Shown piece by piece: positions 1-64,000 of a stretch of DNA of 64,000 nt (the first letter of the stretch is position 1; each line of letters begins with the position of its first letter). The stretch is taken from the NCBI GenBank assembly GCA_012026835.1, contig VEPN01000013.1, positions 1 to 64,000 on the forward strand, in the 5' to 3' direction. Source of the DNA: Candidatus Methanoperedens sp. (GTDB lineage Archaea > Halobacteriota > Methanosarcinia > Methanosarcinales > Methanoperedenaceae). The notes under the pieces were generated by a model. That model searched no databases, had not been told where the DNA came from, and worked only from the letters and a program-made list of their open reading frames with translations. The translations under genes were made by a program, and so were the position numbers.

Positions 1-2
1 GG

Positions 3-238
3 GAAAATAAGAGTGAATTAAAACGGCAACTGATTACGGCATTTGAAGAGGGTATCATTATGGTTCCAATCTACGATTACTTGAGAACTTGACTATAATA
101 GACATCTATCACGCCGCTACTTGCCTCCAAGAAGGGGCGATTTTAATCACAAATGATAGGCATTTTGATAAAATAAATGATGAAAAAATAATCGAAGTCT
201 GGAGCATAAGTAAGGCAATTGAAGAATTTGAAATATGA
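3..238 (+). pseudogene. PIN-domain (VapC-like) gene remnant, 5'-truncated and frameshifted
   Basis: The last part of a PIN ribonuclease is readable in two frames. Frame 3 is open from the window edge and gives a segment ending AFEEGIIMVPIYDYLR before a TGA at about 90. Frame 2 then gives IDIYHAATCLQEGAILITND and RHFDKI to the TGA at 236-238. The second part has the PIN C-terminal pattern: an Asp near the helix, then GAxLITNDRHF. One extra base around 83-91 separates the halves. The N-terminus lies outside the window. It is either a decayed toxin or a base-call error; no antitoxin is visible on this side. Confidence 0.7.
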
Positions 239-316
239 ACTATCAAAGTTCTGATACTCGCTCCCGTGCCCCCCTCATTCTTCAAAGCCAACACAGAAAA
301 TGAACAATAGAATACT

Positions 317-391
317 CATGCACCCGTTCGTGGATGCCCGCCGAATTCATTCGGGGGTCGGTGACTGAAGACGATAGGCGTTCTAATGCTC
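317..391 (+). repeat. Palindromic dispersed repeat, copy A
   Basis: The core runs GATGCC, then the hairpin CCGAAT-TC-ATTCGG (341-354), then GGTCG and TGAC, then a right arm ACTGAAGACGATAGG ending in ATGCTC (386-391). The same layout recurs at 2389-2436 plus 3264-3289 and, without the right arm, at 4500-4545. Copy A has no intron at the point where the 2.4-kb copy is interrupted. The rest of 239-520 shows no convincing gene. Confidence 0.6.
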
Positions 392-520
392 CCGAAAAGT
401 GATGGAATCCAGAGAGACGTTTTAAAAAGCTGAAGAAAGGCGTGCATAACGAAATAATAGTTAAAAAATTCATAGATTTAAAATAGGACTTGTAGATATT
501 GTATAAAAAGAGGAATAGTT

Positions 521-946
521 ATGAACTCTGAACAAGAAATAACAATAAAAAATAGACCACCATGGCATCCATATGTTATTGGAGTTGTTGGCTTGATTTT
601 TGGACCTATATCAGCGGGATTAGTTACTTATGTGAATTTTAAAATATTTGGCTCTAAAATAAAAGCTATTTTAACTTTAATATTATCATTTGTGTATACT
701 ACATTACTAATAATAATGCTTTCATTATTGCCTGAACGAGGGGCTAAAGACCTTGGGACTGTTGCCAGTGGCATTGTTACACCTATACTTTTTATGACAA
801 TTCAATGGTATGATTATGAGAATTGGAGAAGAAAATATCCAGGAGTAAAAACATATAACGCATGGAAAACTATAGGATGGTGTGTTGTGGGAACTGTTGC
901 TTATTTTATAATGGCTTTTAGCTTTGCCATAGTGGTACCAATGTAA
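521..946 (+). CDS. Hypothetical four-helix membrane protein
   Basis: A 141-residue protein I cannot name. Four hydrophobic segments lie at about residues 18-40, 48-70, 77-94 and 118-140. They are joined by a basic loop after helix 1 and a conserved-looking WYDYENWRRKYP segment after helix 3. The short N-terminus is polar, so no cleavable signal is suggested. A GAGG element sits about 7 bases before the ATG, and a TATAAAA stretch lies just upstream. The gene stands alone between a broken PIN gene and another damaged gene, and its AT-rich composition fits the accessory character of this end of the window. Confidence 0.65.
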   Translation: MNSEQEITIKNRPPWHPYVIGVVGLIFGPISAGLVTYVNFKIFGSKIKAILTLILSFVYTTLLIIMLSLLPERGAKDLGTVASGIVTPILFMTIQWYDYENWRRKYPGVKTYNAWKTIGWCVVGTVAYFIMAFSFAIVVPM

Positions 947-1127
947 TATATTCAAGTACAATAATTGATATCTAATCACCTCTTAATTTCAATACATTCT
1001 AAATACCGAAATCAATAGAAAAATTCCAATGACCGGTGAATCATAAAATCATCGAGCATGAGCATGGATGCCCTCCGACGCGAAAAGTAATTAGGATTCA
1101 AAGTAGTGATTTGGAGAAGGTGATTTG

Positions 1128-1721
1128 ATGCAGCAGACATTGGCAAGATGTGCACAAACGTTTGAGGATGATAAATAAACAAAGTTGTTCTATGAGGCTG
1201 TTAGGCAAACCTTTGAGAATTACCCGGAAAATGTTGATAAGCTCGCAGTTCTGTTAAAATTTACTATCTTAAACGGTTTGTACATAACCAATATCATGGA
1301 CAAGGTCAAGATTGTCGATCACATTTATAGATTGGCGACAGAAGAAAATTTGGATGCTCTCCTCAAATCCGGGAATCATATTGCAGTTAATAAAATACGT
1401 TGTGACCATGGAATCGCTACGAAAAAGGGAAAAGAACGAAATTTTTATTCATTTGCCACGAAATACTGTCACTTCTCAAATCTGAAGTGCTATCCTATAT
1501 ATGATCAATACGTTGAAAAAGCAATAATGAAGCTGCGAAAAGACGACTATATTCAGTTCCCCGATCAAGATGATCTTAAAAACCCACAAGCATTTAGAGA
1601 CATCATTCACCAGATCATTCGAAAGTTTGAATTGGAAGATATTCAAAAAGCAGATAGAGCTTTATGGATATACGGGCAGCACTTAGCCGGAGAATGGATT
1701 ATACCAGAATTGTCAAGATGA
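1128..1721 (+). pseudogene. Uncharacterised protein gene with an in-frame TAA after 16 codons
   Basis: A GGAGAAGGTG ribosome site precedes an ATG at 1128. The frame reads MQQTLARCAQTFEDDK, meets TAA at 1176-1178, and continues without another stop to 1719-1721. The two sides read as one protein (TFEDDK-stop-TKLFYEAVRQTF), so a CAA-to-TAA change is likely. Downstream restart could only use TTG at 1185, giving 178 residues. The body carries SFATKYC followed by YPIYDQYV and, near the end, ALWIYGQHLAG. I do not recognise the family with certainty; the YPIYD pattern recalls small HhH-type proteins, which is a weak resemblance only. It is convergent with the RelE-type toxin gene. Confidence 0.6.
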
Positions 1722-1732
1722 GATGCAACCCT

Positions 1733-2029
1733 TCACTTATAAGCATCGCCTCTATGCTGGACTGAAGTTATCCTGACTTTCTTAGTTTCATTGTCAACAG
1801 AATAAAGAACCCTATACTTGCCAATCCTTAATCGATATGTATTACTTGGGTATCCTTCCATGGGTTTAACATCAAAACCAGATCTATGTCTAATAGGATT
1901 CTTCTCAAATTCATCAAGCAATCTTAGAAATTTCTCGACTACGTACTTCGGGACTTTTTCTAAATCTTTTTCAACTCTCTCATCTACCAGAACTTCATAA
2001 GGAGTTGTGTCTTTGCTCAACAATCTCAA
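1733..2029 (-). CDS. RelE/ParE-type toxin
   Basis: A 98-residue protein of the RelE/ParE superfamily. Typical features are [20 protein letters not shown] (helical N-terminus), then [20 protein letters not shown], in which the [11 protein letters not shown] strand pair is the family hallmark, and a basic C-terminus with HRGDAY. Many members are ribosome-dependent mRNA nucleases; which target this one has is not visible. Its ATG overlaps the stop of the upstream antitoxin by four bases, so the pair is translationally coupled. Confidence 0.85.
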
Positions 2030-2253
2030 CTTCCACTATAAGCTCTTTTTATTCGAGATTTAAATTCTTCTTTTGGAATCCCTTTAAAATCAGCAAGGCG
2101 GCGATAATGCTCTCTAATATGTTCCGCGCTTATATCCTCGATCGATACTTTATTCATTAGCATATTTAGAACATCATCAAAAGTCCAGTCACCAAATTTA
2201 TAGTCTGATAATCTATCTTTCGTTTTCTCGCTAATTGTTATGGTTGTTGGCAT
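2026..2253 (-). CDS. Antitoxin partner of the RelE-type toxin
   Basis: A 75-residue protein starting [19 protein letters not shown], the usual opening of archaeal VapB/RHH-like antitoxins, followed by a [11 protein letters not shown] helix and a charged tail. The N-terminal strand normally binds operator DNA as a dimer and the tail wraps the toxin. It is first in a two-gene operon with the toxin at 1733-2029, overlapping it by four bases, and is probably autoregulatory. Confidence 0.8.
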
Positions 2254-2388
2254 AATTTAAACAATTGTTTTAATTGGTATTAAAGTTAACGATGCGGCGG
2301 TTGTGTCTAATATCCTATCAAAATCGCAGTTTTTGCGCCTGATTGAATCAAAAGAAAGCAAGGAAGCTAAAAGATATGCAAAATCCTC

Positions 2389-2436
2389 GAGCATCTTCCT
2401 GATGCCTTCGGATTTCAATCCGAGGTCGCGTGACGC
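2389..2436 (+). repeat. Palindromic dispersed repeat, copy B, left arm (interrupted by intron)
   Basis: It reads GAGCAT, CTTCCTGATGCCTTC, the hairpin CGGATT-TC-AATCCG, then GGTCG and GTGAC. The matching right arm lies after the intron at 3264-3289 and reads GAAGGCGATAGGAG to ATGCTC. The two arms are near-complementary, so the uninterrupted unit would fold into one long hairpin with an inner stem-loop. Confidence 0.65.
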
Positions 2437-3263
2437 GTGCCTCGAAACATAAGAGAGAAAGAACAAACAACAGGACATAAACAAAAATGTAATGGCACCA
2501 TGTCCGCCAAGGGTGAAAATCCCGCCATGCGGAGCTGCTTCCGCATGAAGAGAAGGGAAGTGCAGTATTGTGAGATGCTGTGCGGAGTTCCCGTATCGGC
2601 AACCACAGCCCGAAACAGAAGGTGAACCATAAGTGGCCTTGACAGGATGCGATGTTCCGTCACTAAACAGAAGCTCAAGCAGAATAATGACTGTCGGGGT
2701 GATCATGGTCGGGATGGCTGAAAATGCTCTCTTATGCGACCGAGGGAGGTCTCATAACGTCCTCCTTGAAATTGGAAACAAACCCTACAAGTTTCTGGGT
2801 CACTGAAGCCAGTTGAAAGGGTAAAGGTAGCCGAGGTATAACCTTTTGGGAAAGCCGGAGCAATGCGTTATGAGATGTCGGAAGAACCCATAGTAGCGAT
2901 AAAGGACAGGCTGATGATATACAGAACCTGTGCCGCAGGGTGCAGGGGGCGACTGTATGGAAGGATAAACCTGTTCTAGCAAAGGGGTTCTGATCTGGAT
3001 AGAGATGTGGTTGAAAGCACAATAACAACAATCGGATAGCAACATACCAGAAAGGTAGCCGCCGAAAAGAGTAAGCGAAAACGCCATCTGGCAAAGATCG
3101 TGAAGATTGTCGAACAACTGCTGGAAGCCAAATCCGGCGGATAAATCGCTTTGATATATCCACTTCCTGATATGGGATATGCCAGATGAAAGCCGAATAC
3201 CGGAAATCGGTCTGTTCGGTTTGATGAGGAGGGGATGGCTGAAAAGCCATTCCTTTACTCTAC
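2437..3263 (+). mobile_element. ORF-less group II intron
   Basis: The 3' end carries a clear domain V at 3189-3222: the AGC triad with G-U pair, an 8-bp lower stem AAGCCGAA/TTCGGTTT, a two-base CT bulge and a GAAA-type loop. Domain VI follows (3225-3260): a GGGATGGCT/AGCCATTCC stem capped by GAAA, a bulged A at 3257 as branch point, and an intron end at TAC 3263, seven bases later. The 5' end is less sure; GTGCC at 2437 is the best match to GUGYG. CGTCAC at 2658-2663 can pair with GTGACG just upstream of the 5' site as EBS1-IBS1. No reverse transcriptase is present; reading frames inside are short and broken. Mobility would need a maturase in trans. Length about 827 nt. Confidence 0.8.
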
Positions 3264-3289
3264 TGAAGGCGATAGGAGTTCTCATGCTC
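3264..3289 (+). repeat. Palindromic dispersed repeat, copy B, right arm
   Basis: Directly follows the intron 3' end. TGAAGGCGATAGGAGTTCTC ending in ATGCTC matches 365-391 of copy A with a few substitutions. This is what fixes the intron 3' boundary by comparison with the uninterrupted copy. Confidence 0.65.
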
Positions 3290-3366
3290 GTAGAAAAAAA
3301 GGAGATTCGACCTAATCCTATGACGTTGGGAATCAGGCGCATGAAAAGCATAAAAATAAAAAATAG

Positions 3367-4263
3367 TTAGTAATGACACCAACAATATTTATACTTCATA
3401 TTTTCTTTATAATATTCTATATTACAATCTCTCATTGTATTTTCTAATTTATAGCGAATTATATCAAAATCTGTATCTGATATAATTGGCTCTTTTATCG
3501 TCGCTATACACTCATTATGATAATCTTTATTAGCGATTGTATCAAATCTTAGACTGTGTCCGGTTCTATGTCCGTTTCTATCACGGTATGCATATATGCT
3601 ATTATAATCGAAAAGTATATTTATTTCATAAATTCTCAACAATAAAATTATCGGTTCATTATTGAAGAATTCCATAAGCTTATCTTCTTGTGCTCTGTCT
3701 ACAGGTTCCTCACGAATAATACTCTTAAGAATTTCTTGAACTTCTTGTGGACTTCTCTCTTCCAAATATGAAGCAAAAGGAGCACTCCACTCCCATTGAT
3801 TAAAGAGTCCATTTGAGCACAATTTCATCCATAAACACTTTTGCTTTTCAAAATTCTTCTCTCTTACAAAGTATTTTGTGTCAATGAATGCGATATGATT
3901 GTATGAAATAAATTGGAAAAAATACTCTTTGAAACGATCATATGATTTAAAACATTCATCCCATATCCATCTATCAAATTTTACTGTTATATAATTATTT
4001 TTCATCTGATTAAAAATATCCTTGTTTCGGCGATAACGGAGTGGTGTTGCTCTCTTTAAAGTAATCAATTGCGGATATAAATCTAAACGATTTCTTAATG
4101 CGGTAGCGTCACGTTTTGAGGTAAAAATTGTGGATTTTATATTTGTTCCATGTATTTCATATCCCACTTTGATCATTGAAAAATAATTTTCCATCTCAAT
4201 TTTTAAAGTTCTTTCATTCAATTTTACAGGTCTTCCAGCATAATTTTCAGGTAAATTATACAT
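3367..4263 (-). CDS. Hypothetical protein, AT-rich orphan
   Basis: A 298-residue soluble protein rich in Tyr, Asn, Ile and Lys that I cannot assign. The start is set at the ATG at 4263 because GGAGGTTC lies about nine bases upstream. An in-frame earlier start at 4311 would make the ribosome site part of the coding region. There are no membrane segments or signal peptide. The C-terminus ends in KYKYCWCHY. Base composition is clearly more AT-rich than the operons to the right, and the gene sits between an intron-bearing repeat and another repeat copy, which suggests acquired DNA. Confidence 0.6.
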   Translation of the reverse strand: MYNLPENYAGRPVKLNERTLKIEMENYFSMIKVGYEIHGTNIKSTIFTSKRDATALRNRLDLYPQLITLKRATPLRYRRNKDIFNQMKNNYITVKFDRWIWDECFKSYDRFKEYFFQFISYNHIAFIDTKYFVREKNFEKQKCLWMKLCSNGLFNQWEWSAPFASYLEERSPQEVQEILKSIIREEPVDRAQEDKLMEFFNNEPIILLLRIYEINILFDYNSIYAYRDRNGHRTGHSLRFDTIANKDYHNECIATIKEPIISDTDFDIIRYKLENTMRDCNIEYYKENMKYKYCWCHY

Positions 4264-4499
4264 ATTTCTTGAACCTCCGTGACGGGGCTGAAACCCTTTT
4301 ACCAATTCCACATAGAGCCCGTTTTGTATATTTTCAGTATTGTATTATGAGCTATTGCAGTTCCTTTTATAATAAACTAATGTCACCGATAAAATCATAT
4401 TTATCAATAGATTCCAGATATATCCAGACATTAAATAGCATCCATGCGCCTAAAAGCAAGAGTTGAAACAAAGTATCTGGTAGAAATGTAAAACCATGA

Positions 4500-4545
4500 G
4501 CATCCTCTCTGATGCCCCGTTCCGCGGAACGGGGTCGTTGACTTA
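4500..4545 (+). repeat. Palindromic dispersed repeat, copy C
   Basis: GAGCATCCTCTCTGATGCC is followed by a perfect 20-bp palindrome, CCCCGTTCCGCGGAACGGGG (4517-4536), then TCG and TTGAC. The left half matches copy B nearly base for base up to GATGCC; the stem sequence differs but keeps its pairing, which points to conservation of structure. The right arm seen in copies A and B is absent here. The remainder of 4264-4593 shows no gene. Confidence 0.6.
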
Positions 4546-4593
4546 GCAAATATATAAAATCAATAAAAAAAATTCTTTAAAGCCTGATGAGAA

Positions 4594-4800
4594 CTACTTT
4601 AACCTCTTTAGCATTTTCTTGTAAACATGTTTGCGCTTATCCACAATTACGAGCCATATTATCTCGCTTTTAAGAGCATAAACAAGTCTTAAGCCGCTGA
4701 ACCTGACGCTAAAAACCCCATGAAATCCTTTGAGGGGCTTGAACCGCTCAGGGTCTTCTTTTATTTTAAAAATAAGCTTGGATGAGCCTTCAATACCCAT
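4594..4800 (-). CDS. RelE-like toxin, short
   Basis: A 68-residue basic protein: KLIFKIKEDPERFKPLKGF, then VFSVRFSGLRLVYALKSE and VIVDKRKHVYKKMLKRL. This matches the central and C-terminal strands of RelE/YoeB-type toxins (RxSGLRLVY in place of RIGKYRVIY), ending with a KRxxVYKK segment. It starts six bases after the stop of its partner (4807-5055) and is the second gene of the pair. It is shorter than typical RelE toxins, so a reduced form is possible. Confidence 0.75.
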   Translation of the reverse strand: MGIEGSSKLIFKIKEDPERFKPLKGFHGVFSVRFSGLRLVYALKSEIIWLVIVDKRKHVYKKMLKRLK

Positions 4801-4806
4801 ACCATA

Positions 4807-5055
4807 TTATCTTTTGAGCAGTTCTAAAATCTTATTTTCGTCCAGACCTGCTACTTTCCCACTCTCTATATCGCTGAGTCTTAGAGAGACTTCTGTCATA
4901 AACTCAGGATTGGTAATTGTCTCCAGTTCATCAAGCTTGTCCTCTATTTCAGCGATCAGGTTTTCCAATATACTTCTATCGACAAGAACCAAATTATTTC
5001 CAACTGCTTGAGGTATATTATGAATTCGATGCTCAATACTTGCCGCTTCGGTCAT
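4807..5055 (-). CDS. Antitoxin-like protein upstream of short RelE toxin
   Basis: An acidic helical protein of 82 residues from the ATG at 5055; a TTG nine codons earlier is also possible but lacks a ribosome site. It contains DRSILENLIAEIEDKLDELE and MTEVSLRLSDIESGK. Small acidic helical proteins with this layout are the usual antitoxins of RelE-type pairs. It is the first gene of a two-gene operon with the toxin. Assignment rests on gene context and composition rather than a strong motif. Confidence 0.65.
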   Translation of the reverse strand: MTEAASIEHRIHNIPQAVGNNLVLVDRSILENLIAEIEDKLDELETITNPEFMTEVSLRLSDIESGKVAGLDENKILELLKR

Positions 5056-5244
5056 AATTTCAAATTCATTAATTGTATGCAATAGTTAAGTAGTTTTCTA
5101 TGCATAAACAAGAAAAGGAAATCAATGCCCTGCGCCTGAATAGAAAGAAAAGTATTCACTATTTCTACCTACATTACATAGATGTATGTATTTATCGGTT
5201 AGGCAGCAATAAATATTTAAAAAAGTACTAACCTTTTGTTATCA

Positions 5245-6546
5245 ATGTTCGACCTCGTACCTCAATTTTCCATCGACATGAGGGTGACTATCGAATTTTT
5301 CCAGAAACTGGCGCTGGCTACACTCATTGGCATTCTTATCGGTATCGAAAGGGAACACAGGCGCAAAGAAGGAATAGAGTTGATAGCCGGGGTCAGGTCG
5401 TTTACCATAGCCTGTATCACAGGGATGATTTCCTCGTACCTGGCAATTATCATAAACCCCGGCATTTTACTTATTTCTCTTGCCTTTTTTGCCATAATCT
5501 CGATAATCTTCGTTTATGTGAAAAATGTGCTATTAAACCAGCCCGGGATCACTGGCCCGATAGCACTTTATTGCACATTCCTGCTCGGTGTGATTATAAC
5601 ATATAACCAATACCTGGTCGCCATAGTGGGGGCTGTCGTTATGACCCTCCTGCTTGCAGAAAAACAACCGCTGCACTCTTTTGCGACAAACCTGGCAGAT
5701 GAGGAGATAGTAAGCGCCATACGTTTCCTGGCAGTGGTTTTCATACTTTACCCGATAATCCCGGATGGATTATTGATGGGGGTAATAAACCCGCGATGGA
5801 TTCTTTCTGTTGTGATAATTGTGGCTACTATCAGTTTTGCAAGTTTTATTATAATGAAAAAAATGGGAACAAGGTACGGCATACCTGTTTCAGGATTGCT
5901 TGGAGGACTTGTTAATAGTGAAGCCACAACAGGTGCGCTTGCTGTAATGGCTAAAAAGAAAAGTATATTTGTCAGGTCAAGTTATATGGGAATAATCCTG
6001 TCAAACGCTGCAATGCTGATAAGAAACCTTATCATAGCGCTGATAGTAGATCCAAGCGGCAGGGTTCTTTTGTTCATGGCTGTACCCCAGATGCTAATTA
6101 TATCTTTTGCGATCGTTGCTTTAGTAAAATCAAGAAATAATATACCGGACGGCGAAATTATAAGGTTGCAGTCCCCGTTTGCACTTTCTCCTGCTATCAA
6201 GTTCGCTGTTGGTTTTGCGGGATTATCTGTTGTTTCAAGGTTTGCCAATATATGGGCAGGGGCAGCAGGTGTTTACGCCACGGCGCTTGGAGGATTCATC
6301 AGCAGCGCGGTCGTGACGGCATCGGCAGCAGCACTTGCTGTGAGCGGTAATGTGTCCTATGAAACTGCCGCACTTACGGCGGTGCTTGCAAGTATAATAA
6401 GTACGGGGAACAAGATGATACTTGTGAAACTGGCAGGCCCGCCAGAGCTTGTAAAACTTGTAAATAAAACATTCACGGGATTTATTGTACTTGGTATTAT
6501 CGTGCTGATAATATGGGGGATTTTATTAAATTACAGAATTATGTAA
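5245..6546 (+). CDS. MgtC/SapB-DUF4010 family membrane protein
   Basis: A 433-residue polytopic protein. The N-terminal third is MgtC-like: FFQKLALATLIGILIGIERE followed by GIELIAGVRSFTIACITGM, including the conserved IGxERE and GxRT/SF motifs. The rest is a DUF4010-type block of about eight membrane helices, with SGLLGGLVNSEATTGAL in the middle. Fused MgtC-DUF4010 proteins are widespread but their transport role is undefined. The ATG at 5245 is chosen because a TATA-like AATATTTAAAA at 5211-5221 places the transcript start only a few bases upstream. It is convergent with the ribosomal operon. Confidence 0.85.
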   Translation: MFDLVPQFSIDMRVTIEFFQKLALATLIGILIGIEREHRRKEGIELIAGVRSFTIACITGMISSYLAIIINPGILLISLAFFAIISIIFVYVKNVLLNQPGITGPIALYCTFLLGVIITYNQYLVAIVGAVVMTLLLAEKQPLHSFATNLADEEIVSAIRFLAVVFILYPIIPDGLLMGVINPRWILSVVIIVATISFASFIIMKKMGTRYGIPVSGLLGGLVNSEATTGALAVMAKKKSIFVRSSYMGIILSNAAMLIRNLIIALIVDPSGRVLLFMAVPQMLIISFAIVALVKSRNNIPDGEIIRLQSPFALSPAIKFAVGFAGLSVVSRFANIWAGAAGVYATALGGFISSAVVTASAAALAVSGNVSYETAALTAVLASIISTGNKMILVKLAGPPELVKLVNKTFTGFIVLGIIVLIIWGILLNYRIM

Positions 6547-6590
6547 AAGTAAAAAAACGGTTGAGCTGCCAAAAAATAAGAAGAGGAATG
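6547..6590 (-). terminator. T-rich terminator of the L1-L10-L12 operon
   Basis: On the minus strand, runs of six and seven T follow the L12 stop at 6599, in the pattern of archaeal poly-T termination. The region abuts the 3' end of the convergent MgtC-like gene. Confidence 0.5.
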
Positions 6591-6598
6591 CGGGTAAT

Positions 6599-6922
6599 TT
6601 ACCCGAACAGTGCACCGAGCCCTTCCATTCCGCTTTCTTCAGCCTTTTCCTTATCTTGCGGCTTTTCTTCTTTCTTAGGGGCTTCTGCCGCTGCCGGAGC
6701 TGCTGCTGCCGCCGGGGCCGCTGCTGCCGGAGCCGCAAACGCCGCCTTTGAGATAGCTTCTTCGATATTGACGCCTTCAAGAGCTGAAACAAGCGCTTTT
6801 GCTCTTACTGCATCAACTTCAATACCTGCTGCCTTGATAACAGCAGTAATCGCTTCATCTGTCACTTTTTTTCCTGCGCTGTGTAATAACAACGCTGCAT
6901 ATACATATTCCATTTTGATCAC
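6599..6922 (-). CDS. rpl12: Large ribosomal subunit protein P1/L12 (archaeal)
   Basis: A 107-residue stalk protein. The N-terminal dimerisation part [18 protein letters not shown] is followed by an Ala/Pro hinge (about residues 60-85) and an acidic tail ending GLGALFG, the segment that recruits translation GTPases. A GGTGATCAAA element lies directly before the ATG. It is the last gene of the L1-L10-L12 operon, 28 bases after L10. Confidence 0.97.
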
Positions 6923-6950
6923 CTATTAGTCCCCGTATTAGATCGGGGTA

Positions 6951-7982
6951 TTAACCGAACAATGAACCAAGGCCAGCAGCAATATCTGTTTCCTTGGGTT
7001 CTTCTTTCTTTTTCTCTTCCTTGGCTTCCTGTGGAGCTGCAGCAGCCTCAGGCTTCTTTTCTTCCTTTGGCGAAGATGCAAGCTTCTCTTTTACCTTATC
7101 GCTAACTGCATTTGCATCCTTCCGGGATACGACACCTGCAAGGGATAGCATCTGTGAGTTTGCTTTTGCAAGCAACACATCGATGATATCAGGCATTATT
7201 ATTTCGGCATTTATTGCAAGATTCCTTGACTGGGACGCCGCTTTTGTAAGCAGGGTACTTATCGTGGCTTTTGCCGGGTATGCCGAGTTGACGGATAAAT
7301 TAAATGCACGCTGGACCGCCAGGGTCAGGTCATTCATATATTTAGATTCATCCACAGACAATATCTTTGATTCATAAACAAAGCCCTTCTCATACACTGC
7401 CCGCAGATCAAGTCCAAGTTCAACTGGATGAATTTCAAGACGCGACAGGATGGCTGCAAGTTTTGCATTCACTGCATCGCCTTTTTTAGCCACTACCTTT
7501 GTCTCGCGGATTACAACTTTTCCACCTTCAATACCTGCCGGGATCCCGGCCCCTGTCAGTTCTCCGACGATTGGCCCCGGCGGAAATGATGTGGGGCCTT
7601 TCTGGACAACGATATCTTTTGGCGCGATACCGCCTGGTTTTATGGGAGCCTGGGTTTTTCCTTTTTCCAGTATCTTGTAGAGTTTAAAAGGATTCTCGTT
7701 CGTGAATAACAGGGCTGTCTGGTCATCCACATATTTATCCATTTGTTTTACGTTATCAGAGGACTCGTCCAGGGCACGGTATATCAGGGAATTCCTGCAC
7801 ATCTTAAGATTAGCCAGGCCGCGAAGGTTCTTTCGCATCACCTGGAGCTGGCTTGATGGGATTCCATGCACACCGACAACGCCTGTTAAGGAGTAGGTCG
7901 AGATCAGCTTCTTGATTTCCTCAACTTCATCCTTTTTCCATTGAGGAATGTGGATACTGTGATGTTTGATGTCTGCAGCCAT
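6951..7982 (-). CDS. rplP0: Large ribosomal subunit protein L10 (P0)
   Basis: 343 residues, the archaeal length. The N-terminal RNA-binding domain binds the L11 region of 23S rRNA (WKKDEVEEIKKLISTYSLTG). A central insertion and three or so helices that carry L12 dimers follow, and the tail AAGLGSLFG copies the L12 C-terminus. Its ATG follows the L1 stop without a gap (TAAATG), and GGTGATTTAA serves as ribosome site within the end of L1. Confidence 0.97.
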   Translation of the reverse strand: MAADIKHHSIHIPQWKKDEVEEIKKLISTYSLTGVVGVHGIPSSQLQVMRKNLRGLANLKMCRNSLIYRALDESSDNVKQMDKYVDDQTALLFTNENPFKLYKILEKGKTQAPIKPGGIAPKDIVVQKGPTSFPPGPIVGELTGAGIPAGIEGGKVVIRETKVVAKKGDAVNAKLAAILSRLEIHPVELGLDLRAVYEKGFVYESKILSVDESKYMNDLTLAVQRAFNLSVNSAYPAKATISTLLTKAASQSRNLAINAEIIMPDIIDVLLAKANSQMLSLAGVVSRKDANAVSDKVKEKLASSPKEEKKPEAAAAPQEAKEEKKKEEPKETDIAAGLGSLFG

Positions 7983-8624
7983 TTAAATCACCTTCACTGA
8001 TGGTCCCATGGTAGTCTTGACATACATCGATTTCACGTTGTACAAACCGCGCTCGTACCTGTGTTCTATGCGGTTTATTACGGCCTCAAGGTTTTCTGAT
8101 AATTTTACGGGATCCATATCTTTTTTCCCGATCGAGATGTGGAATGTCATTTTGTCTTTGGACCTGACTTTTATGGAGTTCCTGGATTTATTGATTATCT
8201 GGACGACATCCTTGTCCGGCGTGAGGGGTATGGGCATTTTTCCTCTTGGCCCCAGCACCTGGCCAAGGGTCTTTCCGATTGCAGGCATGTAAGCAGCTTC
8301 GGCAATGAAGAAATTGACTTCTTCTGCCAGGTTCTTTGCCCTTGTTTTATCTTCTCCCAGAACGCTTATCTCTTCAGGATCAAAAACATAATCAGCGCCT
8401 GCGGCCTTAGCCCTCTGCGCGGTCTCACCTTTTGTGAATACCGCAATCTTGATGGGTCTTCCAAGGCCGTTCGGCAGGATTATTTCTTCGTCAATCCTGT
8501 TCTGCGGCTGGTTCATATCAAGGTTCTTAAGGTTGATGGCCAGATCGATACTTTCTGAGAACTTACGCTCAGGCGACTTCTCCAGCGCCTGTTTTACAGC
8601 AGTTAATATCTGTTCGTGTTCCAA
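7983..8624 (-). CDS. rpl1: Large ribosomal subunit protein L1
   Basis: 213 residues, usual for archaeal L1, with the signature MPIGKTLGQVLGPRGKMP and the following KSRNSIKVRSKDKMTFH. It forms the L1 stalk near the E site. Translation probably begins at TTG (8624), since GGGAGG lies eight bases upstream and no in-frame ATG is nearby. In several archaea L1 represses its own operon by binding its mRNA; I did not find a clear mimic of the rRNA site. L11, often adjacent in archaea, is not upstream here. Confidence 0.96.
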   Translation of the reverse strand: MEHEQILTAVKQALEKSPERKFSESIDLAINLKNLDMNQPQNRIDEEIILPNGLGRPIKIAVFTKGETAQRAKAAGADYVFDPEEISVLGEDKTRAKNLAEEVNFFIAEAAYMPAIGKTLGQVLGPRGKMPIPLTPDKDVVQIINKSRNSIKVRSKDKMTFHISIGKKDMDPVKLSENLEAVINRIEHRYERGLYNVKSMYVKTTMGPSVKVI

Positions 8625-8885
8625 TGAATATTCCTCCCGTAGTATTCGACTGTATGTCTCCTACGGATGATAGGGAGGTGCTATTTTCAACTATATAGTA
8701 CTTTAACCTATCGGTCAAAAAAGTTGGGGCGTTGGAACTGTTATCAATTTCAGGATAACATTTTACCTGAGATATTCATGAAAGGGCCGGTCTCTAAAGG
8801 AGAAGCAAAAAGTTTTTATAGGCTTGAAAAACAACGCATTATTGAGGAGGTTGGAAATTATTCTGATCTCAGTGGGGTGAATAAT

Positions 8886-9086
8886 ATGAAGTATATGAAA
8901 TATTCGATAGGAGAAATTGTCAGGTTCAAGGTCGGCTCCGATGAAGTGATTGAAGGAGATGTCCAGTTTGTGGAGAAAAGCGCGGATGAAAATATATTGT
9001 ACATAAATGGTTTCTGCGGGTGGGCATACAAAGTTCCCGAAAAAAAGGTAGTATCGAAGGTCAGAAGATCAGAGGTCTGCTTCTGA
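8886..9086 (+). CDS. Small conserved beta-rich protein, unknown function
   Basis: A 66-residue protein beginning MKYMKYSIGEIVRFKVGSDE, followed by VQFVEKSADENILYINGF and KVPEKKVVSKV. The alternating pattern suggests a small SH3-like barrel. The start at 8886 is supported by GGGGTGA five bases upstream; a longer frame to 8667 has no ribosome site. The gene is divergent from the ribosomal operon, and CTATATAG at 8692-8699 is a candidate TATA element in between. Confidence 0.6.
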   Translation: MKYMKYSIGEIVRFKVGSDEVIEGDVQFVEKSADENILYINGFCGWAYKVPEKKVVSKVRRSEVCF

Positions 9087-9151
9087 TCTTCATTTTTCTC
9101 AGGAATGAAATCTGCACCACTCCTGTATATTAATTGAACGAATACAAATAG

Positions 9152-9499
9152 TCAATGGTGCGCTTCTGTCTTCTCAGCTTCCCGCCTTTTTATTGTATCC
9201 TCGCAGGCTTCAAAACAGCTCTCACACAGGGCTTTGGATACTTCCCTGTGAAAGGGTTCCTGGAAAATCGGCACCTGGATCTTCACCTGGAAAAGAGGTG
9301 CGTTCTTTATCCCGCATAAGTCGCATTTCTTCCCTTTTATCGGCACCCTGTTCTGGTTTGCCTCATGACAGCTCTGGAGACATTCCTCGTTAATGCCTCT
9401 CCACGTTCCTGTGGGATAGGCTGCCTTAACACCTGGATCATTTACCTTTACAGGGCACAACGTGGGTCTTGCCGCGCCGCACAGCTCACAATCTGCCAT
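9152..9499 (-). CDS. fpoO: F420H2 dehydrogenase subunit FpoO
   Basis: 115 residues with eight to ten cysteines in CxxC and CxxxC clusters (CELCG, CLQSC, CDLCG, CESCFEAC). FpoO is the small Fe-S subunit found only in the methanosarcinal complex and its exact role is unsettled; it is thought to add a cluster in electron transfer. It is the last gene of the operon, six bases after fpoN. The presence of fpoO argues for the Methanosarcina-type complex rather than a bacterial Nuo. Confidence 0.93.
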   Translation of the reverse strand: MADCELCGAARPTLCPVKVNDPGVKAAYPTGTWRGINEECLQSCHEANQNRVPIKGKKCDLCGIKNAPLFQVKIQVPIFQEPFHREVSKALCESCFEACEDTIKRREAEKTEAHH

Positions 9500-9505
9500 T
9501 TAGAA

Positions 9506-10969
9506 TCACACTCCTAATACTACTTTTGCCGCATTCATCGCCATGTCGATAAATGGTTGTGGATATAATCCTACACCTATTGTCCCGATCACGGCCAGCA
9601 CAATCGCTATTACATATGGTGTGGGTTCCTTTATTTTTTCACCCGCCGGGGGCAGCACGTACATGTACCTTATGACACGGGCATAATAATAGATGGATAA
9701 CGCGCTGTTCAATATTGCAATAACGACAACGATGAGGAGCCATGTGCTTGCCTGTCTTACGGCCTCGACCGTTATCGAGTAGAAGAGGACGAATTTCCCT
9801 ATGAATCCGGCTGATGGCGGGATACCCGCTAATGCCAAAAAGAACACAAACAATGCAAATGCAGTTATTGGCGCACGTTTCCCGAGTCCTGCAAAATTCT
9901 CAAGGTTATCGATATTCTTTGCATTCTTGTTATCGGATAAAACCATATATCCGACAACTGCAACTGCGATGAATGCTCCTCCTTTCATAAGGGCATGCCC
10001 GAGAGCAAGCAATATTCCCCCTGCTATGGACATTTGCGTTGTCACAACGAATGCCAGGGCTATGTAACCTGCCTGTGCTATGGAAGAATATGCCAGCATA
10101 CGCTTGATACTCCGCTGCGATATTGCAACAATATTGCCATAGGTCATGGTAATTACTGCAAGAATTGCGAATGTTACCCATAGGTCGGCGCGCAATGCAA
10201 CAAGCGCAAGCACAAGTATCCTGAAGGCTGCAACAAAACCCATTTTCTTTGAGCCTGCGGCCAGCAGGGCAGATACGACACTCGGTGAGCCTTCGTATGT
10301 ATCTGGCGCCCACATGTGGAACGGGACAAGGGCCATCTTGAAGCCAAATCCTGCAACAAGGAAGACCATTGCGATCACATCAAGGCCGCTGGCAGGATTT
10401 ATCTTGAAAAATTCAATAATCGCAGGTATGTTTGTAGAACCAGTGACTCCGTATACAAGCGACATACCGAATAACATCAACGCCGACGAAAGGGACCCTA
10501 TTATGAAATATTTTAAAGCCGCTTCCAGTGATGCCGGATTCTTTTTCTCAAAACCAGCAAGTACATAGGTTGACATGCTTGCAAGCTCGAATCCCACAAA
10601 AAGTGATACGAGGTCATTTGCCGAGGCAACAACCATCATTCCCACGGTAGCAAGAAGGATGAGGGCATAATACTCATCCTGATTGCGGTTATTCTCGAAA
10701 TACTTTATCGACGCTATCACTGCCAGAAGCGATACTACAATAAATATCAATTTGAAAAACTGCGACAGCGGATCGATCACAAGCGCATTATAGAAAAAAC
10801 TCCCTTCACCTTTTGTGCCAAGGACATATACAAGGGAAGCAACAAGACCTGCTGCGCTTATGTAGCCCAGCATGTTCTTGGACCTGTCACTTACCAGGAG
10901 GCCTATGAATATTACCGCTAAAGCCAGTACCGTCAGCAGTATCTCAGGCGCAAGCAACACATAGCTCAT
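9506..10969 (-). CDS. fpoN: F420H2 dehydrogenase subunit FpoN (NuoN-like)
   Basis: 487 residues, about 14 membrane helices, one of three antiporter-like proton-pumping subunits. The Mrp-antiporter signature is visible in the central part: GFGFKMALVPFHMWAPDTYE with the Lys and Pro-His-Trp typical of NuoN, then RSIKRMLAYSSIAQAGY. The start overlaps the fpoM stop by four bases. Confidence 0.96.
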   Translation of the reverse strand: MSYVLLAPEILLTVLALAVIFIGLLVSDRSKNMLGYISAAGLVASLVYVLGTKGEGSFFYNALVIDPLSQFFKLIFIVVSLLAVIASIKYFENNRNQDEYYALILLATVGMMVVASANDLVSLFVGFELASMSTYVLAGFEKKNPASLEAALKYFIIGSLSSALMLFGMSLVYGVTGSTNIPAIIEFFKINPASGLDVIAMVFLVAGFGFKMALVPFHMWAPDTYEGSPSVVSALLAAGSKKMGFVAAFRILVLALVALRADLWVTFAILAVITMTYGNIVAISQRSIKRMLAYSSIAQAGYIALAFVVTTQMSIAGGILLALGHALMKGGAFIAVAVVGYMVLSDNKNAKNIDNLENFAGLGKRAPITAFALFVFFLALAGIPPSAGFIGKFVLFYSITVEAVRQASTWLLIVVVIAILNSALSIYYYARVIRYMYVLPPAGEKIKEPTPYVIAIVLAVIGTIGVGLYPQPFIDMAMNAAKVVLGV

Positions 10970-12459
10970 GGAATCACTACTCCTTTAAGCACAGTATATA
11001 ATTGTTCTGAATTCGTGGTCATCATCGTAAGAACAGGATTCGGATTGAGCCCGAAGTATATCACAAGAAGTATTATTACAGCCATCGAAAACATCTCGTA
11101 ATTAGCCCCATCATGTATATGTCCGAGTTTTTCATTATACGTTCCAAACATGGCTCTTTGCATGGCCCACAAATGATATCCTGCGGTGAAGACAATACCA
11201 AAGAGCGCAAGTATCACGAAGTTGGGAAGCGTGAAATATGAATTAACAAGTACAAGGAATTCGGCAATAAACCCGCTCATTCCTGGTAATCCCAGCGAGG
11301 CAAGGAACCCGGCAAGCATAAGGAACGTGAGTTTTGGCATATATTTAGCTATTCCTCCCAGGTTACCGATGACCCTCGTGCCTGTGGAGTGCTGTATCAC
11401 ACCGCATGACATGAACAATACACACGTAATAAGCCCGTGTGAGAACTGCTGGTACATTGCACCGCTTATCGAAAGCGGCACAATGGCTGCTGCGCCCAGG
11501 GTCACGTAACCCATGTGGCTTATACTGGAATATGCCACCATCTTCTTGAGGTCGCGCTGGGCAAGTGCAAGGAATGTTCCGTACAGGATGCTCAGGACAC
11601 CGATTATAGCCATTACAATTACCAGTTTCCCGGGGGAACCCGAAAATGGGAGTAGCGGAAGTATGACCCTGAAAAGGCCATAGCCGCCCATTTTAAGCAG
11701 CAGTGCCGCAAGTATGACCGAACCTGCTGTCGGGGCTTCCACATGCGCATCAGGCAACCAGGTATGAAAAGGCACAGCCGGCATCTTTACCAGGAAACCA
11801 AACAATAGCGCCAGGAATATTGCATCTTTCAGCATCGTTGACTCTATAACTGAGTAGTTCTTCAAAAGATAGAACATATCAAAGTTCGGGGTTCCCGATA
11901 TCTGCCATGCATTGAAGTAGAGTGAGAATATCGCAAGCAGCATCACCAGGCTTGCAACATGTGTATATATGAAGAATTTAATTGCCGAATAGTCCTTTCT
12001 CGGGCCCCCCCAGATACTTATCAGAAAATACATGGGTATGAGAACGATCTCCCAGAATATGTAAAATACAAAGAAGTCAAGAGATGTGAAAACCCCGACC
12101 ACACCTACAAGTTCAAGAAGTATCAGGCCGTAGAACTGGTTTGCCTGTTTTGTTTCTCCCCAGGCAAATATCACTGTCAGGGGGATGACGATATTGGACA
12201 GGAGAACAAGCGGCATTCCTATCCCATCGACACCGAATTTCAAGCTTATCCCAAGACTGCCAATCCACGGATATGATTCAGCAAACTGGATTGTCGGTAT
12301 AGAACTATCAAACCTCAAAAACATAAACAGGGATATCACAAATGAAATTCCGGAAGCCAGCAGGGCAACCACACGCGCCTGCTCACGGGTCCTGGTCAGG
12401 AACGTGATTATAGCGCCTATTAATGAGATCAGGATCATCAATGAAATCAAAGCAGCCAT
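10966..12459 (-). CDS. fpoM: F420H2 dehydrogenase subunit FpoM (NuoM-like)
   Basis: 497 residues with about 14 helices, a proton-pumping subunit. The conserved Glu of the family lies in ILLELVGVVGVFTSLDFFVF, and LVKMPAVPFHTWLPDAHVEA carries the Lys and PFHTWLPDAH motif. RDLKKMVAYSSISHMGY follows. It sits directly after fpoL with no gap and overlaps fpoN. Confidence 0.96.
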   Translation of the reverse strand: MAALISLMILISLIGAIITFLTRTREQARVVALLASGISFVISLFMFLRFDSSIPTIQFAESYPWIGSLGISLKFGVDGIGMPLVLLSNIVIPLTVIFAWGETKQANQFYGLILLELVGVVGVFTSLDFFVFYIFWEIVLIPMYFLISIWGGPRKDYSAIKFFIYTHVASLVMLLAIFSLYFNAWQISGTPNFDMFYLLKNYSVIESTMLKDAIFLALLFGFLVKMPAVPFHTWLPDAHVEAPTAGSVILAALLLKMGGYGLFRVILPLLPFSGSPGKLVIVMAIIGVLSILYGTFLALAQRDLKKMVAYSSISHMGYVTLGAAAIVPLSISGAMYQQFSHGLITCVLFMSCGVIQHSTGTRVIGNLGGIAKYMPKLTFLMLAGFLASLGLPGMSGFIAEFLVLVNSYFTLPNFVILALFGIVFTAGYHLWAMQRAMFGTYNEKLGHIHDGANYEMFSMAVIILLVIYFGLNPNPVLTMMTTNSEQLYTVLKGVVIP

Positions 12460-14466
12460 TTATATCCCTCCGAATCTGATTTTGAGAAGAATTATCAGGA
12501 GACCAAGCCCAAGAAGTGTTACAGATGCATAATTCTGGACAACGCCTGTCTGCAATTTCCTTACAAGCTCGCCAAGCTGGAACACTGTTTTGCCGATAAT
12601 GTTATCGATCACAAGCCCATCGATTATCTTCCTGTCTATAAATTCCCCTGACTGCGCCACGACATCGTGAGTCAGTTTAACACCTATAATATCGGCTGCA
12701 AGTTTGGGTTCGTAATACCTGTTTAAAAGTAATTTATAGATCGGATTTCCCGAAGATATAATCTTGCTCATATCCAGCATCCTCCTGTTGTATATGGCAT
12801 ATGATATGAGAATGCCAAGAACACCTACAATAACAGGCAGCATCACAATTATGGGTGACGGGTGGAACGCTTCGCCTTCATGAACAGCTATTTCCACATT
12901 CATAAGTTCAAAATTTTTCTCAACATAACCATAGAAACCTGCCTGCGAGAAACCGAATAAAAGGGCGAATATCGCAAGGATCATGAGCGGACGTGTCATC
13001 ACACCCGGCGACTCGTGCGCATGCCGCTCAGAACGCGGCTTTCCCGTAAATGTCATGAACCACAGCCTGAAGATATATATTGATGTCAGGAGGGCGGCAA
13101 TTATTGCCATCCCGTAAGGTATCATGTCACCTTTTACTTCTCCGTATTCCAGTGCGCCTTCTATGATTGCATCCTTGCTGAAGAAACCTGCTGTACCAAT
13201 ATTAAGAATCGGCATACCCAAACCTGCGAACGGGAAACCGATTCCTGCCAGGGCAAGAGCTGCAATGAGCATGGTAATAGCCGTGATTTTCATCTTCCCG
13301 AACAATCCGCCCATTTCACGTATATCATTAGTACCCATGGCATGTATAACACTGCCGGCACACAGGAACAGGAGAGCCTTGAAAAAGGCATGTGCTATCA
13401 GATGGAACATTGAAATGCCAACTGCTTTTGCTCCAAGAACCGCTCCTGCTGTACCGAGTGCCAGCATCATATAGCCAAGCTGGCTTACGGTCGAATAAGC
13501 AAGCACCCTCTTGATATCGTTCATAACAAGCCCCATCGTGGCAGCAAACAATGCCGTGAAACCGCCCACATAAGCGACAATCAGAAGTGCGTCAGGTACA
13601 CCTGCTGAAATCGTAGCCGGTGTTGCAACAAACATCGGGAATGTTCTTGCCACAAGATATACGCCTGCTGTGACCATTGTCGCAGCGTGGATAAGTGCAG
13701 AAACCGTCGTTGGCCCTTCCATTGCATCGGGCAGCCAGCCATGAAGCGGGAACTGGCCGCTCTTACCTACTGCGCCGCCGAAAAATAATAAAGTGATAAG
13801 GGTCAACTGCGTGGGATCAATCAGTTTTGCTGCCTCAAACATTGTCTTGAATTGCAATATGAAATTCCCGGGTTCAATGCTAAAAGCCCGGGTTGCTATG
13901 ATTTCACTGATATTAACATAAAGCAGGACAATGCCTGCAAGGAACAGCACGTCTCCCACCCTTGTCACAAGGAATGCTTTCTTTGCGGCCGCGGCTGCCG
14001 AAGGTTTGTGATACCAGAATCCTATTAAGAGGAATGAACACAATCCCACAAGCTCCCATGAAATAAAGAACTGAAGTATATTATCTGATAGTATTACGCT
14101 CAACATAGCTGCCGTGAACAGTGATGTCTCGGCAAAATACCGTGGCTTGGCAGGGTCATGGGCCATATACCCGACCGCATAAATATGTATCAAAAGGCTC
14201 ACAAATGAGACCATCATCAACATCACTACAGCCAGTGGATCAATGAGAATACCGATGTTCATCCCGGCAAACCATGGCCAGGACTGCTGTACCATACCAT
14301 CAGGATATATCTCAAGGAAAGTTCCCAGTGAGATGATAAAAGATCCTGCAATTGCCGCTATTGGAAGCAATGCTCCGCCAGAGTAGAGTTTCTTACCCAG
14401 GAAAAGTGTCAGTACGAATGCCAGTACAGGTAATAATACTATTAACGCTGATATCTCGCCAAACAT
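12460..14466 (-). CDS. fpoL: F420H2 dehydrogenase subunit FpoL (NuoL-like)
   Basis: 668 residues. The first 14 helices are antiporter-like (SWELVGLCSFLLIGFW, GKSGQFPLHGWLPDAMEGPT, IKRVLAYSTVSQLGYM). A C-terminal extension of about 150 residues contains the lateral helix and last anchor that bridge FpoM and FpoN in complex I relatives. Part of the unbroken fpo operon, two bases after fpoK. Confidence 0.96.
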   Translation of the reverse strand: MFGEISALIVLLPVLAFVLTLFLGKKLYSGGALLPIAAIAGSFIISLGTFLEIYPDGMVQQSWPWFAGMNIGILIDPLAVVMLMMVSFVSLLIHIYAVGYMAHDPAKPRYFAETSLFTAAMLSVILSDNILQFFISWELVGLCSFLLIGFWYHKPSAAAAAKKAFLVTRVGDVLFLAGIVLLYVNISEIIATRAFSIEPGNFILQFKTMFEAAKLIDPTQLTLITLLFFGGAVGKSGQFPLHGWLPDAMEGPTTVSALIHAATMVTAGVYLVARTFPMFVATPATISAGVPDALLIVAYVGGFTALFAATMGLVMNDIKRVLAYSTVSQLGYMMLALGTAGAVLGAKAVGISMFHLIAHAFFKALLFLCAGSVIHAMGTNDIREMGGLFGKMKITAITMLIAALALAGIGFPFAGLGMPILNIGTAGFFSKDAIIEGALEYGEVKGDMIPYGMAIIAALLTSIYIFRLWFMTFTGKPRSERHAHESPGVMTRPLMILAIFALLFGFSQAGFYGYVEKNFELMNVEIAVHEGEAFHPSPIIVMLPVIVGVLGILISYAIYNRRMLDMSKIISSGNPIYKLLLNRYYEPKLAADIIGVKLTHDVVAQSGEFIDRKIIDGLVIDNIIGKTVFQLGELVRKLQTGVVQNYASVTLLGLGLLIILLKIRFGGI

Positions 14467-14467
14467 T

Positions 14468-14767
14468 TTACCACCTCAAAATATTGATATTGTCAAGATT
14501 TATCGTATCCCGTACCCTAAACAATGCAACAAGGATAGCAAACCCTATACCCGCTTCCGCTGCCGCTATTGCAATCGAGAACAGCGCGAAAACCTGCCCT
14601 GCAGCATTGCCGTTAAAACTTGAAAATGCAACAAGATTGATATTTGCAGCAGTTAGCATAAGCTCTATACACATAAGGATTTTAATTCCGCTTCTTTGGG
14701 TAATTATCCCGTAGGCACCGATAGTGAATATTATGGATGATATTATAAGATACGAATAAAGGGTCAT
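14468..14767 (-). CDS. fpoK: F420H2 dehydrogenase subunit FpoK (NuoK-like)
   Basis: 99 residues, three membrane helices. The conserved membrane Glu residues of NuoK are present in [20 protein letters not shown] and [15 protein letters not shown]. The ATG at 14767 is chosen because GGAGG lies six bases upstream and it begins two bases after the fpoJ2 stop; a start seven codons earlier would overlap fpoJ2. Confidence 0.95.
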
Positions 14768-14768
14768 G

Positions 14769-15014
14769 TTATGCCTCCTTTTTAGCAATATAAAGGGCTC
14801 CGATCAATGCCGCAAGCAGTAAAAGTGAGAGCAGTTCAAACGAAAAGATATAATCACTGAATATCCCGCCTTTCTGCGGGCCTGCGATATCCTCTATACT
14901 GATAGTATTCACGTCCTCTTTTCCACCCCAGACCCTGATGCTATCGTCGATTGCTATGAACAGTACTGCGAATAACATTACCGCAATCAATAAATTAAGG
15001 ATTTTTGTGAACAT
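14769..15014 (-). CDS. fpoJ2: F420H2 dehydrogenase subunit FpoJ, C-terminal half
   Basis: 81 residues with two hydrophobic segments (3-25 and 56-78). It matches the second half of NuoJ, which in Methanosarcina-type operons is split into two genes. It follows fpoJ1 without a gap, and its last codons carry the ribosome site of fpoK. The split is normal for this lineage, not a frameshift. Confidence 0.88.
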
Positions 15015-15260
15015 TTATTCCTCCTCGCCCTTTTTAGTCAACATAATAGTGAACAATATCAGAGTCACGACTGCTCCAACATAGACAAGTACCTGTATCC
15101 AAGCAACGAATTCAGCCTTAAGGAGAATAAAAAACGCGGCTGTCCCTATAAACGAGCCTGCCAGATACACAGCGCTGTGGACTAACTTTTTTGACTGGAC
15201 TACCATAATCGATGAAAGTATGGTGAGAGCTGAAACAGTTAAAAATACAATATCTATCAT
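15015..15260 (-). CDS. fpoJ1: F420H2 dehydrogenase subunit FpoJ, N-terminal half
   Basis: 81 residues, three helices, with AEFVAWIQVLVYVGAVVTLI containing the NuoJ pi-bulge helix signature (VYVGAV). It is the N-terminal partner of the split NuoJ. It overlaps the fpoI stop by four bases. Confidence 0.92.
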   Translation of the reverse strand: MIDIVFLTVSALTILSSIMVVQSKKLVHSAVYLAGSFIGTAAFFILLKAEFVAWIQVLVYVGAVVTLILFTIMLTKKGEEE

Positions 15261-15673
15261 TTATTCACCTCTTTCTTGAATAAAATCCTGTCAGGACCAT
15301 ACACCAGGCTCTCCCTGCTGTAATCTGCAAGTTCGTAGCCTCCGTCCATTTTAATGGCATTCATCGGGCAGGCATCCATGCATAAGCCACAGAACAGGCA
15401 CATCCCGAGATTGAATTCCGGGAACCATCTGCCATTATACTTGACTATCCTGATAGTGCCATTCGGGCAGTTTGATTCACATATCCCGCATCCGATGCAT
15501 GCATCCTGGTCAACCGAATGGCGCCCCCTGAACCTTGGTGCCAGCTTCATCTTCTCATAAGGATACTGGACAGTTACGATGGGCCTATTTCCTATATGAA
15601 ATATATGTTTTAAGGTAACAATGAATCCTTTTATTATGCCTGTCATTGCCCAGTTCTTTGAAATCCAAGCCAT
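15257..15673 (-). CDS. fpoI: F420H2 dehydrogenase subunit FpoI, 2x[4Fe-4S] protein
   Basis: 138 residues with two ferredoxin motifs, CIGCGICESNCP and CLFCGLCMDACP, which bind the N6a/N6b-type clusters. They pass electrons from the F420H2-oxidising side to FpoB. It starts on the last base of the fpoH stop. Confidence 0.96.
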   Translation of the reverse strand: MAWISKNWAMTGIIKGFIVTLKHIFHIGNRPIVTVQYPYEKMKLAPRFRGRHSVDQDACIGCGICESNCPNGTIRIVKYNGRWFPEFNLGMCLFCGLCMDACPMNAIKMDGGYELADYSRESLVYGPDRILFKKEVNK

Positions 15674-16770
15674 TAGATCACCCTTGCAGTCAACAGGAAA
15701 CTGGTCACTAACAGGTTCAATAAAGCTAAAGGTATCATGATTTTCCAGCCGAGGTTAAGTAACTGATCAATCCTGACTCGTGGGACTGTATCTCTTAACC
15801 ACATTGCAAAGAGTATTACAGCATAGGTCTTAATTATGAAATAGACAAGAGAGGTTATTTGTACCGGGATAGGAGACAGCACAGGTCCTGTCCATCCGCC
15901 AAGGAAGATCGTGACCACTACTCCTGATACTGCAAATAAATGAGCGTACTCTCCAAGGAAGTACATCGCGAATTTCATTCCGCTGTATTCGGTGAAGAAC
16001 CCGGCCACAAGCTCCTGTTCAGATTCCTGGAAATCGAATGGTATGCGCCCCATCTCTGCAATGGACGCGATGAGAAACAGGATAAATGCAAGCGGCTGCA
16101 TAAATATAAACCACCTGGGTATTATGCCGAACCATGTTCCTTCCTGGGCTCTGACTATGTCCACTGTACTGAGTGAACCCACATACAGTACAACAGCAAT
16201 CGCTGCGAGCGCCAGCGGTATGGTGTAGCTTATATCCTGGGCTACAGCCCTCATGGCACCCATCAACGAATACTTATTATTGGAAGCCCATCCCGCGAGC
16301 AGGATGGATACAGGTGAGAGCGCAGATATTGCAATGATGTATATTAATCCCATTCGGAGGTCGGATAGAATGAGAGTATCTCCAAACGGAAGGGGAACAA
16401 ATACAAGAAGCGCCGGAACAAATATGATAAACGGTGCAAGCGTGAAAATCCACCTGTCCGCGCTTGCCGGGATAATATCTTCCTTTCCTACAAGCTTGAT
16501 ACCGTCTGCAATAGGCTGGAAAAGCCCGTGAGGTCCTGTAACCATGGGTCCGTACCTTGACTGTACCCAGCCAAACATTTTACGTTCAAGCCACGACAGG
16601 AACATCACACTAAGAAGGACAAAAACTAATAGAACTACAATCTCTACCACTACTATTATGATTCTTAAAAGATACTCCAATCCAAAACTCTGGAAGAACC
16701 CGTATACCGGCTCATAAATCCCTATTGCGGTTAAGATGTTTACTATCAATTCGTAAGCGTTTGCTATCAT
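15673..16770 (-). CDS. fpoH: F420H2 dehydrogenase subunit FpoH (NuoH-like)
   Basis: 365 residues, eight or nine helices. The quinone/phenazine-site loop signature is present in PFDFQESEQELVAGFFTEYS, and SWLERKMFGWVQSRYGPMVT is the NuoH hallmark. The ATG at 16770 is preferred because GGTGA lies five bases before it; a start eight codons earlier would overlap fpoD more deeply. Confidence 0.95.
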   Translation of the reverse strand: MIANAYELIVNILTAIGIYEPVYGFFQSFGLEYLLRIIIVVVEIVVLLVFVLLSVMFLSWLERKMFGWVQSRYGPMVTGPHGLFQPIADGIKLVGKEDIIPASADRWIFTLAPFIIFVPALLVFVPLPFGDTLILSDLRMGLIYIIAISALSPVSILLAGWASNNKYSLMGAMRAVAQDISYTIPLALAAIAVVLYVGSLSTVDIVRAQEGTWFGIIPRWFIFMQPLAFILFLIASIAEMGRIPFDFQESEQELVAGFFTEYSGMKFAMYFLGEYAHLFAVSGVVVTIFLGGWTGPVLSPIPVQITSLVYFIIKTYAVILFAMWLRDTVPRVRIDQLLNLGWKIMIPLALLNLLVTSFLLTARVI

Positions 16771-16774
16771 TCTA

Positions 16775-17923
16775 TCACCTATCCACATCGCCAAGAACTA
16801 CATCAATGGTTCCAAAAGCTGCTATCAGGTCTGGTATCTTCAGTCCTACCACCATCTTCGGTATTGCAACGAGGTTGCAGAAAGAAGGTGAGCGTATCTT
16901 GACCCTGTAAGGCTTGGTTGTGCCGTCGCTCACAACATAAAAACCCAGCTCACCTTTTGGCGCCTCAATCCTGGTGTAAACTTCACCTTCTGGAGGAGTG
17001 AATATTCTGGGGAAATATGGCATAACCGACGTTGGCGCGCCTGTAACTGGAGCTATTCCGTATTTTTGAGTGGTTATTATCTCCCCTGCTGGTATGGTAT
17101 CTGCTATCTGTTTTAAAATATGAAGGCTTTCTTTCATCTCATCTATCCTGACGAGATACCTCGCGTAGCTGTCACATTCCTTACGCACGCAGGCTTTGAA
17201 ATCAAGGTCTGGATAGATAGAATAGGGTTCCAGTTTCCTTATATCGTAATTCACTCCTGAGCCGCGCAGCGATGGCCCCGTCATGCCGTAATTGATTGCC
17301 TCTTCTGCGCTTATCACCCCTATATTCTTCATTCTCAGAAGGAATATCTCATTATCGTTGATCAATTGCTCATAATCAACTATCCGCATTTCCATATCTT
17401 TTATGAATTCATTGAGCCTGGGTATGAAACCTTCAGGGAGGTCTTCTCTCACTCCCCCTACCCTCATATAACTGAAAGTCATCCTGGCGCCGCAGAGCAT
17501 TTCGTACAACTGGAGGGCCTTCTCTCGTTCCCTGAATCCGTACATTATCGGCGTGGATGCTCCAAGATCCAGCAGCAGTGAACCCATAAATACAAGATGG
17601 TTGGTTATCCTGTTAAGCTCCATTGTAAGTACGCGGATGTACTCAGCCCTTAACGGAGCCTCTATGCCTGCAAGTTCCTCGACTGCTCTGACATAAGCGT
17701 AATTGTTAGGCATGGCAGCAATGTAATCCAGCCTGTCGGTATAGGGAATGAACTGGAGATACGTCTTCATCTCGGCCAGTTTTTCTGTTCCCCTGTGCAG
17801 ATAGCCCATAACGACTTTACAATCCCTGATTATCTCTCCATCCATTATTAATTTGAAACGCAGTACACCATGCGTGCTTGGATGCACGGGTCCCATGTTT
17901 ATAAGAAGTTCGTCTGTTTCCAT
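16775..17923 (-). CDS. fpoD: F420H2 dehydrogenase subunit FpoD (NuoD-like)
   Basis: 382 residues, the 49-kDa-type subunit that lines the electron-acceptor cavity. It opens with INMGPVHPSTHGVLRFKLIM, which contains the conserved GPxHPSTHG, and has GYLHRGTEKLAE and DRLDYIAAMPNNYAYV. The C-terminus keeps the Asp-Val-Asp-Arg ending typical of the family. It starts two bases after the fpoC stop. Confidence 0.96.
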   Translation of the reverse strand: METDELLINMGPVHPSTHGVLRFKLIMDGEIIRDCKVVMGYLHRGTEKLAEMKTYLQFIPYTDRLDYIAAMPNNYAYVRAVEELAGIEAPLRAEYIRVLTMELNRITNHLVFMGSLLLDLGASTPIMYGFREREKALQLYEMLCGARMTFSYMRVGGVREDLPEGFIPRLNEFIKDMEMRIVDYEQLINDNEIFLLRMKNIGVISAEEAINYGMTGPSLRGSGVNYDIRKLEPYSIYPDLDFKACVRKECDSYARYLVRIDEMKESLHILKQIADTIPAGEIITTQKYGIAPVTGAPTSVMPYFPRIFTPPEGEVYTRIEAPKGELGFYVVSDGTTKPYRVKIRSPSFCNLVAIPKMVVGLKIPDLIAAFGTIDVVLGDVDR

Positions 17924-17924
17924 G

Positions 17925-18428
17925 CTACTTCCTCCTTAACAGGTTTGACCCGTCTGTGCTTACTATATCCTCTCCGTCTTCCCCCATGGTCACGAACTGC
18001 TCGGTCTCCATGTCATAATCTTTCCTGAGCGGATGCCCGTTCCAGCCATTGGGGAGCAATATCCTGGTAAGGTTGGGATGGCCTGTGAACTTAATTCCCA
18101 CAAGATCATATGTTTCCCTCTCAAGCCAGTCCGCAACTTTCCAGAGAGATACAAGCGAATCAACCGCCGGGGCTTCATGATCAAGGATAATCTTTAAGAC
18201 GAGATTTTCTTTCTTTTTGTAAGAGAAGAAATTGTATATAACTTCGAACCGATCCCGGTAATCAATACCCGTTATTACTGAAAGGTTATCGAATCCCATT
18301 TCTTTGACTTTTTCAGCAACTTTTAACAATTCTTCTTTCTGAATGATTGCAAGAGGCTTATTGAGCTGCATCCCTGTACTTACGACCGCAGCCGGCATTG
18401 CCTGTTTTAGTTCTTCGGCTGCGTTCAT
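17925..18428 (-). CDS. fpoC: F420H2 dehydrogenase subunit FpoC (NuoC-like)
   Basis: 167 residues of the 30-kDa-type subunit. The signature [20 protein letters not shown] is followed by [17 protein letters not shown]. It packs against FpoD in the hydrophilic arm. The start overlaps fpoB by four bases. Confidence 0.95.
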
Positions 18429-19018
18429 TTATTAAGCCCCCATTTTGCCCCGTACCCCTGGTTCTTGATTTTCTCCCTTAACTGGATAATGCCGTAGAGC
18501 CATGCTTCGGGTCGGGGGGGACATCCGGGTATGTACACATCCACAGGGATGATATTATCCACACCTTTCAAGACACAGTATGATTCAATATACGGGCCTC
18601 CCGTGTTCGCACAACTGCCCACAGAGATGACCCACCTGGGTTCGGCCATCATTTCATACAACTGCTTAACCCTCGGAGCCATACGCTTGGTAACAGTCCC
18701 GGCGACGAACATAAGGTCTGACTGCCTCGGTGTCGCCCTGAATACCTCCATCCCGAAACGCGAAATATCGTGGTGCGCCATTGATACGGCCATCATCTCG
18801 ATAGCGCAGCAGGCAAGACCTGAAGTTACAGGCCAGAGTGAACTTAAACGTCCCCAGTTAATAAACTGGTTCACGGTCGAGAGAAGAATCATACCTTCCC
18901 TTTCCCTTGCTGCCAGCACAGTGTTTATCAGCCCCGTATCGTTCAGCTTTTCAAGCGCAGTCTCAGGCTTCTTTTTAGAATGCTTAATTTTTGTTGTGTC
19001 AATGGTTACTGAGTCCAC
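18425..19018 (-). CDS. fpoB: F420H2 dehydrogenase subunit FpoB (NuoB-like, N2 cluster)
   Basis: 197 residues. The N2 [4Fe-4S] ligands are in [22 protein letters not shown] and [10 protein letters not shown]. It is the last electron carrier before the membrane acceptor. Translation starts at GTG (19018), with GGAGG seven bases upstream, overlapping the fpoA end by 13 bases. Confidence 0.96.
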
Positions 19019-19380
19019 TCTAAAGCCTCCTTTCTCCAGGCATATGCAAGACCGATTATAAGTATCTCAATAAAAACCACCATTTCAATGAACCCTATAG
19101 GCCCAAGATTTTTGAATTGTACTGCCCAGGGATATAAGAACAGGACTTCAACATCAAAAATAAGGAAAACAATAACAATCATATAATATTGTATATTGAA
19201 ATGTATCCTGGCATCGCCTACCGGGATCTCTGCACATTCGTATGTGGATAATTTTACCTTTGTTTTATTGCTGGGTCTAATCATCCTTGACATGAACAGG
19301 GCAATCGCCACGAAAGCGATACCGATTACTGTTAAGAGCGCAACCGGCAGGTAATTATCTAAAAGTTCGTTTGATACCAT
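19006..19380 (-). CDS. fpoA: F420H2 dehydrogenase subunit FpoA (NuoA-like)
   Basis: 124 residues, three helices. Family marks are the loop [20 protein letters not shown] and the acidic helix [15 protein letters not shown]. It is the first gene of the operon fpoABCDHIJ1J2KLMNO, in the same order as in Methanosarcina. FpoF, the F420H2-oxidising subunit, is not in this window and is normally encoded elsewhere. Confidence 0.96.
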
Positions 19381-19420
19381 TGAAACACCTTTCTATATAT
19401 TAAAGCTTAAAAAAGGATTA

Positions 19421-19435
19421 TTGATATAAAAAGCT
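19421..19435 (-). promoter_or_regulatory. TATA element of the fpo operon
   Basis: On the minus strand TTTTTATATC lies about 45 bases before the fpoA ATG, which puts the transcript start near 19400 with a short leader carrying GGTGTTTCA. A second AT-rich stretch (about 19393-19405) is too close to the ATG for a leadered transcript. Confidence 0.45.
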
Positions 19436-19518
19436 TATGAAATTGTTTTAGCGCAAGATTCTTAAATAATTCCGACAACTGTAGGCTAAAATTTCCAAGC
19501 AACAAACGAGGATATATC

Positions 19519-20664
19519 TTGATAAATGACTTATTCGACATTAAAATCGGTTACGCCTCTCCCAAAAACCCGATCGCACTTGCCTCTATGGCAGGAATAA
19601 CAGACAGCAAATTCGCATCCGGGTTCACCCATGCCGGGTTAATCATTTTAGGCGGTTATAACCTGGACCAGGAAACGAACGATGCTGCACGAAAAGAGAT
19701 AGAAAGAGGCAGAAAGGAATTCGTATCCGATAATCCTATGGGATTCCTGAAAACAGAGCTTGAAGCCGCCAGTAAACCTGGTACACCTGGTACACCTGGT
19801 ACACCTGGTGCAACTATTGCAGTTAATGTACGTGCCGCATCATTGGAACCTTTCCTTGAGGCTGCCGATATCGCAAAAAAATCCGGAGCTATACTTGAAA
19901 TAAATGCGCACTGCAGGCAGCCTGAAATGCTGGCCGTGGGGGCAGGTGAAGCATTGCTAAAAGACCTGGAAAAGCTATGCGGGTACATAAGAGAGATAAA
20001 AAAAACAGGCGTCGTACTCTCTATCAAGATCAGGGCCAATGTGGTAAATGATGTCGAACTTGCAAAAGCCATCGAAAAAGCAGGCGCTGATATCATACAT
20101 ATCGATGCCATGCATCCCCAGGGTGTGGATTTCGGGGCCATAAAACGTGTTCGCAATTCAACAGGGCTGTTCATAATAGGCAACAACTCGGTCGTCGATT
20201 TTGAAACCGCAAAGGAAATGTTCTCCCGCGGCGCAGATATGGTCTCACTTGCACGGGCAGTTCTTCATGACCATAATATCATTAAACACCTCGTTGATGA
20301 GGTTTCTTCATTCCAGGCATTGACAGGCTGGTACAATGCACCCAAGCATATCTGTGCGGGCGGGGATTTGAGGGCACTTGCTTTCTGCTGTCTTCCGGTT
20401 AAACCCTGCGCTCTCCACGGCGCGCTGAAACAGGCAGGTCTCAGCGCTGAGGAGTTTATGAAAATCAAGCTGAAATTTGCAAAAGGAACTCCTATCGAAT
20501 ATGGGGAAGGAACGTGTTTTGGCAGCATGACATGGTGCTGCAAGATAACCAAGCCATGCTATCTGAGGGACGGCGCACTTGAATCATCGGGCCTCTCTGA
20601 TGTAGAATACATGCGGATAAAAAAGAGATTGTCAGAATATATCCGCAAGCACATGAAAACGTGA
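19519..20664 (+). CDS. Methanogenesis marker protein 9 fused to a TIM-barrel (Dus/PyrD-like) domain
   Basis: 381 residues. Residues 1-265 form a flavoprotein-type TIM barrel (ALASMAGITDSKFA near the start; DIIHIDAMHPQG; ADMVSLARAVL). The C-terminal 110 residues are the marker 9 domain, with Cys-rich stretches HICAGGDLRALAFCCLPVKP and GEGTCFGSMTWCCKITKP that look able to bind a metal cluster. The family is confined to methane-metabolising archaea and its reaction is unknown. The start is TTG, seven bases after GAGG. A four-unit 9-bp repeat (CCTGGTACA) at 19777-19812 encodes Pro-Gly-Thr repeats in a surface loop. Confidence 0.88.
   Translation: MINDLFDIKIGYASPKNPIALASMAGITDSKFASGFTHAGLIILGGYNLDQETNDAARKEIERGRKEFVSDNPMGFLKTELEAASKPGTPGTPGTPGATIAVNVRAASLEPFLEAADIAKKSGAILEINAHCRQPEMLAVGAGEALLKDLEKLCGYIREIKKTGVVLSIKIRANVVNDVELAKAIEKAGADIIHIDAMHPQGVDFGAIKRVRNSTGLFIIGNNSVVDFETAKEMFSRGADMVSLARAVLHDHNIIKHLVDEVSSFQALTGWYNAPKHICAGGDLRALAFCCLPVKPCALHGALKQAGLSAEEFMKIKLKFAKGTPIEYGEGTCFGSMTWCCKITKPCYLRDGALESSGLSDVEYMRIKKRLSEYIRKHMKT
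19777..19812 (+). repeat. 9-bp coding microsatellite (CCTGGTACA x3 plus one variant)
   Basis: Three exact units and one CCTGGTGCA unit lie in frame within the marker 9 gene and encode PGTPGTPGTPGA. Unit number can change without breaking the frame. Confidence 0.9.
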
Positions 20665-20741
20665 ATTTTCGGACTTCTTACTACAATATTTAAATATTTG
20701 AAGTGAAAATATTGAGTAAGGTCAAAGGAGGCCGAGATAAT

Positions 20742-22760
20742 ATGAATAAAATCAAGACCATCATGATGATGGCGATGGTTTTGGCCATGATTACGGCAGT
20801 CGCACTTGCAGAAACCGGCGTTGTAGCCAGTTTGGCAGGAAGCGTTATTAATAGCACTTCTGCAACCGCAGATGGCTCTGCAACAAGTGTTATCAATAGC
20901 TATTCGAAAAATGCGATAACCCGTGATGCGGTCAAGACCCAGCTTGGCACGAGATATGCAGCAGGCACGCTCACAAAATCGGAGCTTAAAAGTGCTGTAA
21001 CCGCAGCATACAACCACAATACGCTGAAACGAGATGACTTAAGGTGGCTGCTGGGTGAGATGTATAAAGAAGGCAAACTCACACGGGCAGACCTGCGCTG
21101 GATTCTTACAGAAGCCTATAAAAAAGGCGAGCTGACAAGAGATGATGTTCGTTTTGTTGTCGCTGAAGCATACAAGAACGGGGAGCTTACAAGGGCTGAC
21201 GTCAAGTTCCTTGTGACTGAGGCTTATAAAGCAGGCGAACTCAAGCGCGGCGACGTGGCGTGGATTTTGAACCATGCATATAAGAACGGTGAGCTTTCAC
21301 GCGAAGACCTGCGCTGGATTATCATGCAGGCATACAAGGCAGGTGAACTCACACGGGATGATGTACGTGAAATAGTGATAGCGGCTTACAATCATGGAGA
21401 ACTCAAGCGTGACGATGTGAAATGGCTGCTTATGCAGGCATACAAGAACAATGAGCTTACACGCGAGGATATCCGCATCCTTCTGACTTCGGCCTACAAC
21501 CACGGCGAATTATCAAGGGCAGACGTGAAATGGCTGCTTATGCAGGCATACAAGAACAATGAGCTTACAAAGGACGACGTGAAATGGATTCTGACCGAAG
21601 CCTACAAGCTCGGCGAACTGCGAAAAGCCGATGTGCTCTGGGTGCTGAACGAGGCATACAAGGCAAAAGAGCTTTCAAGAACAGATATCAGCGAACCGGA
21701 CATCACCGGGGTCCAGCCCGAGGTTGAGCCTGACGATGTACCCAGTGTTGAGACCATAACTGAGCCGAACGCTGAGACTGCGGACAAGGCCAAAACAGCA
21801 AAAACCTTTGATGAAGAGAAGAACGTGGCTCCAGCGGATTCTGTCATAAAGACCAAACAGGCATGGATGCTCTATAAATATGCGCTCCTGCCTGCTGAAA
21901 AACACAGGGTCGGAATGGAAGCGCTGATAGGCTATGTTGAAGCCCAGGGAAAAGACGCCTCAAAACTTTCAACATTAAAGGAGAACTTCGTATCCCTGAT
22001 GGACCAGCTCAGGGCAGCAGCGGAAAAAAATGACTACCAGCTCGGAAAGAAATTAGTAACCCAGATGAAGGACACGGTCGCAAGCTTCAAAACAGAGGTG
22101 AAGCCGCTTGTTGCAGGCAATGAAACAGCGGCAAAAGGGGCCCTGGATGCAGCACTTTTACAGAACAGCGATTATTTCGATTCCCTTGTGACTGAAGCCA
22201 GGGAAGCAAGGAAGGACAGGAACCTTGAGTTCTTTGACCTTGCCGCTGCACGGGCGCAGGGAAGGCTTGACAAGGCAAAAGAAAAAGGAATCGATGTGAG
22301 CGCCCTCCAGGCAAAACTGGATGAGATAACAGAACTCAGGAGCGAACTCCTGGATGCCATGAACGCAGGTATTGCATCCTGTAAAGGAGAAGGTATCGGG
22401 AAGTGCAATACAACAGAAGGAGAGGCCTACATCGCACTCAGGGACGAAATAAAGAACAAGTATAAGGAACTTGCAGAACTTGCAAAGACCGCAGGGCATG
22501 CCCAGAGGTTTTCCGCTGCTATAACCAAGGCAAGAGATCTCATAGCAAAAGGCGAGACGTTGCTTGATACTGCGGAAAAGCGCGGTGCCGATGTATCCAA
22601 AGAAAAGGCGGGTCTTTCCGATATAAAGGGCCTTGTGGATTCTGCCGAGTCCAAATACAAAGCCGGGGACTTTAAAGGCGCGGCAGCAGACCTTAAACAG
22701 GCACAGGAGAAATATAAAACCCTGAGAAAGGATGCAGTCTCAAGGAGGAATACGAAATGA
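20742..22760 (+). CDS. Exported helical-repeat protein with about 15 repeats of 18 residues
   Basis: 672 residues. The ATG at 20742 follows AAAGGAGG by ten bases; a TATTTAAATATT box lies at about 20686-20697. Residues 1-23 (MNKIKTIMMMAMVLAMITA and onward) form a signal peptide with an ALA-type cleavage site. About 15 tandem 18-residue units follow, consensus AYKxGELTRxDVxWLLxE, from about residue 55 to 325, predicted as a helix-turn-helix solenoid. An acidic Pro/Glu/Thr linker of about 40 residues and a long charged helical region (365-672) complete it. No membrane anchor is seen, but the next gene, which overlaps it, encodes a lipoprotein. It is probably a cell-surface protein. Function unknown. 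Confidence 0.85.
   Translation: MNKIKTIMMMAMVLAMITAVALAETGVVASLAGSVINSTSATADGSATSVINSYSKNAITRDAVKTQLGTRYAAGTLTKSELKSAVTAAYNHNTLKRDDLRWLLGEMYKEGKLTRADLRWILTEAYKKGELTRDDVRFVVAEAYKNGELTRADVKFLVTEAYKAGELKRGDVAWILNHAYKNGELSREDLRWIIMQAYKAGELTRDDVREIVIAAYNHGELKRDDVKWLLMQAYKNNELTREDIRILLTSAYNHGELSRADVKWLLMQAYKNNELTKDDVKWILTEAYKLGELRKADVLWVLNEAYKAKELSRTDISEPDITGVQPEVEPDDVPSVETITEPNAETADKAKTAKTFDEEKNVAPADSVIKTKQAWMLYKYALLPAEKHRVGMEALIGYVEAQGKDASKLSTLKENFVSLMDQLRAAAEKNDYQLGKKLVTQMKDTVASFKTEVKPLVAGNETAAKGALDAALLQNSDYFDSLVTEAREARKDRNLEFFDLAAARAQGRLDKAKEKGIDVSALQAKLDEITELRSELLDAMNAGIASCKGEGIGKCNTTEGEAYIALRDEIKNKYKELAELAKTAGHAQRFSAAITKARDLIAKGETLLDTAEKRGADVSKEKAGLSDIKGLVDSAESKYKAGDFKGAAADLKQAQEKYKTLRKDAVSRRNTK
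20900..21690 (+). repeat. Tandem 54-bp coding repeat array
   Basis: About 15 units of 54 bp encode the 18-residue repeat. Most have diverged, but the stretch around GTGAAATGGCTGCTTATGCA is shared exactly at about 21417 and 21525, 108 bp (two units) apart, which indicates a recent two-unit duplication. Confidence 0.85.
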
Positions 22761-22969
22761 GAAGGCTATATCTGGTAATGGTCGGTCTTCTGGTACTCCT
22801 GGTTGTTACGGCAGGTTGCGTGAACAAGCAGCCACCTGAGCAACCCCAACAGACTACCACACCAGGTTCATCTCTTGAAGGCAATATAACTGTCCCTGGA
22901 GATGACCTGTTGATAGAAGATGCACAGACAAGCACAGATGAAGCAGTTGATATGGGCTCATTGATTTGA
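22757..22969 (+). CDS. Small lipoprotein
   Basis: 70 residues. A hydrophobic N-terminus (residues 5-19) ends in the lipobox VTAGC, so Cys21 would be lipid-modified. The rest is a Pro/Gln/Thr-rich linker and an acidic tail (PGDDLLIEDAQTSTDEAVDM). The ATG overlaps the stop of the repeat protein (ATGA), so the two are translationally coupled and probably act together at the surface. Confidence 0.8.
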   Translation: MRRLYLVMVGLLVLLVVTAGCVNKQPPEQPQQTTTPGSSLEGNITVPGDDLLIEDAQTSTDEAVDMGSLI

Positions 22970-22973
22970 GCTC

Positions 22974-23012
22974 GTTTTTCTTTTTTGTCTTTTAATTCAA
23001 CTTTTTTTTTGC
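22974..23012 (+). terminator. Poly-T terminator after the repeat-protein operon
   Basis: T-runs of five, six, four and nine bases follow the lipoprotein stop within 40 bp, the usual archaeal termination pattern. The antiporter gene on the opposite strand ends just beyond. Confidence 0.6.
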
Positions 23013-23040
23013 TGTCCAGATTTTCCGGGATTTGAAATTT

Positions 23041-25035
23041 TCACTTTGAGACCGCAGGTAAAAGCAGTGAAGATATACCTGAAATGCTGTCTTTTGTCCC
23101 TATTATGACGACAATATCCTGCGCTTCCAGCACTATATCTCCCGCAGGATTTGTTATGGTCTGCCTGCCGCGCTGGATGGCAAGCACCGTAACACCGAAT
23201 TTCCTCCTGAAAGCGATCTCAGCCAGGGACTTGCCTGCCAGGAATGATGCGGCCTCGATCCTTATGGTTTCGATCTCAATATCGGGCAAATGCTGTTTCA
23301 ATTCCGGGAATACCTCATACTTTTGCCGGATGTTCCTGAACATCTCATAACCATCCTTCCTGACCTCGCCAATATGTTTTTCAATCTCATTGACAGGAAT
23401 GAAATACCGGTGCAGTACCCTTGATATTATCTCGATGGAGGTTTCAAACTCCTCGGGTATCACGTCATTTGCGCCAAGTGAATATAAGGGGTTGACTTCA
23501 CTTGTATAACGTGTCCTGGCAATTATGAATGCCGAATGATTAAAACGCCGTGCGAGCTCCACGATCCTGCGTGTTGCAGATGCATCGGAAATGGCAATCA
23601 CCACGCAACGTGCGGTCCCGATACTAACATTTTCCAGTACCGCTTCTTTTGCGGCGTCACCGTACAATATGGGAACGCCCCTTCTTTTCTCTGTCCTCAC
23701 AGTCTCTGGATTCATTTCCAGCACCACAAACGGGATTTTCGATGCTGACAGTACCCTTGAAACATTCCTGCCGTTTAAGCCGAAACCCACGATAACTACA
23801 TGATTTTTTAATTCCGTCTTCTCAGTTGTATTTTCTGGCAAGCGCCCGAATTTCAGCACATCGGATACCGGAAGCCGTTCAACAAGTTCCGAGAATCTTC
23901 CGCCCCCCTGGATCATGAAAGGAGTGAACACCATCGTAATGATAGATGATGCAAGAAACACCTGGTATTCCTGGGCCGAGATGAGTCCTGTATTAATTCC
24001 TTCCCTGGACAGCACAAAAGAGAACTCACCAATCTGCGAGAGCGCTATACCCACAAGCACGCCTACCCTGAGAGGATATCCGGAAATCAAAGGAACAAGC
24101 GTTCCTGTCGCGAACTTGATCACAAGGATTGCAAGCACGGACAGCACCACAATAATTGGACTGGCAATTATGGAATTTACATCAAGCAGCATGCCTATCG
24201 ACACAAAAAAAAGTATGCTGAAGATATCCTTTAGCGGCAGTATCTCGCTGAAGGCCTGGTTGCCGTATTCTGATTCTGAAATTATAAGACCTGCAAGGAA
24301 AGCGCCGAGGGCAAGTGATAATCCAACAAGTGACGTAAGCCACGCTGTCCCAAAGCATATCAGAACTATGCTTATCAGGAACAACTCGCGGTTATGTGTC
24401 TGGACAATGCGGTAAAGAATGCCCGGAACCACAAAACGTGATACAAGGATAATCACACCTACAAATGCCAGCGCCCGGAGAACATTGAATATAACATCAA
24501 AAGCAGACACATCCGATTTTCCTCCAAGCATAGGCATAAGCAGGACTATGACGACAACGCTCAGGTCCTGGAATATCAATATAGCGGCAGCCAGGCGCCC
24601 CTGCGGTGAATCAATCTCGCCGCGGTCAGAGAGGACCTTAAGAACTATGGCTGTGCTGCTCATCGCTACCAGAAAACCCGCAAATAATCCCTGCCTGAGA
24701 GGGGCGCCAAACGACAGGGCTATCACCAGCACCACCATCGTGGTCAAAAAAACCTGGAGAAAACCCCCCAGGAACACTGCGCGGTTAATCCTGATTATCT
24801 GGGCAAGTGAAAACTCGACCCCGATCAAAAACAATAGCAGGATAACACCGATCTCGGCAAAGCCCTCTATTAACCCCACATCTTTTACGATACCCAGCAT
24901 CGAGGGACCAAGCATTACACCGGCAATAAGATAACCCACTATGGATGCAATGCGAAGATGATGGAATAAAAAAGTAATAATAACAGCAACGCCAAAAACG
25001 ATTACGAATTCCCTCAGAAAAATAAGATCCGTCAT
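23041..25035 (-). CDS. CPA2 family cation/proton antiporter with TrkA-N and TrkA-C domains
   Basis: 664 residues. The N-terminal 380 form a KefB/KefC-type exchanger of about 12 helices (GYLIAGVMLGPSMLGIVKD at the start; AMSSTAIVLKVLSDRGEID in the core). Then comes a Rossmann TrkA-N domain (HVVIVGFGLNGRNV, GDAAKEAVLEN) and a TrkA-C domain near residues 575-655. It likely exchanges K+ or Na+ for H+ under nucleotide control. The ATG at 25035 is used because an upstream TTG (25065) lies inside the TATA-like sequence at 25063-25075. Confidence 0.9.
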   Translation of the reverse strand: MTDLIFLREFVIVFGVAVIITFLFHHLRIASIVGYLIAGVMLGPSMLGIVKDVGLIEGFAEIGVILLLFLIGVEFSLAQIIRINRAVFLGGFLQVFLTTMVVLVIALSFGAPLRQGLFAGFLVAMSSTAIVLKVLSDRGEIDSPQGRLAAAILIFQDLSVVVIVLLMPMLGGKSDVSAFDVIFNVLRALAFVGVIILVSRFVVPGILYRIVQTHNRELFLISIVLICFGTAWLTSLVGLSLALGAFLAGLIISESEYGNQAFSEILPLKDIFSILFFVSIGMLLDVNSIIASPIIVVLSVLAILVIKFATGTLVPLISGYPLRVGVLVGIALSQIGEFSFVLSREGINTGLISAQEYQVFLASSIITMVFTPFMIQGGGRFSELVERLPVSDVLKFGRLPENTTEKTELKNHVVIVGFGLNGRNVSRVLSASKIPFVVLEMNPETVRTEKRRGVPILYGDAAKEAVLENVSIGTARCVVIAISDASATRRIVELARRFNHSAFIIARTRYTSEVNPLYSLGANDVIPEEFETSIEIISRVLHRYFIPVNEIEKHIGEVRKDGYEMFRNIRQKYEVFPELKQHLPDIEIETIRIEAASFLAGKSLAEIAFRRKFGVTVLAIQRGRQTITNPAGDIVLEAQDIVVIIGTKDSISGISSLLLPAVSK

Positions 25036-25121
25036 GATACAAACAACACTAATATAGTACTGCAACTATAAATAATTCCCTCAGTCAGATTAAGAACTTC
25101 AAGGGAAAATTTGTTTGATTT

Positions 25122-25751
25122 TCATTTAAATCCATACTCCCTTTTAGCGCGCATCAGGTCCCCGATTTTTGTGGATGTCAAAAGCTCAAATACGATAAGC
25201 AACAGGAATAAAATACCAAGGTTCACTGCCGCCCCCGATGCACCTTTGCTTATGGCGATAAGAGCCAGGATAAGCGGTGCAGCGACAGTCCCGATAACGC
25301 CTGACATATGCATGAGAGCCCGGCTCCCGGCAGGGGCTTTCAGGTAAGTGGAATAATTTATCCGCAGCGTGGGCTCTATCCTGGCAGGGCCGTTCAGGTA
25401 GTAATGTGTGAATTTTATACCAACAAGACTGCCTGTAATGTAATGTGAAAGCGGATGCAGCGTGGTCATCAGGACAAGCGCGCCGATATAGAGCATCCAA
25501 TCCGCACCTGCCTGGAAAACAAGAGCTATGGCGGCAGCAGTTACAATGATTTCAAGCATATTCCCGCCAAAGACGCTAAAATTGAAAGATACCCTTTCCC
25601 TGAACCTTTTCTGGCTGATCTTCTCTATGAGGTTCAGTATTTCTTCGTCGCTGACTTTGTCCTTTTTTACTTTGTTGATAATAGCCTGGAAGGCTTTTCC
25701 GTCGTAATTATTATCGATCTGTCTTAATTTCTCTTTTAATTCTTCATGCAT
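25122..25751 (-). CDS. Membrane protein with M50-like layout lacking HExxH
   Basis: 209 residues. A charged helical N-terminus (1-50) is followed by about five hydrophobic segments. The stretch TTLHPLSHYITGSLVGIKF and the later APAGSRALMHMSGVIGTVAAP resemble the layout of membrane site-2-type peptidases, in which the first motif would be HExxH. Here it reads HPLSH, without the catalytic Glu, so an inactive relative is as far as I would go. ATG at 25751 is chosen; GTG two codons upstream is equally possible. Confidence 0.6.
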   Translation of the reverse strand: MHEELKEKLRQIDNNYDGKAFQAIINKVKKDKVSDEEILNLIEKISQKRFRERVSFNFSVFGGNMLEIIVTAAAIALVFQAGADWMLYIGALVLMTTLHPLSHYITGSLVGIKFTHYYLNGPARIEPTLRINYSTYLKAPAGSRALMHMSGVIGTVAAPLILALIAISKGASGAAVNLGILFLLLIVFELLTSTKIGDLMRAKREYGFK

Positions 25752-25777
25752 ATACACTATTTTGTGACTGTTATAAT

Positions 25778-26752
25778 TTAAGGTCTTCGCAAATGTTCGC
25801 AGTTTCCGGCGACAATTTTTTCAAGCTTTCCTTCGCCTGTTTCAAGTATCAGCGCACCTTCGCTGTCCACACCTACGGCTTCCCCGTAAATGGTAGCGGC
25901 ATGGGTCGTTATCTTGACCCATTCCCCTATCGTAGCCGACATATTCCTCCATTCTTCAAGTATGGAATGGAAACCCTCTTTCTGGAATTCGACATAAATT
26001 TCCTCGAATTCAAGAAGTAGCTTATGCACGAACCCTATTCTGTCTATCTCATGCCCCAGTTCTTTTTTGAGGGATGTGGAGCCATCGCGTATTTCATCCG
26101 GGAAAGATTCGGTATCCACATTTGCATCTATACCGATGCCAACTATGCAATAATCAATAAGGTCGATTTCGGCCCCTACTTCTGTGAGAATACCGCATAC
26201 CTTTTTCCCGTTTATCAGGACATCATTGGGCCATTTTATTTTCGCCTGGAGACCAAAACTGCGTATCGTTTTTGCAACAGAAACACCTGCAAGGAGAGTT
26301 ATCCTCGGTGCAAATGACGGCTGTATCTTTGGTTTAATGATTATGGAAAGCCATATACCTCCCTCAGGCGATATCCATTTCCGCCCGAGACGCCCGCGTC
26401 CTCCTGTCTGTGACTCGGCTATTACAACAGTTCCCTCATCTGCCCGGCCTGCCATTTCCCTTGCTATTATATTGGTGCTTTCAGTCTCTTCAAAATACCT
26501 GATATCTTTCCCGATAATTTTTGTCTTTAGGCCGGCCCTTATCTCACCCGGGGTAAGCTTACCGGGCGAGCCGACAAGAGAATATCCAAGATGTGTGGAT
26601 GATTCGATCCTGTACCCATCTTCCCGCAGAGCCTGGATATGCTTCCAGACAGCGGCCCTTGAGACTGAAAGTTCATGTGCAAGTTTTTCACCTGAAACGG
26701 GTTTACCCTTACTTATTAAAAGTTTTTCAAGCAGCCTGTCCTTTATATTCAT
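25778..26752 (-). CDS. birA: Bifunctional biotin operon repressor / biotin-protein ligase
   Basis: 324 residues. A winged-helix domain (1-62, with [20 protein letters not shown]) is followed by the ligase domain with [18 protein letters not shown], the biotinyl-AMP loop, and [19 protein letters not shown]. The C-terminal SH3-like part starts near residue 270. It would biotinylate PycB and may repress the operon. It is the last gene of pycB-pycA-birA and overlaps pycA by 26 bases. Confidence 0.95.
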
Positions 26753-28232
26753 TTTGTCCCTCAGCTTTTACATTCTGCATGTAAGCCCCGACAGCAGCGG
26801 TTATCGCAGCAACTTTTTTATCTTCTGCGCCCAGGGCTGAGGCAAGAGTAGCGCCTTTCTCTTTCTCTGCCTCAACGATTTTTTCGACCTCTGCAATGAT
26901 ATTGTGATCATCAATGAAATGCGTGGTCAGCTCACCGCGCCTGAAATATTCGTTGTTCATCACCGCTTTGTGGAACGGTATATTTGTTGTGACCCCAACA
27001 ATGATATACTCATACAAAGCGCGTCTCATGCGCTCGATGGCTTCGTTCCTGTCCCTGCCCCAGACCGTGAGTTTTGATATAAGTGAATCGTAAAAAGGCG
27101 TAATGGTATATCCCGTGTGCACGCCGCTGTCCACCCTCACACCCGGGCCGCCTGAAGAACGGTATCTCCTGAGTTTCCCGGGTGCAGGCGTAAAATTGTT
27201 AAGCGGGTCTTCAGCGTTCAGGCGGCATTCGATAGCCCAGCCTGTCTGCCTGATATCTTTTTGCTTATAACTTAATTCCTGGCCGGCCGCTATCCGCAAC
27301 TGTTCTTTTGCAAGGTCCACTCCTGTCACAACTTCAGTGATGGGGTGTTCAACCTGGAGACGCGTGTTCATTTCAAGGAAATAATAATTGCCTTTCGAAT
27401 AAAGGAATTCGATAGTGCCGGCGTTCGTATAATTGATGGCTGCGGCGGCTTTCACGGCATCTCTGCCCATCCTTTCCCTTAATTCCGCCGTCATAATGGG
27501 AGATGGCGATTCTTCGATAAGTTTCTGGTGTCTTCGCTGGATCGAGCATTCACGGTCTCCTACATGGATGATATTCCCGGATTCATCCGCAAGAATCTGG
27601 AATTCTATATGCCTCGGTTCTTCCAGGTATTTTTCAATGAACACCGTGGCGTCCCCGAACGTTGATTTCGCAACCGAGCGGGCAGATTCGATCATCTCCG
27701 TGAGTTCACCGTTTTTGCGTACTACTTTCATTCCGATGCCTCCGCCGCCAGCCGAGGCTTTTACTATCACCGGATACCCGATCTTTCCGGCTGTATCAAG
27801 CGCTTCATCAAAATCAGTTATCCCATTCTCACTTCCCGGAATAACAGGGATCCCGGCAGCTCTCATGGTCTTTTTTGCCTCTATCTTGCTGCCCACACTT
27901 TCAATCGCCCGGCTTGTCGGGCCGATAAAAGTTATCCCTTCTTTCTTGCACCTGTTTGCGAATTCAGGGTTCTCGGCAAGAAAACCATATCCCGGATGAA
28001 TCCCTTCGGCCCCTGTTTTATGCGCCACTTCCAGTATATTGTCCATGTTCAGGTAGCTCTGGCCCGCAGGGGCGGGGCCTATTGGGTATGCCTCATCCGC
28101 ATATTTTGCGAAAAGGGCGTTCTTATCGACCTCGGAATACACCGCAACGGTCTTTACATCAAGCTCCCTGCATGCACGCATGACACGGATGGCGATTTCA
28201 CCGCGGTTTGCTATCAGTACTTTTTTAAACAT
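26727..28232 (-). CDS. pycA: Pyruvate carboxylase subunit A (biotin carboxylase)
   Basis: 501 residues. ATP-grasp biotin carboxylase: [20 protein letters not shown] at the start, the glycine loop [15 protein letters not shown], and [14 protein letters not shown] with catalytic Glu and Arg. It carboxylates the biotin on PycB using bicarbonate and ATP. About 50 extra C-terminal residues, rich in Glu and Ala, follow the core, as is common in archaeal PycA. It starts two bases after pycB. Confidence 0.96.
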
Positions 28233-28234
28233 AT

Positions 28235-29950
28235 TTATCCTATGACCATCAACGTGTCCCCTGCGCTCACCGTGCTGCCTTCCTTTACGAATATTTCTTT
28301 CACGGTTCCGGCATGGGGAGCATGAACATTATTTTCCATCTTCATCGCTTCAAGCACAATGACCGTATCACCTTTGGCGACAGTATCACCCTTTTTGACC
28401 TTTACCTTGAGCACCATACCCTGCATGCTCGCAGTGATCGCACCATCCAGTGCTTTCGGGCGCTCGGCATCTGCCTGCCGCACTGACATGCCGCCCCCGG
28501 CAGAGATGATTTTCACATTGAACAGGTCACCGTCCACCTCGACCTTAAACTCTGTGGGTAATGGCCCGGCAGCCTTGCCGTTATTTGTCTTTGGAGGAAT
28601 AAGCGGTTCTTCCTTAGTTTCACCGCGCAGGAATTTCGGGGCTATTGCAGGATAAAGCGCATAGGTGAGTATATCTTCAGGTTTTTTTACGATTCCAAGG
28701 CCATAAGCTTCTTTCGTGACTTTATCAAGTTCGGGCTGCAACAGGTCGGCGGGGCGGCAGGTAATGGGCTGTTCTTCCCCCAGTATTTTTACGATAATCT
28801 CCCTGCTGATCGGGGCGGGCGTGCGCCCGTACAGGCCTTTGACATAATCCTTTACCTCTTTAGGCACGACTTTATAACGTTCGCCCATAAGCACGTTGAG
28901 TACGGCCTGTGTGCCTACTATCTGGCTCGTTGGCGTGACAAGGGGAGGATAGCCAAGCTCCTCGCGCACCCTTGGCATCTCTGCAAGCACGGCATCATAT
29001 TTATTAAGGGCGTTTTGCTCTTTCAACTGGGATACAAGGTTAGAGAGCATCCCTCCCGGGATCTGGTATTTTAAAACATTGGTGTCTATCCTCTCGGTAA
29101 TGGGGTCAAGGATGCCGCGGTATTTTTCCTTTATCTCTTCAAAGTATTTCTTGATCTCGGTGAGCAGGAAGAGGTCAAGCCCTGTATCATAGGGTGTCCC
29201 TCGAAGCGCGGCAACGATGGTTTCAGTAGGGGGCTGCGATGTACCCCATGCAAAAGGTGAGAAAGCGGTATCAAGGATGTCCACCCCAGCCTCGCAGGCG
29301 AAAAGGTAGCTCATTGGAGCCATTCCGCTCGTGCAATGGCTGTGGAGATCAACAGGAATGCTTATTTCCTCTTTCAGCGCACCGACAAGGTCAAAAGCGT
29401 TCTGCGGGGATATAAGGCCGGCCATGTCTTTTATGCACAGCGAATCACACCCCATTTCCTCAAGCTCTTTTGCCATCTTGACAAACAGCGGAATGGGATG
29501 TACCGGACTTATTGTATAACATACAGTTCCCTGCACATGGGCTCCCACGCGCTTTGCTGCCCTGATGGATACTTCCATGTTCCTTATATCATTCACAGCA
29601 TCAAATATCCTGAAGATATCAATTCCGGATTCTGCCGCATGCTCGACGAATTTCTCAACAATATCATCGGGATAATGCCTGTAACCGACGAGGTTCTGCC
29701 CGCGCAGGAGCATCTGGAGAGGTGTTTTCTTTATAGCTTTCTTAAGTGCCCGCAACCTGTCCCAGGGGTCTTCATTCAAAAAGCGTATCGATGAATCGAA
29801 TGTCGCTCCTCCCCATACCTCAAGTGAAAAGAATCCCACATCATCCATCTTCTCTGCAATCGGAAGCATATCCCTTGTTCGCATGCGCGTGGCTATGAGA
29901 GATTGGTGGGCGTCCCTGAGGGTCGTGTCTGTGATTTTTACCGGTGGCAT
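28235..29950 (-). CDS. pycB: Pyruvate carboxylase subunit B (carboxyltransferase and biotin carrier)
   Basis: 571 residues. The N-terminal TIM barrel contains [20 protein letters not shown], the carboxyltransferase signature, with metal-binding His in DLHSHCTSG. The C-terminal biotinyl domain has [12 protein letters not shown]; the Lys of AMKM is the biotin site. A Pro/Ala/Lys linker precedes it. Produces oxaloacetate for amino acid and tetrapyrrole synthesis. First gene of the operon; TTATTTAATTTA at about 29978-29989 is a candidate TATA region. Confidence 0.96.
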
Positions 29951-30019
29951 GTTTTCTGAAGCTTAATTGGCTGTATTGTTATTTAATTTATGGTCTTTTC
30001 CAGTATCCCCATAATCCCT

Positions 30020-30961
30020 TCAAAATTCTCTCATTATGCTCATCATCGAATCAATGTCTTTTGCGCCATTTATTTTTTCACGCACTGACTTTATATTTTG
30101 TTTATGTTTCAGGAACCAGTGTGCTTTAAGCTTCAGGTCACTGTATGCAAGCAGGTCGTATTTGCGGCATAACTCCTCGTAAGCAAAAAAATCGTCAAGC
30201 TGTTCTTCAAAAGTTCTGGGTGACAGGAATTCCCCTTTATTAAGATAGCAGGAAAGGCGCTGGAATATGAAAGGGTTTCCGATAGCAGCCCGGCCTATCA
30301 TAAGCCCGTCACACTGTGTATATTCAAGCACATGCATTGCCTGTTTTTCATCAAAGATATCGCCGTTTGCGATAACAGGGATAGAAAGCTCGCGCTTGAT
30401 GGCTTTGATAAAATCAAGATTTGATTTCCCGGAGTAACCCTGTTTTTGTGTCCTTCCGTGGACTGTAAGCGCCTGTGCTCCTGCATTCTCGATGCGCCTG
30501 GCAATTTTGCATGTCTCTTCAAGTCTGTCCGTTATCCTCATTTTCGCAGTTACGGGTGCATTTACTGATCCTGAAATTTCTTCGGTTATCCTACCGATTT
30601 TTTCCGGGTCATTTAAAAGCGCAGAACCAAACCCGTTTCTGATAATGTTCTTGTCAGGACAGCCAAGATTTATATCTATAATTTCAGGACTGTATGTTTC
30701 CTGCATGATATCTGCTGAACTGGCAAGGGTATCGGGGTCAGAACCCAGTAACTGGATACCCATCGGCCTTTCTTCGACGCAGGTAAACCCCCGTTTCATA
30801 CTTTTTTGGTTTTGCCTCACAATAGCCTCGGAACATGCCATCTCCGAGAATACAAGCGCTGCCCCGTATTTTTTGCAGAGGAGCCGGAAAGGCAGGTTCG
30901 TAACGCCGGACATGGGAGCAAGAATGAGGTTTCCGTCCAGTTTCAGTTTTCCGATGTTCAT
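30020..30961 (-). CDS. tRNA-dihydrouridine synthase family protein
   Basis: 313 residues. FMN TIM barrel: LAPMSGVTNLPFRLLCKKYG, SEMACSEAI, DINLGCPDKNI with the catalytic Cys, KMRI, VHGRTQKQGYSG and MIGRAAIGNPFIF. The C-terminal helical domain binds tRNA in the family. It reduces a uridine in the tRNA D-loop; which position cannot be told. The start overlaps the upstream TPR gene by four bases. Confidence 0.9.
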   Translation of the reverse strand: MNIGKLKLDGNLILAPMSGVTNLPFRLLCKKYGAALVFSEMACSEAIVRQNQKSMKRGFTCVEERPMGIQLLGSDPDTLASSADIMQETYSPEIIDINLGCPDKNIIRNGFGSALLNDPEKIGRITEEISGSVNAPVTAKMRITDRLEETCKIARRIENAGAQALTVHGRTQKQGYSGKSNLDFIKAIKRELSIPVIANGDIFDEKQAMHVLEYTQCDGLMIGRAAIGNPFIFQRLSCYLNKGEFLSPRTFEEQLDDFFAYEELCRKYDLLAYSDLKLKAHWFLKHKQNIKSVREKINGAKDIDSMMSIMREF

Positions 30962-32283
30962 TCATTTTTCATCCTTGAAATCCCCTGCCTCACCTTGAGA
31001 CTCAATTTCGGGGGGACGGCATCGAGAAGTAGAGGAGCAAGATAAACCGCATTTACGAATGCACGGGAAGCCCTGTCGTAACTGCCAAGGTTATAATATA
31101 CAAATCCAATGCCGCAGTATGCCTCAGGAAATTCGGGGACAAGCCTGAGAGCTTCTTCAAATTCCCTGAGGGCCTCCTCGTACTTTCCCTGCCCTGCATA
31201 GGCATTTCCGAGGTTATTGTGTGCCGGGGCATAACCTGGGTCAATACTTATCACTTCCCGGAATTTCTCTATAGCTTCCTGCTCTTTTCCCTGTTCTGCG
31301 AAGATATTCCCCAGCGCGTTATGGGCAGGTGCATAGCCAGGCCTTATCCGCAGTGCCTCCTCTAACTCTTTGATGCCATCTTCAAATCTCCCCTGCCCTG
31401 CATAAACATTGCCAAGGTTGCTGTGCGCTTCCACATACTGCGGGTTCAGCCTGAGAGCATGTCCAAGTTCAGTTATCGCCTCTTCGGTCCTGCCCGCATG
31501 TTCATACGCTATTGCAAGATTATTATGGGCTTCGATATAACCCGGGTTAAGCTTAAGAGCGCATTGAAGTTCCTCTATCGCTTCGCCATACCTTCCAATT
31601 TTATCGTAGGCGATGCCAAGATTGTTATGGATATTATGGGAAAGACCGGTGCCTGATGTCGCCTGGAAAAAAGAATAATACTCTGTGAGAAGTTTTAATG
31701 TTTCATCATCTGCTCCGGGTCTTTCCAGATAATAGTAATTTTCTTTCCTGAGATATTGCTGCTTATCCACTTCGATGATCGAGTCGATGCTAAAATCCAC
31801 GAATATCATGGAATCAGGGGAGACAGTATCTACTATAAGGAATACATGCGGCCCGGCACTTGCTGCCTTTACTTCGGGTACAAGCCTGCCTGTGAGGATA
31901 TAGCCGAGCTGGGTGATGGCGGCGCATGATGCGAGTAATTCCTTTTCTTTATCTTTTTCTGTCTCAGGAATACCTGCCCTGTCCAGGACAGCGAAGATAT
32001 CCTCGTTTCGAAGATTCAGGCCGTTTACAAGAAGACGTATCAATTCAGTAGGAGCGTCGGGGCGGTAATAGCCCCTGTCTTCCAGGAGTTTCATTAGATT
32101 TTTTAATAAGACAATTAATTTTGCAGCATCGTTGGATCCTGACACTGCTGCCTGTTTGATTTCTTCAAACTCTATCCCTTTGAGTAAATCATCAAGGCAT
32201 CCCATGATGTCATCTATTCTTGCTTCGTTATAACCAAGTCGAACGAGTTGCTCTCTGATAGGATGAGAATTTATGTCTGTCAT
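30958..32283 (-). CDS. TPR repeat protein
   Basis: 441 residues from the ATG at 32283. An N-terminal helical domain of about 200 residues is unassigned. About six 34-residue tetratricopeptide repeats follow (AHNNLGNAYAGQGKYEEALR and relatives, from about residue 215 to 425). No signal peptide is seen, so it is a cytoplasmic scaffold. A TATA-like TATTATATAC (minus strand, about 32319-32329) makes the TTG at 32307 an unlikely start. Overlaps the Dus gene and is probably co-transcribed with it. Confidence 0.85.
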   Translation of the reverse strand: MTDINSHPIREQLVRLGYNEARIDDIMGCLDDLLKGIEFEEIKQAAVSGSNDAAKLIVLLKNLMKLLEDRGYYRPDAPTELIRLLVNGLNLRNEDIFAVLDRAGIPETEKDKEKELLASCAAITQLGYILTGRLVPEVKAASAGPHVFLIVDTVSPDSMIFVDFSIDSIIEVDKQQYLRKENYYYLERPGADDETLKLLTEYYSFFQATSGTGLSHNIHNNLGIAYDKIGRYGEAIEELQCALKLNPGYIEAHNNLAIAYEHAGRTEEAITELGHALRLNPQYVEAHSNLGNVYAGQGRFEDGIKELEEALRIRPGYAPAHNALGNIFAEQGKEQEAIEKFREVISIDPGYAPAHNNLGNAYAGQGKYEEALREFEEALRLVPEFPEAYCGIGFVYYNLGSYDRASRAFVNAVYLAPLLLDAVPPKLSLKVRQGISRMKNE

Positions 32284-32380
32284 TTTTGGCTGGATATTCT
32301 GATACAATCACAGGGTATATAATACTGGCCACCTAAATCTTTCTAGCTTTTTAATCTCGCGCCCTATCTACAATCAGTAT

Positions 32381-32416
32381 ATTCTGATTATTCAGAAAAG
32401 TTTAAATATTCAGAAT
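32381..32416 (+). promoter_or_regulatory. Promoter and dyad/direct-repeat operator of the arsM operon
   Basis: ATTCTGA (32381-32387), ATTCAGAA (32390-32397) and ATTCAGAA again (32409-32416) flank the TATA box TTTAAATA at 32401-32408. The first two form an inverted repeat and the second and third a 19-bp-spaced direct repeat, so a bound protein would cover the TATA box. The AbrB-type protein encoded directly downstream is the obvious candidate regulator. Confidence 0.6.
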
Positions 32417-32442
32417 ACGTATTGATGGTTCAAAGTGATAAA

Positions 32443-32718
32443 ATGGCAAAAAAAGATGAAAGCAAATCCTGTTGCGCCCCCAATGATTTAGGCTGCTGCA
32501 AGGTTGAATCCGTGATAACTGTAGATGAAAGGGGACAGATGGTGCTTCCCAAAGAAATAAGAGAAAAAGCAAAAATTCATCCAGGTGATAAGCTGGCTGT
32601 CATAAACTGGGAAAAGGGCGGCGAAGTATACTCTATCTCTTTAATCAAGGTTGAGAAGCTGGCAGAGATTGTAAAGGATATGCTTGGCCCGGTGATGAAA
32701 GATATACTGGAAAAATAA
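32443..32718 (+). CDS. Cys-rich AbrB/SpoVT-type protein (HgcC-like)
   Basis: 91 residues. The N-terminus has SCCAPNDLGCCKVES with two Cys pairs, followed by a swapped-hairpin AbrB domain (VDERGQMVLPKEIREKAKIHPGDKLAVI) and a C-terminal helix VKDMLGPVMKDILEK. This matches the HgcAB-associated protein family, but no hgcA or hgcB is present here. Position next to arsM suggests an arsenite- or thiol-metal-sensing regulator, which is an inference. The ATG at 32443 fits the TATA box at 32401; the ATG at 32425 would lie upstream of the predicted transcript start. Confidence 0.8.
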   Translation: MAKKDESKSCCAPNDLGCCKVESVITVDERGQMVLPKEIREKAKIHPGDKLAVINWEKGGEVYSISLIKVEKLAEIVKDMLGPVMKDILEK

Positions 32719-32732
32719 AAGGAAATGTTAGA

Positions 32733-33557
32733 ATGGAACAAAAGGAAATCAAGAAAGTAGTAAGGGAAAGGTATGGAAGCATTGCCAGGGAAGAAGGCTC
32801 CTGCTGCACTCCTGCGGTTTCATGCTGCAAAAGTACCGGCATTGAAGAGGAAATCAGCAAGAGAATAGGATATGGCGATGATGAACTAAACTCAGTGCCC
32901 CAAGGCGCGAATCTCGGTCTCGGGTGCGGGAATCCCCTGGCTATGGCATCGTTGAAGGAAGGGGAGACAGTGCTTGATCTTGGCTCAGGTGCAGGGTTTG
33001 ACTGCTTCCTTGCAGCCAATAAAGTTGGGAAAAAAGGGAAAGTCATAGGTGTGGATATGACACCTGAGATGCTGGACAGGGCCAGGGAAAATGCAAGGAA
33101 AGGTAATTACACGAATGTAGAGTTCAGGCTCGGGGAGATCGAGAATATTCCTGCTGCTGATAATTCTGTTGACGTTGTGATTTCAAACTGCGTTATCAAC
33201 CTTGCCCCGGATAAAAGCAGGGTTTTTAAAGAAGCTTTCAGGGTGCTCACGCCGAACGGCAGGCTGATAGTATCAGATATCGTGCTGCTAAAGGAGCTTC
33301 CAGAGTCAATCAGGGATTCCATTGAGGCTTATATCGGCTGCATTGCAGGTGCCACAAAGAAGGACGAGTACTTAAAAACAATAAAAAATGCAGGCTTCAA
33401 AGATGTGCAGATACTTGAAGAAACGAGTTTCCCGGTTGAGTTTTTGTCTAATGACCCTGTCGGGAAGGCAATTATTGAGAAATTCAAGATGCCATTAGAA
33501 GCTTTGGAAGAAATCAGTGAGTCATATATCAGCGTAAGGTTGCAGGCAAGAAAATAG
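32733..33557 (+). CDS. arsM: Arsenite S-adenosylmethionine methyltransferase
   Basis: 274 residues. SAM-binding motif I is VLDLGSGAGFDCFLAANKVG. As(III)-binding cysteines occur in SCCTPAVSCCK, in LGLGCGNPLA, in VISNCVINLAPDK and in EAYIGCIAGA. It methylates arsenite to mono-, di- and trimethyl forms. It starts 14 bases after the AbrB-type gene, so the pair shares one promoter. Confidence 0.93.
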   Translation: MEQKEIKKVVRERYGSIAREEGSCCTPAVSCCKSTGIEEEISKRIGYGDDELNSVPQGANLGLGCGNPLAMASLKEGETVLDLGSGAGFDCFLAANKVGKKGKVIGVDMTPEMLDRARENARKGNYTNVEFRLGEIENIPAADNSVDVVISNCVINLAPDKSRVFKEAFRVLTPNGRLIVSDIVLLKELPESIRDSIEAYIGCIAGATKKDEYLKTIKNAGFKDVQILEETSFPVEFLSNDPVGKAIIEKFKMPLEALEEISESYISVRLQARK

Positions 33558-33643
33558 TAGCGTGATGCTTTGAGACATATGTAGATGATTGTCACAGAAA
33601 ATATTTATAACGTCAATAAGAATCTGTTGATTGGAGGACAAAT

Positions 33644-34906
33644 ATGAACAAACCAGTACTTATTACCCTTAGCATGCTTATTTTAAGCATTATTGGAGGT
33701 GCAGCCCAGAGCCAAACTATAGTCATGGAACAAAGGGCTGTGCCTATTGATCAAACATTTGATGCGCAGAATTTCACGAAGCTTGAAATATCACCGCGAT
33801 ATGGGAACCTGCAATTACAGCCAGGTGAGAACAGGGAATTAACAGTAACAGTAAAGAACAAAGAGAAAGAATCAATAAAAGCATCTCCGCATGTGGAAGT
33901 ACCACCATATGGAGAGTATATCATGGATAAAGAGTGGGTAACAATAACTCCGGCAAGTTCGGAAATACCTGCTGGCGGCAGCCAGAAATTCGTGGTTAAG
34001 GCCGCAATCCCGGCTGATGCATCAGTTGGCTATTATAACGCCATGGTCGCATTCACGGATGAGACTGTCCCAACACCATATCCGCAGGCCTTCCCGAATT
34101 ATGTGCATACATTCAGCCTGTCGGTCAATGTCTGGACTCCACCCAAGGTCCAGATTGAAAAACCTTATATTCAGGATCAACTCGAAGCCGGGAAAGAATA
34201 TGATTACAAGATAAAATTGAAGAACACAGGTGACAAGGCGGTTACTATAGACCCGAAAATAAGCCAGCAGGACCAGATGTATGGCCCTTACGGAGCGATG
34301 GAATCTGCTTTCACAGATGATGCATTAACGATAACTTCGCCAAAAGAGATAGCAGCGGGAGGGAGCGTTGAAGTGAATATCCACGTAAAAGTCCCGGCCG
34401 ATGCTAAGGGGAGTTACCGCAGTGCCATAGACCTGGGAATAGATGACCCATCTCTCGCCCGCAACGAATGGGCGGATATTGTCAGGCTGGAATTAGGGGT
34501 CTGGAAGCAGCCGTCAGAGCCTTTCGTAAAGACCTTCAAGACAGATGAAGCTTCGCCTGTGATCATAGAGGTCAGTTCAAACCTGTTTGAGGGCATATAT
34601 AAATACTTAGCCGCAGGCGGCACGAGGAACACAAAAGAACCTTCCTTTACAGTAACGCTTACAGGACCTGATAATAACGCAATACCGCTGACGAAGATAA
34701 AAACTGTTATGAAAGGAGGCGTATCGCTCGGCGGCAGTGGCATGTTCCCGCCCTGGGAATCCGACAGCGAGGGAATCTATACTGAAATGGGAACCCAGTA
34801 CACGGAAACATACACAGCAGATGCCCCGGAGGGCGCCCTGAAGCTTGGGATAATGCCCCTGAATACGCAGCAGTTCGAATATACCATAACACTGGGGAAT
34901 AAGTGA
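33644..34906 (+). CDS. Exported protein with tandem Ig-like/NEW3-type domains
   Basis: 420 residues. A signal peptide covers about residues 1-23 (cleavage after GAAQS region). Two or three beta-sandwich domains follow, each with the ISPxxGNLQLQPGENRELTVTVKNKE or LEAGKEYDYKIKLKNTGDKA pattern seen in CARDB/NEW3-like modules. No C-terminal anchor is obvious. The ATG has GGAGGACAAAT upstream, and AATATTTATAA at about 33600 is the TATA element. Function unknown; a surface or S-layer-associated role is plausible. Confidence 0.75.
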   Translation: MNKPVLITLSMLILSIIGGAAQSQTIVMEQRAVPIDQTFDAQNFTKLEISPRYGNLQLQPGENRELTVTVKNKEKESIKASPHVEVPPYGEYIMDKEWVTITPASSEIPAGGSQKFVVKAAIPADASVGYYNAMVAFTDETVPTPYPQAFPNYVHTFSLSVNVWTPPKVQIEKPYIQDQLEAGKEYDYKIKLKNTGDKAVTIDPKISQQDQMYGPYGAMESAFTDDALTITSPKEIAAGGSVEVNIHVKVPADAKGSYRSAIDLGIDDPSLARNEWADIVRLELGVWKQPSEPFVKTFKTDEASPVIIEVSSNLFEGIYKYLAAGGTRNTKEPSFTVTLTGPDNNAIPLTKIKTVMKGGVSLGGSGMFPPWESDSEGIYTEMGTQYTETYTADAPEGALKLGIMPLNTQQFEYTITLGNK

Positions 34907-34913
34907 GCTCCCC

Positions 34914-34930
34914 AACTCTTTTTTTACTTT
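34914..34930 (+). terminator. Poly-T terminator
   Basis: CTTTTTTTAC directly follows the stop of the exported beta-domain protein. Confidence 0.45.
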
Positions 34931-35047
34931 AAGAGTTTATACATTACAATAAATAATCCAGCTTATAAAATTGATTTTCACTATTATGCGCGGATGAAAG
35001 AATGATATAGATACAGAGATAATACTCGTTCCACCGGGAGTCATTAT

Positions 35048-35617
35048 ATGAACCTGCAAATTAAATCTCTTACTCTGTTAATAATCACAGCCGCCCTCAT
35101 TGCCGGATGCCTCGATACATCCAGCACAAAACCTGCCTGGGCGCATAATGTGGCCTGGCAGGGAGATTCGCCTGAGAACGCGGCGGCTGCTGAAAAGGAA
35201 CTCTGGACACAAATATCCCCTTATAATACGGAATATGATACCGTAAATATCACAGCAAGAAAAGAGAGTAACGGACTGAACCTTCGGGTAGTGGGGGTAT
35301 CAAACAGCACAGAATATCCTGATATCTATGATTTTACCTATTCAGAGGGAACTTTGACGCGCACGGGATACATGCTTGGAGCTATACAGTCACGGGACAG
35401 GGATGCAGCAATAACGATAGCTATGCAGGACAGGGAAGTAGCTTCTGCTGGTGTAACAGGGATTCCCACGGTGCGGCGAATACTGCCTGATACCTCAAAG
35501 AAATATTATGCTCCTGTGACCCTGCTCAGCGTAACCTGGCCTGGTATATCGGCGCTTGTTGATCCACAGGAACGTAAGATAGTAAAAACCTGGAAGGGGG
35601 ACAGCACTGAGAAGTGA
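35048..35617 (+). CDS. Lipoprotein of unknown function
   Basis: 189 residues. The N-terminal hydrophobic stretch ends in LIAGC, a lipobox with Cys near residue 21. The mature part begins with a Ser/Thr linker and has a mixed alpha/beta pattern (NITARKESNGLNLRVVGVSN; ALVDPQERKIVKTW) reminiscent of small PepSY-like domains, though the match is weak. GGGAG lies upstream. The next gene starts one base after its stop, so the two form an operon. Confidence 0.7.
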   Translation: MNLQIKSLTLLIITAALIAGCLDTSSTKPAWAHNVAWQGDSPENAAAAEKELWTQISPYNTEYDTVNITARKESNGLNLRVVGVSNSTEYPDIYDFTYSEGTLTRTGYMLGAIQSRDRDAAITIAMQDREVASAGVTGIPTVRRILPDTSKKYYAPVTLLSVTWPGISALVDPQERKIVKTWKGDSTEK

Positions 35618-35618
35618 G

Positions 35619-36380
35619 GTGTTTGGCCTCAGTGTATCTGGAATGAAGTTAAGCGACGGCATGGTTTTTGTAATATTTTTGCTTCTCGCAGCCATGTATC
35701 ACTCAAGCTTCCAGCCGGTCAAGAGCGGCGAGGGCACCGCTTATACGGTCGTCCCTGCAAGCGATGAAATGACGGCAAACCTGACTCATAACGGGCCGCC
35801 CACTACAAACATCGACTTCTGGCAGCTTCCACTCTGGGTATTGCTTGTGCAGCTTCAACCGCTGTTTGAGTACTCAATTCTGAGGCAGTTCGCGGCTGTG
35901 CTATCCTATAAATGGCTCCATGGCGATCCTCTTGGCAATGATATCCGCCTTCGCATCCTGGAATACATCAAGAACAATCCGGGTGCGCGGTTCATCAATA
36001 TTGTCAGGGATACAAAAGTGAACCGTGGAACTGCCCTGTATCATCTCGGGGTACTTGAATACTTTGGCCTGATAAGCAGGTTCAAAAGTGGGAGCTATAC
36101 GCTCTATTTCCAGAACAACGGGATGTACAGCAGCCGCGAAAAGATAGTTTCCCTGGTCTTGCAGGAGCCGACACAGCGGCGCATCATTGAATTCTTATCT
36201 ATGAAATAAGGCGCAACGAGGGGAGAGCTAGCAGAAGCCCTTGGACTTACCGGGTCTACCATAACATGGCATACTGCAATACTTAGAAAATATGACATTG
36301 TTCATGCAGAAAAAGAGGGGGCGAAGAAGATGCATTATTTGAACAGGGAGGTTCTGCCGATATTAGAGAAGTTGATATAA
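35619..36380 (+). pseudogene. Membrane-anchored protein with two winged helices, split by in-frame TAA
   Basis: The frame starts at GTG 35619 (ATG 35643 is possible), has hydrophobic segments near residues 15-28 and 67-82, and a first winged helix at about 105-170 (IRLRILEYIKNNPGARFINI). The TAA at 36207-36209 interrupts FLSMK. The same frame then continues GATRGELAEALGLTGSTITW to the TAA at 36378-36380, which is a second winged helix. Two-winged-helix membrane regulators of this kind are common in Methanosarcinales, so the ancestral gene was one frame. Either the gene is dead, the first part works alone, or the stop is an error. Confidence 0.65.
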
Positions 36381-36554
36381 AACCGACCAGAAAAGATATA
36401 TATATTTTAATCCCTCCAAGTGCTGGTTTTGGCTCTTGCAATTGAAAACTGATCAAGAAAAGAGTATACCGCTCAAGAGCCGAATCACTATAATTATCAT
36501 TGCCCGAATAATGTCTGAAAGAAAAGTAAAACTGAATTAAAAGGAGGAACAAAT

Positions 36555-36722
36555 ATGTCAAGCGAAGAGGATAAGATGAAACTCCATTACATGCAGTTAA
36601 TTGTAACCGAGACCGATGGACTGAACGTGAAAACCGTTCATTCTGAAGTACGCGGAGAGTCTATGGAGCAGTGTTTCGAATATACTAAAAAACTGCATAA
36701 TGGCGAAGTAAAATCAAAGTAA
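36555..36722 (+). CDS. Small protein, unknown
   Basis: 55 residues, beginning MSSEEDKMKLHYMQLIVTET and ending CFEYTKKLHNGEVKSK. A strong AAGGAGG lies eight bases before the ATG. It is the first member of an island of small stress-type genes. No recognised domain; the pattern of two strands and a C-terminal helix would fit a tiny alpha/beta fold. Confidence 0.7.
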   Translation: MSSEEDKMKLHYMQLIVTETDGLNVKTVHSEVRGESMEQCFEYTKKLHNGEVKSK

Positions 36723-36748
36723 TCAATTTGTTTCGCCTGTAAAAAGAA

Positions 36749-36775
36749 GCCGATAGACTTTTTACATCTATCGGC
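36749..36775. terminator. Bidirectional hairpin terminator
   Basis: GCCGATAGA and TCTATCGGC form a perfect 9-bp stem around a T-rich loop, between two convergent small genes. Confidence 0.6.
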
Positions 36776-36794
36776 ATTCCTGCTCTGAAGTTAT

Positions 36795-36935
36795 CTATTT
36801 CTCTTTTTTCATCTGCATTTCGCACTCTTTTAATTTTTCTTCTGCCTCTTTTAATTTTGCCTGGGCTTCTTTTAGTTTAGCTTCAGCTTGCATGCTCCCT
36901 GATTCTTTAGGTTCCGTAGTTGCCGTATTTTTCAC
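36795..36935 (-). CDS. Small coiled-coil protein
   Basis: 46 residues from GTG 36935, or 32 from ATG 36893. The second part is a near-perfect heptad helix (MQAEAKLKEAQAKLKEAEEK), rich in Ala, Lys and Glu. A TATA-like ATTATATATTAA at about 36943-36954 (minus strand) would place the transcript start near 36922, which favours the ATG. Too short to assign; its place among CsbD and YqjD-like genes suggests a stress-response role. Confidence 0.5.
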   Translation of the reverse strand: MKNTATTEPKESGSMQAEAKLKEAQAKLKEAEEKLKECEMQMKKEK

Positions 36936-36949
36936 CCCCTGTTAATATA

Positions 36950-36975
36950 TAATTAAGCAACCCCTTGCTTAATTA
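36950..36975. promoter_or_regulatory. 26-bp inverted repeat overlapping a promoter
   Basis: TAATTAAGCAA, four C, TTGCTTAATTA: an 11-bp perfect inverted repeat adjoining the TATA-like sequence of the coiled-coil gene. Candidate operator. The rest of 36936-37193 shows no convincing gene on either strand. Confidence 0.5.
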
Positions 36976-37193
36976 ATAGTAGTTACCTTTTGTGGTAGTT
37001 AAATTTTTCGGTGCCATGGCATACTTTTATGAATTAATATTAGTGTTCACAGACCTGCTGTTTAAAATCAATATATCGGTATTCAGAGTGATTGATGAGC
37101 CGGGTTCCCTTAAAGAAAAGAGGGCTACCAAGCTCACAATCCCCGCGTTCAGGTATATAAGAAACGAGGTGAAGCATACCACAGGGGAGGAAA

Positions 37194-37208
37194 GGCGTAT
37201 AATACGCC
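37194..37208. terminator. Short palindrome after csbD-like gene
   Basis: GGCGTATAATACGCC is a perfect palindrome just downstream of the csbD-like stop. On the minus strand it is followed by TTTCC, so it may act in termination. Confidence 0.4.
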
Positions 37209-37214
37209 GCCCTT

Positions 37215-37394
37215 CTATTTCCCAAAGACCTTCTTAATCTGGCCCGTCTTTTCTTGAACTTTGCCCTCCACCTTTTCTTCTTTTCCTTCTGCTTCCAGTT
37301 CGGGATTCTCGCTGATTTTCCCTGCGGTTTCCTTGATCTTACCTTTCACTTTGCGAACCTTGCCTTCTATTTCATCACGTGTACCGTTTGTCAT
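37215..37394 (-). CDS. CsbD family stress protein
   Basis: 59 residues: MTNGTRDEIEGKVRKVKGKI, then KETAGKISENPELEAEGKEE and a final GKVQEKTGQIKKVFGK. This is the full CsbD pattern (GKxKxxxGKxxxNxxLEAEGK). Members are abundant general stress proteins in bacteria and some archaea; the molecular role is unknown. GGAGGAATAAT precedes the ATG. Confidence 0.9.
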   Translation of the reverse strand: MTNGTRDEIEGKVRKVKGKIKETAGKISENPELEAEGKEEKVEGKVQEKTGQIKKVFGK

Positions 37395-37429
37395 ATTATT
37401 CCTCCTGTTTCTTTTTAATCTGATTTTTT

Positions 37430-37705
37430 TTATCTTTTTCTCTCCAGCATATCTCCTATATATGTACCAACAATGAATAGTATTGTAAGGATTATAACTT
37501 CAATAAATACGGCAGCCCCGACTAAACTGCCAAGTAGCAGAATTCCTCTACCCCCAATTAACCCCAATACTACCATTATAGCAGCCAGAATTATTCCAAT
37601 TATCACTCCATTTTTCAATAATGCAGTACGGTCTTCCTTGCCTGGTTTCGTGTAACCATATATAATTCCTATTATAATTATCAATATTTCCAGTACATAT
37701 GCCAT
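37430..37705 (-). CDS. Small membrane protein
   Basis: 91 residues with three strongly hydrophobic helices (4-18, 32-52, 55-82) and charged ends (KPGKEDRTALLK; GDMLERKR). GGGAG lies before the ATG. Not recognised; in the stress-protein island and on the same strand as the CsbD-like gene. Confidence 0.7.
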   Translation of the reverse strand: MAYVLEILIIIIGIIYGYTKPGKEDRTALLKNGVIIGIILAAIMVVLGLIGGRGILLLGSLVGAAVFIEVIILTILFIVGTYIGDMLERKR

Positions 37706-37815
37706 AATATCTCCCTAATCTTTAATTAACGGTTTTCTTGGATTTCTCTACACTTTCTTATGGAATTGACAATTACTGTATGTCTTTTGTTAAATCACCG
37801 GATTTTGGAAGGCTA

Positions 37816-38058
37816 CTAAACCTGTTCTACTTTATTGCAATACCTTTTTCCTTTACTCATCACGTAACCCACGATCACTCCGCCGAAGAATGCTCCTGCC
37901 ATATAAGCAAAAGGATTTTCACTTATCTTTGCTTCAGCATATTCTTTATTCTGCTCAATTGTCTTCCCAACTGATTTATTTAGTTCTCGAATTTTGTCAT
38001 CGGTCTTGACGGTCAGATCATTGAATGTCTGGTTTACCTTTTTTAATTCCTCTTCCAT
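37816..38058 (-). CDS. YqjD/ElaB-like (DUF883-type) membrane-anchored protein
   Basis: 80 residues. A charged helix (MEEELKKVNQTFNDLTVKTD to about residue 46) is followed by ENPFAYMAGAFFGGVIVGYV, a Gly-rich C-terminal membrane segment, as in the YqjD/ElaB ribosome-associated inner-membrane proteins. GGAGG lies eight bases before the ATG. Homology is judged from layout only. Confidence 0.7.
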   Translation of the reverse strand: MEEELKKVNQTFNDLTVKTDDKIRELNKSVGKTIEQNKEYAEAKISENPFAYMAGAFFGGVIVGYVMSKGKRYCNKVEQV

Positions 38059-38318
38059 AAACTAACCTCCACAATGTATATTATGCCAGTATCCATATAT
38101 TAGGCTTTCTTCTCTTATCCAATTTTTCTCAAAGGAACAGTAAGATCTCTTTTAAAATTTGAATGGCGGATTTCCGGTTTTACCCAAAAAAAAGACAGAG
38201 TAAAGTTTATACAGATAATATATTTTTAAATAAATGGCAAACCATAACCTTTATCTACCGTTAACATGCATATGATTATAACGTACTAAAAAGTACTATA
38301 TTTGAGGAGTGTGAAACT

Positions 38319-39719
38319 GTGAATAGTAAAAGGACTACTATAGAGTCTCCAGAATCTAAACAAAGACAAGGAATGGAATCTGGAGAAAAAATGAAATCCA
38401 AACAACGAACACAATCTGGACAAAGAACAACAGGTACAGAAAGTACAGGATCTAGAAGTTCTCCAACTGCAACTGCATCCTCTTGGTGGAGAGAAAGGCC
38501 AAAAATTATAAGACCAAGACCAGAGGACCAGGAGAAGGAATACAGGGAAGAACAGAAGAGGTTTGAACAAGAGAGAAGGGGAGAAGGAGAGGAATACAGA
38601 TCAAAACCAGAGGAGCAGGAGAAGGAATACAGGGAAGAACAGAAGAGATTCGAACAAGAAAGACGGGGAGAAGAAGAGGAATACAGACCACAGGAAGGAA
38701 GGTTCAGAGAAGAAGAGGAATACAGACCACAGGAAGAAAAGTTCAGAGAAGAAGAGGAATACAGACCACAGGAAGAAAAGTTCAGAGAAGAAGAGGAATA
38801 CAGACCACAGGAAGAGAGAAGGGGAGGAGAATATATGGCAGAAGAGAGATACAGACAAGAAGAATCAGGAAAATATAGACAGGAACAATCCGGAAGATAC
38901 GGCAGGGAGTCAGAGAGATACAGACCTGAAGAATCTGAAAGATTGAGACGGGGAGAAACATATAGAACAGGAGAGAGATACAGACCTGAAGAAGGAAGAT
39001 ACAGACAAGAAGAATCTGAGAGATCAGGAGGGGAATCACAAAGATTCAGAGGCGAAGAGGAATCAGGATATAGGGCAGCTTCAGCATATCCAGGAAAATC
39101 CAAACATGAAGAGTCCGGAAGATATGGAGGAGAGGAATCCGAGAGATACGGAAGAGAATCGCAGAGATACAGACCTGAAGAAGGAAGATACGCAGGAGAG
39201 GAATCCGGGAGGTACGGAAGAGAAGAGAGAGGTTGGGGTGAAGAATCAAGAAGATATAGAGGAGAGGAATCGGAGAGGGGGTCTCAGAGATACAGACCTG
39301 AAGAATCCGGAAGATACAGACAGGAAGAGTCCGAAGGGTACGGAAGGGAATCGCAGAGATACAGATCCCAGCAATCCAGAGGATATGGACAGCAGGAATC
39401 TGAGAGAGGGTCTCAGAGATACAGGCCAGAAGAATCCGGAAGATACAGACAGGAAGAGTCTGAAAGAGGGCAGCAGAGATTCAGATCACAGGAATCCAGG
39501 GGATATGGACAGCAGGAATCTGAGAGAGGGTCTCAGAGATACAGGCCAGAAGAATCCGGAAGATACAGACAGGAAGAGTCTGAGAGAGGGTCTCAGAGAT
39601 ACAGATCCCAGCAATCCAGGGGATATGGACAGGAAGAGTCCGAAGGAAGGTCTCAGAGATTCAAATCCCAGCAATCCAGGGGATATGGACAGGAAGAGTC
39701 TGAAGAGTACGGAAGATAA
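38319..39719 (+). CDS. Arg/Glu-rich low-complexity repeat protein
   Basis: 466 residues, start GTG with GAGGAG eight bases upstream. After a Ser/Thr/Gln-rich N-terminus (about 50 residues) and a WWRERPKIIRPRP segment, it is almost entirely Arg, Glu, Gln, Ser, Tyr and Gly. First come four units like EEYRPQEEKFREE, then many of the type RYRPEESGRYRQEESERGSQ. There is no membrane segment. It should be intrinsically disordered. All three forward frames stay open through the repeats. After the stop, another frame continues to SEEDSSVKFKKSKHEELLKG at 39792, a better-looking C-terminus, so one frame change in the repeat may have cut the protein short. Confidence 0.65.
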   Translation: MNSKRTTIESPESKQRQGMESGEKMKSKQRTQSGQRTTGTESTGSRSSPTATASSWWRERPKIIRPRPEDQEKEYREEQKRFEQERRGEGEEYRSKPEEQEKEYREEQKRFEQERRGEEEEYRPQEGRFREEEEYRPQEEKFREEEEYRPQEEKFREEEEYRPQEERRGGEYMAEERYRQEESGKYRQEQSGRYGRESERYRPEESERLRRGETYRTGERYRPEEGRYRQEESERSGGESQRFRGEEESGYRAASAYPGKSKHEESGRYGGEESERYGRESQRYRPEEGRYAGEESGRYGREERGWGEESRRYRGEESERGSQRYRPEESGRYRQEESEGYGRESQRYRSQQSRGYGQQESERGSQRYRPEESGRYRQEESERGQQRFRSQESRGYGQQESERGSQRYRPEESGRYRQEESERGSQRYRSQQSRGYGQEESEGRSQRFKSQQSRGYGQEESEEYGR

Positions 39720-39887
39720 CCGGAGAATTTCCGAAGAAGATTCCAGTGTGAAATTCAAAAAAAGTAAACACGAAGAACTTCTCAAGGGATAGCTTAAGAG
39801 AAGGGGAAAAGTGCTCTCCCCTTCCTTCTATCTTGAGATATGAATTGAATGAATTAGAGTATAATAAAATATAGGGAGGTTAGTAAT

Positions 39888-40043
39888 ATGGATCTGTTAA
39901 CTACCATAGTTGTTATCCTTTTGATTCTATGGCTATTGGGGATGGTCAGTTCAAATACGATTGGCGGGTTAATCTATATACTTCTGGTCGTAGCCATTAT
40001 ATTAATACTTGTAAGGATCATAACTGGTCGCCGGGAAGTGTAA
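39888..40043 (+). CDS. Lmo0937-like small membrane protein
   Basis: 51 residues: MDLLTTIVVILLILWLLGMV, then NTIGGLIYILLVVAIILILV and a basic end TGRREV. Two helices with an SSNTIGG turn is the pattern of the Lmo0937 (DUF5670) family, small proteins often induced by stress. AGGGAGG precedes the ATG by about eight bases. Together with the CsbD-like and YqjD-like genes this makes an envelope-stress set. Confidence 0.8.
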   Translation: MDLLTTIVVILLILWLLGMVSSNTIGGLIYILLVVAIILILVRIITGRREV

Positions 40044-40173
40044 AAGTTCTGATTTGCTGTAAATTCGCAAGGAACGTAAAGAGTAGTTGCAAATATCTCT
40101 TTGCGAGCCTTGCTTTCTTTTAATAATCATTTACTCCAGAGATTTCGAGATTTCTTCAAAACATCAAGAAAGA

Positions 40174-40800
40174 TTACACTATGGATTTTGCTTCAGCCAT
40201 ATGGAATCCGGGAAGCCCTGGGAGTGTAAGATTTTTTAAGCATATTCTGGTATTGTTTGACCCTCCATCCATACACCTTATGTTCCAGTAATTGGTGAGC
40301 CCGGCAAAACTCTCCATCAACACGAGTCTGTTTACTGGAGTATTTTCATTTGTAACAGTTTCAAGATACCTGCTAATGCTGTCATCAATTATAGATAAGA
40401 ATCTTTCTGTAGCGCTTCCTGGTCCGAAAGCCACGGCTGCATACCTGAAACCGAGCTTTTCAAATGCCCGGGGATACCAGTTCTCACCATTGGCGAATAT
40501 CCTTGGCAGTTGTCCTTTGCACAGGCTTGAAATATTTCTCAGAAAGCTGTAAGTTGTGGCATCATTTTTTACACAGGATGTATATACAGCTATCACTGTT
40601 TCATCGCTGAGATCAACTGCCACCCATATCCATATCTTTTCATTGCCGATGCAAATTTTTTTTGTATCGATCGCTATTTTTTCTCTGCTCTTTACTATCT
40701 CCTGATTGGCAAAAATCTGGTTTCCTTTTAAACGCCATTTTATTTCATGCGTCATATTATCAAACGAAGATTGGGTTCCATCAATCATACATTCTATCAT
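40174..40800 (-). pseudogene. IS6-like DDE transposase remnant, catalytic Asp lost
   Basis: 208 residues matching the catalytic core of IS6/IS240-type transposases: IAIDTKKICIGNEKIWIWVA with the first Asp, VKNDATTYSFLRNI, and RIFANGENWYPRAFEKLGF. In active enzymes that last motif is D-G-x-x-W-Y; here the Asp is Asn. The N-terminal HTH and the C-terminal Glu region are missing or unrecognisable. No terminal inverted repeats were found at the edges. It is either a dead fragment or a domesticated one. Confidence 0.75.
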
Positions 40801-40921
40801 ATTATCACCTGAAGAAGCTCATTCTTCAAACAGGAATCAGTTTCACAATATAATATTGTAAGTTGCTACCTGAGTTAGCAACATTTAACTGATAAAAAAG
40901 GTTGGTCGTTATATAACATTC

Positions 40922-41305
40922 TCATGCATTTTCAGGCATCCTGCCGAGGGTTCCGAATTGCTCATCATTTTTGATGCCCGCAGGCACAAGCCATCTCTCT
41001 CCCCATGTCCTCATCTCCATCATCACAGCCCTTAAATCCCTGCCTTTTTCAGTAAGGATATATTCTGTTTTTTCAGGCTTGTCTGGAATCATTTTTTTTT
41101 CAACAATTCCGCTTTTTTGAAGCTCTGAAAGATTCTGGGTCAGTACCTTGGATGATATCCCGGGGATGCAGGTTTTCAATTCGTTAAACCTTTTAGGCTG
41201 GTCCATCAGGTTATGTATAATGACAAGGGACCATTTATTTCCTATTGTGTATATTGATTCTACCACCGGACAAATCTCTTTTGTGGTTGATATGTTAGAT
41301 GCCAC
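40922..41305 (-). CDS. HxlR family transcriptional regulator
   Basis: 127 residues. The winged-helix core is ICPVVESIYTIGNKWSLVII, then RFNELKTCIPGISSKVLTQN, with the invariant KW and ISxKxLTQ motifs. A conserved Cys sits at the start of the domain (CPV), the redox/electrophile-sensing residue in some relatives. It is divergent from the small Cys protein and DoxX genes, with an inverted repeat in between. Confidence 0.92.
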   Translation of the reverse strand: MASNISTTKEICPVVESIYTIGNKWSLVIIHNLMDQPKRFNELKTCIPGISSKVLTQNLSELQKSGIVEKKMIPDKPEKTEYILTEKGRDLRAVMMEMRTWGERWLVPAGIKNDEQFGTLGRMPENA

Positions 41306-41347
41306 AGCACAATTTATGTGAGTCCTGTATAAAATGTTTTTCTTAAG

Positions 41348-41363
41348 GTTACCTTCAGGTAAC
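41348..41363. promoter_or_regulatory. Inverted-repeat operator between hxlR and the DoxX operon
   Basis: GTTACC-TTCA-GGTAAC is a perfect 6-bp dyad. It lies just before the TATA element TTATATATTATATAA (41371-41385) of the rightward operon and 43 bases from the HxlR start, so the HxlR protein probably binds here and controls both sides. Confidence 0.65.
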
Positions 41364-41412
41364 TTAAATTTTATATATTATATAATAATCTATGGGGCTG
41401 AGGTGCAAAAAA

Positions 41413-41544
41413 ATGAGTTTCAATAAAGAAAAAATAAAAACCGCTATCAATGCAGTGACTGATGCGTGCCTTCACTGCGGAAATGCACACAGTAACGATT
41501 GCCCTGTCAGTGTAGCCAGGCAGGCGCTAAAATCTGTGGAGTGA
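41413..41544 (+). CDS. Small Cys-motif protein (CxxC..HSNxCPxS family)
   Basis: 43 residues: MSFNKEKIKTAINAVTDACL followed by HCGNAHSNDCPVS and a short helix. The C-x2-C-x3-HSN-x-CP spacing looks like a metal or Fe-S site. A second member with the same pattern lies at 52775-52939. The ATG is about 30 bases after the TATA region. It is the first gene of the operon with DoxX, which starts five bases after its stop. Confidence 0.7.
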   Translation: MSFNKEKIKTAINAVTDACLHCGNAHSNDCPVSVARQALKSVE

Positions 41545-41549
41545 GCTGA

Positions 41550-42002
41550 ATGCATGAAGAAACGCACAACGACAGCCTGGTAATCCTGCGGGCTGCTCTG
41601 GGAATAATCTTCTTTGCGCATGGTTCGCAGAAGCTGCTGGGCTGGTTTGGAGGATATGGCTTCGATGCCACCATCCAGTTCTTCCAGCAGCAGCTTGGCA
41701 TCCCTCCAGCACTTGCCGCAATTTCAATCCTTGTTGAGTTTTTCGGGGGAATATTGCTGCTCCTTGGCCTCCTCACACGTGCTGCTGCCCTCCTTATAGC
41801 CATAAACATGGCAGTTGCCCTTATAAGTGTCCATCTTTCGCAGGGCTTCTTTATAGCCGGGGAAAAGGTTGGCTTTGAATATGTGTTTGCGTTGCTGTTG
41901 ATGTCCCTTTATCTTGCAATAAACGGCGCAGGCAGGTTATCGGTGGACAGGCTTATAAGAGGTAAAGCAGGCACTGGAGTCCTTGGAAAACTACTTTCCT
42001 AA
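41550..42002 (+). CDS. DoxX family membrane protein
   Basis: 150 residues with four helices. Family marks: RAALGIIFFAHGSQKLLGWF at the start, then FFGGILLLLGLLTRAAALLI. DoxX proteins are quinone-linked or redox-associated membrane proteins of mostly unknown activity. In operon with the small Cys protein and likely controlled by the divergent HxlR regulator, which fits a response to redox or electrophile stress. Confidence 0.88.
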   Translation: MHEETHNDSLVILRAALGIIFFAHGSQKLLGWFGGYGFDATIQFFQQQLGIPPALAAISILVEFFGGILLLLGLLTRAAALLIAINMAVALISVHLSQGFFIAGEKVGFEYVFALLLMSLYLAINGAGRLSVDRLIRGKAGTGVLGKLLS

Positions 42003-42048
42003 ATTGGCTGCATACAGAGTGAAAATTCAGACAGAATTTACAGGTTGA

Positions 42049-42591
<543 letters not shown>

Positions 42592-42605
42592 TAAATGGTG
42601 ATCCT

Positions 42606-42914
42606 ATGGCTGAACCCATAATATTAAAAGATTATATCCAGTATAGCCCGCAATCAGTAGTGAGCAAGACATTGAAACAAAATCCTGCCGGCACTATAAC
42701 CCTTTTTGCTTTTGATGCGGGCCAGGGATTGAGCGAGCATTCCGCGCCTTTTGATGCGGTTGTCCAGGTAATCGAAGGGGATGGTGTGTTCACTGTCGGG
42801 GGGAAAGAATATAACCTGAAGGCCGGCCAGTTTATTATTATGCCGGCAAATGTGCCTCATGCAGTAAAAGCCTCAGGCAAGTTCAAAATGCTTTTAACAA
42901 TGCTCCGGGCATGA
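42606..42914 (+). CDS. Single-domain cupin protein
   Basis: 102 residues. Cupin motif 1 is FDAGQGLSEHSAPFDAVVQV and motif 2 is KAGQFIIMPANVPHAV. The metal-binding His/Glu set is partly kept (SEHSAPFD, PHAV). Substrate unknown. GGTGATCCT precedes the ATG at 42606; the gene begins shortly after ribC and is likely co-transcribed. Confidence 0.85.
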   Translation: MAEPIILKDYIQYSPQSVVSKTLKQNPAGTITLFAFDAGQGLSEHSAPFDAVVQVIEGDGVFTVGGKEYNLKAGQFIIMPANVPHAVKASGKFKMLLTMLRA

Positions 42915-42973
42915 ATTTACAACAGCAAATCGAAGCAACGGCTTTATATTCTTCGCGATTATTTTGAAGTTTC

Positions 42974-43180
42974 ATGAAGATAAAAAAATGTTGTTTCATG
43001 GACAGGGAATGCACACAGGCATGTGTGGCGTACAGTGTTTCTAATGAATTGAGCGAAGGTGCAAAAAATTTAGGTTTAAATGATATGCATTGCATGCGTC
43101 TTCTTATGGAACTTGCTGACATGATGAACATGGCAGAGCCTATATTTCCTGAAGATGACGAAGATGATGATGTAATTTGA
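42974..43180 (+). CDS. Small Cys-rich protein with acidic tail
   Basis: 68 residues: KIKKCCFMDRECTQACVAYS, a helical middle with MHCMRLLMELADMM, and the tail PEDDEDDDVI. Cysteines at CC, C and C near the N-terminus suggest metal binding. TTTATATTC at about 42943 places the transcript start close to the ATG. Not named. Confidence 0.6.
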   Translation: MKIKKCCFMDRECTQACVAYSVSNELSEGAKNLGLNDMHCMRLLMELADMMNMAEPIFPEDDEDDDVI

Positions 43181-43268
43181 AATTTATTTCTTGGATTTTT
43201 TCATCATTCATTATCGATAAACAAAAGGCTTAAATTGGAGAATGCCTTTTAAGAATCGCTCCAACCGG

Positions 43269-43280
43269 TTATATAAATAT
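43269..43280 (+). promoter_or_regulatory. TATA element of the tRNA-Asn/tRNA-CAT pair
   Basis: TTATATAAATAT ends 25 bases before the tRNA-Asn 5' end, a typical archaeal tRNA promoter spacing. The two tRNA genes are 20 bases apart and probably share it. Confidence 0.6.
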
Positions 43281-43304
43281 GACCTTACGGAGAATAACTG
43301 ACGA

Positions 43305-43377
43305 GCCGCCATAACTCAGCTGGTAGAGTGCCTGGCTGTTAACCAGGATGTCACAGGTTCGAGCCCTGTTGGCGGCG
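43305..43377 (+). tRNA. tRNA-Asn (GTT)
   Basis: The acceptor stem GCCGCCA/TGGCGGC, the anticodon loop CTGTTAA and the T-arm with GGTTCGAGCC all fold normally. G73 discriminator; CCA is not encoded. Confidence 0.97.
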
Positions 43378-43397
43378 TTCTAAAAGTTTAATTTTCA

Positions 43398-43473
43398 GGG
43401 GCCTGTAGCTTAGTCAGGTTAGAGCGCCCGGCTCATAACCGGGCGGTCACCGGTTCAAATCCGGTCAGGCCCA
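43398..43473 (+). tRNA. tRNA with CAT anticodon (elongator Met or Ile2)
   Basis: The acceptor stem GGGCCTG/CAGGCCC, the anticodon loop CTCATAA and the T-arm GGTTCAAATCC fold well; A73. It lacks the initiator pattern of three G-C pairs next to the anticodon loop. CAT genes may encode elongator Met or the Ile tRNA modified by agmatidine; the sequence does not settle which. Confidence 0.92.
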
Positions 43474-43640
43474 TATCTCAAATTCATTTAGAGTTCGAAA
43501 ACTTCTCTTGATGAAATATCCTTTAAACTTGCCAGATTTCTATTCCTCTATTACCTTTCTTCTATAATCGCTTGCAGCTTGAAACTAACGTGGTCAAAAT
43601 CAAGACCATCCTGCGCTGATCCGGATATGATTAACTTTAT

Positions 43641-43662
43641 ATCTGTGTATGCATACACAGAT
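43641..43662. promoter_or_regulatory. 22-bp perfect palindromic operator of vapBC
   Basis: ATCTGTGTATG and its exact complement CATACACAGAT meet head to head between the TATA element CTTTATAT and the vapB ATG at 43667. The position is right for autorepression by the VapBC complex. Confidence 0.8.
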
Positions 43663-43666
43663 TATC

Positions 43667-43888
43667 ATGGCAACAAAGACAATATCGATAAGAGAAGATG
43701 TGTACGATATCCTCGCGAGCTTAAAAAAAGAGAATGAAAGCTTCAGTGATGTAATATGGAAGCTGACAAAGAAACGAAAACCAAATCTAAGAGACTATTT
43801 TGGGGTTTTGAAGGATAGTAAAGCTATAATCGAGATAGAAGAAGACATTAAGAAAATGAGAGAATCTGCGAGGTTGCGAACTATATGA
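43667..43888 (+). CDS. vapB: VapB-type antitoxin
   Basis: 73 residues: MATKTISIREDVYDILASLK followed by KENESFSDVIWKLTKKRKPN and an acidic tail. This is the archaeal VapB (DUF217-type) pattern. The ATG at 43667 lies just after the operator; a frame start at 43649 falls inside the palindrome. It overlaps vapC by four bases. Confidence 0.88.
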   Translation: MATKTISIREDVYDILASLKKENESFSDVIWKLTKKRKPNLRDYFGVLKDSKAIIEIEEDIKKMRESARLRTI

Positions 43889-44310
43889 TTGTTCTTGATA
43901 CAGCATATCTCATTGACTTTTTCAAGGGAAAAAAAGAAACACTGGGGGCTTTTGAAATTAAGGAAATTGATGCTCTTGATATTTCTCTTGATTTTGAATC
44001 AGATATTGCAACTACTGTTGTGACATTTCATGAAATAATGTCTGGTCTAAAACATAAAAAAGTAAAAAAAGAGGAAAGATATTTTAGAAGATTCTTTAGT
44101 GAAACACCGGTTTTAGATTTCGATTTTAAAGCTGCTGAAAAGTCAAGCGAAATAATGGCGGATCTCTTGACTATAGGAAGACCTGTTAATCCTCTTGATG
44201 TACTTATAGCAGGCATTGCCGTGGCGAATGGAGCAGATAAGATTGCCTCGACAGATAAGAGATTCGACGAAATTTCAAAAGTAACCGGATTGGCGATTCT
44301 AAAACCTTAG
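43885..44310 (+). CDS. vapC: VapC PIN-domain ribonuclease toxin
   Basis: 141 residues. The four acidic PIN residues are visible: VLDTAYLIDF (Asp), VTFHEIMSG (Glu), NPLDVLIAGIA (Asp) and STDKRFDEI (Asp). It cleaves RNA when freed from VapB; targets in the family include tRNAs and rRNA. Complete and next to an intact antitoxin, unlike the PIN remnant at the window start. Confidence 0.92.
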   Translation: MIVLDTAYLIDFFKGKKETLGAFEIKEIDALDISLDFESDIATTVVTFHEIMSGLKHKKVKKEERYFRRFFSETPVLDFDFKAAEKSSEIMADLLTIGRPVNPLDVLIAGIAVANGADKIASTDKRFDEISKVTGLAILKP

Positions 44311-44395
44311 AACCAAAAAAGACGAAAAATATTAAGATAGTTTTTTATTGAATGGGATTTCAGAAAAAAAATAAGGCTCTAAAGTTTTTATATGG

Positions 44396-44468
44396 GGCCC
44401 GGGTCGGGATTCGAACCCGAGTCGTAGGATCCACAGTCCCATAGGATGACCAGCTACCCCACCCAGGC
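44396..44468 (-). tRNA. tRNA-His (GTG), no encoded G-1
   Basis: The acceptor stem GCCTGGG/CCCGGGC, the anticodon loop CTGTGGA and the T-arm GGTTCGAATCC fold normally, with C73 as in other His tRNAs. CCA follows at 44395-44393. The base just before position 1 is T (44469 is A on the plus strand), so the G-1 needed by histidyl-tRNA synthetase is not in the gene. Confidence 0.93.
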
Positions 44469-44565
44469 ACCTCGGGGGAGTAAATCCTTGATGCATCTGG
44501 AAAGGATAAAGGTTTTGTTTCATGAGAGGATTTTGAAGCCAGAAAATAATGTAGCCTGTTGCTCC

Positions 44566-46032
44566 CTATCCCTTCGCCACACCAATAGGCATCAGCCTTA
44601 CTACTTTACGCGCTATTCCAAGCTGGTGGACAACATCCACAACATCCTCACTTGGCTTATACACTGCCGGGGCTTCCTCTGCTATCACCGACGGCTGGGT
44701 CGCCCTTACGGAAATACCCCGTGCAGCAAGTTCTTTCTGGATTGTCTCGCCCCGAAACTGCTTCAATGCAGCCGAGCGGCTTGAAACCCTTCCCGCGCCG
44801 TGGCATGCGCTCCCGAATGTGAGTTCCATTGCTTTTGGGGTCCCATGCAGTACGAATGATGGCGTACCCATGCTGCCCGGAATCAGGACTGGCTGGCCGA
44901 CCTTCCTGTAAACCTGCGGGACATCAGGATGCCCTGGCGGGAAAGCACGTGTTGCGCCTTTCCTGTGGACGTACACCATTTTTTTCTCACCGTTTATAAC
45001 ATGCTCCTCAAGCTTGGCGACATTGTGCGCCACGTCGTATATTAGATGCATGCCAAGATCGTCCATATCGCGCCCGAAAAAACCTGAAAATGTTTCCCTT
45101 ACCCAGTGCGTAATGACCTGCCTGTTCGCCCAGGCATAGTTCGCACCTGCAGCCATTGCTTTGAAATAGTTCTGTCCTTCCGTTGATTCGGCGGGCGCAC
45201 AGGCAAGCTGCCTGTCAGGGAGGACAATGCCGTATTTGCGTGTAGCTTTATCCAGAATCTTGAGGTAGTCATCGCATATCTGGTGGCCTGCCCCTCGGGA
45301 GCCGCAATGTACCATGACAGTAACCTGCCCTTTATGGAGGCCGAATACCTTTGCTGCCTCCTCATCATACACTTCATCCACATACTGTACTTCAAGAAAA
45401 TGGTTTCCACTGCCCAGTGTCCCGAACTGGGGCTTGCCCCTTGTCCTTGCTTTCTCACTCACCTTTCCCGGATCTGCCATCTTCATGAACCCGTTCTCTT
45501 CGCAATGCTCCATATCCTCCTTGACCCCATAACCGCTCTCAACCGCCCACTTCGCACCATGGAGGAGCGCATCCGTGAGTTCTTTATCGGAAGCCCGTAT
45601 CTTGCTTTTTGAGCCTACGCCTGAGGGTATATCATGGAAGAGATGCTCTATCAGCTCTTTCATCCTGGGGCGCACCTCATCCACCGTGAGGTCAGTCCTG
45701 AGTATCCTTACCCCGCAATTGATATCGTACCCCACGCCGCCGGGACTGATTATCCCCGTGTCTCTGTCAAAAGCCGCCACCCCTCCTATGGGAAAGCCGT
45801 ATCCTGAATGGGCATCGGGCATCGCCATAGAATATTTCTGGATTCCCGGAAGTGTTGCTACGTTGGCCGTCTGTTCAAGGGTTTCATGCTCAAGGTTCGA
45901 AAGTAATTTCCTGGAGACAAATATGCGGCCTGGAACCCTCATTCCAGGTTTATAATTTACAGGTATGTCCCAGGTGTAATCATCGATTTTTGTGACTATG
46001 CTTTCAGCATTTTTTTCGGTCGGATCGGGCAT
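44566..46032 (-). CDS. rtcB: RNA-splicing ligase RtcB
   Basis: 488 residues, full length without an intein. Metal and GTP sites are visible: [50 protein letters not shown] and the HGAGR motif near residue 410 with the guanylylated His. It joins tRNA halves after intron removal and needs Mn2+ and GTP (often Archease, not seen here). It stands downstream of tRNA-His. Confidence 0.96.
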
Positions 46033-46124
46033 AAATATCTTCCAGTGATGGTACTGGTATGGTATTGTTATGCCGGGTTATTAAATCTGGTGTTAATATG
46101 GAGTAAATAAAAAATCCTCAAATC

Positions 46125-47054
46125 CTAATACTCAATATCCTGCCTGATGAATATAAACATACCCAGGATTAAAAATATAAAAGAAGCTATTAACTGGATA
46201 ATGAGATAATCCATTGCAGCCGCGGGATTATAAACAGATACCAGATCCATTGTAAGTGGCGAAATAAAAGTTATTCTCTCAAGGGCAGGCAGGAAATCTA
46301 TATTTTTATTTGTCAGGTTCAATAAGAATCCGATAAAAGGTATAAAAATCCATACTGCTGTCAGGGCAGCCATGGCTGTAATGATTCTCAGGCCTCTCCA
46401 GGATGCTTTCTTTTCATCACAGCTTGAAACTGATACTAACAATCCTATCGACGCAAAAAGAATCGTGGTAATGCTTGCGGTCTCAAGAACACGCATACCA
46501 GGATTTGGCGCACCCTGAAAGAGTACAATAAAAATCCAGTTTGTAGCAATATAAAGAAAAGCGATCATGGGAAGCGTTAATAAGAATATCCCGACCAGTT
46601 TTCCAAGATATATTGCATGCCTTGTATGCGGGCTGACTGTCAATATATAAAGTGTCTTTTTTTCCTTCTCTTTTGCAATGGATGCTGTCGCTCTGGCTGT
46701 TATGAACTTGCTTATCAGGATTAAACCCAGGAAAAACGGGAATATAATGAAGAAAGCGACACCTATGGAGATTGGGAAGGAGTCGCTTGGTATCTCACCA
46801 GGAAGAATATCTGATACAGATGAAATAAGCGAAGACGAATAGAATATCAGTATATCTGTCATCGGGGTTTCGCCATATTTGAATGACATTATGGACCTGT
46901 TTATTTTCATAGCAGTGTAGTCTTCTGAAAAAAGCATATATGTCGAAATAATAATGAGCAAAGTGAACCATGAATACGAAGTAATCGAACCTTTAATCGA
47001 TCTTTTGTACTCGTTAAGACCAAGGAGCAAAAAGCCCGGCAATGGCAGTTTCAT
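46125..47054 (-). CDS. ABC-2 type transporter permease
   Basis: 309 residues with about six helices; a cytoplasmic helix before the first carries NEYKRSIKGS, usual for ABC-2 permeases. The loop KEKKTLYILTVSPHTRHAIY is the family pattern next to helix 3. It overlaps the ATPase gene by four bases, forming a two-gene exporter. Substrate unknown. Confidence 0.85.
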   Translation of the reverse strand: MKLPLPGFLLLGLNEYKRSIKGSITSYSWFTLLIIISTYMLFSEDYTAMKINRSIMSFKYGETPMTDILIFYSSSLISSVSDILPGEIPSDSFPISIGVAFFIIFPFFLGLILISKFITARATASIAKEKEKKTLYILTVSPHTRHAIYLGKLVGIFLLTLPMIAFLYIATNWIFIVLFQGAPNPGMRVLETASITTILFASIGLLVSVSSCDEKKASWRGLRIITAMAALTAVWIFIPFIGFLLNLTNKNIDFLPALERITFISPLTMDLVSVYNPAAAMDYLIIQLIASFIFLILGMFIFIRQDIEY

Positions 47055-47947
47055 GTATTTCCGTCTCCGAGGAACCTTGTATAAATATCATCAATTGAAA
47101 TCTTGACAGGTTTAGCTTCCATTATATCTGAAACACCGGCTGCTATCCTGATAATATTTGGAACCTGGGAGTCATTATTGAAATGTACATACACGGCTTC
47201 TCCACTGACTGCTGTCTTTACCCCGATTTTTTCCAGTTCAAAGAGTAATCTCTGGGTCGAACTAATATCTGAGAGTTTTATCTCCAGTGCTCCTTTCCCT
47301 ATTCTTTGCCTCAGGGTAGCCATTTTATCTTCAACAATGACAGAACCGTTCCGAAGGACGGTTATACTATCACAGATTCCCTCCACTGTTGTCAAATCCT
47401 GCGCTGCCATAATGATAGTCTTTTTTGATGAGGGCAAGAATTCCTTCAACCTCTTTTGTGAAACCGGTTCAAGACCCGCGAAGGGTTCATCAAGTAATAA
47501 TATTTCAGGATCATGGACAAGGGCTACGGCAAAAGCCAGGTTCTTTTTCAATGTCTGGGAATAACGGTCAAGTGTCTGGTCGGCCACCGCATCAAGGCCC
47601 GTTTGCTTCAGGATATCCCTGATTATATTCCTGTCATGAACACTATGGAGAGAAGCTATGAACGTGACCAGTCCCCTGGCAGTGTATTCTAAAGGGAATT
47701 GGGGGTTCTTGGGAACAAAACCGATTATTTTCCGGATCTGCGTTCCATTATCAAGCCGAATGTTATTTATTGTGACATCCCCTGAATCCGGCCTGATAAG
47801 GGTGGAAAGTATCTGCAATATGGTGCTCTTGCCGCAAGCTTCAGGGCCGACAAGACCGTGAATTTCGCCTTTTTTTACATGGATATCTACATCTTTTACA
47901 GCATGTAATTTTCCGAATTTCTTGTTTAGCTTGCGGATGATAATCAT
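47051..47947 (-). CDS. ABC transporter ATP-binding protein with divergent motifs
   Basis: 298 residues. Walker A is GPEACGKST (Ala in place of the central Gly), Walker B is EILLLDEPFAG and the switch region is IIMAAQDL. The signature reads YSQTLKKNL instead of LSGGQ. The last 90 residues form an extra domain. ATP binding looks likely but hydrolysis may be weak. ATG at 47947 starts the conserved part (MIIIRKLNKKFGKLHAV). Confidence 0.85.
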   Translation of the reverse strand: MIIIRKLNKKFGKLHAVKDVDIHVKKGEIHGLVGPEACGKSTILQILSTLIRPDSGDVTINNIRLDNGTQIRKIIGFVPKNPQFPLEYTARGLVTFIASLHSVHDRNIIRDILKQTGLDAVADQTLDRYSQTLKKNLAFAVALVHDPEILLLDEPFAGLEPVSQKRLKEFLPSSKKTIIMAAQDLTTVEGICDSITVLRNGSVIVEDKMATLRQRIGKGALEIKLSDISSTQRLLFELEKIGVKTAVSGEAVYVHFNNDSQVPNIIRIAAGVSDIMEAKPVKISIDDIYTRFLGDGNT

Positions 47948-48020
47948 TAGCACATCCCTTGTAAGGGGTGATGAACCCAATAATATAAATCCTTTTGTAT
48001 TTGATATATGGGAAATATGA

Positions 48021-48419
48021 TTAATTGTCTGCCAAAGGAACGAATTTTGTCCCGTAATATATCATACCTTTCTCGCTCTCTTCACCGAGTTTCCTGAAAG
48101 CCGACTTTACTTTCATTCCTATATGGATATCATTATGATTGCATATGACCTGCGAAGTAAGATGCGGTCCCTCTTCCAGCTTGATTATGGCGAGTATGTA
48201 TGGAGTATTCTTGGCAAAATCCTTTGCAGCGCTGTGAACAATTGTAAAGGTCACCACCTCTCCGATACCTTTGAATTTAAAAGGAACTACCTGGCCAATC
48301 CTCCTGCATTTCGGGCACATGTTTCTGGGTGGGTAGTAATATTCTCCGCATTTCTTACAATGTGTCCCTATGAGGTTGTACAGGTTTTTGAGCCTTCTCC
48401 AGAATCTTGGAACTGACAT
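48021..48419 (-). CDS. DUF35 Zn-ribbon/OB-fold protein, thiolase-HMG-CoA synthase partner
   Basis: 132 residues. N-terminal rubredoxin-like Zn ribbon CKKCGEYYYPPRNMCPKC, then an OB fold (GIGEVVTFTIVHSAAKDFAK). In archaea this protein bridges thiolase and HMG-CoA synthase so that acetoacetyl-CoA is channelled. It starts two bases after the thiolase stop. Confidence 0.92.
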   Translation of the reverse strand: MSVPRFWRRLKNLYNLIGTHCKKCGEYYYPPRNMCPKCRRIGQVVPFKFKGIGEVVTFTIVHSAAKDFAKNTPYILAIIKLEEGPHLTSQVICNHNDIHIGMKVKSAFRKLGEESEKGMIYYGTKFVPLADN

Positions 48420-48421
48420 TT

Positions 48422-49591
48422 TTATCTCTCCCGTCCGAATATATGAACAACGGCAGTGCCACCTGATCCTCCCACATTATGGGTAAGGCCGATCTCTGCG
48501 CCGCTTACCTGGCGTTTGCCTGCCTCACCTCTGAGCTGTAAAGTTATTTCAACAGCCTGTTTCACACCTGTAGCCCCGACAGGATGGCCGCATGCCTTTA
48601 ACCCGCCGGAAGGATTTACCGGGATTTTTCCCCCGATGGCAGTCATGCCGGACTCTGAGGCTTTTCCGCCCTCTCCTTTTTTCACAAAACCCAGATCTTC
48701 GATAGCGCATATCTCAGCTATGGTAAAACAATCATGGACTTCTGCAAAGTCAATATCTTTTGGTGTAACCTTTGCCATCTTGTATGCCCTGTTCGCCGCT
48801 GCCACAGTGGCATCAAGAGTAGTTATATCGGGTCTATCATGAAGCGAAAGTGTGCCGCTTGCCTGGGCTGATGCTTTCAAGTATATCGGTGTATCAGTGT
48901 ATTTGCGGGCCACATCAGCAGGTGCAAGAACAACTGCGGAGCCGCCGTCTGTAATAGGCGAGCAGTCAAAGACGTGAAGGGGGTCTGCTACCATAACAGA
49001 ATTCAGTACCGCGTCAATGGAAATCTCGTTCTGGAACTGCGCTTTTGGATTCATGGTACCGTTATGGTGGTTCTTCACCGCAACAGAAGCCAGTTGCTCC
49101 CGCGTGGTTCCGTATTTATGCATATGGAGCCTTGCTATCATGGCATAAAGTCCCGGGAACGTTGCACCCATTATACCTTCCCATTCCCTGTCCGCTGCGG
49201 CTGCCAGTGCATCAGTTGTTATTTCAACGCTTACATCTGTCATTTTCTCAGCCCCGCCAGCAATAACGATATCATGGTATCCCGATGCTACCGCAAGTAT
49301 TCCCTGGCGAAGAGCCAGCCCTCCTGATGCGCAGGCCGCTTCAACGCGGGTCGAAGGTATATGGAGACCCGCCAGGCCCGCATAATCCGCGATCAATGAT
49401 CCGATATGTTCCTGTTCTATAAACCTACCCCCGCTCATATTTCCAACATAAAGCGCATCGATTTTTCCACCCTGGATATTCGCATCCTCTATCGCGCTTA
49501 TCCCGGCTTCAACAAAAAGTTCCCTGAAGGATTTATCCCATAATTCGCCAAATTCCGTACAGCCAACACCGATAATTGCTACGTCTCTCAT
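48422..49591 (-). CDS. Acetyl-CoA C-acetyltransferase (thiolase), archaeal
   Basis: 389 residues. Nucleophilic Cys in [18 protein letters not shown]; the His of [11 protein letters not shown] and [16 protein letters not shown] complete the site. It condenses two acetyl-CoA. The gene follows HMG-CoA synthase after an inserted 110-bp hairpin segment that duplicates its start region, so its ribosome site (GTGTGAAGAA) is weaker than expected. Confidence 0.93.
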
Positions 49592-49701
49592 TTCTTCACA
49601 CTCCCAGAGTCACGCCTCTGGAGGGCGTATCCACGCATGGCGCTGCCATGCGTGTGTGCGGAGTCGAGAACCCGCAGGGTTTCGTGCATAACGTCTCTCA
49701 T
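49588..49701 (-). repeat. Hairpin-bearing 110-bp insertion with duplicated start region
   Basis: The motif ACGTCTCTCAT occurs at 49581-49591 (thiolase start) and again at 49691-49701. Between them are CACGCATGGC-GCT-GCCATGCGTG (49632-49654, 10-bp stem), CCAGAG/CTCTGG and AACCC/GGGTT pairs. On the minus strand the upstream copy starts a 37-codon frame preceded by GAAGGTG, whose TGA overlaps the thiolase ATG. It looks like a palindromic element with a target duplication that created an upstream reading frame. Confidence 0.6.
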
Positions 49702-49712
49702 TTTTTTCACCT

Positions 49713-50753
49713 TCATAATTTTATTTTACCTTTATGTTTCGCATAGGTCGCATAGTCCATATAAATCGGGTTGGAAAGAAGTTTTTCAACGCTGGGTGCA
49801 CGGTTACGGATCTCATCTATCCTGTCTGTAACTGAAATACTGAAGGCATCGCTCCCTGCCCCTGAACCAAAAGCTGTCATGAATATCCTGTCACCCGGTT
49901 TTGCTATATCAAGAGTGGCTGCAAGCCCCATCATACACGATCCCGAATAGGTATTTCCAAGGCGCGGAACTACGAGTCCGGGTTTTATCTGCTCACCTGA
50001 AAAGCCAAGCATTTTGGCGACCCGTGTCGGGAATTTACCGTTTGGCTGGTGGAATATCGCATAGTTATAATCAGACGGTTTTGTGCCCATCCTTTTCATG
50101 AGACCGGTGGCGGCAGATGTAACATGTTTAAAGTAGCCCGGCTCACCCGTGAACCGCCCTCCGTGTTCGGGATACGGCATGCCTTCCCGTCTCCAGAAAT
50201 CAGGGGTGTCGGTGGTGAATGAATATGTTGATTCAATCTTTGCTATAAGGTTCTCTTTTCCTATGACATAAGCAACCCCTCCCGCGGCTGCTGAATATTC
50301 CAGGGCGTCGCCGGGCGCGCCCTGCGAGACATCGGCACCTATCGCCATCCCGAGGTCAACAATCCCGGACTCAGCAAGCCCCATGCAGGCCTGGATAGCG
50401 GCCGTTCCAGCTTTGCATGCGAACTCAAAGTCTGCAACCGTCAGATCGGGGGTCGCGCCGATCGCTTCTGCAACGACGGTACTTGTCGGTTTTACTGCAT
50501 ATGGGTGGCTCTCAGAACCCGTGAATATAGCCCCGATCCTTCCTGGATCCACGCCGGCACGGTTTATTGCATGGCGTGCAGCCTCTACGGCTATTGTGAT
50601 CGTATCTTCATCCATGTCGGGCACGGATTTTTCATAAATCATAAGCCCGTCAAGGATACTGCTTGCGTCGTCACCCCATACTTTTGCTATCTCCTCAATT
50701 TTGATCCTGTAGCGTGGGATGTAAGCGCCATATGAAACAATTCCAACATTCAT
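49713..50753 (-). CDS. Hydroxymethylglutaryl-CoA synthase
   Basis: 346 residues, archaeal type. Catalytic Cys in [14 protein letters not shown], the His of [14 protein letters not shown] and Glu of the [10 protein letters not shown] region fit the family. It makes HMG-CoA from acetoacetyl-CoA for mevalonate and archaeal lipids. First gene of the cluster hmgS-thiolase-DUF35, downstream of an XRE-type regulator. Confidence 0.94.
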
Positions 50754-50781
50754 TTTTACCTCAGTTTTTTTTACAAAAATG

Positions 50782-51564
50782 TTAATGTTTTATATCATGC
50801 GATTGAAGCGCGCGGATTATCTCATTCATCGGCATTACGGTAGCAACAAGCGGTACGTGCTCTATCTCAGCGATCTTGGCTGCTATCGGATCAATCTGTG
50901 ATGCCAGAAGCCCGTGAAGCACGATCAAGCCGGGTTTTAAATTTGTAACCCTGATGGCAACCATCGGAGAACGGCCTGTTGAAACGGTTGTGAAAATCAT
51001 TGCTCTTTCCGAACTCCACCCGTACAATTTCTGGAATTCATTGTAAGAGAGCGAGAGGATGGCTTTTAAGCTGTCGATTATCGTATAGCCATATAACGGT
51101 TTTATATATTCGCTACCTGGACTGTATACTATTTCTCCCCTGACCAGTTTCGTCAGTTCATCAACTGAAATAGGGGACAGGTACTCATGGATATCATACA
51201 CACTGTCGCTCAGGCCTCCCCGGAGAATGCCGTCATAGGATCGAATTTTCGCTCCCCCACGGGCGACATCCATATCCAGGATCGCATCCACTATTTTACT
51301 GACTATAAAAATACCCGGGGATTTTCTCCTTCCGCTTTCGTAGTCGCTTATCACGGACGGTGATACTTTCAGGAACGCTGCAAGGTCGGACTGGGATATC
51401 TCAAAAATCGAGCGCCATTTTTTTAAGGTCTCGCCGGGGTTATCTGAGAGTGTAATTTCACCGGCCATTTTTTCAGCAAGCCTGTTCCTTATATTTTCAT
51501 ATGCCCCGTTAATAACAGGAGCAGGAGTGACAGGCGTTGAAACCGCGACTGTATTTTCTGTCAT
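50782..51564 (-). CDS. XRE-type helix-turn-helix regulator (COG1709-like)
   Basis: 260 residues from ATG 51564. HTH at about residues 55-85 ([20 protein letters not shown]), then a long C-terminal domain with [20 protein letters not shown] and [20 protein letters not shown] that is conserved in methanogens and may bind a ligand. It lies directly upstream of HMG-CoA synthase on the same strand, so it may control the mevalonate genes. Confidence 0.85.
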
Positions 51565-51611
51565 AATCTTTTCGGGTAATGACTTAAAGGCATATAAAAC
51601 TAACGAAACGC

Positions 51612-51631
51612 ACTTCGTCAAACAACGAAGT
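51612..51631. promoter_or_regulatory. Inverted repeat upstream of the XRE regulator
   Basis: ACTTCGT-CAAACA-ACGAAGT is a 7-bp dyad; a further half-site TAACGAAACG lies just to the left. It precedes the regulator start by about 50 bases and is a candidate autoregulatory site. Confidence 0.5.
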
Positions 51632-51783
51632 ATTCCCCTATTTGATTAAGAGAGCCTCCATAGTACAGTTACAGGTTTGTAAAGCTACAGTAACGAAAGA
51701 ATAAAATACTGACAGGTTATCTTAGGCGTGCATCCTTTGATGAATATATTGAAAACCGATTCTTATAGTGTTCATCAAACCGA

Positions 51784-51858
51784 GGGGCCGTAGGGTAGCC
51801 TGGTCCATCCTTCATGCTTGGGGTGCATGAGACCTGAGTTCAAATCTCAGCGGCCCCA
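51784..51858 (+). tRNA. tRNA-Pro (GGG)
   Basis: The acceptor stem GGGGCCG/CGGCCCC, the anticodon stem CATGC/GCATG with loop TTGGGGT and the T-arm GAGTTCAAATCTC fold normally. A73; CCA not encoded. Confidence 0.95.
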
Positions 51859-51923
51859 TATCAGATATCCTGGATATCATCAGGCGGATGAATACTGCAT
51901 GGTCTTCTCATCTTATTTCAGGG

Positions 51924-52634
51924 TTACTTCAAGTTCTCTATTCTATCTCTTATCAGTTTCCCGATTCTCTGCGCTTCAGCCATCACTACAGGTTCATCTT
52001 TCACTGACCTGTAGTTTTTCAGGATCCTGGCAGAACCGTGCGCATAAGGCTTGTTATCAGGTAGTATCTCAAGATAGTCCTTGTAAGCTTTCTCAACTCC
52101 GAGATCCATACCCGTCAATTCTTTCGAGTAGGCATTCCATACTGTGTAGTTGCAGCTCCCGCCTGGTCCGCACACGAAGCAGCACGGCGTACCTTTGGCT
52201 GTCATGCTCCCGACAATTTCCATGCCTCCTGCGCGAAGAGCATTTTCGAGCCATTGCACGACCATCTTTTCCGCCGCAACTCCCACGGCGACGGTTGCTG
52301 CTATTTTCCTGGCTGTAAGGAGTTTTACATGCCTCTTTGAGTAAAGCCTTTCAATAAAGGCTTTTGTAAAAGCGCTTGCTGCACCGTAGTATGTTGGCGA
52401 GCCAATCACAATAGCATCTGCTTCCGTGACTTTACCTGAGAGCCACCTGAAATGGTCGTTAAGGACGCATTCATTGGTGTATACGCATTTCATACACGCG
52501 ATGCACGGGCCTACATTTATTTCCGATAATTTGATGAAATCTGTCTCTGCTCCGGTTGCAGCAAGAATCGCCTCTATCAATGCATCGGTGTTGCTATTCC
52601 TGGTCGGGCTTCCACTTATCCCAAGTACTTTCAT
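51924..52634 (-). CDS. Iron-sulfur flavoprotein (flavodoxin-fold reductase)
   Basis: 236 residues. FMN-binding flavodoxin fold: MKVLGISGSPTRNSNTDALI and IVIGSPTYYGAASAFTKAF. The compact cluster motif CIACMKCVYTNEC is that of the Isf family, which binds [4Fe-4S] and FMN and takes part in electron transfer. The C-terminal half is longer than usual, with extra Cys in TPCCFVCGPGGSC. ATG 52634 is preceded by GGGGTG. Confidence 0.9.
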   Translation of the reverse strand: MKVLGISGSPTRNSNTDALIEAILAATGAETDFIKLSEINVGPCIACMKCVYTNECVLNDHFRWLSGKVTEADAIVIGSPTYYGAASAFTKAFIERLYSKRHVKLLTARKIAATVAVGVAAEKMVVQWLENALRAGGMEIVGSMTAKGTPCCFVCGPGGSCNYTVWNAYSKELTGMDLGVEKAYKDYLEILPDNKPYAHGSARILKNYRSVKDEPVVMAEAQRIGKLIRDRIENLK

Positions 52635-52676
52635 TATTTGCACCCCTTGATGACTTTTGAGAAAAATAAACAGGGT

Positions 52677-52778
52677 TTACAGCCCTGCTCTTTGAACGAT
52701 TACATCCGCTACCTGTTTGGCGGGCTTAAAGGGGAAATCGCCTGCCTTCAATAGTTTTCCCGCTTCTTTGACGCTCAT
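52677..52778 (-). CDS. Very small protein (33 residues)
   Basis: MSVKEAGKLLKAGDFPFKPA followed by KQVADVIVQRAGL. The ATG overlaps the TGA of the small Cys protein upstream (ATGA), and GGCGAGGAC lies before it. Two short helices are likely. No family recognised; overlap with a conserved-looking gene is the main support. Confidence 0.5.
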   Translation of the reverse strand: MSVKEAGKLLKAGDFPFKPAKQVADVIVQRAGL

Positions 52779-52939
52779 GTCCTCGCCTCTATCATTGATT
52801 TTATTTCACCGGCTGTTTTTGATATAGGGCATCCGTTGCTGTGTGTTTCGCAATTGAAGCATGCGCTTTTTATAGCAACTAACGATTTTTCAACCTCAGT
52901 TTTTGTCACTTTTTTGTTTGTGTATTTCCATCCAGGCAT
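52775..52939 (-). CDS. Small Cys-motif protein (CxxC..HSNxCPxS family), second member
   Basis: 54 residues: MPGWKYTNKKVTKTEVEKSL, then SACFNCETHSNGCPIS and a short helix with EIKSMI. The CxxC, HSN, CP order matches the protein at 41413-41544 (ACLHCGNAHSNDCPVS). It heads a minus-strand cluster that leads into the iron-sulfur flavoprotein, which fits a metal or redox role. Confidence 0.65.
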   Translation of the reverse strand: MPGWKYTNKKVTKTEVEKSLVAIKSACFNCETHSNGCPISKTAGEIKSMIEART

Positions 52940-53086
52940 ATTATTCACCTTAAAACCATATAGTCAAGTTATTAATATATACTTAGCCGTCATAAAAATA
53001 TACAAACTACATTTTAGTATACAAACACGACCTTTAAGGTTGCAATAGAAACCTTTTTAGCCTGATACAACAAAACAACTTCTTAT

Positions 53087-53402
53087 ATGGCTGATAAGAT
53101 ATTGATGATATCGAGGCAGGTCTTGAGAACAACGTGGTCAAAAAATGCGATAGAAGAGAACGTAAATGAAGATGTCATTTTAAGAAACCAGTCTGATCTA
53201 AATAACATGAGAAATAATGCCCCGTCAATTTTCATCGCTTTCAGAATTGACCGGGCTTCGCGGAGGTAATTTACTATTCCACATACAAAAACTGCTTGAC
53301 AGCGGGATGATCTTGCAGCGCCATGAGAGGGGAGACTACATGATCACCGACAAAGGATTCAAAATCCTGAAAAGTATCAGTGATATGTATTCTGTGTTAT
53401 AG
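53087..53402 (+). pseudogene. Winged-helix regulator, frameshifted
   Basis: The first frame (53087) encodes MADKILMISRQVLRTTWSKN to about residue 45. The second frame, from about 53219, encodes QFSSLSELTGLRGGNLLFHI and ERGDYMITDKGFKILKSI, a typical winged helix with wing. The frames meet near the C-run at 53219-53223. A single indel there would restore one regulator of about 105 residues. A separate start at ATG 53217 has no ribosome site. Confidence 0.55.
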
Positions 53403-53419
53403 GCAGAGTTATGTTTATT

Positions 53420-53653
53420 TCACACGCCCCGGAGTTTATGGCTGACCTCTATTCCCAGTTCGGTCAGTGTATATTTTCCCCCTTCGCTTACCAGCAGCTT
53501 TTTCCCGACCAGCTCTTCGATACTTTTATCAGCCCCGACGATCCTGGTTGTTTTTGCGATAGTGGCACCATCCATCGGGCCCTTTGAATCCAGTACTGCA
53601 AGGATCTTGCTTGCTTTATGATTGCTTGCGACAAAACCTATCAGTTCATCCAT
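53420..53653 (-). CDS. Small winged-helix protein
   Basis: 77 residues: MDELIGFVASNHKASKILAV, then DSKGPMDGATIAKTTRI, IEELVGKKLLVSEGGKYTLT and a final helix. This is a compact winged helix of a type common in Methanosarcinales, where the N-terminal residues act in place of a separate effector domain. ATG 53653 has GGATGTGAT upstream. It is convergent with the damaged winged-helix gene and divergent from the 7S RNA. Confidence 0.75.
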   Translation of the reverse strand: MDELIGFVASNHKASKILAVLDSKGPMDGATIAKTTRIVGADKSIEELVGKKLLVSEGGKYTLTELGIEVSHKLRGV

Positions 53654-53710
53654 ATTATCACATCCTAAAATTAGCAGAGGTTGAGATAACTTTATTGCAT
53701 GCAAGAGCCA

Positions 53711-54036
53711 ATTTAGCTGCGGCGGGCTAGCCCGGGTAATTCGGCGTTACCTGTAACCCGAAACCGTCGACAGCGGGGGGCGAAGCCAGAGGAAGAAGTT
53801 TTAACTGTTGTCCAACCCACAGGCTCTACTGTGAAACCCCGTCCTATGGGGCTGGCGTTGGCACAGGGGCTTTTCTTAAGGAAGGTTCTTGTGTCTTAAT
53901 CGCGGAAAACGGTATAGGCCCGGAAGGGAGCAAACCAGCCGTGAACAACTATCGCTCATGGGGTTGCGGGGCGGAGGCGAGCTTGTGAACCACTGGGCAA
54001 TGGAAGAGACTGCGACCCGAGGCGTGCCTGCTACTT
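53711..54036 (+). ncRNA. Archaeal 7S (SRP) RNA
   Basis: The Alu end has GGGTAATTCGGCG, CTGTAACCCG and AAACCG, the loops that interact with each other. The helix 8 SRP54 site is AGGCCCGGAAGGGAGCA. TAGC near 53720 and GCTA near 54033 pair as helix 1 and set the ends to within a few bases. AACTTTATTG at 53688-53697 is a plausible TATA element. It binds SRP19 and SRP54 and serves membrane targeting. Confidence 0.93.
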
Positions 54037-55345
54037 TCTAAAAATCAACTCGATTTTGGACTGTATTTTCAGTTGCTATTTTATCAAATTGCAGCAGCCA
54101 TTTCCATAGTGGCAGGAATATGATCTGATGTTCATCAACCATTACTTCCTCATCGCTTTCTTTTGTGATTACATAACCTTTTTTAACAGAAAATTCTTTG
54201 AGGAACTTTATTAGACCTTTTAGCTCTTTTTTCTTTATATCATTTTTATATTTTGATTGAAATGGAATTGTGGTCCCCTCATTTAAGAGGATACAATCCA
54301 CCTCAGAAGTGCCTCTCCTCCAGAAAAACCGGGCTTTTGAAGAGTTTATTACCAGATTTTCAACAACTCTGCCAAAATCCTGATTTTCACTAAGGTGAAA
54401 TAATAATGTCGTGCTGGAAATATAGAGCTTTTTCATCTTCTTTTCACTTGTCAGGCGGTTTCTTGAAAAATTGTAACATTTCTGAATGAGGAACCCTCTC
54501 TCAAGGTAGAAGATATATATCTTGAAAGCGTCTTCCTGTTAATTCCTAAATCCGTTGCCAGGGCCGAATAATCGGTCATGATACCCGGGGTTGACGCTAC
54601 TATTTTGAGTATTTGCTTAAGTGCGTCTTCATATTCGATAGGGAATATTCGCGGCAGGTCTTCATATATCACCTTATTGACTATTGATTCAACATACATG
54701 TTAACAAAGGATTCTCCGGCGCTTACAAGCTCCGGGAACTGTCTCCTGGCGTACAGGAGAGTTTCTTCTATAATTTTTTCTTTGAACATTTCGGGTTTTT
54801 TGATAAGTTCATCCTCGTTTTTGAAACGTAAGAATTCAATAAAACTCAAAACAGGAAGATGAAATAGGAATATCCTTCCGGCCAGGGACTCCTCAGCCTT
54901 TTTTCTTAGAAAAAGCGATGATGAACCAGAGACAAAGAATTTAAGATTAGGATAGGTATCATAGTAGTATTTTATTTGATTCTGCCAGCCTTCAAGTTTC
55001 TGGATCTCATCCAAGAAAATGTACAACCTGCCAGCGCTGTGGATGTCCATGCCTATCCTCGACTGGAATTCGTTTATGACATCTTCAAGGGATACTGCTT
55101 CTTCATCGAAGGAAAAGTAGAGTATCCTGTCCCTTTTTTCTCCCATCTTTATAATATGTTCTATGAGCTGTTTTAAGAGCACGGTCTTTCCAGTCCGCCG
55201 GAGTCCGATTATCCCAAGAATCTGGTTTGAATCTAAACACCTGGTAAGCTCATCGAACAGGTCTCTTTTCTTCTCGTATCCATAGGAGAAGCTTTCTCTC
55301 CAGTGAAAGTTGTATTTCAGGATGTTTACCATATTTTTCACATAT

Positions 55346-55365
55346 ATGGGTATCTTGATTCCCAT
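55346..55365. promoter_or_regulatory. Dyad operator site 1 of the AAA ATPase gene
   Basis: On the minus strand ATGGG-n-ATC-nn-GAT-n-CCCAT, a 20-bp dyad. Site 2 with the same bases lies 33 bp away. Confidence 0.65.
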
Positions 55366-55378
55366 GTTATTTAATTTT

Positions 55379-55398
55379 ATGGGCATCTTGATTCCCAT
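55379..55398. promoter_or_regulatory. Dyad operator site 2 of the AAA ATPase gene
   Basis: Same dyad as site 1, centre-to-centre 33 bp (about three helical turns). It adjoins a TTTAATATAT promoter element, so a bound factor would block transcription start. Between here and the tRNA at 55615 no gene is seen. Confidence 0.65.
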
Positions 55399-55614
55399 AT
55401 ATTAAAGATCAATACAAAACCCGTGCGCATTCGTGTTATCCGTGAGCATTAACATGGCTGCAATCCATGTTCCTGTGAATCACATACTGTTAATCCTGTT
55501 ATCCCATCTGATTACGGGGCGGGTTCGAGCAAGTGAAAAGTGTTATATAACAAACAGGAAATAAGGCAGTATCCCAAAAGCTATTTTTTGGACGCCGATA
55601 ATTCCGGTATTATT

Positions 55615-55701
55615 GACGAGATAGCCAAGCCCGGTATGGCGCAGGGTTGCTAACCCTGTGTTCCCACAAGGAACTCGGGGGTTCAAGTCCCCCTCTCGTC
55701 G
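55615..55701 (+). tRNA. tRNA-Ser (GCT)
   Basis: The acceptor stem GACGAGA/TCTCGTC, the anticodon stem CAGGG/CCCTG with loop TTGCTAA, a long variable arm as in Ser tRNAs, and a T-arm with GGTTCAAGTCC. G73; CCA not encoded. Confidence 0.95.
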
Positions 55702-55719
55702 CTTTGTTTTCAGGAATAT

Positions 55720-56091
55720 TCAATATTTATATGAGTCCACTTCTTCCAGTGCCTTTTTATCTTTTTTAAGAGGCTCATCTTTTACATCAATATCCTGCGA
55801 TGTTGTTTCCCTGGTTTCCGAAATCCTGCCCACTCCCAGGGCAATTTTACGGAGGGAATCCTTACTTGCTTCACGGTTGATTTTATCTGTCCTATGCGCC
55901 GGTTGAGCTTTGCGTTTTCTTAATTTATATCCTGCGTTCGGCAGATCCGAGCTTATGAGGCCAAGCTCCACTTTTCTCTTCCTGATCAGCTCAAGTATCG
56001 GCTGTTTTGAATTCTCAGATAAGCCTTCAAGCATGCGTTCAAGATCTGCAAGGACTTTATCTTTTTCAGGCTTGGGTTTTACTTCTTCCAT
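55720..56091 (-). CDS. Charged hypothetical protein
   Basis: 123 residues from ATG 56091: MEEVKPKPEKDKVLADLERM, then EGLSENSKQPILELIRKRK and a strongly charged, probably disordered C-terminus. The N-terminal 50 residues would form two helices. No family recognised. It begins eight bases after the membrane protein gene at 56099 and shares its operon. Confidence 0.65.
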   Translation of the reverse strand: MEEVKPKPEKDKVLADLERMLEGLSENSKQPILELIRKRKVELGLISSDLPNAGYKLRKRKAQPAHRTDKINREASKDSLRKIALGVGRISETRETTSQDIDVKDEPLKKDKKALEEVDSYKY

Positions 56092-56098
56092 ATTTTTC

Positions 56099-56533
56099 CT
56101 ATTTAGCTTTAATGAGTAGTGCAATTCCGATAAGAAGCATTAAAACCAGCACAGGGACAATCACGGTCTTTAAAAGTCCATGTACCATGTTCACACTCGC
56201 ATTAAGGGCCTTTATTGATTCCACTATCGCCTCGGTCTCAGCGGGTTTCATGCCCTGGGCAACTCTTGTCTCGATTACAGGGACCTCTATTTTCGGCTCT
56301 GCAGGCGCTGCAATTACCTGGGCAACAGGAGCGCTTTCTTTAACCTGAGGTTTCTGGATGACCTGTTTTTGCGGCCTGTTTAACAGCGCTTTATACATGG
56401 CATCTTCGCTCCCGGGTTTTGGAGTATTTTCCCTCCTGACCTGGACTTCGGTCTTCTGCACCACCTGCGGTTTTGGTTCAGGTTTGTTTTTCAATAATGC
56501 CTTAAACATGGCATCTTCGCTCACTGATGACAT
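56099..56533 (-). CDS. Tail-anchored hypothetical protein with duplicated SEDAM motif
   Basis: 144 residues. The N-terminal third has two copies of a short motif, SEDAMFKALLKNKP at about 5-18 and SEDAMYKALLNRP at about 42-54, joined by Pro/Lys/Gln-rich linkers. Pro/Ala-rich sequence follows, then a helix and a single C-terminal membrane segment (TVIVPVLVLMLLIGIALLI). It looks like a membrane-tethered scaffold with two identical binding motifs on flexible linkers. Confidence 0.7.
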   Translation of the reverse strand: MSSVSEDAMFKALLKNKPEPKPQVVQKTEVQVRRENTPKPGSEDAMYKALLNRPQKQVIQKPQVKESAPVAQVIAAPAEPKIEVPVIETRVAQGMKPAETEAIVESIKALNASVNMVHGLLKTVIVPVLVLMLLIGIALLIKAK

Positions 56534-56666
56534 TTTATACCCTCTGCCTCCAAAGTTTATAATTCCTTAAAGGCAATAGATGATATTACTTTTAGCTATT
56601 TAAATCATTTGACTGCAATCTACCAGCAATTTTATTTACTGTGAACACTACTATCAGTAGGATTTC

Positions 56667-57689
56667 ATGGAACGGTTCAAAGCAAAAAATATTATTTTTG
56701 TGGTTATTATAGGAATCATAGTTCTTGTTGCGTTCACAAATGAAATAGGGTTTAAACCATTGATATCCAGACTGGCCACTGTCAACATAGCGATTTTTCT
56801 ACTTGTGATACTTTTCAATTTCCTAAATCTTCTGGCTTTTACAATGACATGGTGGTATTTTACACCCCGGAACATCAGTTTTTTCAAATTGTTCAGGTTT
56901 TACATGGCCGGAACTTTCATCAATAATATCACGCCCACAATCGGGACAGGGGGAGAACCCATAAAAGCGATGTTACTTGGCAGAGAAACCGGAACAAGCA
57001 AAGCAGAATGTTTTGCAGGGGTAGTCTCACAGAGAATGATGAATATGTTTCCCTTTTTGGTTATCGGTGGCCTGGGCATCGGGCTTCTATTTTCCGAGCC
57101 TGATGTAAAGCTTGATACTTTGCAAATAATAGCACTGATGTTCTCTATAGGACTTACTTTTTGTATCTTTGGGCTGATCATTTATTTTTATATCAGGAAA
57201 GATAAACTCTCCACTTTTGTTCATTCATCGATCAGATTTTTTGCCCCTTTTATTGGGCTGGTGAAAAAAGGTTTTGATCAAAGGGCTTATTCCGATGCGG
57301 TTGAAAAATCCATTGATTCTTTTCACGGGGGGCTGAGAAATATACACCATAATAAAGACGGCATTATTAAAGCCATACTATTCTCTTTTCTTGGCTGGGT
57401 TTTTGATATTCTGGCAATCTATGCTGTATTTCTTTCACTCGGAGAAACTGACATTCATCTAAGTATATTAATCATTACATATACTATATCAATGATGAGT
57501 AGCTGGCTCCCTCTTTTTTCTCCAGGCGGCCTCGGCATAGTGGAAGGGACGATGGGAGCTCTTTTTATTTTAAGCGGGATTCCTAAAGATATTGCAGGGG
57601 CTGCAGTGCTATTATATAGATTCGTGAGCTACTACCTGAACACTGCTGTTGGAGGCTTTTATTTCTGGCTTGAATCAAAGTCCAGATAA
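56667..57689 (+). CDS. UPF0104/LPG-flippase-like membrane protein
   Basis: 340 residues, about eight helices, with the family marks ITPTIGTGGEPIKAMLLGRE and LFSPGGLGIVEGTMGALFI. Related proteins include the flippase half of MprF and archaeal proteins of unknown substrate. The last 15 bases overlap the convergent ATP-grasp gene. Confidence 0.9.
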   Translation: MERFKAKNIIFVVIIGIIVLVAFTNEIGFKPLISRLATVNIAIFLLVILFNFLNLLAFTMTWWYFTPRNISFFKLFRFYMAGTFINNITPTIGTGGEPIKAMLLGRETGTSKAECFAGVVSQRMMNMFPFLVIGGLGIGLLFSEPDVKLDTLQIIALMFSIGLTFCIFGLIIYFYIRKDKLSTFVHSSIRFFAPFIGLVKKGFDQRAYSDAVEKSIDSFHGGLRNIHHNKDGIIKAILFSFLGWVFDILAIYAVFLSLGETDIHLSILIITYTISMMSSWLPLFSPGGLGIVEGTMGALFILSGIPKDIAGAAVLLYRFVSYYLNTAVGGFYFWLESKSR

Positions 57690-58571
57690 TTCATCTTTTT
57701 TAAAAGTAAAACTTCCATTAATTCTTACATTTTCCGGAAGTTCCCCAAATCTTGACCTAAGGATCAGGTCTGCAATTTCTGCCCCAAGCACCCTTGATAT
57801 CCCTATAATGGATGTCGTAGGTCTCGGGTTGACATCCACAACATACGGTTTATCCCCGAGCACGATATCCACGCCCGAATATCCCCGGCATCCCAGGAGC
57901 TGTGCGGTCTTTTTAGCAGTTTCAATGATCTCCATGTTCCTTTCACAAAAATACGGTACTACACCACCTTTATATGAAATCTTCTCATTGACTTCTATCA
58001 ATTGCCTGTTAACCGTAAGCGGCAGTTGTGTTTTTCCTGTCACCAGGCTCACGCTGAGGTGCTCACCCTGGATAAAACTGGTTGCTATGAATCCTTCTCT
58101 TAAAATGCCGCTTTTGCTTCTATGAATTCCCTCTGAAGCACATCCGTATCTGGGTTTTATAACGTAGTCGCCATCATATTTTCCTTTCCCTATAGTTTCC
58201 GGGACCGGGACCTTCCCCTGAAAAAGAGCACGGGTGCATTCGAGTTTATCTGCACAGAGACGGATGGAATTCGGGGGGCATCCAAGATTCACAGTATTTT
58301 CTTCTACAATAGTTGTGAGATCGGAAAGTAGATCGTCAGGCGCAATGACCAGCCCCGCGTCAGACTTTTTTGATAATTTAGTTATTGATTTTTCAAAACT
58401 TTCAGTAATGACCGCCTTACCCGCATCAACCCGCACACCCGTTGTCGGATAAAAAACTTCATGGCCGCAGGTAACAAAACTCCTGGCAAGAGTTCCCAGC
58501 ATTGCTTTTCCTTCAAGCATAAATTCAGGTATGCCTGACCCGACAGCATATTCAGCTATAAGTATTCTCAT
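57675..58571 (-). CDS. mfnD: ATP-grasp ligase, tyramine-L-glutamate ligase type
   Basis: 298 residues. ATP-grasp fold: DYVIKPRYGCASEGIHRSKS, then FIQGEHLSVSLVTGKTQLPL and VVDVNPRPTTSIIGISRV with the Mg-binding Asn. The MfnD family adds glutamate to tyramine in methanofuran synthesis. The identification rests on family layout and the methane-metabolising context. Confidence 0.8.
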   Translation of the reverse strand: MRILIAEYAVGSGIPEFMLEGKAMLGTLARSFVTCGHEVFYPTTGVRVDAGKAVITESFEKSITKLSKKSDAGLVIAPDDLLSDLTTIVEENTVNLGCPPNSIRLCADKLECTRALFQGKVPVPETIGKGKYDGDYVIKPRYGCASEGIHRSKSGILREGFIATSFIQGEHLSVSLVTGKTQLPLTVNRQLIEVNEKISYKGGVVPYFCERNMEIIETAKKTAQLLGCRGYSGVDIVLGDKPYVVDVNPRPTTSIIGISRVLGAEIADLILRSRFGELPENVRINGSFTFKKDELSGL

Positions 58572-58614
58572 AAGACGAATAATTATTTATAAGTATAAAA
58601 CTATAATCTTATTG

Positions 58615-58881
58615 ATGTTCGAAATCCACAGCTTCAGGGAGACTTATCCTGACTGGTTTTATGCTACACCGGACGAGGCATTCGCACTGATATTTATTTT
58701 CGTTATACCTTTTTTGACCCCGTATCTGTATATAAGGTTTTTTGAGAGCAGGCTGGTTTTTTTCTTTGGGAATATCATTGTTCCTTTTTTAATGTTTAAA
58801 TTGCGGCTTGAAAAGCCCGTTAAATTAATAAAAAATATACTTAGATTTCAGATATTCAGAGTACCGAGAGCAAAAATCTGA
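58615..58881 (+). CDS. Small membrane protein
   Basis: 88 residues starting MFEIHSFRETYPDWFYATPD, with two hydrophobic segments (about 20-42 and 47-62) and a basic C-terminus. TTATTTATAAG at about 58583 places the transcript start just before this ATG; an in-frame start at 58531 lies upstream of the promoter and within mfnD. Not recognised. Confidence 0.65.
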   Translation: MFEIHSFRETYPDWFYATPDEAFALIFIFVIPFLTPYLYIRFFESRLVFFFGNIIVPFLMFKLRLEKPVKLIKNILRFQIFRVPRAKI

Positions 58882-59029
58882 TTTACCTGAAAATGCGCCT
58901 GGTCGGTTTTTGGGGGATATGTCCCAATTGAGTTGAGCCTGTTTCCAGCCTGTACTTTATTATTATGATTATAATGAACTGTATACAATAATTTAGAAAG
59001 CTTTAAATAATTATGAAGCGTTGTGGGGC

Positions 59030-59101
59030 ATGGGCAAGCTTTCTTGGAAAATATGGATTGCCATAAGAAAGCTCAAAGATAGGATAGATCAGCATGTTTA
59101 A
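59030..59101 (+). CDS. Short basic upstream peptide (23 residues)
   Basis: MGKLSWKIWIAIRKLKDRID followed by QHV. TTTAAATA at 59002-59009 would start the transcript at or next to this ATG. The stop overlaps the next gene's start (ATGTTTAA). AGCTTTCTT and AAGAAAGCT inside it form a hairpin. It may be a leader peptide coupled to the membrane gene, or chance. Confidence 0.4.
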   Translation: MGKLSWKIWIAIRKLKDRIDQHV

Positions 59102-59480
59102 AAGTATCTTACCGACCTATAAAAAGACAATAAAATATGGTTTTTATTTACTTATATTATTGAATCTGCTTGATATTATCAGCACTTATATCGGAATAAA
59201 ATATTTCAATGCCTATGAAGCCAATGAAAGAACTGCATACCTTTTTGAGCTGTTCGGGATGTTTGTGCCGTCGGCTTTAAAAATCTTCGTAGTTGCTATG
59301 CTGGGTTATACAATAAAAACACAGTGGAAAAACACTATGCATTTATTATCCGATTCGAATGGCTGGGCAATCTCAATAGCTGTCATATCGGGCCTGAACC
59401 TTGCTTTTCTGATTTTCTTCCTGAATTTTGTCTATATTTCTGTTGTATTGAATAATATAAATGTAATCTATAATCTGTGA
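59094..59480 (+). CDS. DUF5658-like membrane protein
   Basis: 128 residues with about three or four helices. The first contains LLNLLDIISTYIGIKYFNAYEANE, a pattern (D-x3-T...E-x-N) typical of small archaeal DUF5658-type membrane proteins. Function unknown. It may be translated by coupling to the short peptide upstream. Confidence 0.7.
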   Translation: MFKSILPTYKKTIKYGFYLLILLNLLDIISTYIGIKYFNAYEANERTAYLFELFGMFVPSALKIFVVAMLGYTIKTQWKNTMHLLSDSNGWAISIAVISGLNLAFLIFFLNFVYISVVLNNINVIYNL

Positions 59481-59491
59481 GTCTTACAGAC

Positions 59492-59929
59492 CTATTTCCC
59501 CAGAGCCGCTATTCCTGCCAGCCCAAGAATGGCAGCAAACGATAGCAAAAGACTCCAGACAATAATGCCAAGACTCATCCATAGAAGCAGGCGGCCTGCG
59601 GGGATACCCAGTGCAATTCCCAGGGCAGTGCCGAGTGGGGCGCCTGTAAGAAGAGGCGACAACAATCCCAACCCTGCCGCCCCGTAGCGCGCCCAGATAA
59701 TGTATAACCGGCCGTGCTTTTTTTCCCCGTCTTCCCTGTTCCGCATGAGCCATGTTCTTATCCGCTTACCGGGCATCAATACGATTATTACACTGGTTAT
59801 AGCCCCTGCCCCGGCAGTAATACCTGCCAGGAGAGGATGGAGATTAAGAGCTATTCCTGCCGGGATGGCCACCCACAGCTCAACCGCCCCAAGAATAAAC
59901 ACGGTCAGCAATCTGATTATGAATTCCAC
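59492..59929 (-). CDS. COG2426-like small multidrug export family membrane protein
   Basis: 145 residues with about four helices; VELWVAIPAGIALNLHPLLAG and LLTGAPLGTALGIALGIPA with Gly/Pro-rich turns are the family marks. The export role is inferred from family naming only. Followed on the same strand by no further gene; the exonuclease gene lies upstream. Confidence 0.8.
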   Translation of the reverse strand: MEFIIRLLTVFILGAVELWVAIPAGIALNLHPLLAGITAGAGAITSVIIVLMPGKRIRTWLMRNREDGEKKHGRLYIIWARYGAAGLGLLSPLLTGAPLGTALGIALGIPAGRLLLWMSLGIIVWSLLLSFAAILGLAGIAALGK

Positions 59930-59952
59930 CTGAGACTCCTCAAGAAATCATT

Positions 59953-60714
59953 TCAGTTTTGCCCGCACCCGGCCCCTGTCTCCCTCTCGATCATTTTAAG
60001 ATAGGTCGTCTCGATAATTTTCTCAAGATTCACTACATCTTCTATATTATACTTAACCAGGATATCGAGAGATTCTTCATCTCCCCTTTCGTACCTATTC
60101 CATAGTCTTACAGCATCAAATCCTGATATTCCTTCGGTCTCCTCGCTCCTGTTTATCCCAAGCTGGTTCTCGATTTTCTTAAGTCCGCCACTGTATCCTA
60201 TTTTCTTCAGAGGATACATAAGATCGATATGCAGGTGATTGAAAAATCCCGGAAACTCCCGCTCGATAAAAGGCAGGTCAAACCGCGCGCCATTAAAGGT
60301 GATAAGCTGTTTATATCTTGCAAGCTCAAGCGGTGCCTCGTCAAGGTCAATTCCTTTTATAAAAGTTTTTGTCTCTTTTCCATTATAGATACCTATCATT
60401 GTTATCCTGTCAAATTCCGGTGAAAGGCCTGTAGTTTCAATATCAACAAATGCCGTATCCTCCTTAAAATAACGATATGCCCGCCAGTGATCGCCGGTCT
60501 TAAGCCTCCTTGCAAAAAAAACGTGATTACCGCCTGATAGCTGGTCGATTGATTCTTCGACACCGCAAAACAGTGCCCGTCTTTTGGTTTTCGCTGCCTT
60601 TATAATATCATGGTTCTCCAGGAAATCTTCCCAGTTTCTTATTCCGCATTTCCATATCTGCCGCTCTGTCATCAGGCCGATTCCGGGTATGTGGATGTAG
60701 GTATTTTTTAGCAT
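59953..60714 (-). CDS. RNase H-like/DnaQ-type exonuclease (YprB family)
   Basis: 253 residues. ExoI FVDIETTGLSPEFDRITMIG, exoII ITFNGARFDLPFIE and exoIII YNIEDVVNLEKI carry the four acidic metal ligands. The N-terminal 90 residues form a helical domain with a GIGLMTERQIWKCGI segment. Next to the Pol D small subunit gene (two bases away), which suggests a role in DNA repair or processing. Confidence 0.85.
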   Translation of the reverse strand: MLKNTYIHIPGIGLMTERQIWKCGIRNWEDFLENHDIIKAAKTKRRALFCGVEESIDQLSGGNHVFFARRLKTGDHWRAYRYFKEDTAFVDIETTGLSPEFDRITMIGIYNGKETKTFIKGIDLDEAPLELARYKQLITFNGARFDLPFIEREFPGFFNHLHIDLMYPLKKIGYSGGLKKIENQLGINRSEETEGISGFDAVRLWNRYERGDEESLDILVKYNIEDVVNLEKIIETTYLKMIERETGAGCGQN

Positions 60715-60716
60715 TG

Positions 60717-62141
60717 TCAGTTAAAAGGCATGATGGTGTGTTTCATATTTGCAAGATCAACAACAGTAGCCCGCGCAGGTGTGGGTTTAAGGTTCATTCT
60801 TTTCTGGAATTCTGTCTGGCTCTGCCATGTGCCGCTATTGATGGTCAATACATCTCTATAATACGATACCCCGACTGTATGGACGTGTCCGCAATGAAGG
60901 ATATCAGGTATCGGGTCAATCACGAAATGATCCTTCTTTTCAGGCGCAATAGATACCCTGCCCCCGTATATGGGCGAAAGATGCCGCAGCTTTAGCATTT
61001 CATGCATTGGTTTTGTCGGGTCGTTATAAGAAAAACCAGGAATACTTGCAATAATATCGTCCATTGACCTTCCGTGATATATAAGTACCTTTGCACCGCC
61101 TATTTCCACCAGGGCCGGGTTTCCCACGAATGTTATGTCGTTCCTGAACATCCTTGTTATCCTTTCCGGAAAGCGCGGCTGTGGTTCGGCCTGCCTCACA
61201 GCGTCGTGGTTTCCAGGTGAGATGATAATTTTTATATGGCCAGGCACTGCGTTCAGGTACCCGGCAGCCTTTTCATATTGTTCGTAAATATCCAGAATCG
61301 CAAGCTCTTTATCCTGGTTCGGGAACACTCCTATCCCGTCCACCACATCCCCTGCGATAACAAGGTAATTGATATCATCCCCAAGCCAGTCAACGAACTT
61401 TAGCCAGGCGTCCTCAAGAAAAGTCTTGCTGCCTACGTGGATATCTGATATGAACACGGCCTTTCCTTCTTTTTTCCCGTCCAGTGTGGTTTTAAAAGTA
61501 CCCGGAATGTCAGGCCAGATGATCCTGTTTGCAAACATAAGACCGCCGTCGCCGGACAGCGTACCCGTCACTCCCACTACCTCATCCTGGAGAATACAAC
61601 CTGCCAGTTTAAAAAGTTCCTTATCTTTTTCCTTGTGGATCAGGACAGGTATAGTTCCCGAGGGATCTTCTACCTCTATCAGTTTATGCCCCTTGGTCGT
61701 TGTTCTTATATCCAGTACCATGCCGATGATAGAAAGTTCCTCCCTTGCATCCATGTTTCTTTTTTTTAGGCTTTCAATCGGTCTTGCACTTACTCTTTTC
61801 CTCAACAGGTCGCCCAGCAAACTGTAGCGATCCCTGAAATACTGCACGAAATCAACGTATTCCCCGATACAGGTTGATTGGTTCGTTATATCTGAGAGCA
61901 CTGTAACATGGCTTTGAATGGTTTTGCTTTTCAGAGGTTTTGGTATATGGGGGGTTATTACCGTCTCTCCGGTTTTTTCCTGCTTTATATGCTCTTTTCC
62001 CACCACAAGGACAGAACTATCAATTGATTTCAATATATTATATATCTGTTCAGGCGAACCGCTTCGTAAAATATCCAGTGCCTGGGGGTCTACCTGAAAT
62101 CCAGATTGTGCAAAAATCTGGACTATATCACCAGTCTCCAT
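60717..62141 (-). CDS. polB: DNA polymerase D small subunit (DP1)
   Basis: 474 residues. An N-terminal helical domain (1-75) with a linker leads to an OB fold (DIRTTTKGHKLIEVEDPSGT). The calcineurin-like phosphoesterase domain follows: FISDIHVGSKTF, VIAGDVVDG, ISPGNHDAVR, LIYHGRSMDD and LHCGHVHTVGV. All metal ligands of the 3'-5' exonuclease are present. It pairs with DP2, not in this window. Confidence 0.94.
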   Translation of the reverse strand: METGDIVQIFAQSGFQVDPQALDILRSGSPEQIYNILKSIDSSVLVVGKEHIKQEKTGETVITPHIPKPLKSKTIQSHVTVLSDITNQSTCIGEYVDFVQYFRDRYSLLGDLLRKRVSARPIESLKKRNMDAREELSIIGMVLDIRTTTKGHKLIEVEDPSGTIPVLIHKEKDKELFKLAGCILQDEVVGVTGTLSGDGGLMFANRIIWPDIPGTFKTTLDGKKEGKAVFISDIHVGSKTFLEDAWLKFVDWLGDDINYLVIAGDVVDGIGVFPNQDKELAILDIYEQYEKAAGYLNAVPGHIKIIISPGNHDAVRQAEPQPRFPERITRMFRNDITFVGNPALVEIGGAKVLIYHGRSMDDIIASIPGFSYNDPTKPMHEMLKLRHLSPIYGGRVSIAPEKKDHFVIDPIPDILHCGHVHTVGVSYYRDVLTINSGTWQSQTEFQKRMNLKPTPARATVVDLANMKHTIMPFN

Positions 62142-62246
62142 GACCAGAACTTATATCTGTGAAATGAGATAAGATTTTCCTTAGTACATTGCAGGCAAAC
62201 ATTTATACTTTATTCAGGAAATGATACAGATATAGGATTTATGTAA

Positions 62247-62813
62247 ATGCATATAAAGGATAAAATAAAAAAATTCAACGAAAGCGAAAATTTCTGGGTG
62301 GGGATTGTCCGGGATTTTCTTTTCATGGCAACTGTCGTGGCGATTTTTTCCCTGGCATCCTATCTCGCCCTTGGGCGCGCTGCCCCAATGGTCGCTGTGG
62401 AAACCGGCAGTATGATACCTAATATCCAGATAGGGGATATTGTTTTTATTGAAAGTATCAACCGTACCGAAATAATTACTTACTCAACAGGAAAGGAAAG
62501 GGGTTATGCTTCCTTCGGGGATTATGGCGACGTAATATTATACAGGAAATCCGGCAAGGAGGGCAGTACTCCTATCATCCATCGAGCCAGGTATTATGTG
62601 GAAGCCCAACAGCCGATGTGGCCTGGAGGTCCCCTGGCACCGCATGCGGGCTATATTACAAAAGGGGATAATAACGCTTTATCTGACCAGCAGGGAAGCA
62701 TAAGCAGGAACCAGCCTGTAAAAAAGGAATGGGTCATTGGAACTGCACGATTTTTCCGCATCCCTTTGATGGGGTATATCTCACTCATGCCCAGGAAATT
62801 TTTAAGTGGGTAA
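62247..62813 (+). CDS. Signal peptidase I, copy 1
   Basis: 188 residues. A cytoplasmic N-terminus (MHIKDKIKKFNESENFWVGI) precedes one membrane helix (25-48). The catalytic Ser is in AVETGSMIPNIQIGD, the His in PIIHRARYYVE, and the Asp-bearing region is KGDNNALSDQQG. This Ser-His-Asp arrangement is that of archaeal/ER-type enzymes. It is the most diverged of three tandem copies. Confidence 0.93.
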   Translation: MHIKDKIKKFNESENFWVGIVRDFLFMATVVAIFSLASYLALGRAAPMVAVETGSMIPNIQIGDIVFIESINRTEIITYSTGKERGYASFGDYGDVILYRKSGKEGSTPIIHRARYYVEAQQPMWPGGPLAPHAGYITKGDNNALSDQQGSISRNQPVKKEWVIGTARFFRIPLMGYISLMPRKFLSG

Positions 62814-62864
62814 GTTTCGGTTTTTATCCAAGTCTTTATACTTTCTTATAGCCTATGATTCATT

Positions 62865-63253
62865 ATGCATATAATGGATAAAATAAAAGAATTCAATGAA
62901 AGCGAAAATTTCTGGGTGGGGATTGTTCGGGATTTCCTAACTGTGGCCTTTGTTGTAGTAGTCTTTGCTATCTTCTCTCAGATTGCTTTTGGGCTCTGGT
63001 CCCCTATGGTCGCCGTGGAAAGCGGCAGCATGATACCTAATATCCAGATAGGAGATATTATTTTCGTCGAAAGTATCGGCCGCACAAATATAACAACTTA
63101 CGAAAAAGGAAAGGAGAGCAGTTATGCATCTTTTGGGGATTACGGTGATGTGATTCTTTATAAACCCTATGGCAGGGAAGGGGTCACTCCCATCATCCAC
63201 CGTGCCAGGTATTATGTAGAAGCCCAGGAGCCGATGTGGCCTGGAGGGCCCGC
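62865..63253 (+). repeat. 389-bp direct repeat, first copy
   Basis: Identical to 63490-63878 base for base, offset 625 bp. The repeat starts at the ATG and ends just before the indel of copy 2. Confidence 0.9.
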
Positions 63254-63429
63254 CACCGTATGCGGGTTATATTACAAAAGGGGATAATAACGCTTTATCT
63301 GACCAGCAGGGAAGTATAAGTTTAAACCAGCCTGTAAAAAAAGAATGGATCATCGGAGCTGCACGATTTTACCGGGTACCTCTCCTGGGTTATATGATCC
63401 TTATTCCGCGAAAGACTGTAGGTATTTGA
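62865..63429 (+). pseudogene. Signal peptidase I, copy 2, frameshifted
   Basis: The frame is intact to about 63250 and includes the Ser and His motifs. Two bases are missing in GGCCCGCCACCG compared with copies 1 and 3, so the frame stops at 63287 and loses the Asp region. The correct frame continues to TGA 63427-63429 (NNALSDQQGSISLNQPVKKE). Bases 62865-63253 are identical to copy 3, while the part after the indel (GGGGATAATAACGC) follows copy 1, so the gene is a mosaic. Confidence 0.85.
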
Positions 63430-63489
63430 TTTTTCCCATCCCCAACCACCCAAAACTTTATACTTTCTTCTGGATATTAGACTCTGTTC

Positions 63490-63878
63490 ATGCATATAAT
63501 GGATAAAATAAAAGAATTCAATGAAAGCGAAAATTTCTGGGTGGGGATTGTTCGGGATTTCCTAACTGTGGCCTTTGTTGTAGTAGTCTTTGCTATCTTC
63601 TCTCAGATTGCTTTTGGGCTCTGGTCCCCTATGGTCGCCGTGGAAAGCGGCAGCATGATACCTAATATCCAGATAGGAGATATTATTTTCGTCGAAAGTA
63701 TCGGCCGCACAAATATAACAACTTACGAAAAAGGAAAGGAGAGCAGTTATGCATCTTTTGGGGATTACGGTGATGTGATTCTTTATAAACCCTATGGCAG
63801 GGAAGGGGTCACTCCCATCATCCACCGTGCCAGGTATTATGTAGAAGCCCAGGAGCCGATGTGGCCTGGAGGGCCCGC
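63490..63878 (+). repeat. 389-bp direct repeat, second copy
   Basis: Identical to 62865-63253. It covers the N-terminal two thirds of signal peptidase copy 3. Confidence 0.9.
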
Positions 63879-64000
63879 AGCACCGTATGCGGGTTATATT
63901 ACAAAAGGAGATAATCTGAAAACGAATCTCTTATATGACCAGCAGGGAAGCATAAGTTTAAACCAGCCTGTAAAAAAAGAATGGATAATAGGGGTTGCCC
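63490..64000 (+). CDS. Signal peptidase I, copy 3 (3' end beyond window)
   Basis: 170 codons are present and the frame is open at the window end. Ser (VESGSMIPNIQIGD), His (PIIHRARYYVE) and the Asp region (ITKGDNLKTNLLYDQQGS) are all in frame. The Asp region differs from copy 1 by a short insertion (LKTN). Apparently functional. Confidence 0.9.
   Translation, partial: MHIMDKIKEFNESENFWVGIVRDFLTVAFVVVVFAIFSQIAFGLWSPMVAVESGSMIPNIQIGDIIFVESIGRTNITTYEKGKESSYASFGDYGDVILYKPYGREGVTPIIHRARYYVEAQEPMWPGGPAAPYAGYITKGDNLKTNLLYDQQGSISLNQPVKKEWIIGVA

Follow-up and report, generated by a model that had tools for sequence, protein, structure and literature searches.

How does a group II intron that encodes no protein come to lie inside a palindromic repeat of an archaeal genome? 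The question is raised by 827 nt within a 64,000-nt window (the whole stretch of DNA analysed; contig VEPN01000013.1, positions 1 to 64,000), taken from a 3.3-Mb archaeal genome whose congeners are the methane-oxidising Candidatus Methanoperedens. Our favoured answer, to which we give a probability of about 0.83, is that a deletion in domain IV deprived a IIC-type intron of its RT/maturase, and that the element is one of a non-autonomous lineage present in at least six Methanoperedens species. This lineage would find its targets by a hairpin together with EBS1–IBS1 pairing, spread in trans and exchange its 5′ part. An earlier, sequence-only reading had recognised the intron and its place in the repeat; comparison with relatives adds the probable deletion origin, the genus-wide ORF-less lineage, the mosaicism of its 5′ and 3′ parts, the fit between EBS1 and IBS1, and the absence of a cognate RT from the genome.

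Identity, fold and lost reading frame

The sequence-only reading was to be abandoned if Rfam found no group II domains V/VI, or if all genomic copies ended at other positions. Rfam returned RF00029 above threshold for domains V and VI (3188-3263, forward strand; 46.3 bits, gathering score 40, E 6.4e-6), and the copies end where the window copy does. About 45 copies aligned to the 5′ end GTGCC (2437) and about 25 to the 3′ end CTCTRC (3263). As the aligned copies agree at both ends and diverge outside them, the coordinates of the intron are exact. Nearly all copies begin with GTGCC and a few with variants such as TTGCC, GTGTC or GTGCT, and the 3′ ends read CTCTAC, CTCTGC or CTCTAG. Of 34 genomes in the family, 25 had matches to the intron, and the window's own genome had them at nine more places, the other intron copies there being shortened or internally deleted; there was no DNA match in plasmid and phage collections.

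The intron forms a six-domain fold with a closed domain I (Table 1). The consensus for domains I to IV (RNAalifold, 18 relatives) has 159 pairs, 70 of them with compensatory changes. In 24 copies, the helices proposed for domains V and VI were paired in 98.5% of cells, compared to 88.6% after shuffling, and 11 of 28 pairs had changed on both sides. The catalytic AGC triad (3191-3193), the two-base bulge (3212-3213) and the bulged A (3257, position -7) are those of a group II intron. All three had been noted before, the last as a branch point seven bases from the 3′ end, as had a GAAA-type loop of domain V; this loop is more exactly a 5-nt GAAAU-type and not a plain GNRA tetraloop. The 5′ end, GUGCC, deviates from the consensus GUGYG at the fifth base in the whole family, while the 3′ end, AC, follows the consensus AY. 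The long frames on the opposite strand, previously dismissed as false genes, are indeed not genes, since in relatives they are interrupted by stops and changes of frame, and Pfam had no match for them.

Table 1. Features of the intron and its target repeat in the window (all on the forward strand)
Feature	Position	Detail
Uninterrupted repeat copy	317-391	
Palindromic repeat, 5′ half (insertion target)	2386-2434	Covariance model R1, 51.5 bits
First target hairpin	2391-2405	GCATC-ttcct-GATGC
Second target hairpin	2406-2425	CTTCGGAT-TTCA-ATCCGAGG; 11 nt ahead of insertion point; stem covaries in relatives
IBS1 (5′ exon)	2430-2435	GTGACG; pairing scan
ORF-less group IIC-type intron	2437-3263	GTGCC...CTCTAC, 827 nt; Rfam and alignment of copies
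Domain I	2438-2747	Consensus fold, compensatory changes
EBS1 (domain I hairpin loop)	2658-2663	CGTCAC; pairing scan, consensus fold
Domain II	2750-2875	Consensus fold; mosaic crossover in or just past it
Domain III	2878-2998	Consensus fold
Short domain IV hairpin replacing the ORF	3139-3161	23 nt; common to the ORF-less lineage
Domain V	3190-3222	AGC triad and two-base bulge; overlaps what is left of the ORF's final codons
Domain VI	3226-3260	Bulged A at 3257; helix pairing across copies
Repeat, 3′ half after the intron	3264-3289	
Third copy of repeat core, without intron	4495-4542	

Full-length relatives of the intron are about 2.0 kb long, and their domain IV carries an ORF of 394-416 aa with RT and maturase domains only (RVT_1 and GIIM), which resembles the class C type of RT without an endonuclease. 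The PDB chains closest to this IEP are 7uim (267 bits) and GsI-IIC 6ar1 (250 bits), both group IIC proteins, with LtrA at 155. In a scan of GTDB genomes, all matches of at least 58% identity were in Methanoperedens-type archaea, and the next were bacterial, at 44% or less. The window copy lacks this ORF. As expected from the earlier reading it encodes no maturase, and retains a C-terminal stub, around 3166-3222, whose codons, with their stop, overlap domain V. We infer that it lost the RT/maturase gene by deletion in domain IV. Introns L048, L049, L050, L051 and L063, each from a further species, have a short domain IV of this kind; with the window copy, they make up six ORF-less introns of six species that share one 3′ half and the short domain IV hairpin.

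A matching RT had been suggested as something to look for in the same genome. No intact gene of the family was found there, and the search yielded a C-terminal fragment (contig C104) and an unrelated intron RT (contig C1, 34% identity); the genome is rated 99.8% complete, though the assembly may be incomplete. The RT on C1 was considered as a helper and is unlikely to be one, as it is part of a different intron and 34% identical. That intron (about 520-2712 of C1) is an RT-coding group II intron of another lineage and interrupts a transposase-like gene. A full-length family member was likewise not found in two other genomes with ORF-less copies, G028 and G022. In one review (PMC4424553), C.te.I1 is the only known bacterial case of an ORF-less intron whose genome has no related IEP. 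Separately, G028 encodes a 932-aa fusion of a group II-like RT, TPR repeats, a TOTE-type archaeo-eukaryotic primase and a TOTE Mu-Gam-like C-terminus (contig C48, 48-2846, reverse strand; L195), and G006 has a similar RT frame of 955 aa.

The palindromic repeat and recognition of targets

The intron had been described as lying directly behind a stem-loop, inside a repeat whose uninterrupted form is present at 317-391. This was borne out by the repeat model and by a 28-nt 3′ half shared between 364-391 and 3262-3289, with 0 expected by chance. The uninterrupted copy reads GTGAC/TGAAG and the interrupted copy GTGACGC/intron/TGAAG; because the two differ at the junction, the pre-insertion site of the window intron was probably GTGACGCTGAAG. 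The repeat is dispersed and about 50 nt long, and changes in its stem are compensated in 7/7 pairs. Scoring the best 150 first-look candidates per genome with a covariance model gave at least 2-25 matches in each of 31/31 genomes of the genus; the window's own genome has at least 20, three of them inside the window. Rfam returned nothing credible for it. Two loci of this genome (L231 on C42 and L232 on C83) have an identical AATATACATTTTTAAGAAAATTGCGTATAAT after the repeat, and some repeats are therefore part of a longer unit.

Insertion 3′ of a hairpin, a class C trait, holds for most of the family. At 45 sites, the 40 nt preceding the insertion point folded more stably than shuffled sequence (mean z -2.0, against -0.1 in the control), with a clear hairpin wanting at some sites (L048, L056, L063, L065, L071 and L078). 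Together with the IEP of the relatives, this supports the earlier suggestion of class C insertion next to a stem-loop. The target is at most sites the palindromic repeat with its GTGAC tail and at some domain VI of another intron, and not a terminator (T-tract) or attC, which are the customary though not the sole conceivable targets of class C introns. L049, L050 and L051 each sit within a few nt behind another family copy. L053 and L054 abut or closely trail a different group II intron (RF02012), and at L053 an RF00029 match also ends one base before. These five are arranged head-to-tail and not nested, and the window copy stands alone, so that none is a twintron. L058, L059 and L060, from three species, are inserted into targets of a second kind, CAAGGGGTA-hairpin-GATGAATCGGC/TACCCCTTG; the intron divides this palindrome, which may represent one end of an insertion element.

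When all intron positions were scanned against all exon registers, a single combination stood out: intron 222-228 (window 2658-2664) with exon -8 to -2. The intron segment contains EBS1 CGUCAC, which in the window copy pairs with IBS1 GUGACG. Over 20 copies, 5.85/7 positions were paired in the true combinations compared to 3.23/7 in mismatched ones, and 0/100,000 permutations were as good; the permutations ignore the relatedness of copies, a counterweight to which is that example pairs differ at most positions (L065, CAACGCAG/CUGCGUUG; L056, CAACACGG/CCGUGUUG; L059 and L060, CCGAUUCA/UGAAUCGG; L061, CCAUUUCC/GGAAGUGG). Exon position -1 (C) is conserved, yet unpaired with EBS1. One scan showed no signal for EBS2, and EBS1–IBS1 pairing without EBS2–IBS2 is the class C pattern; a scan for EBS3 gave weak candidates only. 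A GATGTC segment near 2870 had been a candidate EBS1 and was dropped, the scan having placed EBS1 elsewhere. Target choice may depend on a DNA or RNA hairpin plus 6-8 bp of EBS1–IBS1 pairing; in the window copy, as the covariation shows, EBS1 CGUCAC fits the GTGACG tail of the dispersed repeat.

Incongruent histories of the 5′ and 3′ parts

In a tree of the whole intron RNA the six ORF-less copies form one clade (98/97). For intron positions 1-330, the window copy grouped with the full-length intron L052 (99/99), and the AU test rejected the ORF-less clade (p-AU 1.4e-9, lnL difference 108). From position 331 onward the ORF-less clade was restored (96/94), and grouping of the window copy with L052 was rejected (p-AU 8e-56). 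These AU p-values are optimistic, as the tested groups were picked after viewing the trees. A PHI-type test, which is independent of the choice of groups, lay far outside its permutations whether all copies were included (z -14.6) or just those of full length (z -14.1). Sliding identity over aligned columns between the window copy and L048, an ORF-less intron of another species, was 66-74% over 151-300 and 94-99% over 451-750. A breakpoint test put the crossover at about intron 340-452 (window 2776-2888). In L051, a patch at about 150-260 that includes EBS1 is 96-97% identical to L002 and L062, and its flanks are near 65-70%.

The incongruent trees show that a 5′ segment with EBS1 has been exchanged between family members, perhaps by template switching during cDNA synthesis or by DNA recombination. 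In retrohoming, cDNA synthesis begins at the 3′ end of the intron; template switching would therefore keep the ORF-less 3′ module and swap the 5′ module. It could account for most mosaic cases, and for the internal patch in L051 gene conversion would fit at least as well. A more general proposal, which we advance tentatively and at somewhat less than even odds, is that the ORF-less 3′ module (about domains II to VI) has repeatedly been joined to different EBS1-bearing domain I modules, gaining new targets by recombination, perhaps by template switching of a class C RT.

Among 31 genomes, no empty orthologous site with both window flanks was found; homologues of the left flank (a ParE-type toxin region) exist without a shared repeat site after them, and the right flank is unique. 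The contig end, which is the start of the window, is 2.4 kb from the intron, and the genomes compared are mostly metagenome assemblies, so a misassembly inside the window copy could have gone unnoticed by synteny. The left flank includes a toxin gene of the ParE family (1733-2029), upstream of which is probably an antitoxin gene (the region spans 1733-2250, reverse strand); several congeners have homologous DNA in different surroundings.

Could the mosaic itself have been created by assembly, from short reads of several intron copies joined together? Multi-copy introns break metagenome assemblies, and many matches in other genomes are at contig ends. We nevertheless regard this as improbable. 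The window segments share just 74-84% identity with the other copies found in this genome, the L051 patch is internal with both its flanks different, the signal persists among full-length introns alone, and mosaics are also present in large contigs (L054, in a 721-kb ANME-2d contig, and L058, in METP1). Far less credible still is the notion that stem-loop repeat and intron move together as a single composite element, in which the repeat would not serve as target. A repeat half does precede most intron copies, but the repeat occurs in all 31 genomes, most copies of it that were read are without the intron, and other intron copies follow quite different hairpins, including domain VI of unrelated introns, with EBS1 changed to match.

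The alternative that deserves most weight, although we still think it unlikely, is that the intron is a dead relic that has lost splicing and whose copies are inherited by descent only. The absence of a cognate RT and the truncated or internally deleted state of the other copies in the genome would both agree with this. In the window copy, however, domains I to VI, the branch A and EBS1 are intact, EBS1 fits the exon, and the last ~380 nt are 94-99% identical to the copy of another species, which suggests recent spread.

Spread and relation to known introns

We therefore favour a non-autonomous IIC-type lineage, whose splicing and mobility are predicted from sequence comparison. Its copies would spread in trans, a full-length relative supplying the protein for their reverse splicing and reverse transcription, a mode of mobility that has been demonstrated for Thermosynechococcus introns (PMC2882425). 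Because the cognate protein is absent from the genome, the window copy probably arrived either on incoming DNA or at a time when the genome still had a helper, and it has probably lost its mobility since.

The window intron is most likely a member of group IIC. It deviates in its GUGCC start, in the lack of a terminator target among the sequences seen and in having no match to the Rfam D1-D4 families, of which bacterial class C relatives match RF02005. The AGC triad is no deviation, since those relatives also have AGC. GsI-IIC, E. rectale IIC and B.h.I1 share with the Methanoperedens family the endonuclease-less RT type of its full-length members, insertion 3′ of a hairpin and EBS1–IBS1 pairing. 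Their targets are terminators or attC (PMC4424553), whereas the Methanoperedens family uses a palindromic repeat without a T-tract.

The ORF-less TeI3 introns of Thermosynechococcus elongatus resemble this lineage: they have a single ORF deletion in domain IV and a short domain IV, have spread as a lineage without the ORF, fall into families that differ in EBS, and insert into other introns. They differ in being bacterial group IIB introns, with driver IEPs kept in the genome and no hairpin target, and their families are clean clades for which mosaicism was not reported (PMC2882425). C.te.I1 of Clostridium tetani is likewise ORF-less in a genome without a related IEP, but has another structure and 5′ splice site and lies between coding exons (PMC4424553). 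The nested introns of Methanosarcina acetivorans (Dai and Zimmerly 2003, as summarised in PMC4424553) are also archaeal, with ORF-less and RT-coding copies that home into introns; in that summary they have IEP lineages CL, D and E and are inserted inside introns, in contrast to the Methanoperedens copies directly behind another intron's 3′ end.

In the literature searched, which was short of subscription papers, no paper dealt with group II introns in Methanoperedens or with ribozyme mosaicism of this sort. Earlier accounts describe no expansion of class C introns in archaea (PMC8919778) and call ORF-less introns rare (PMC4424553). The new points are thus the archaeal expansion, with many copies in one genus, the ORF-less lineage that crosses species, and the exchange of the EBS1 segment, a concrete and testable route for ribozymes to change targets, for which the family supplies a natural set of matched EBS1–IBS1 pairs.
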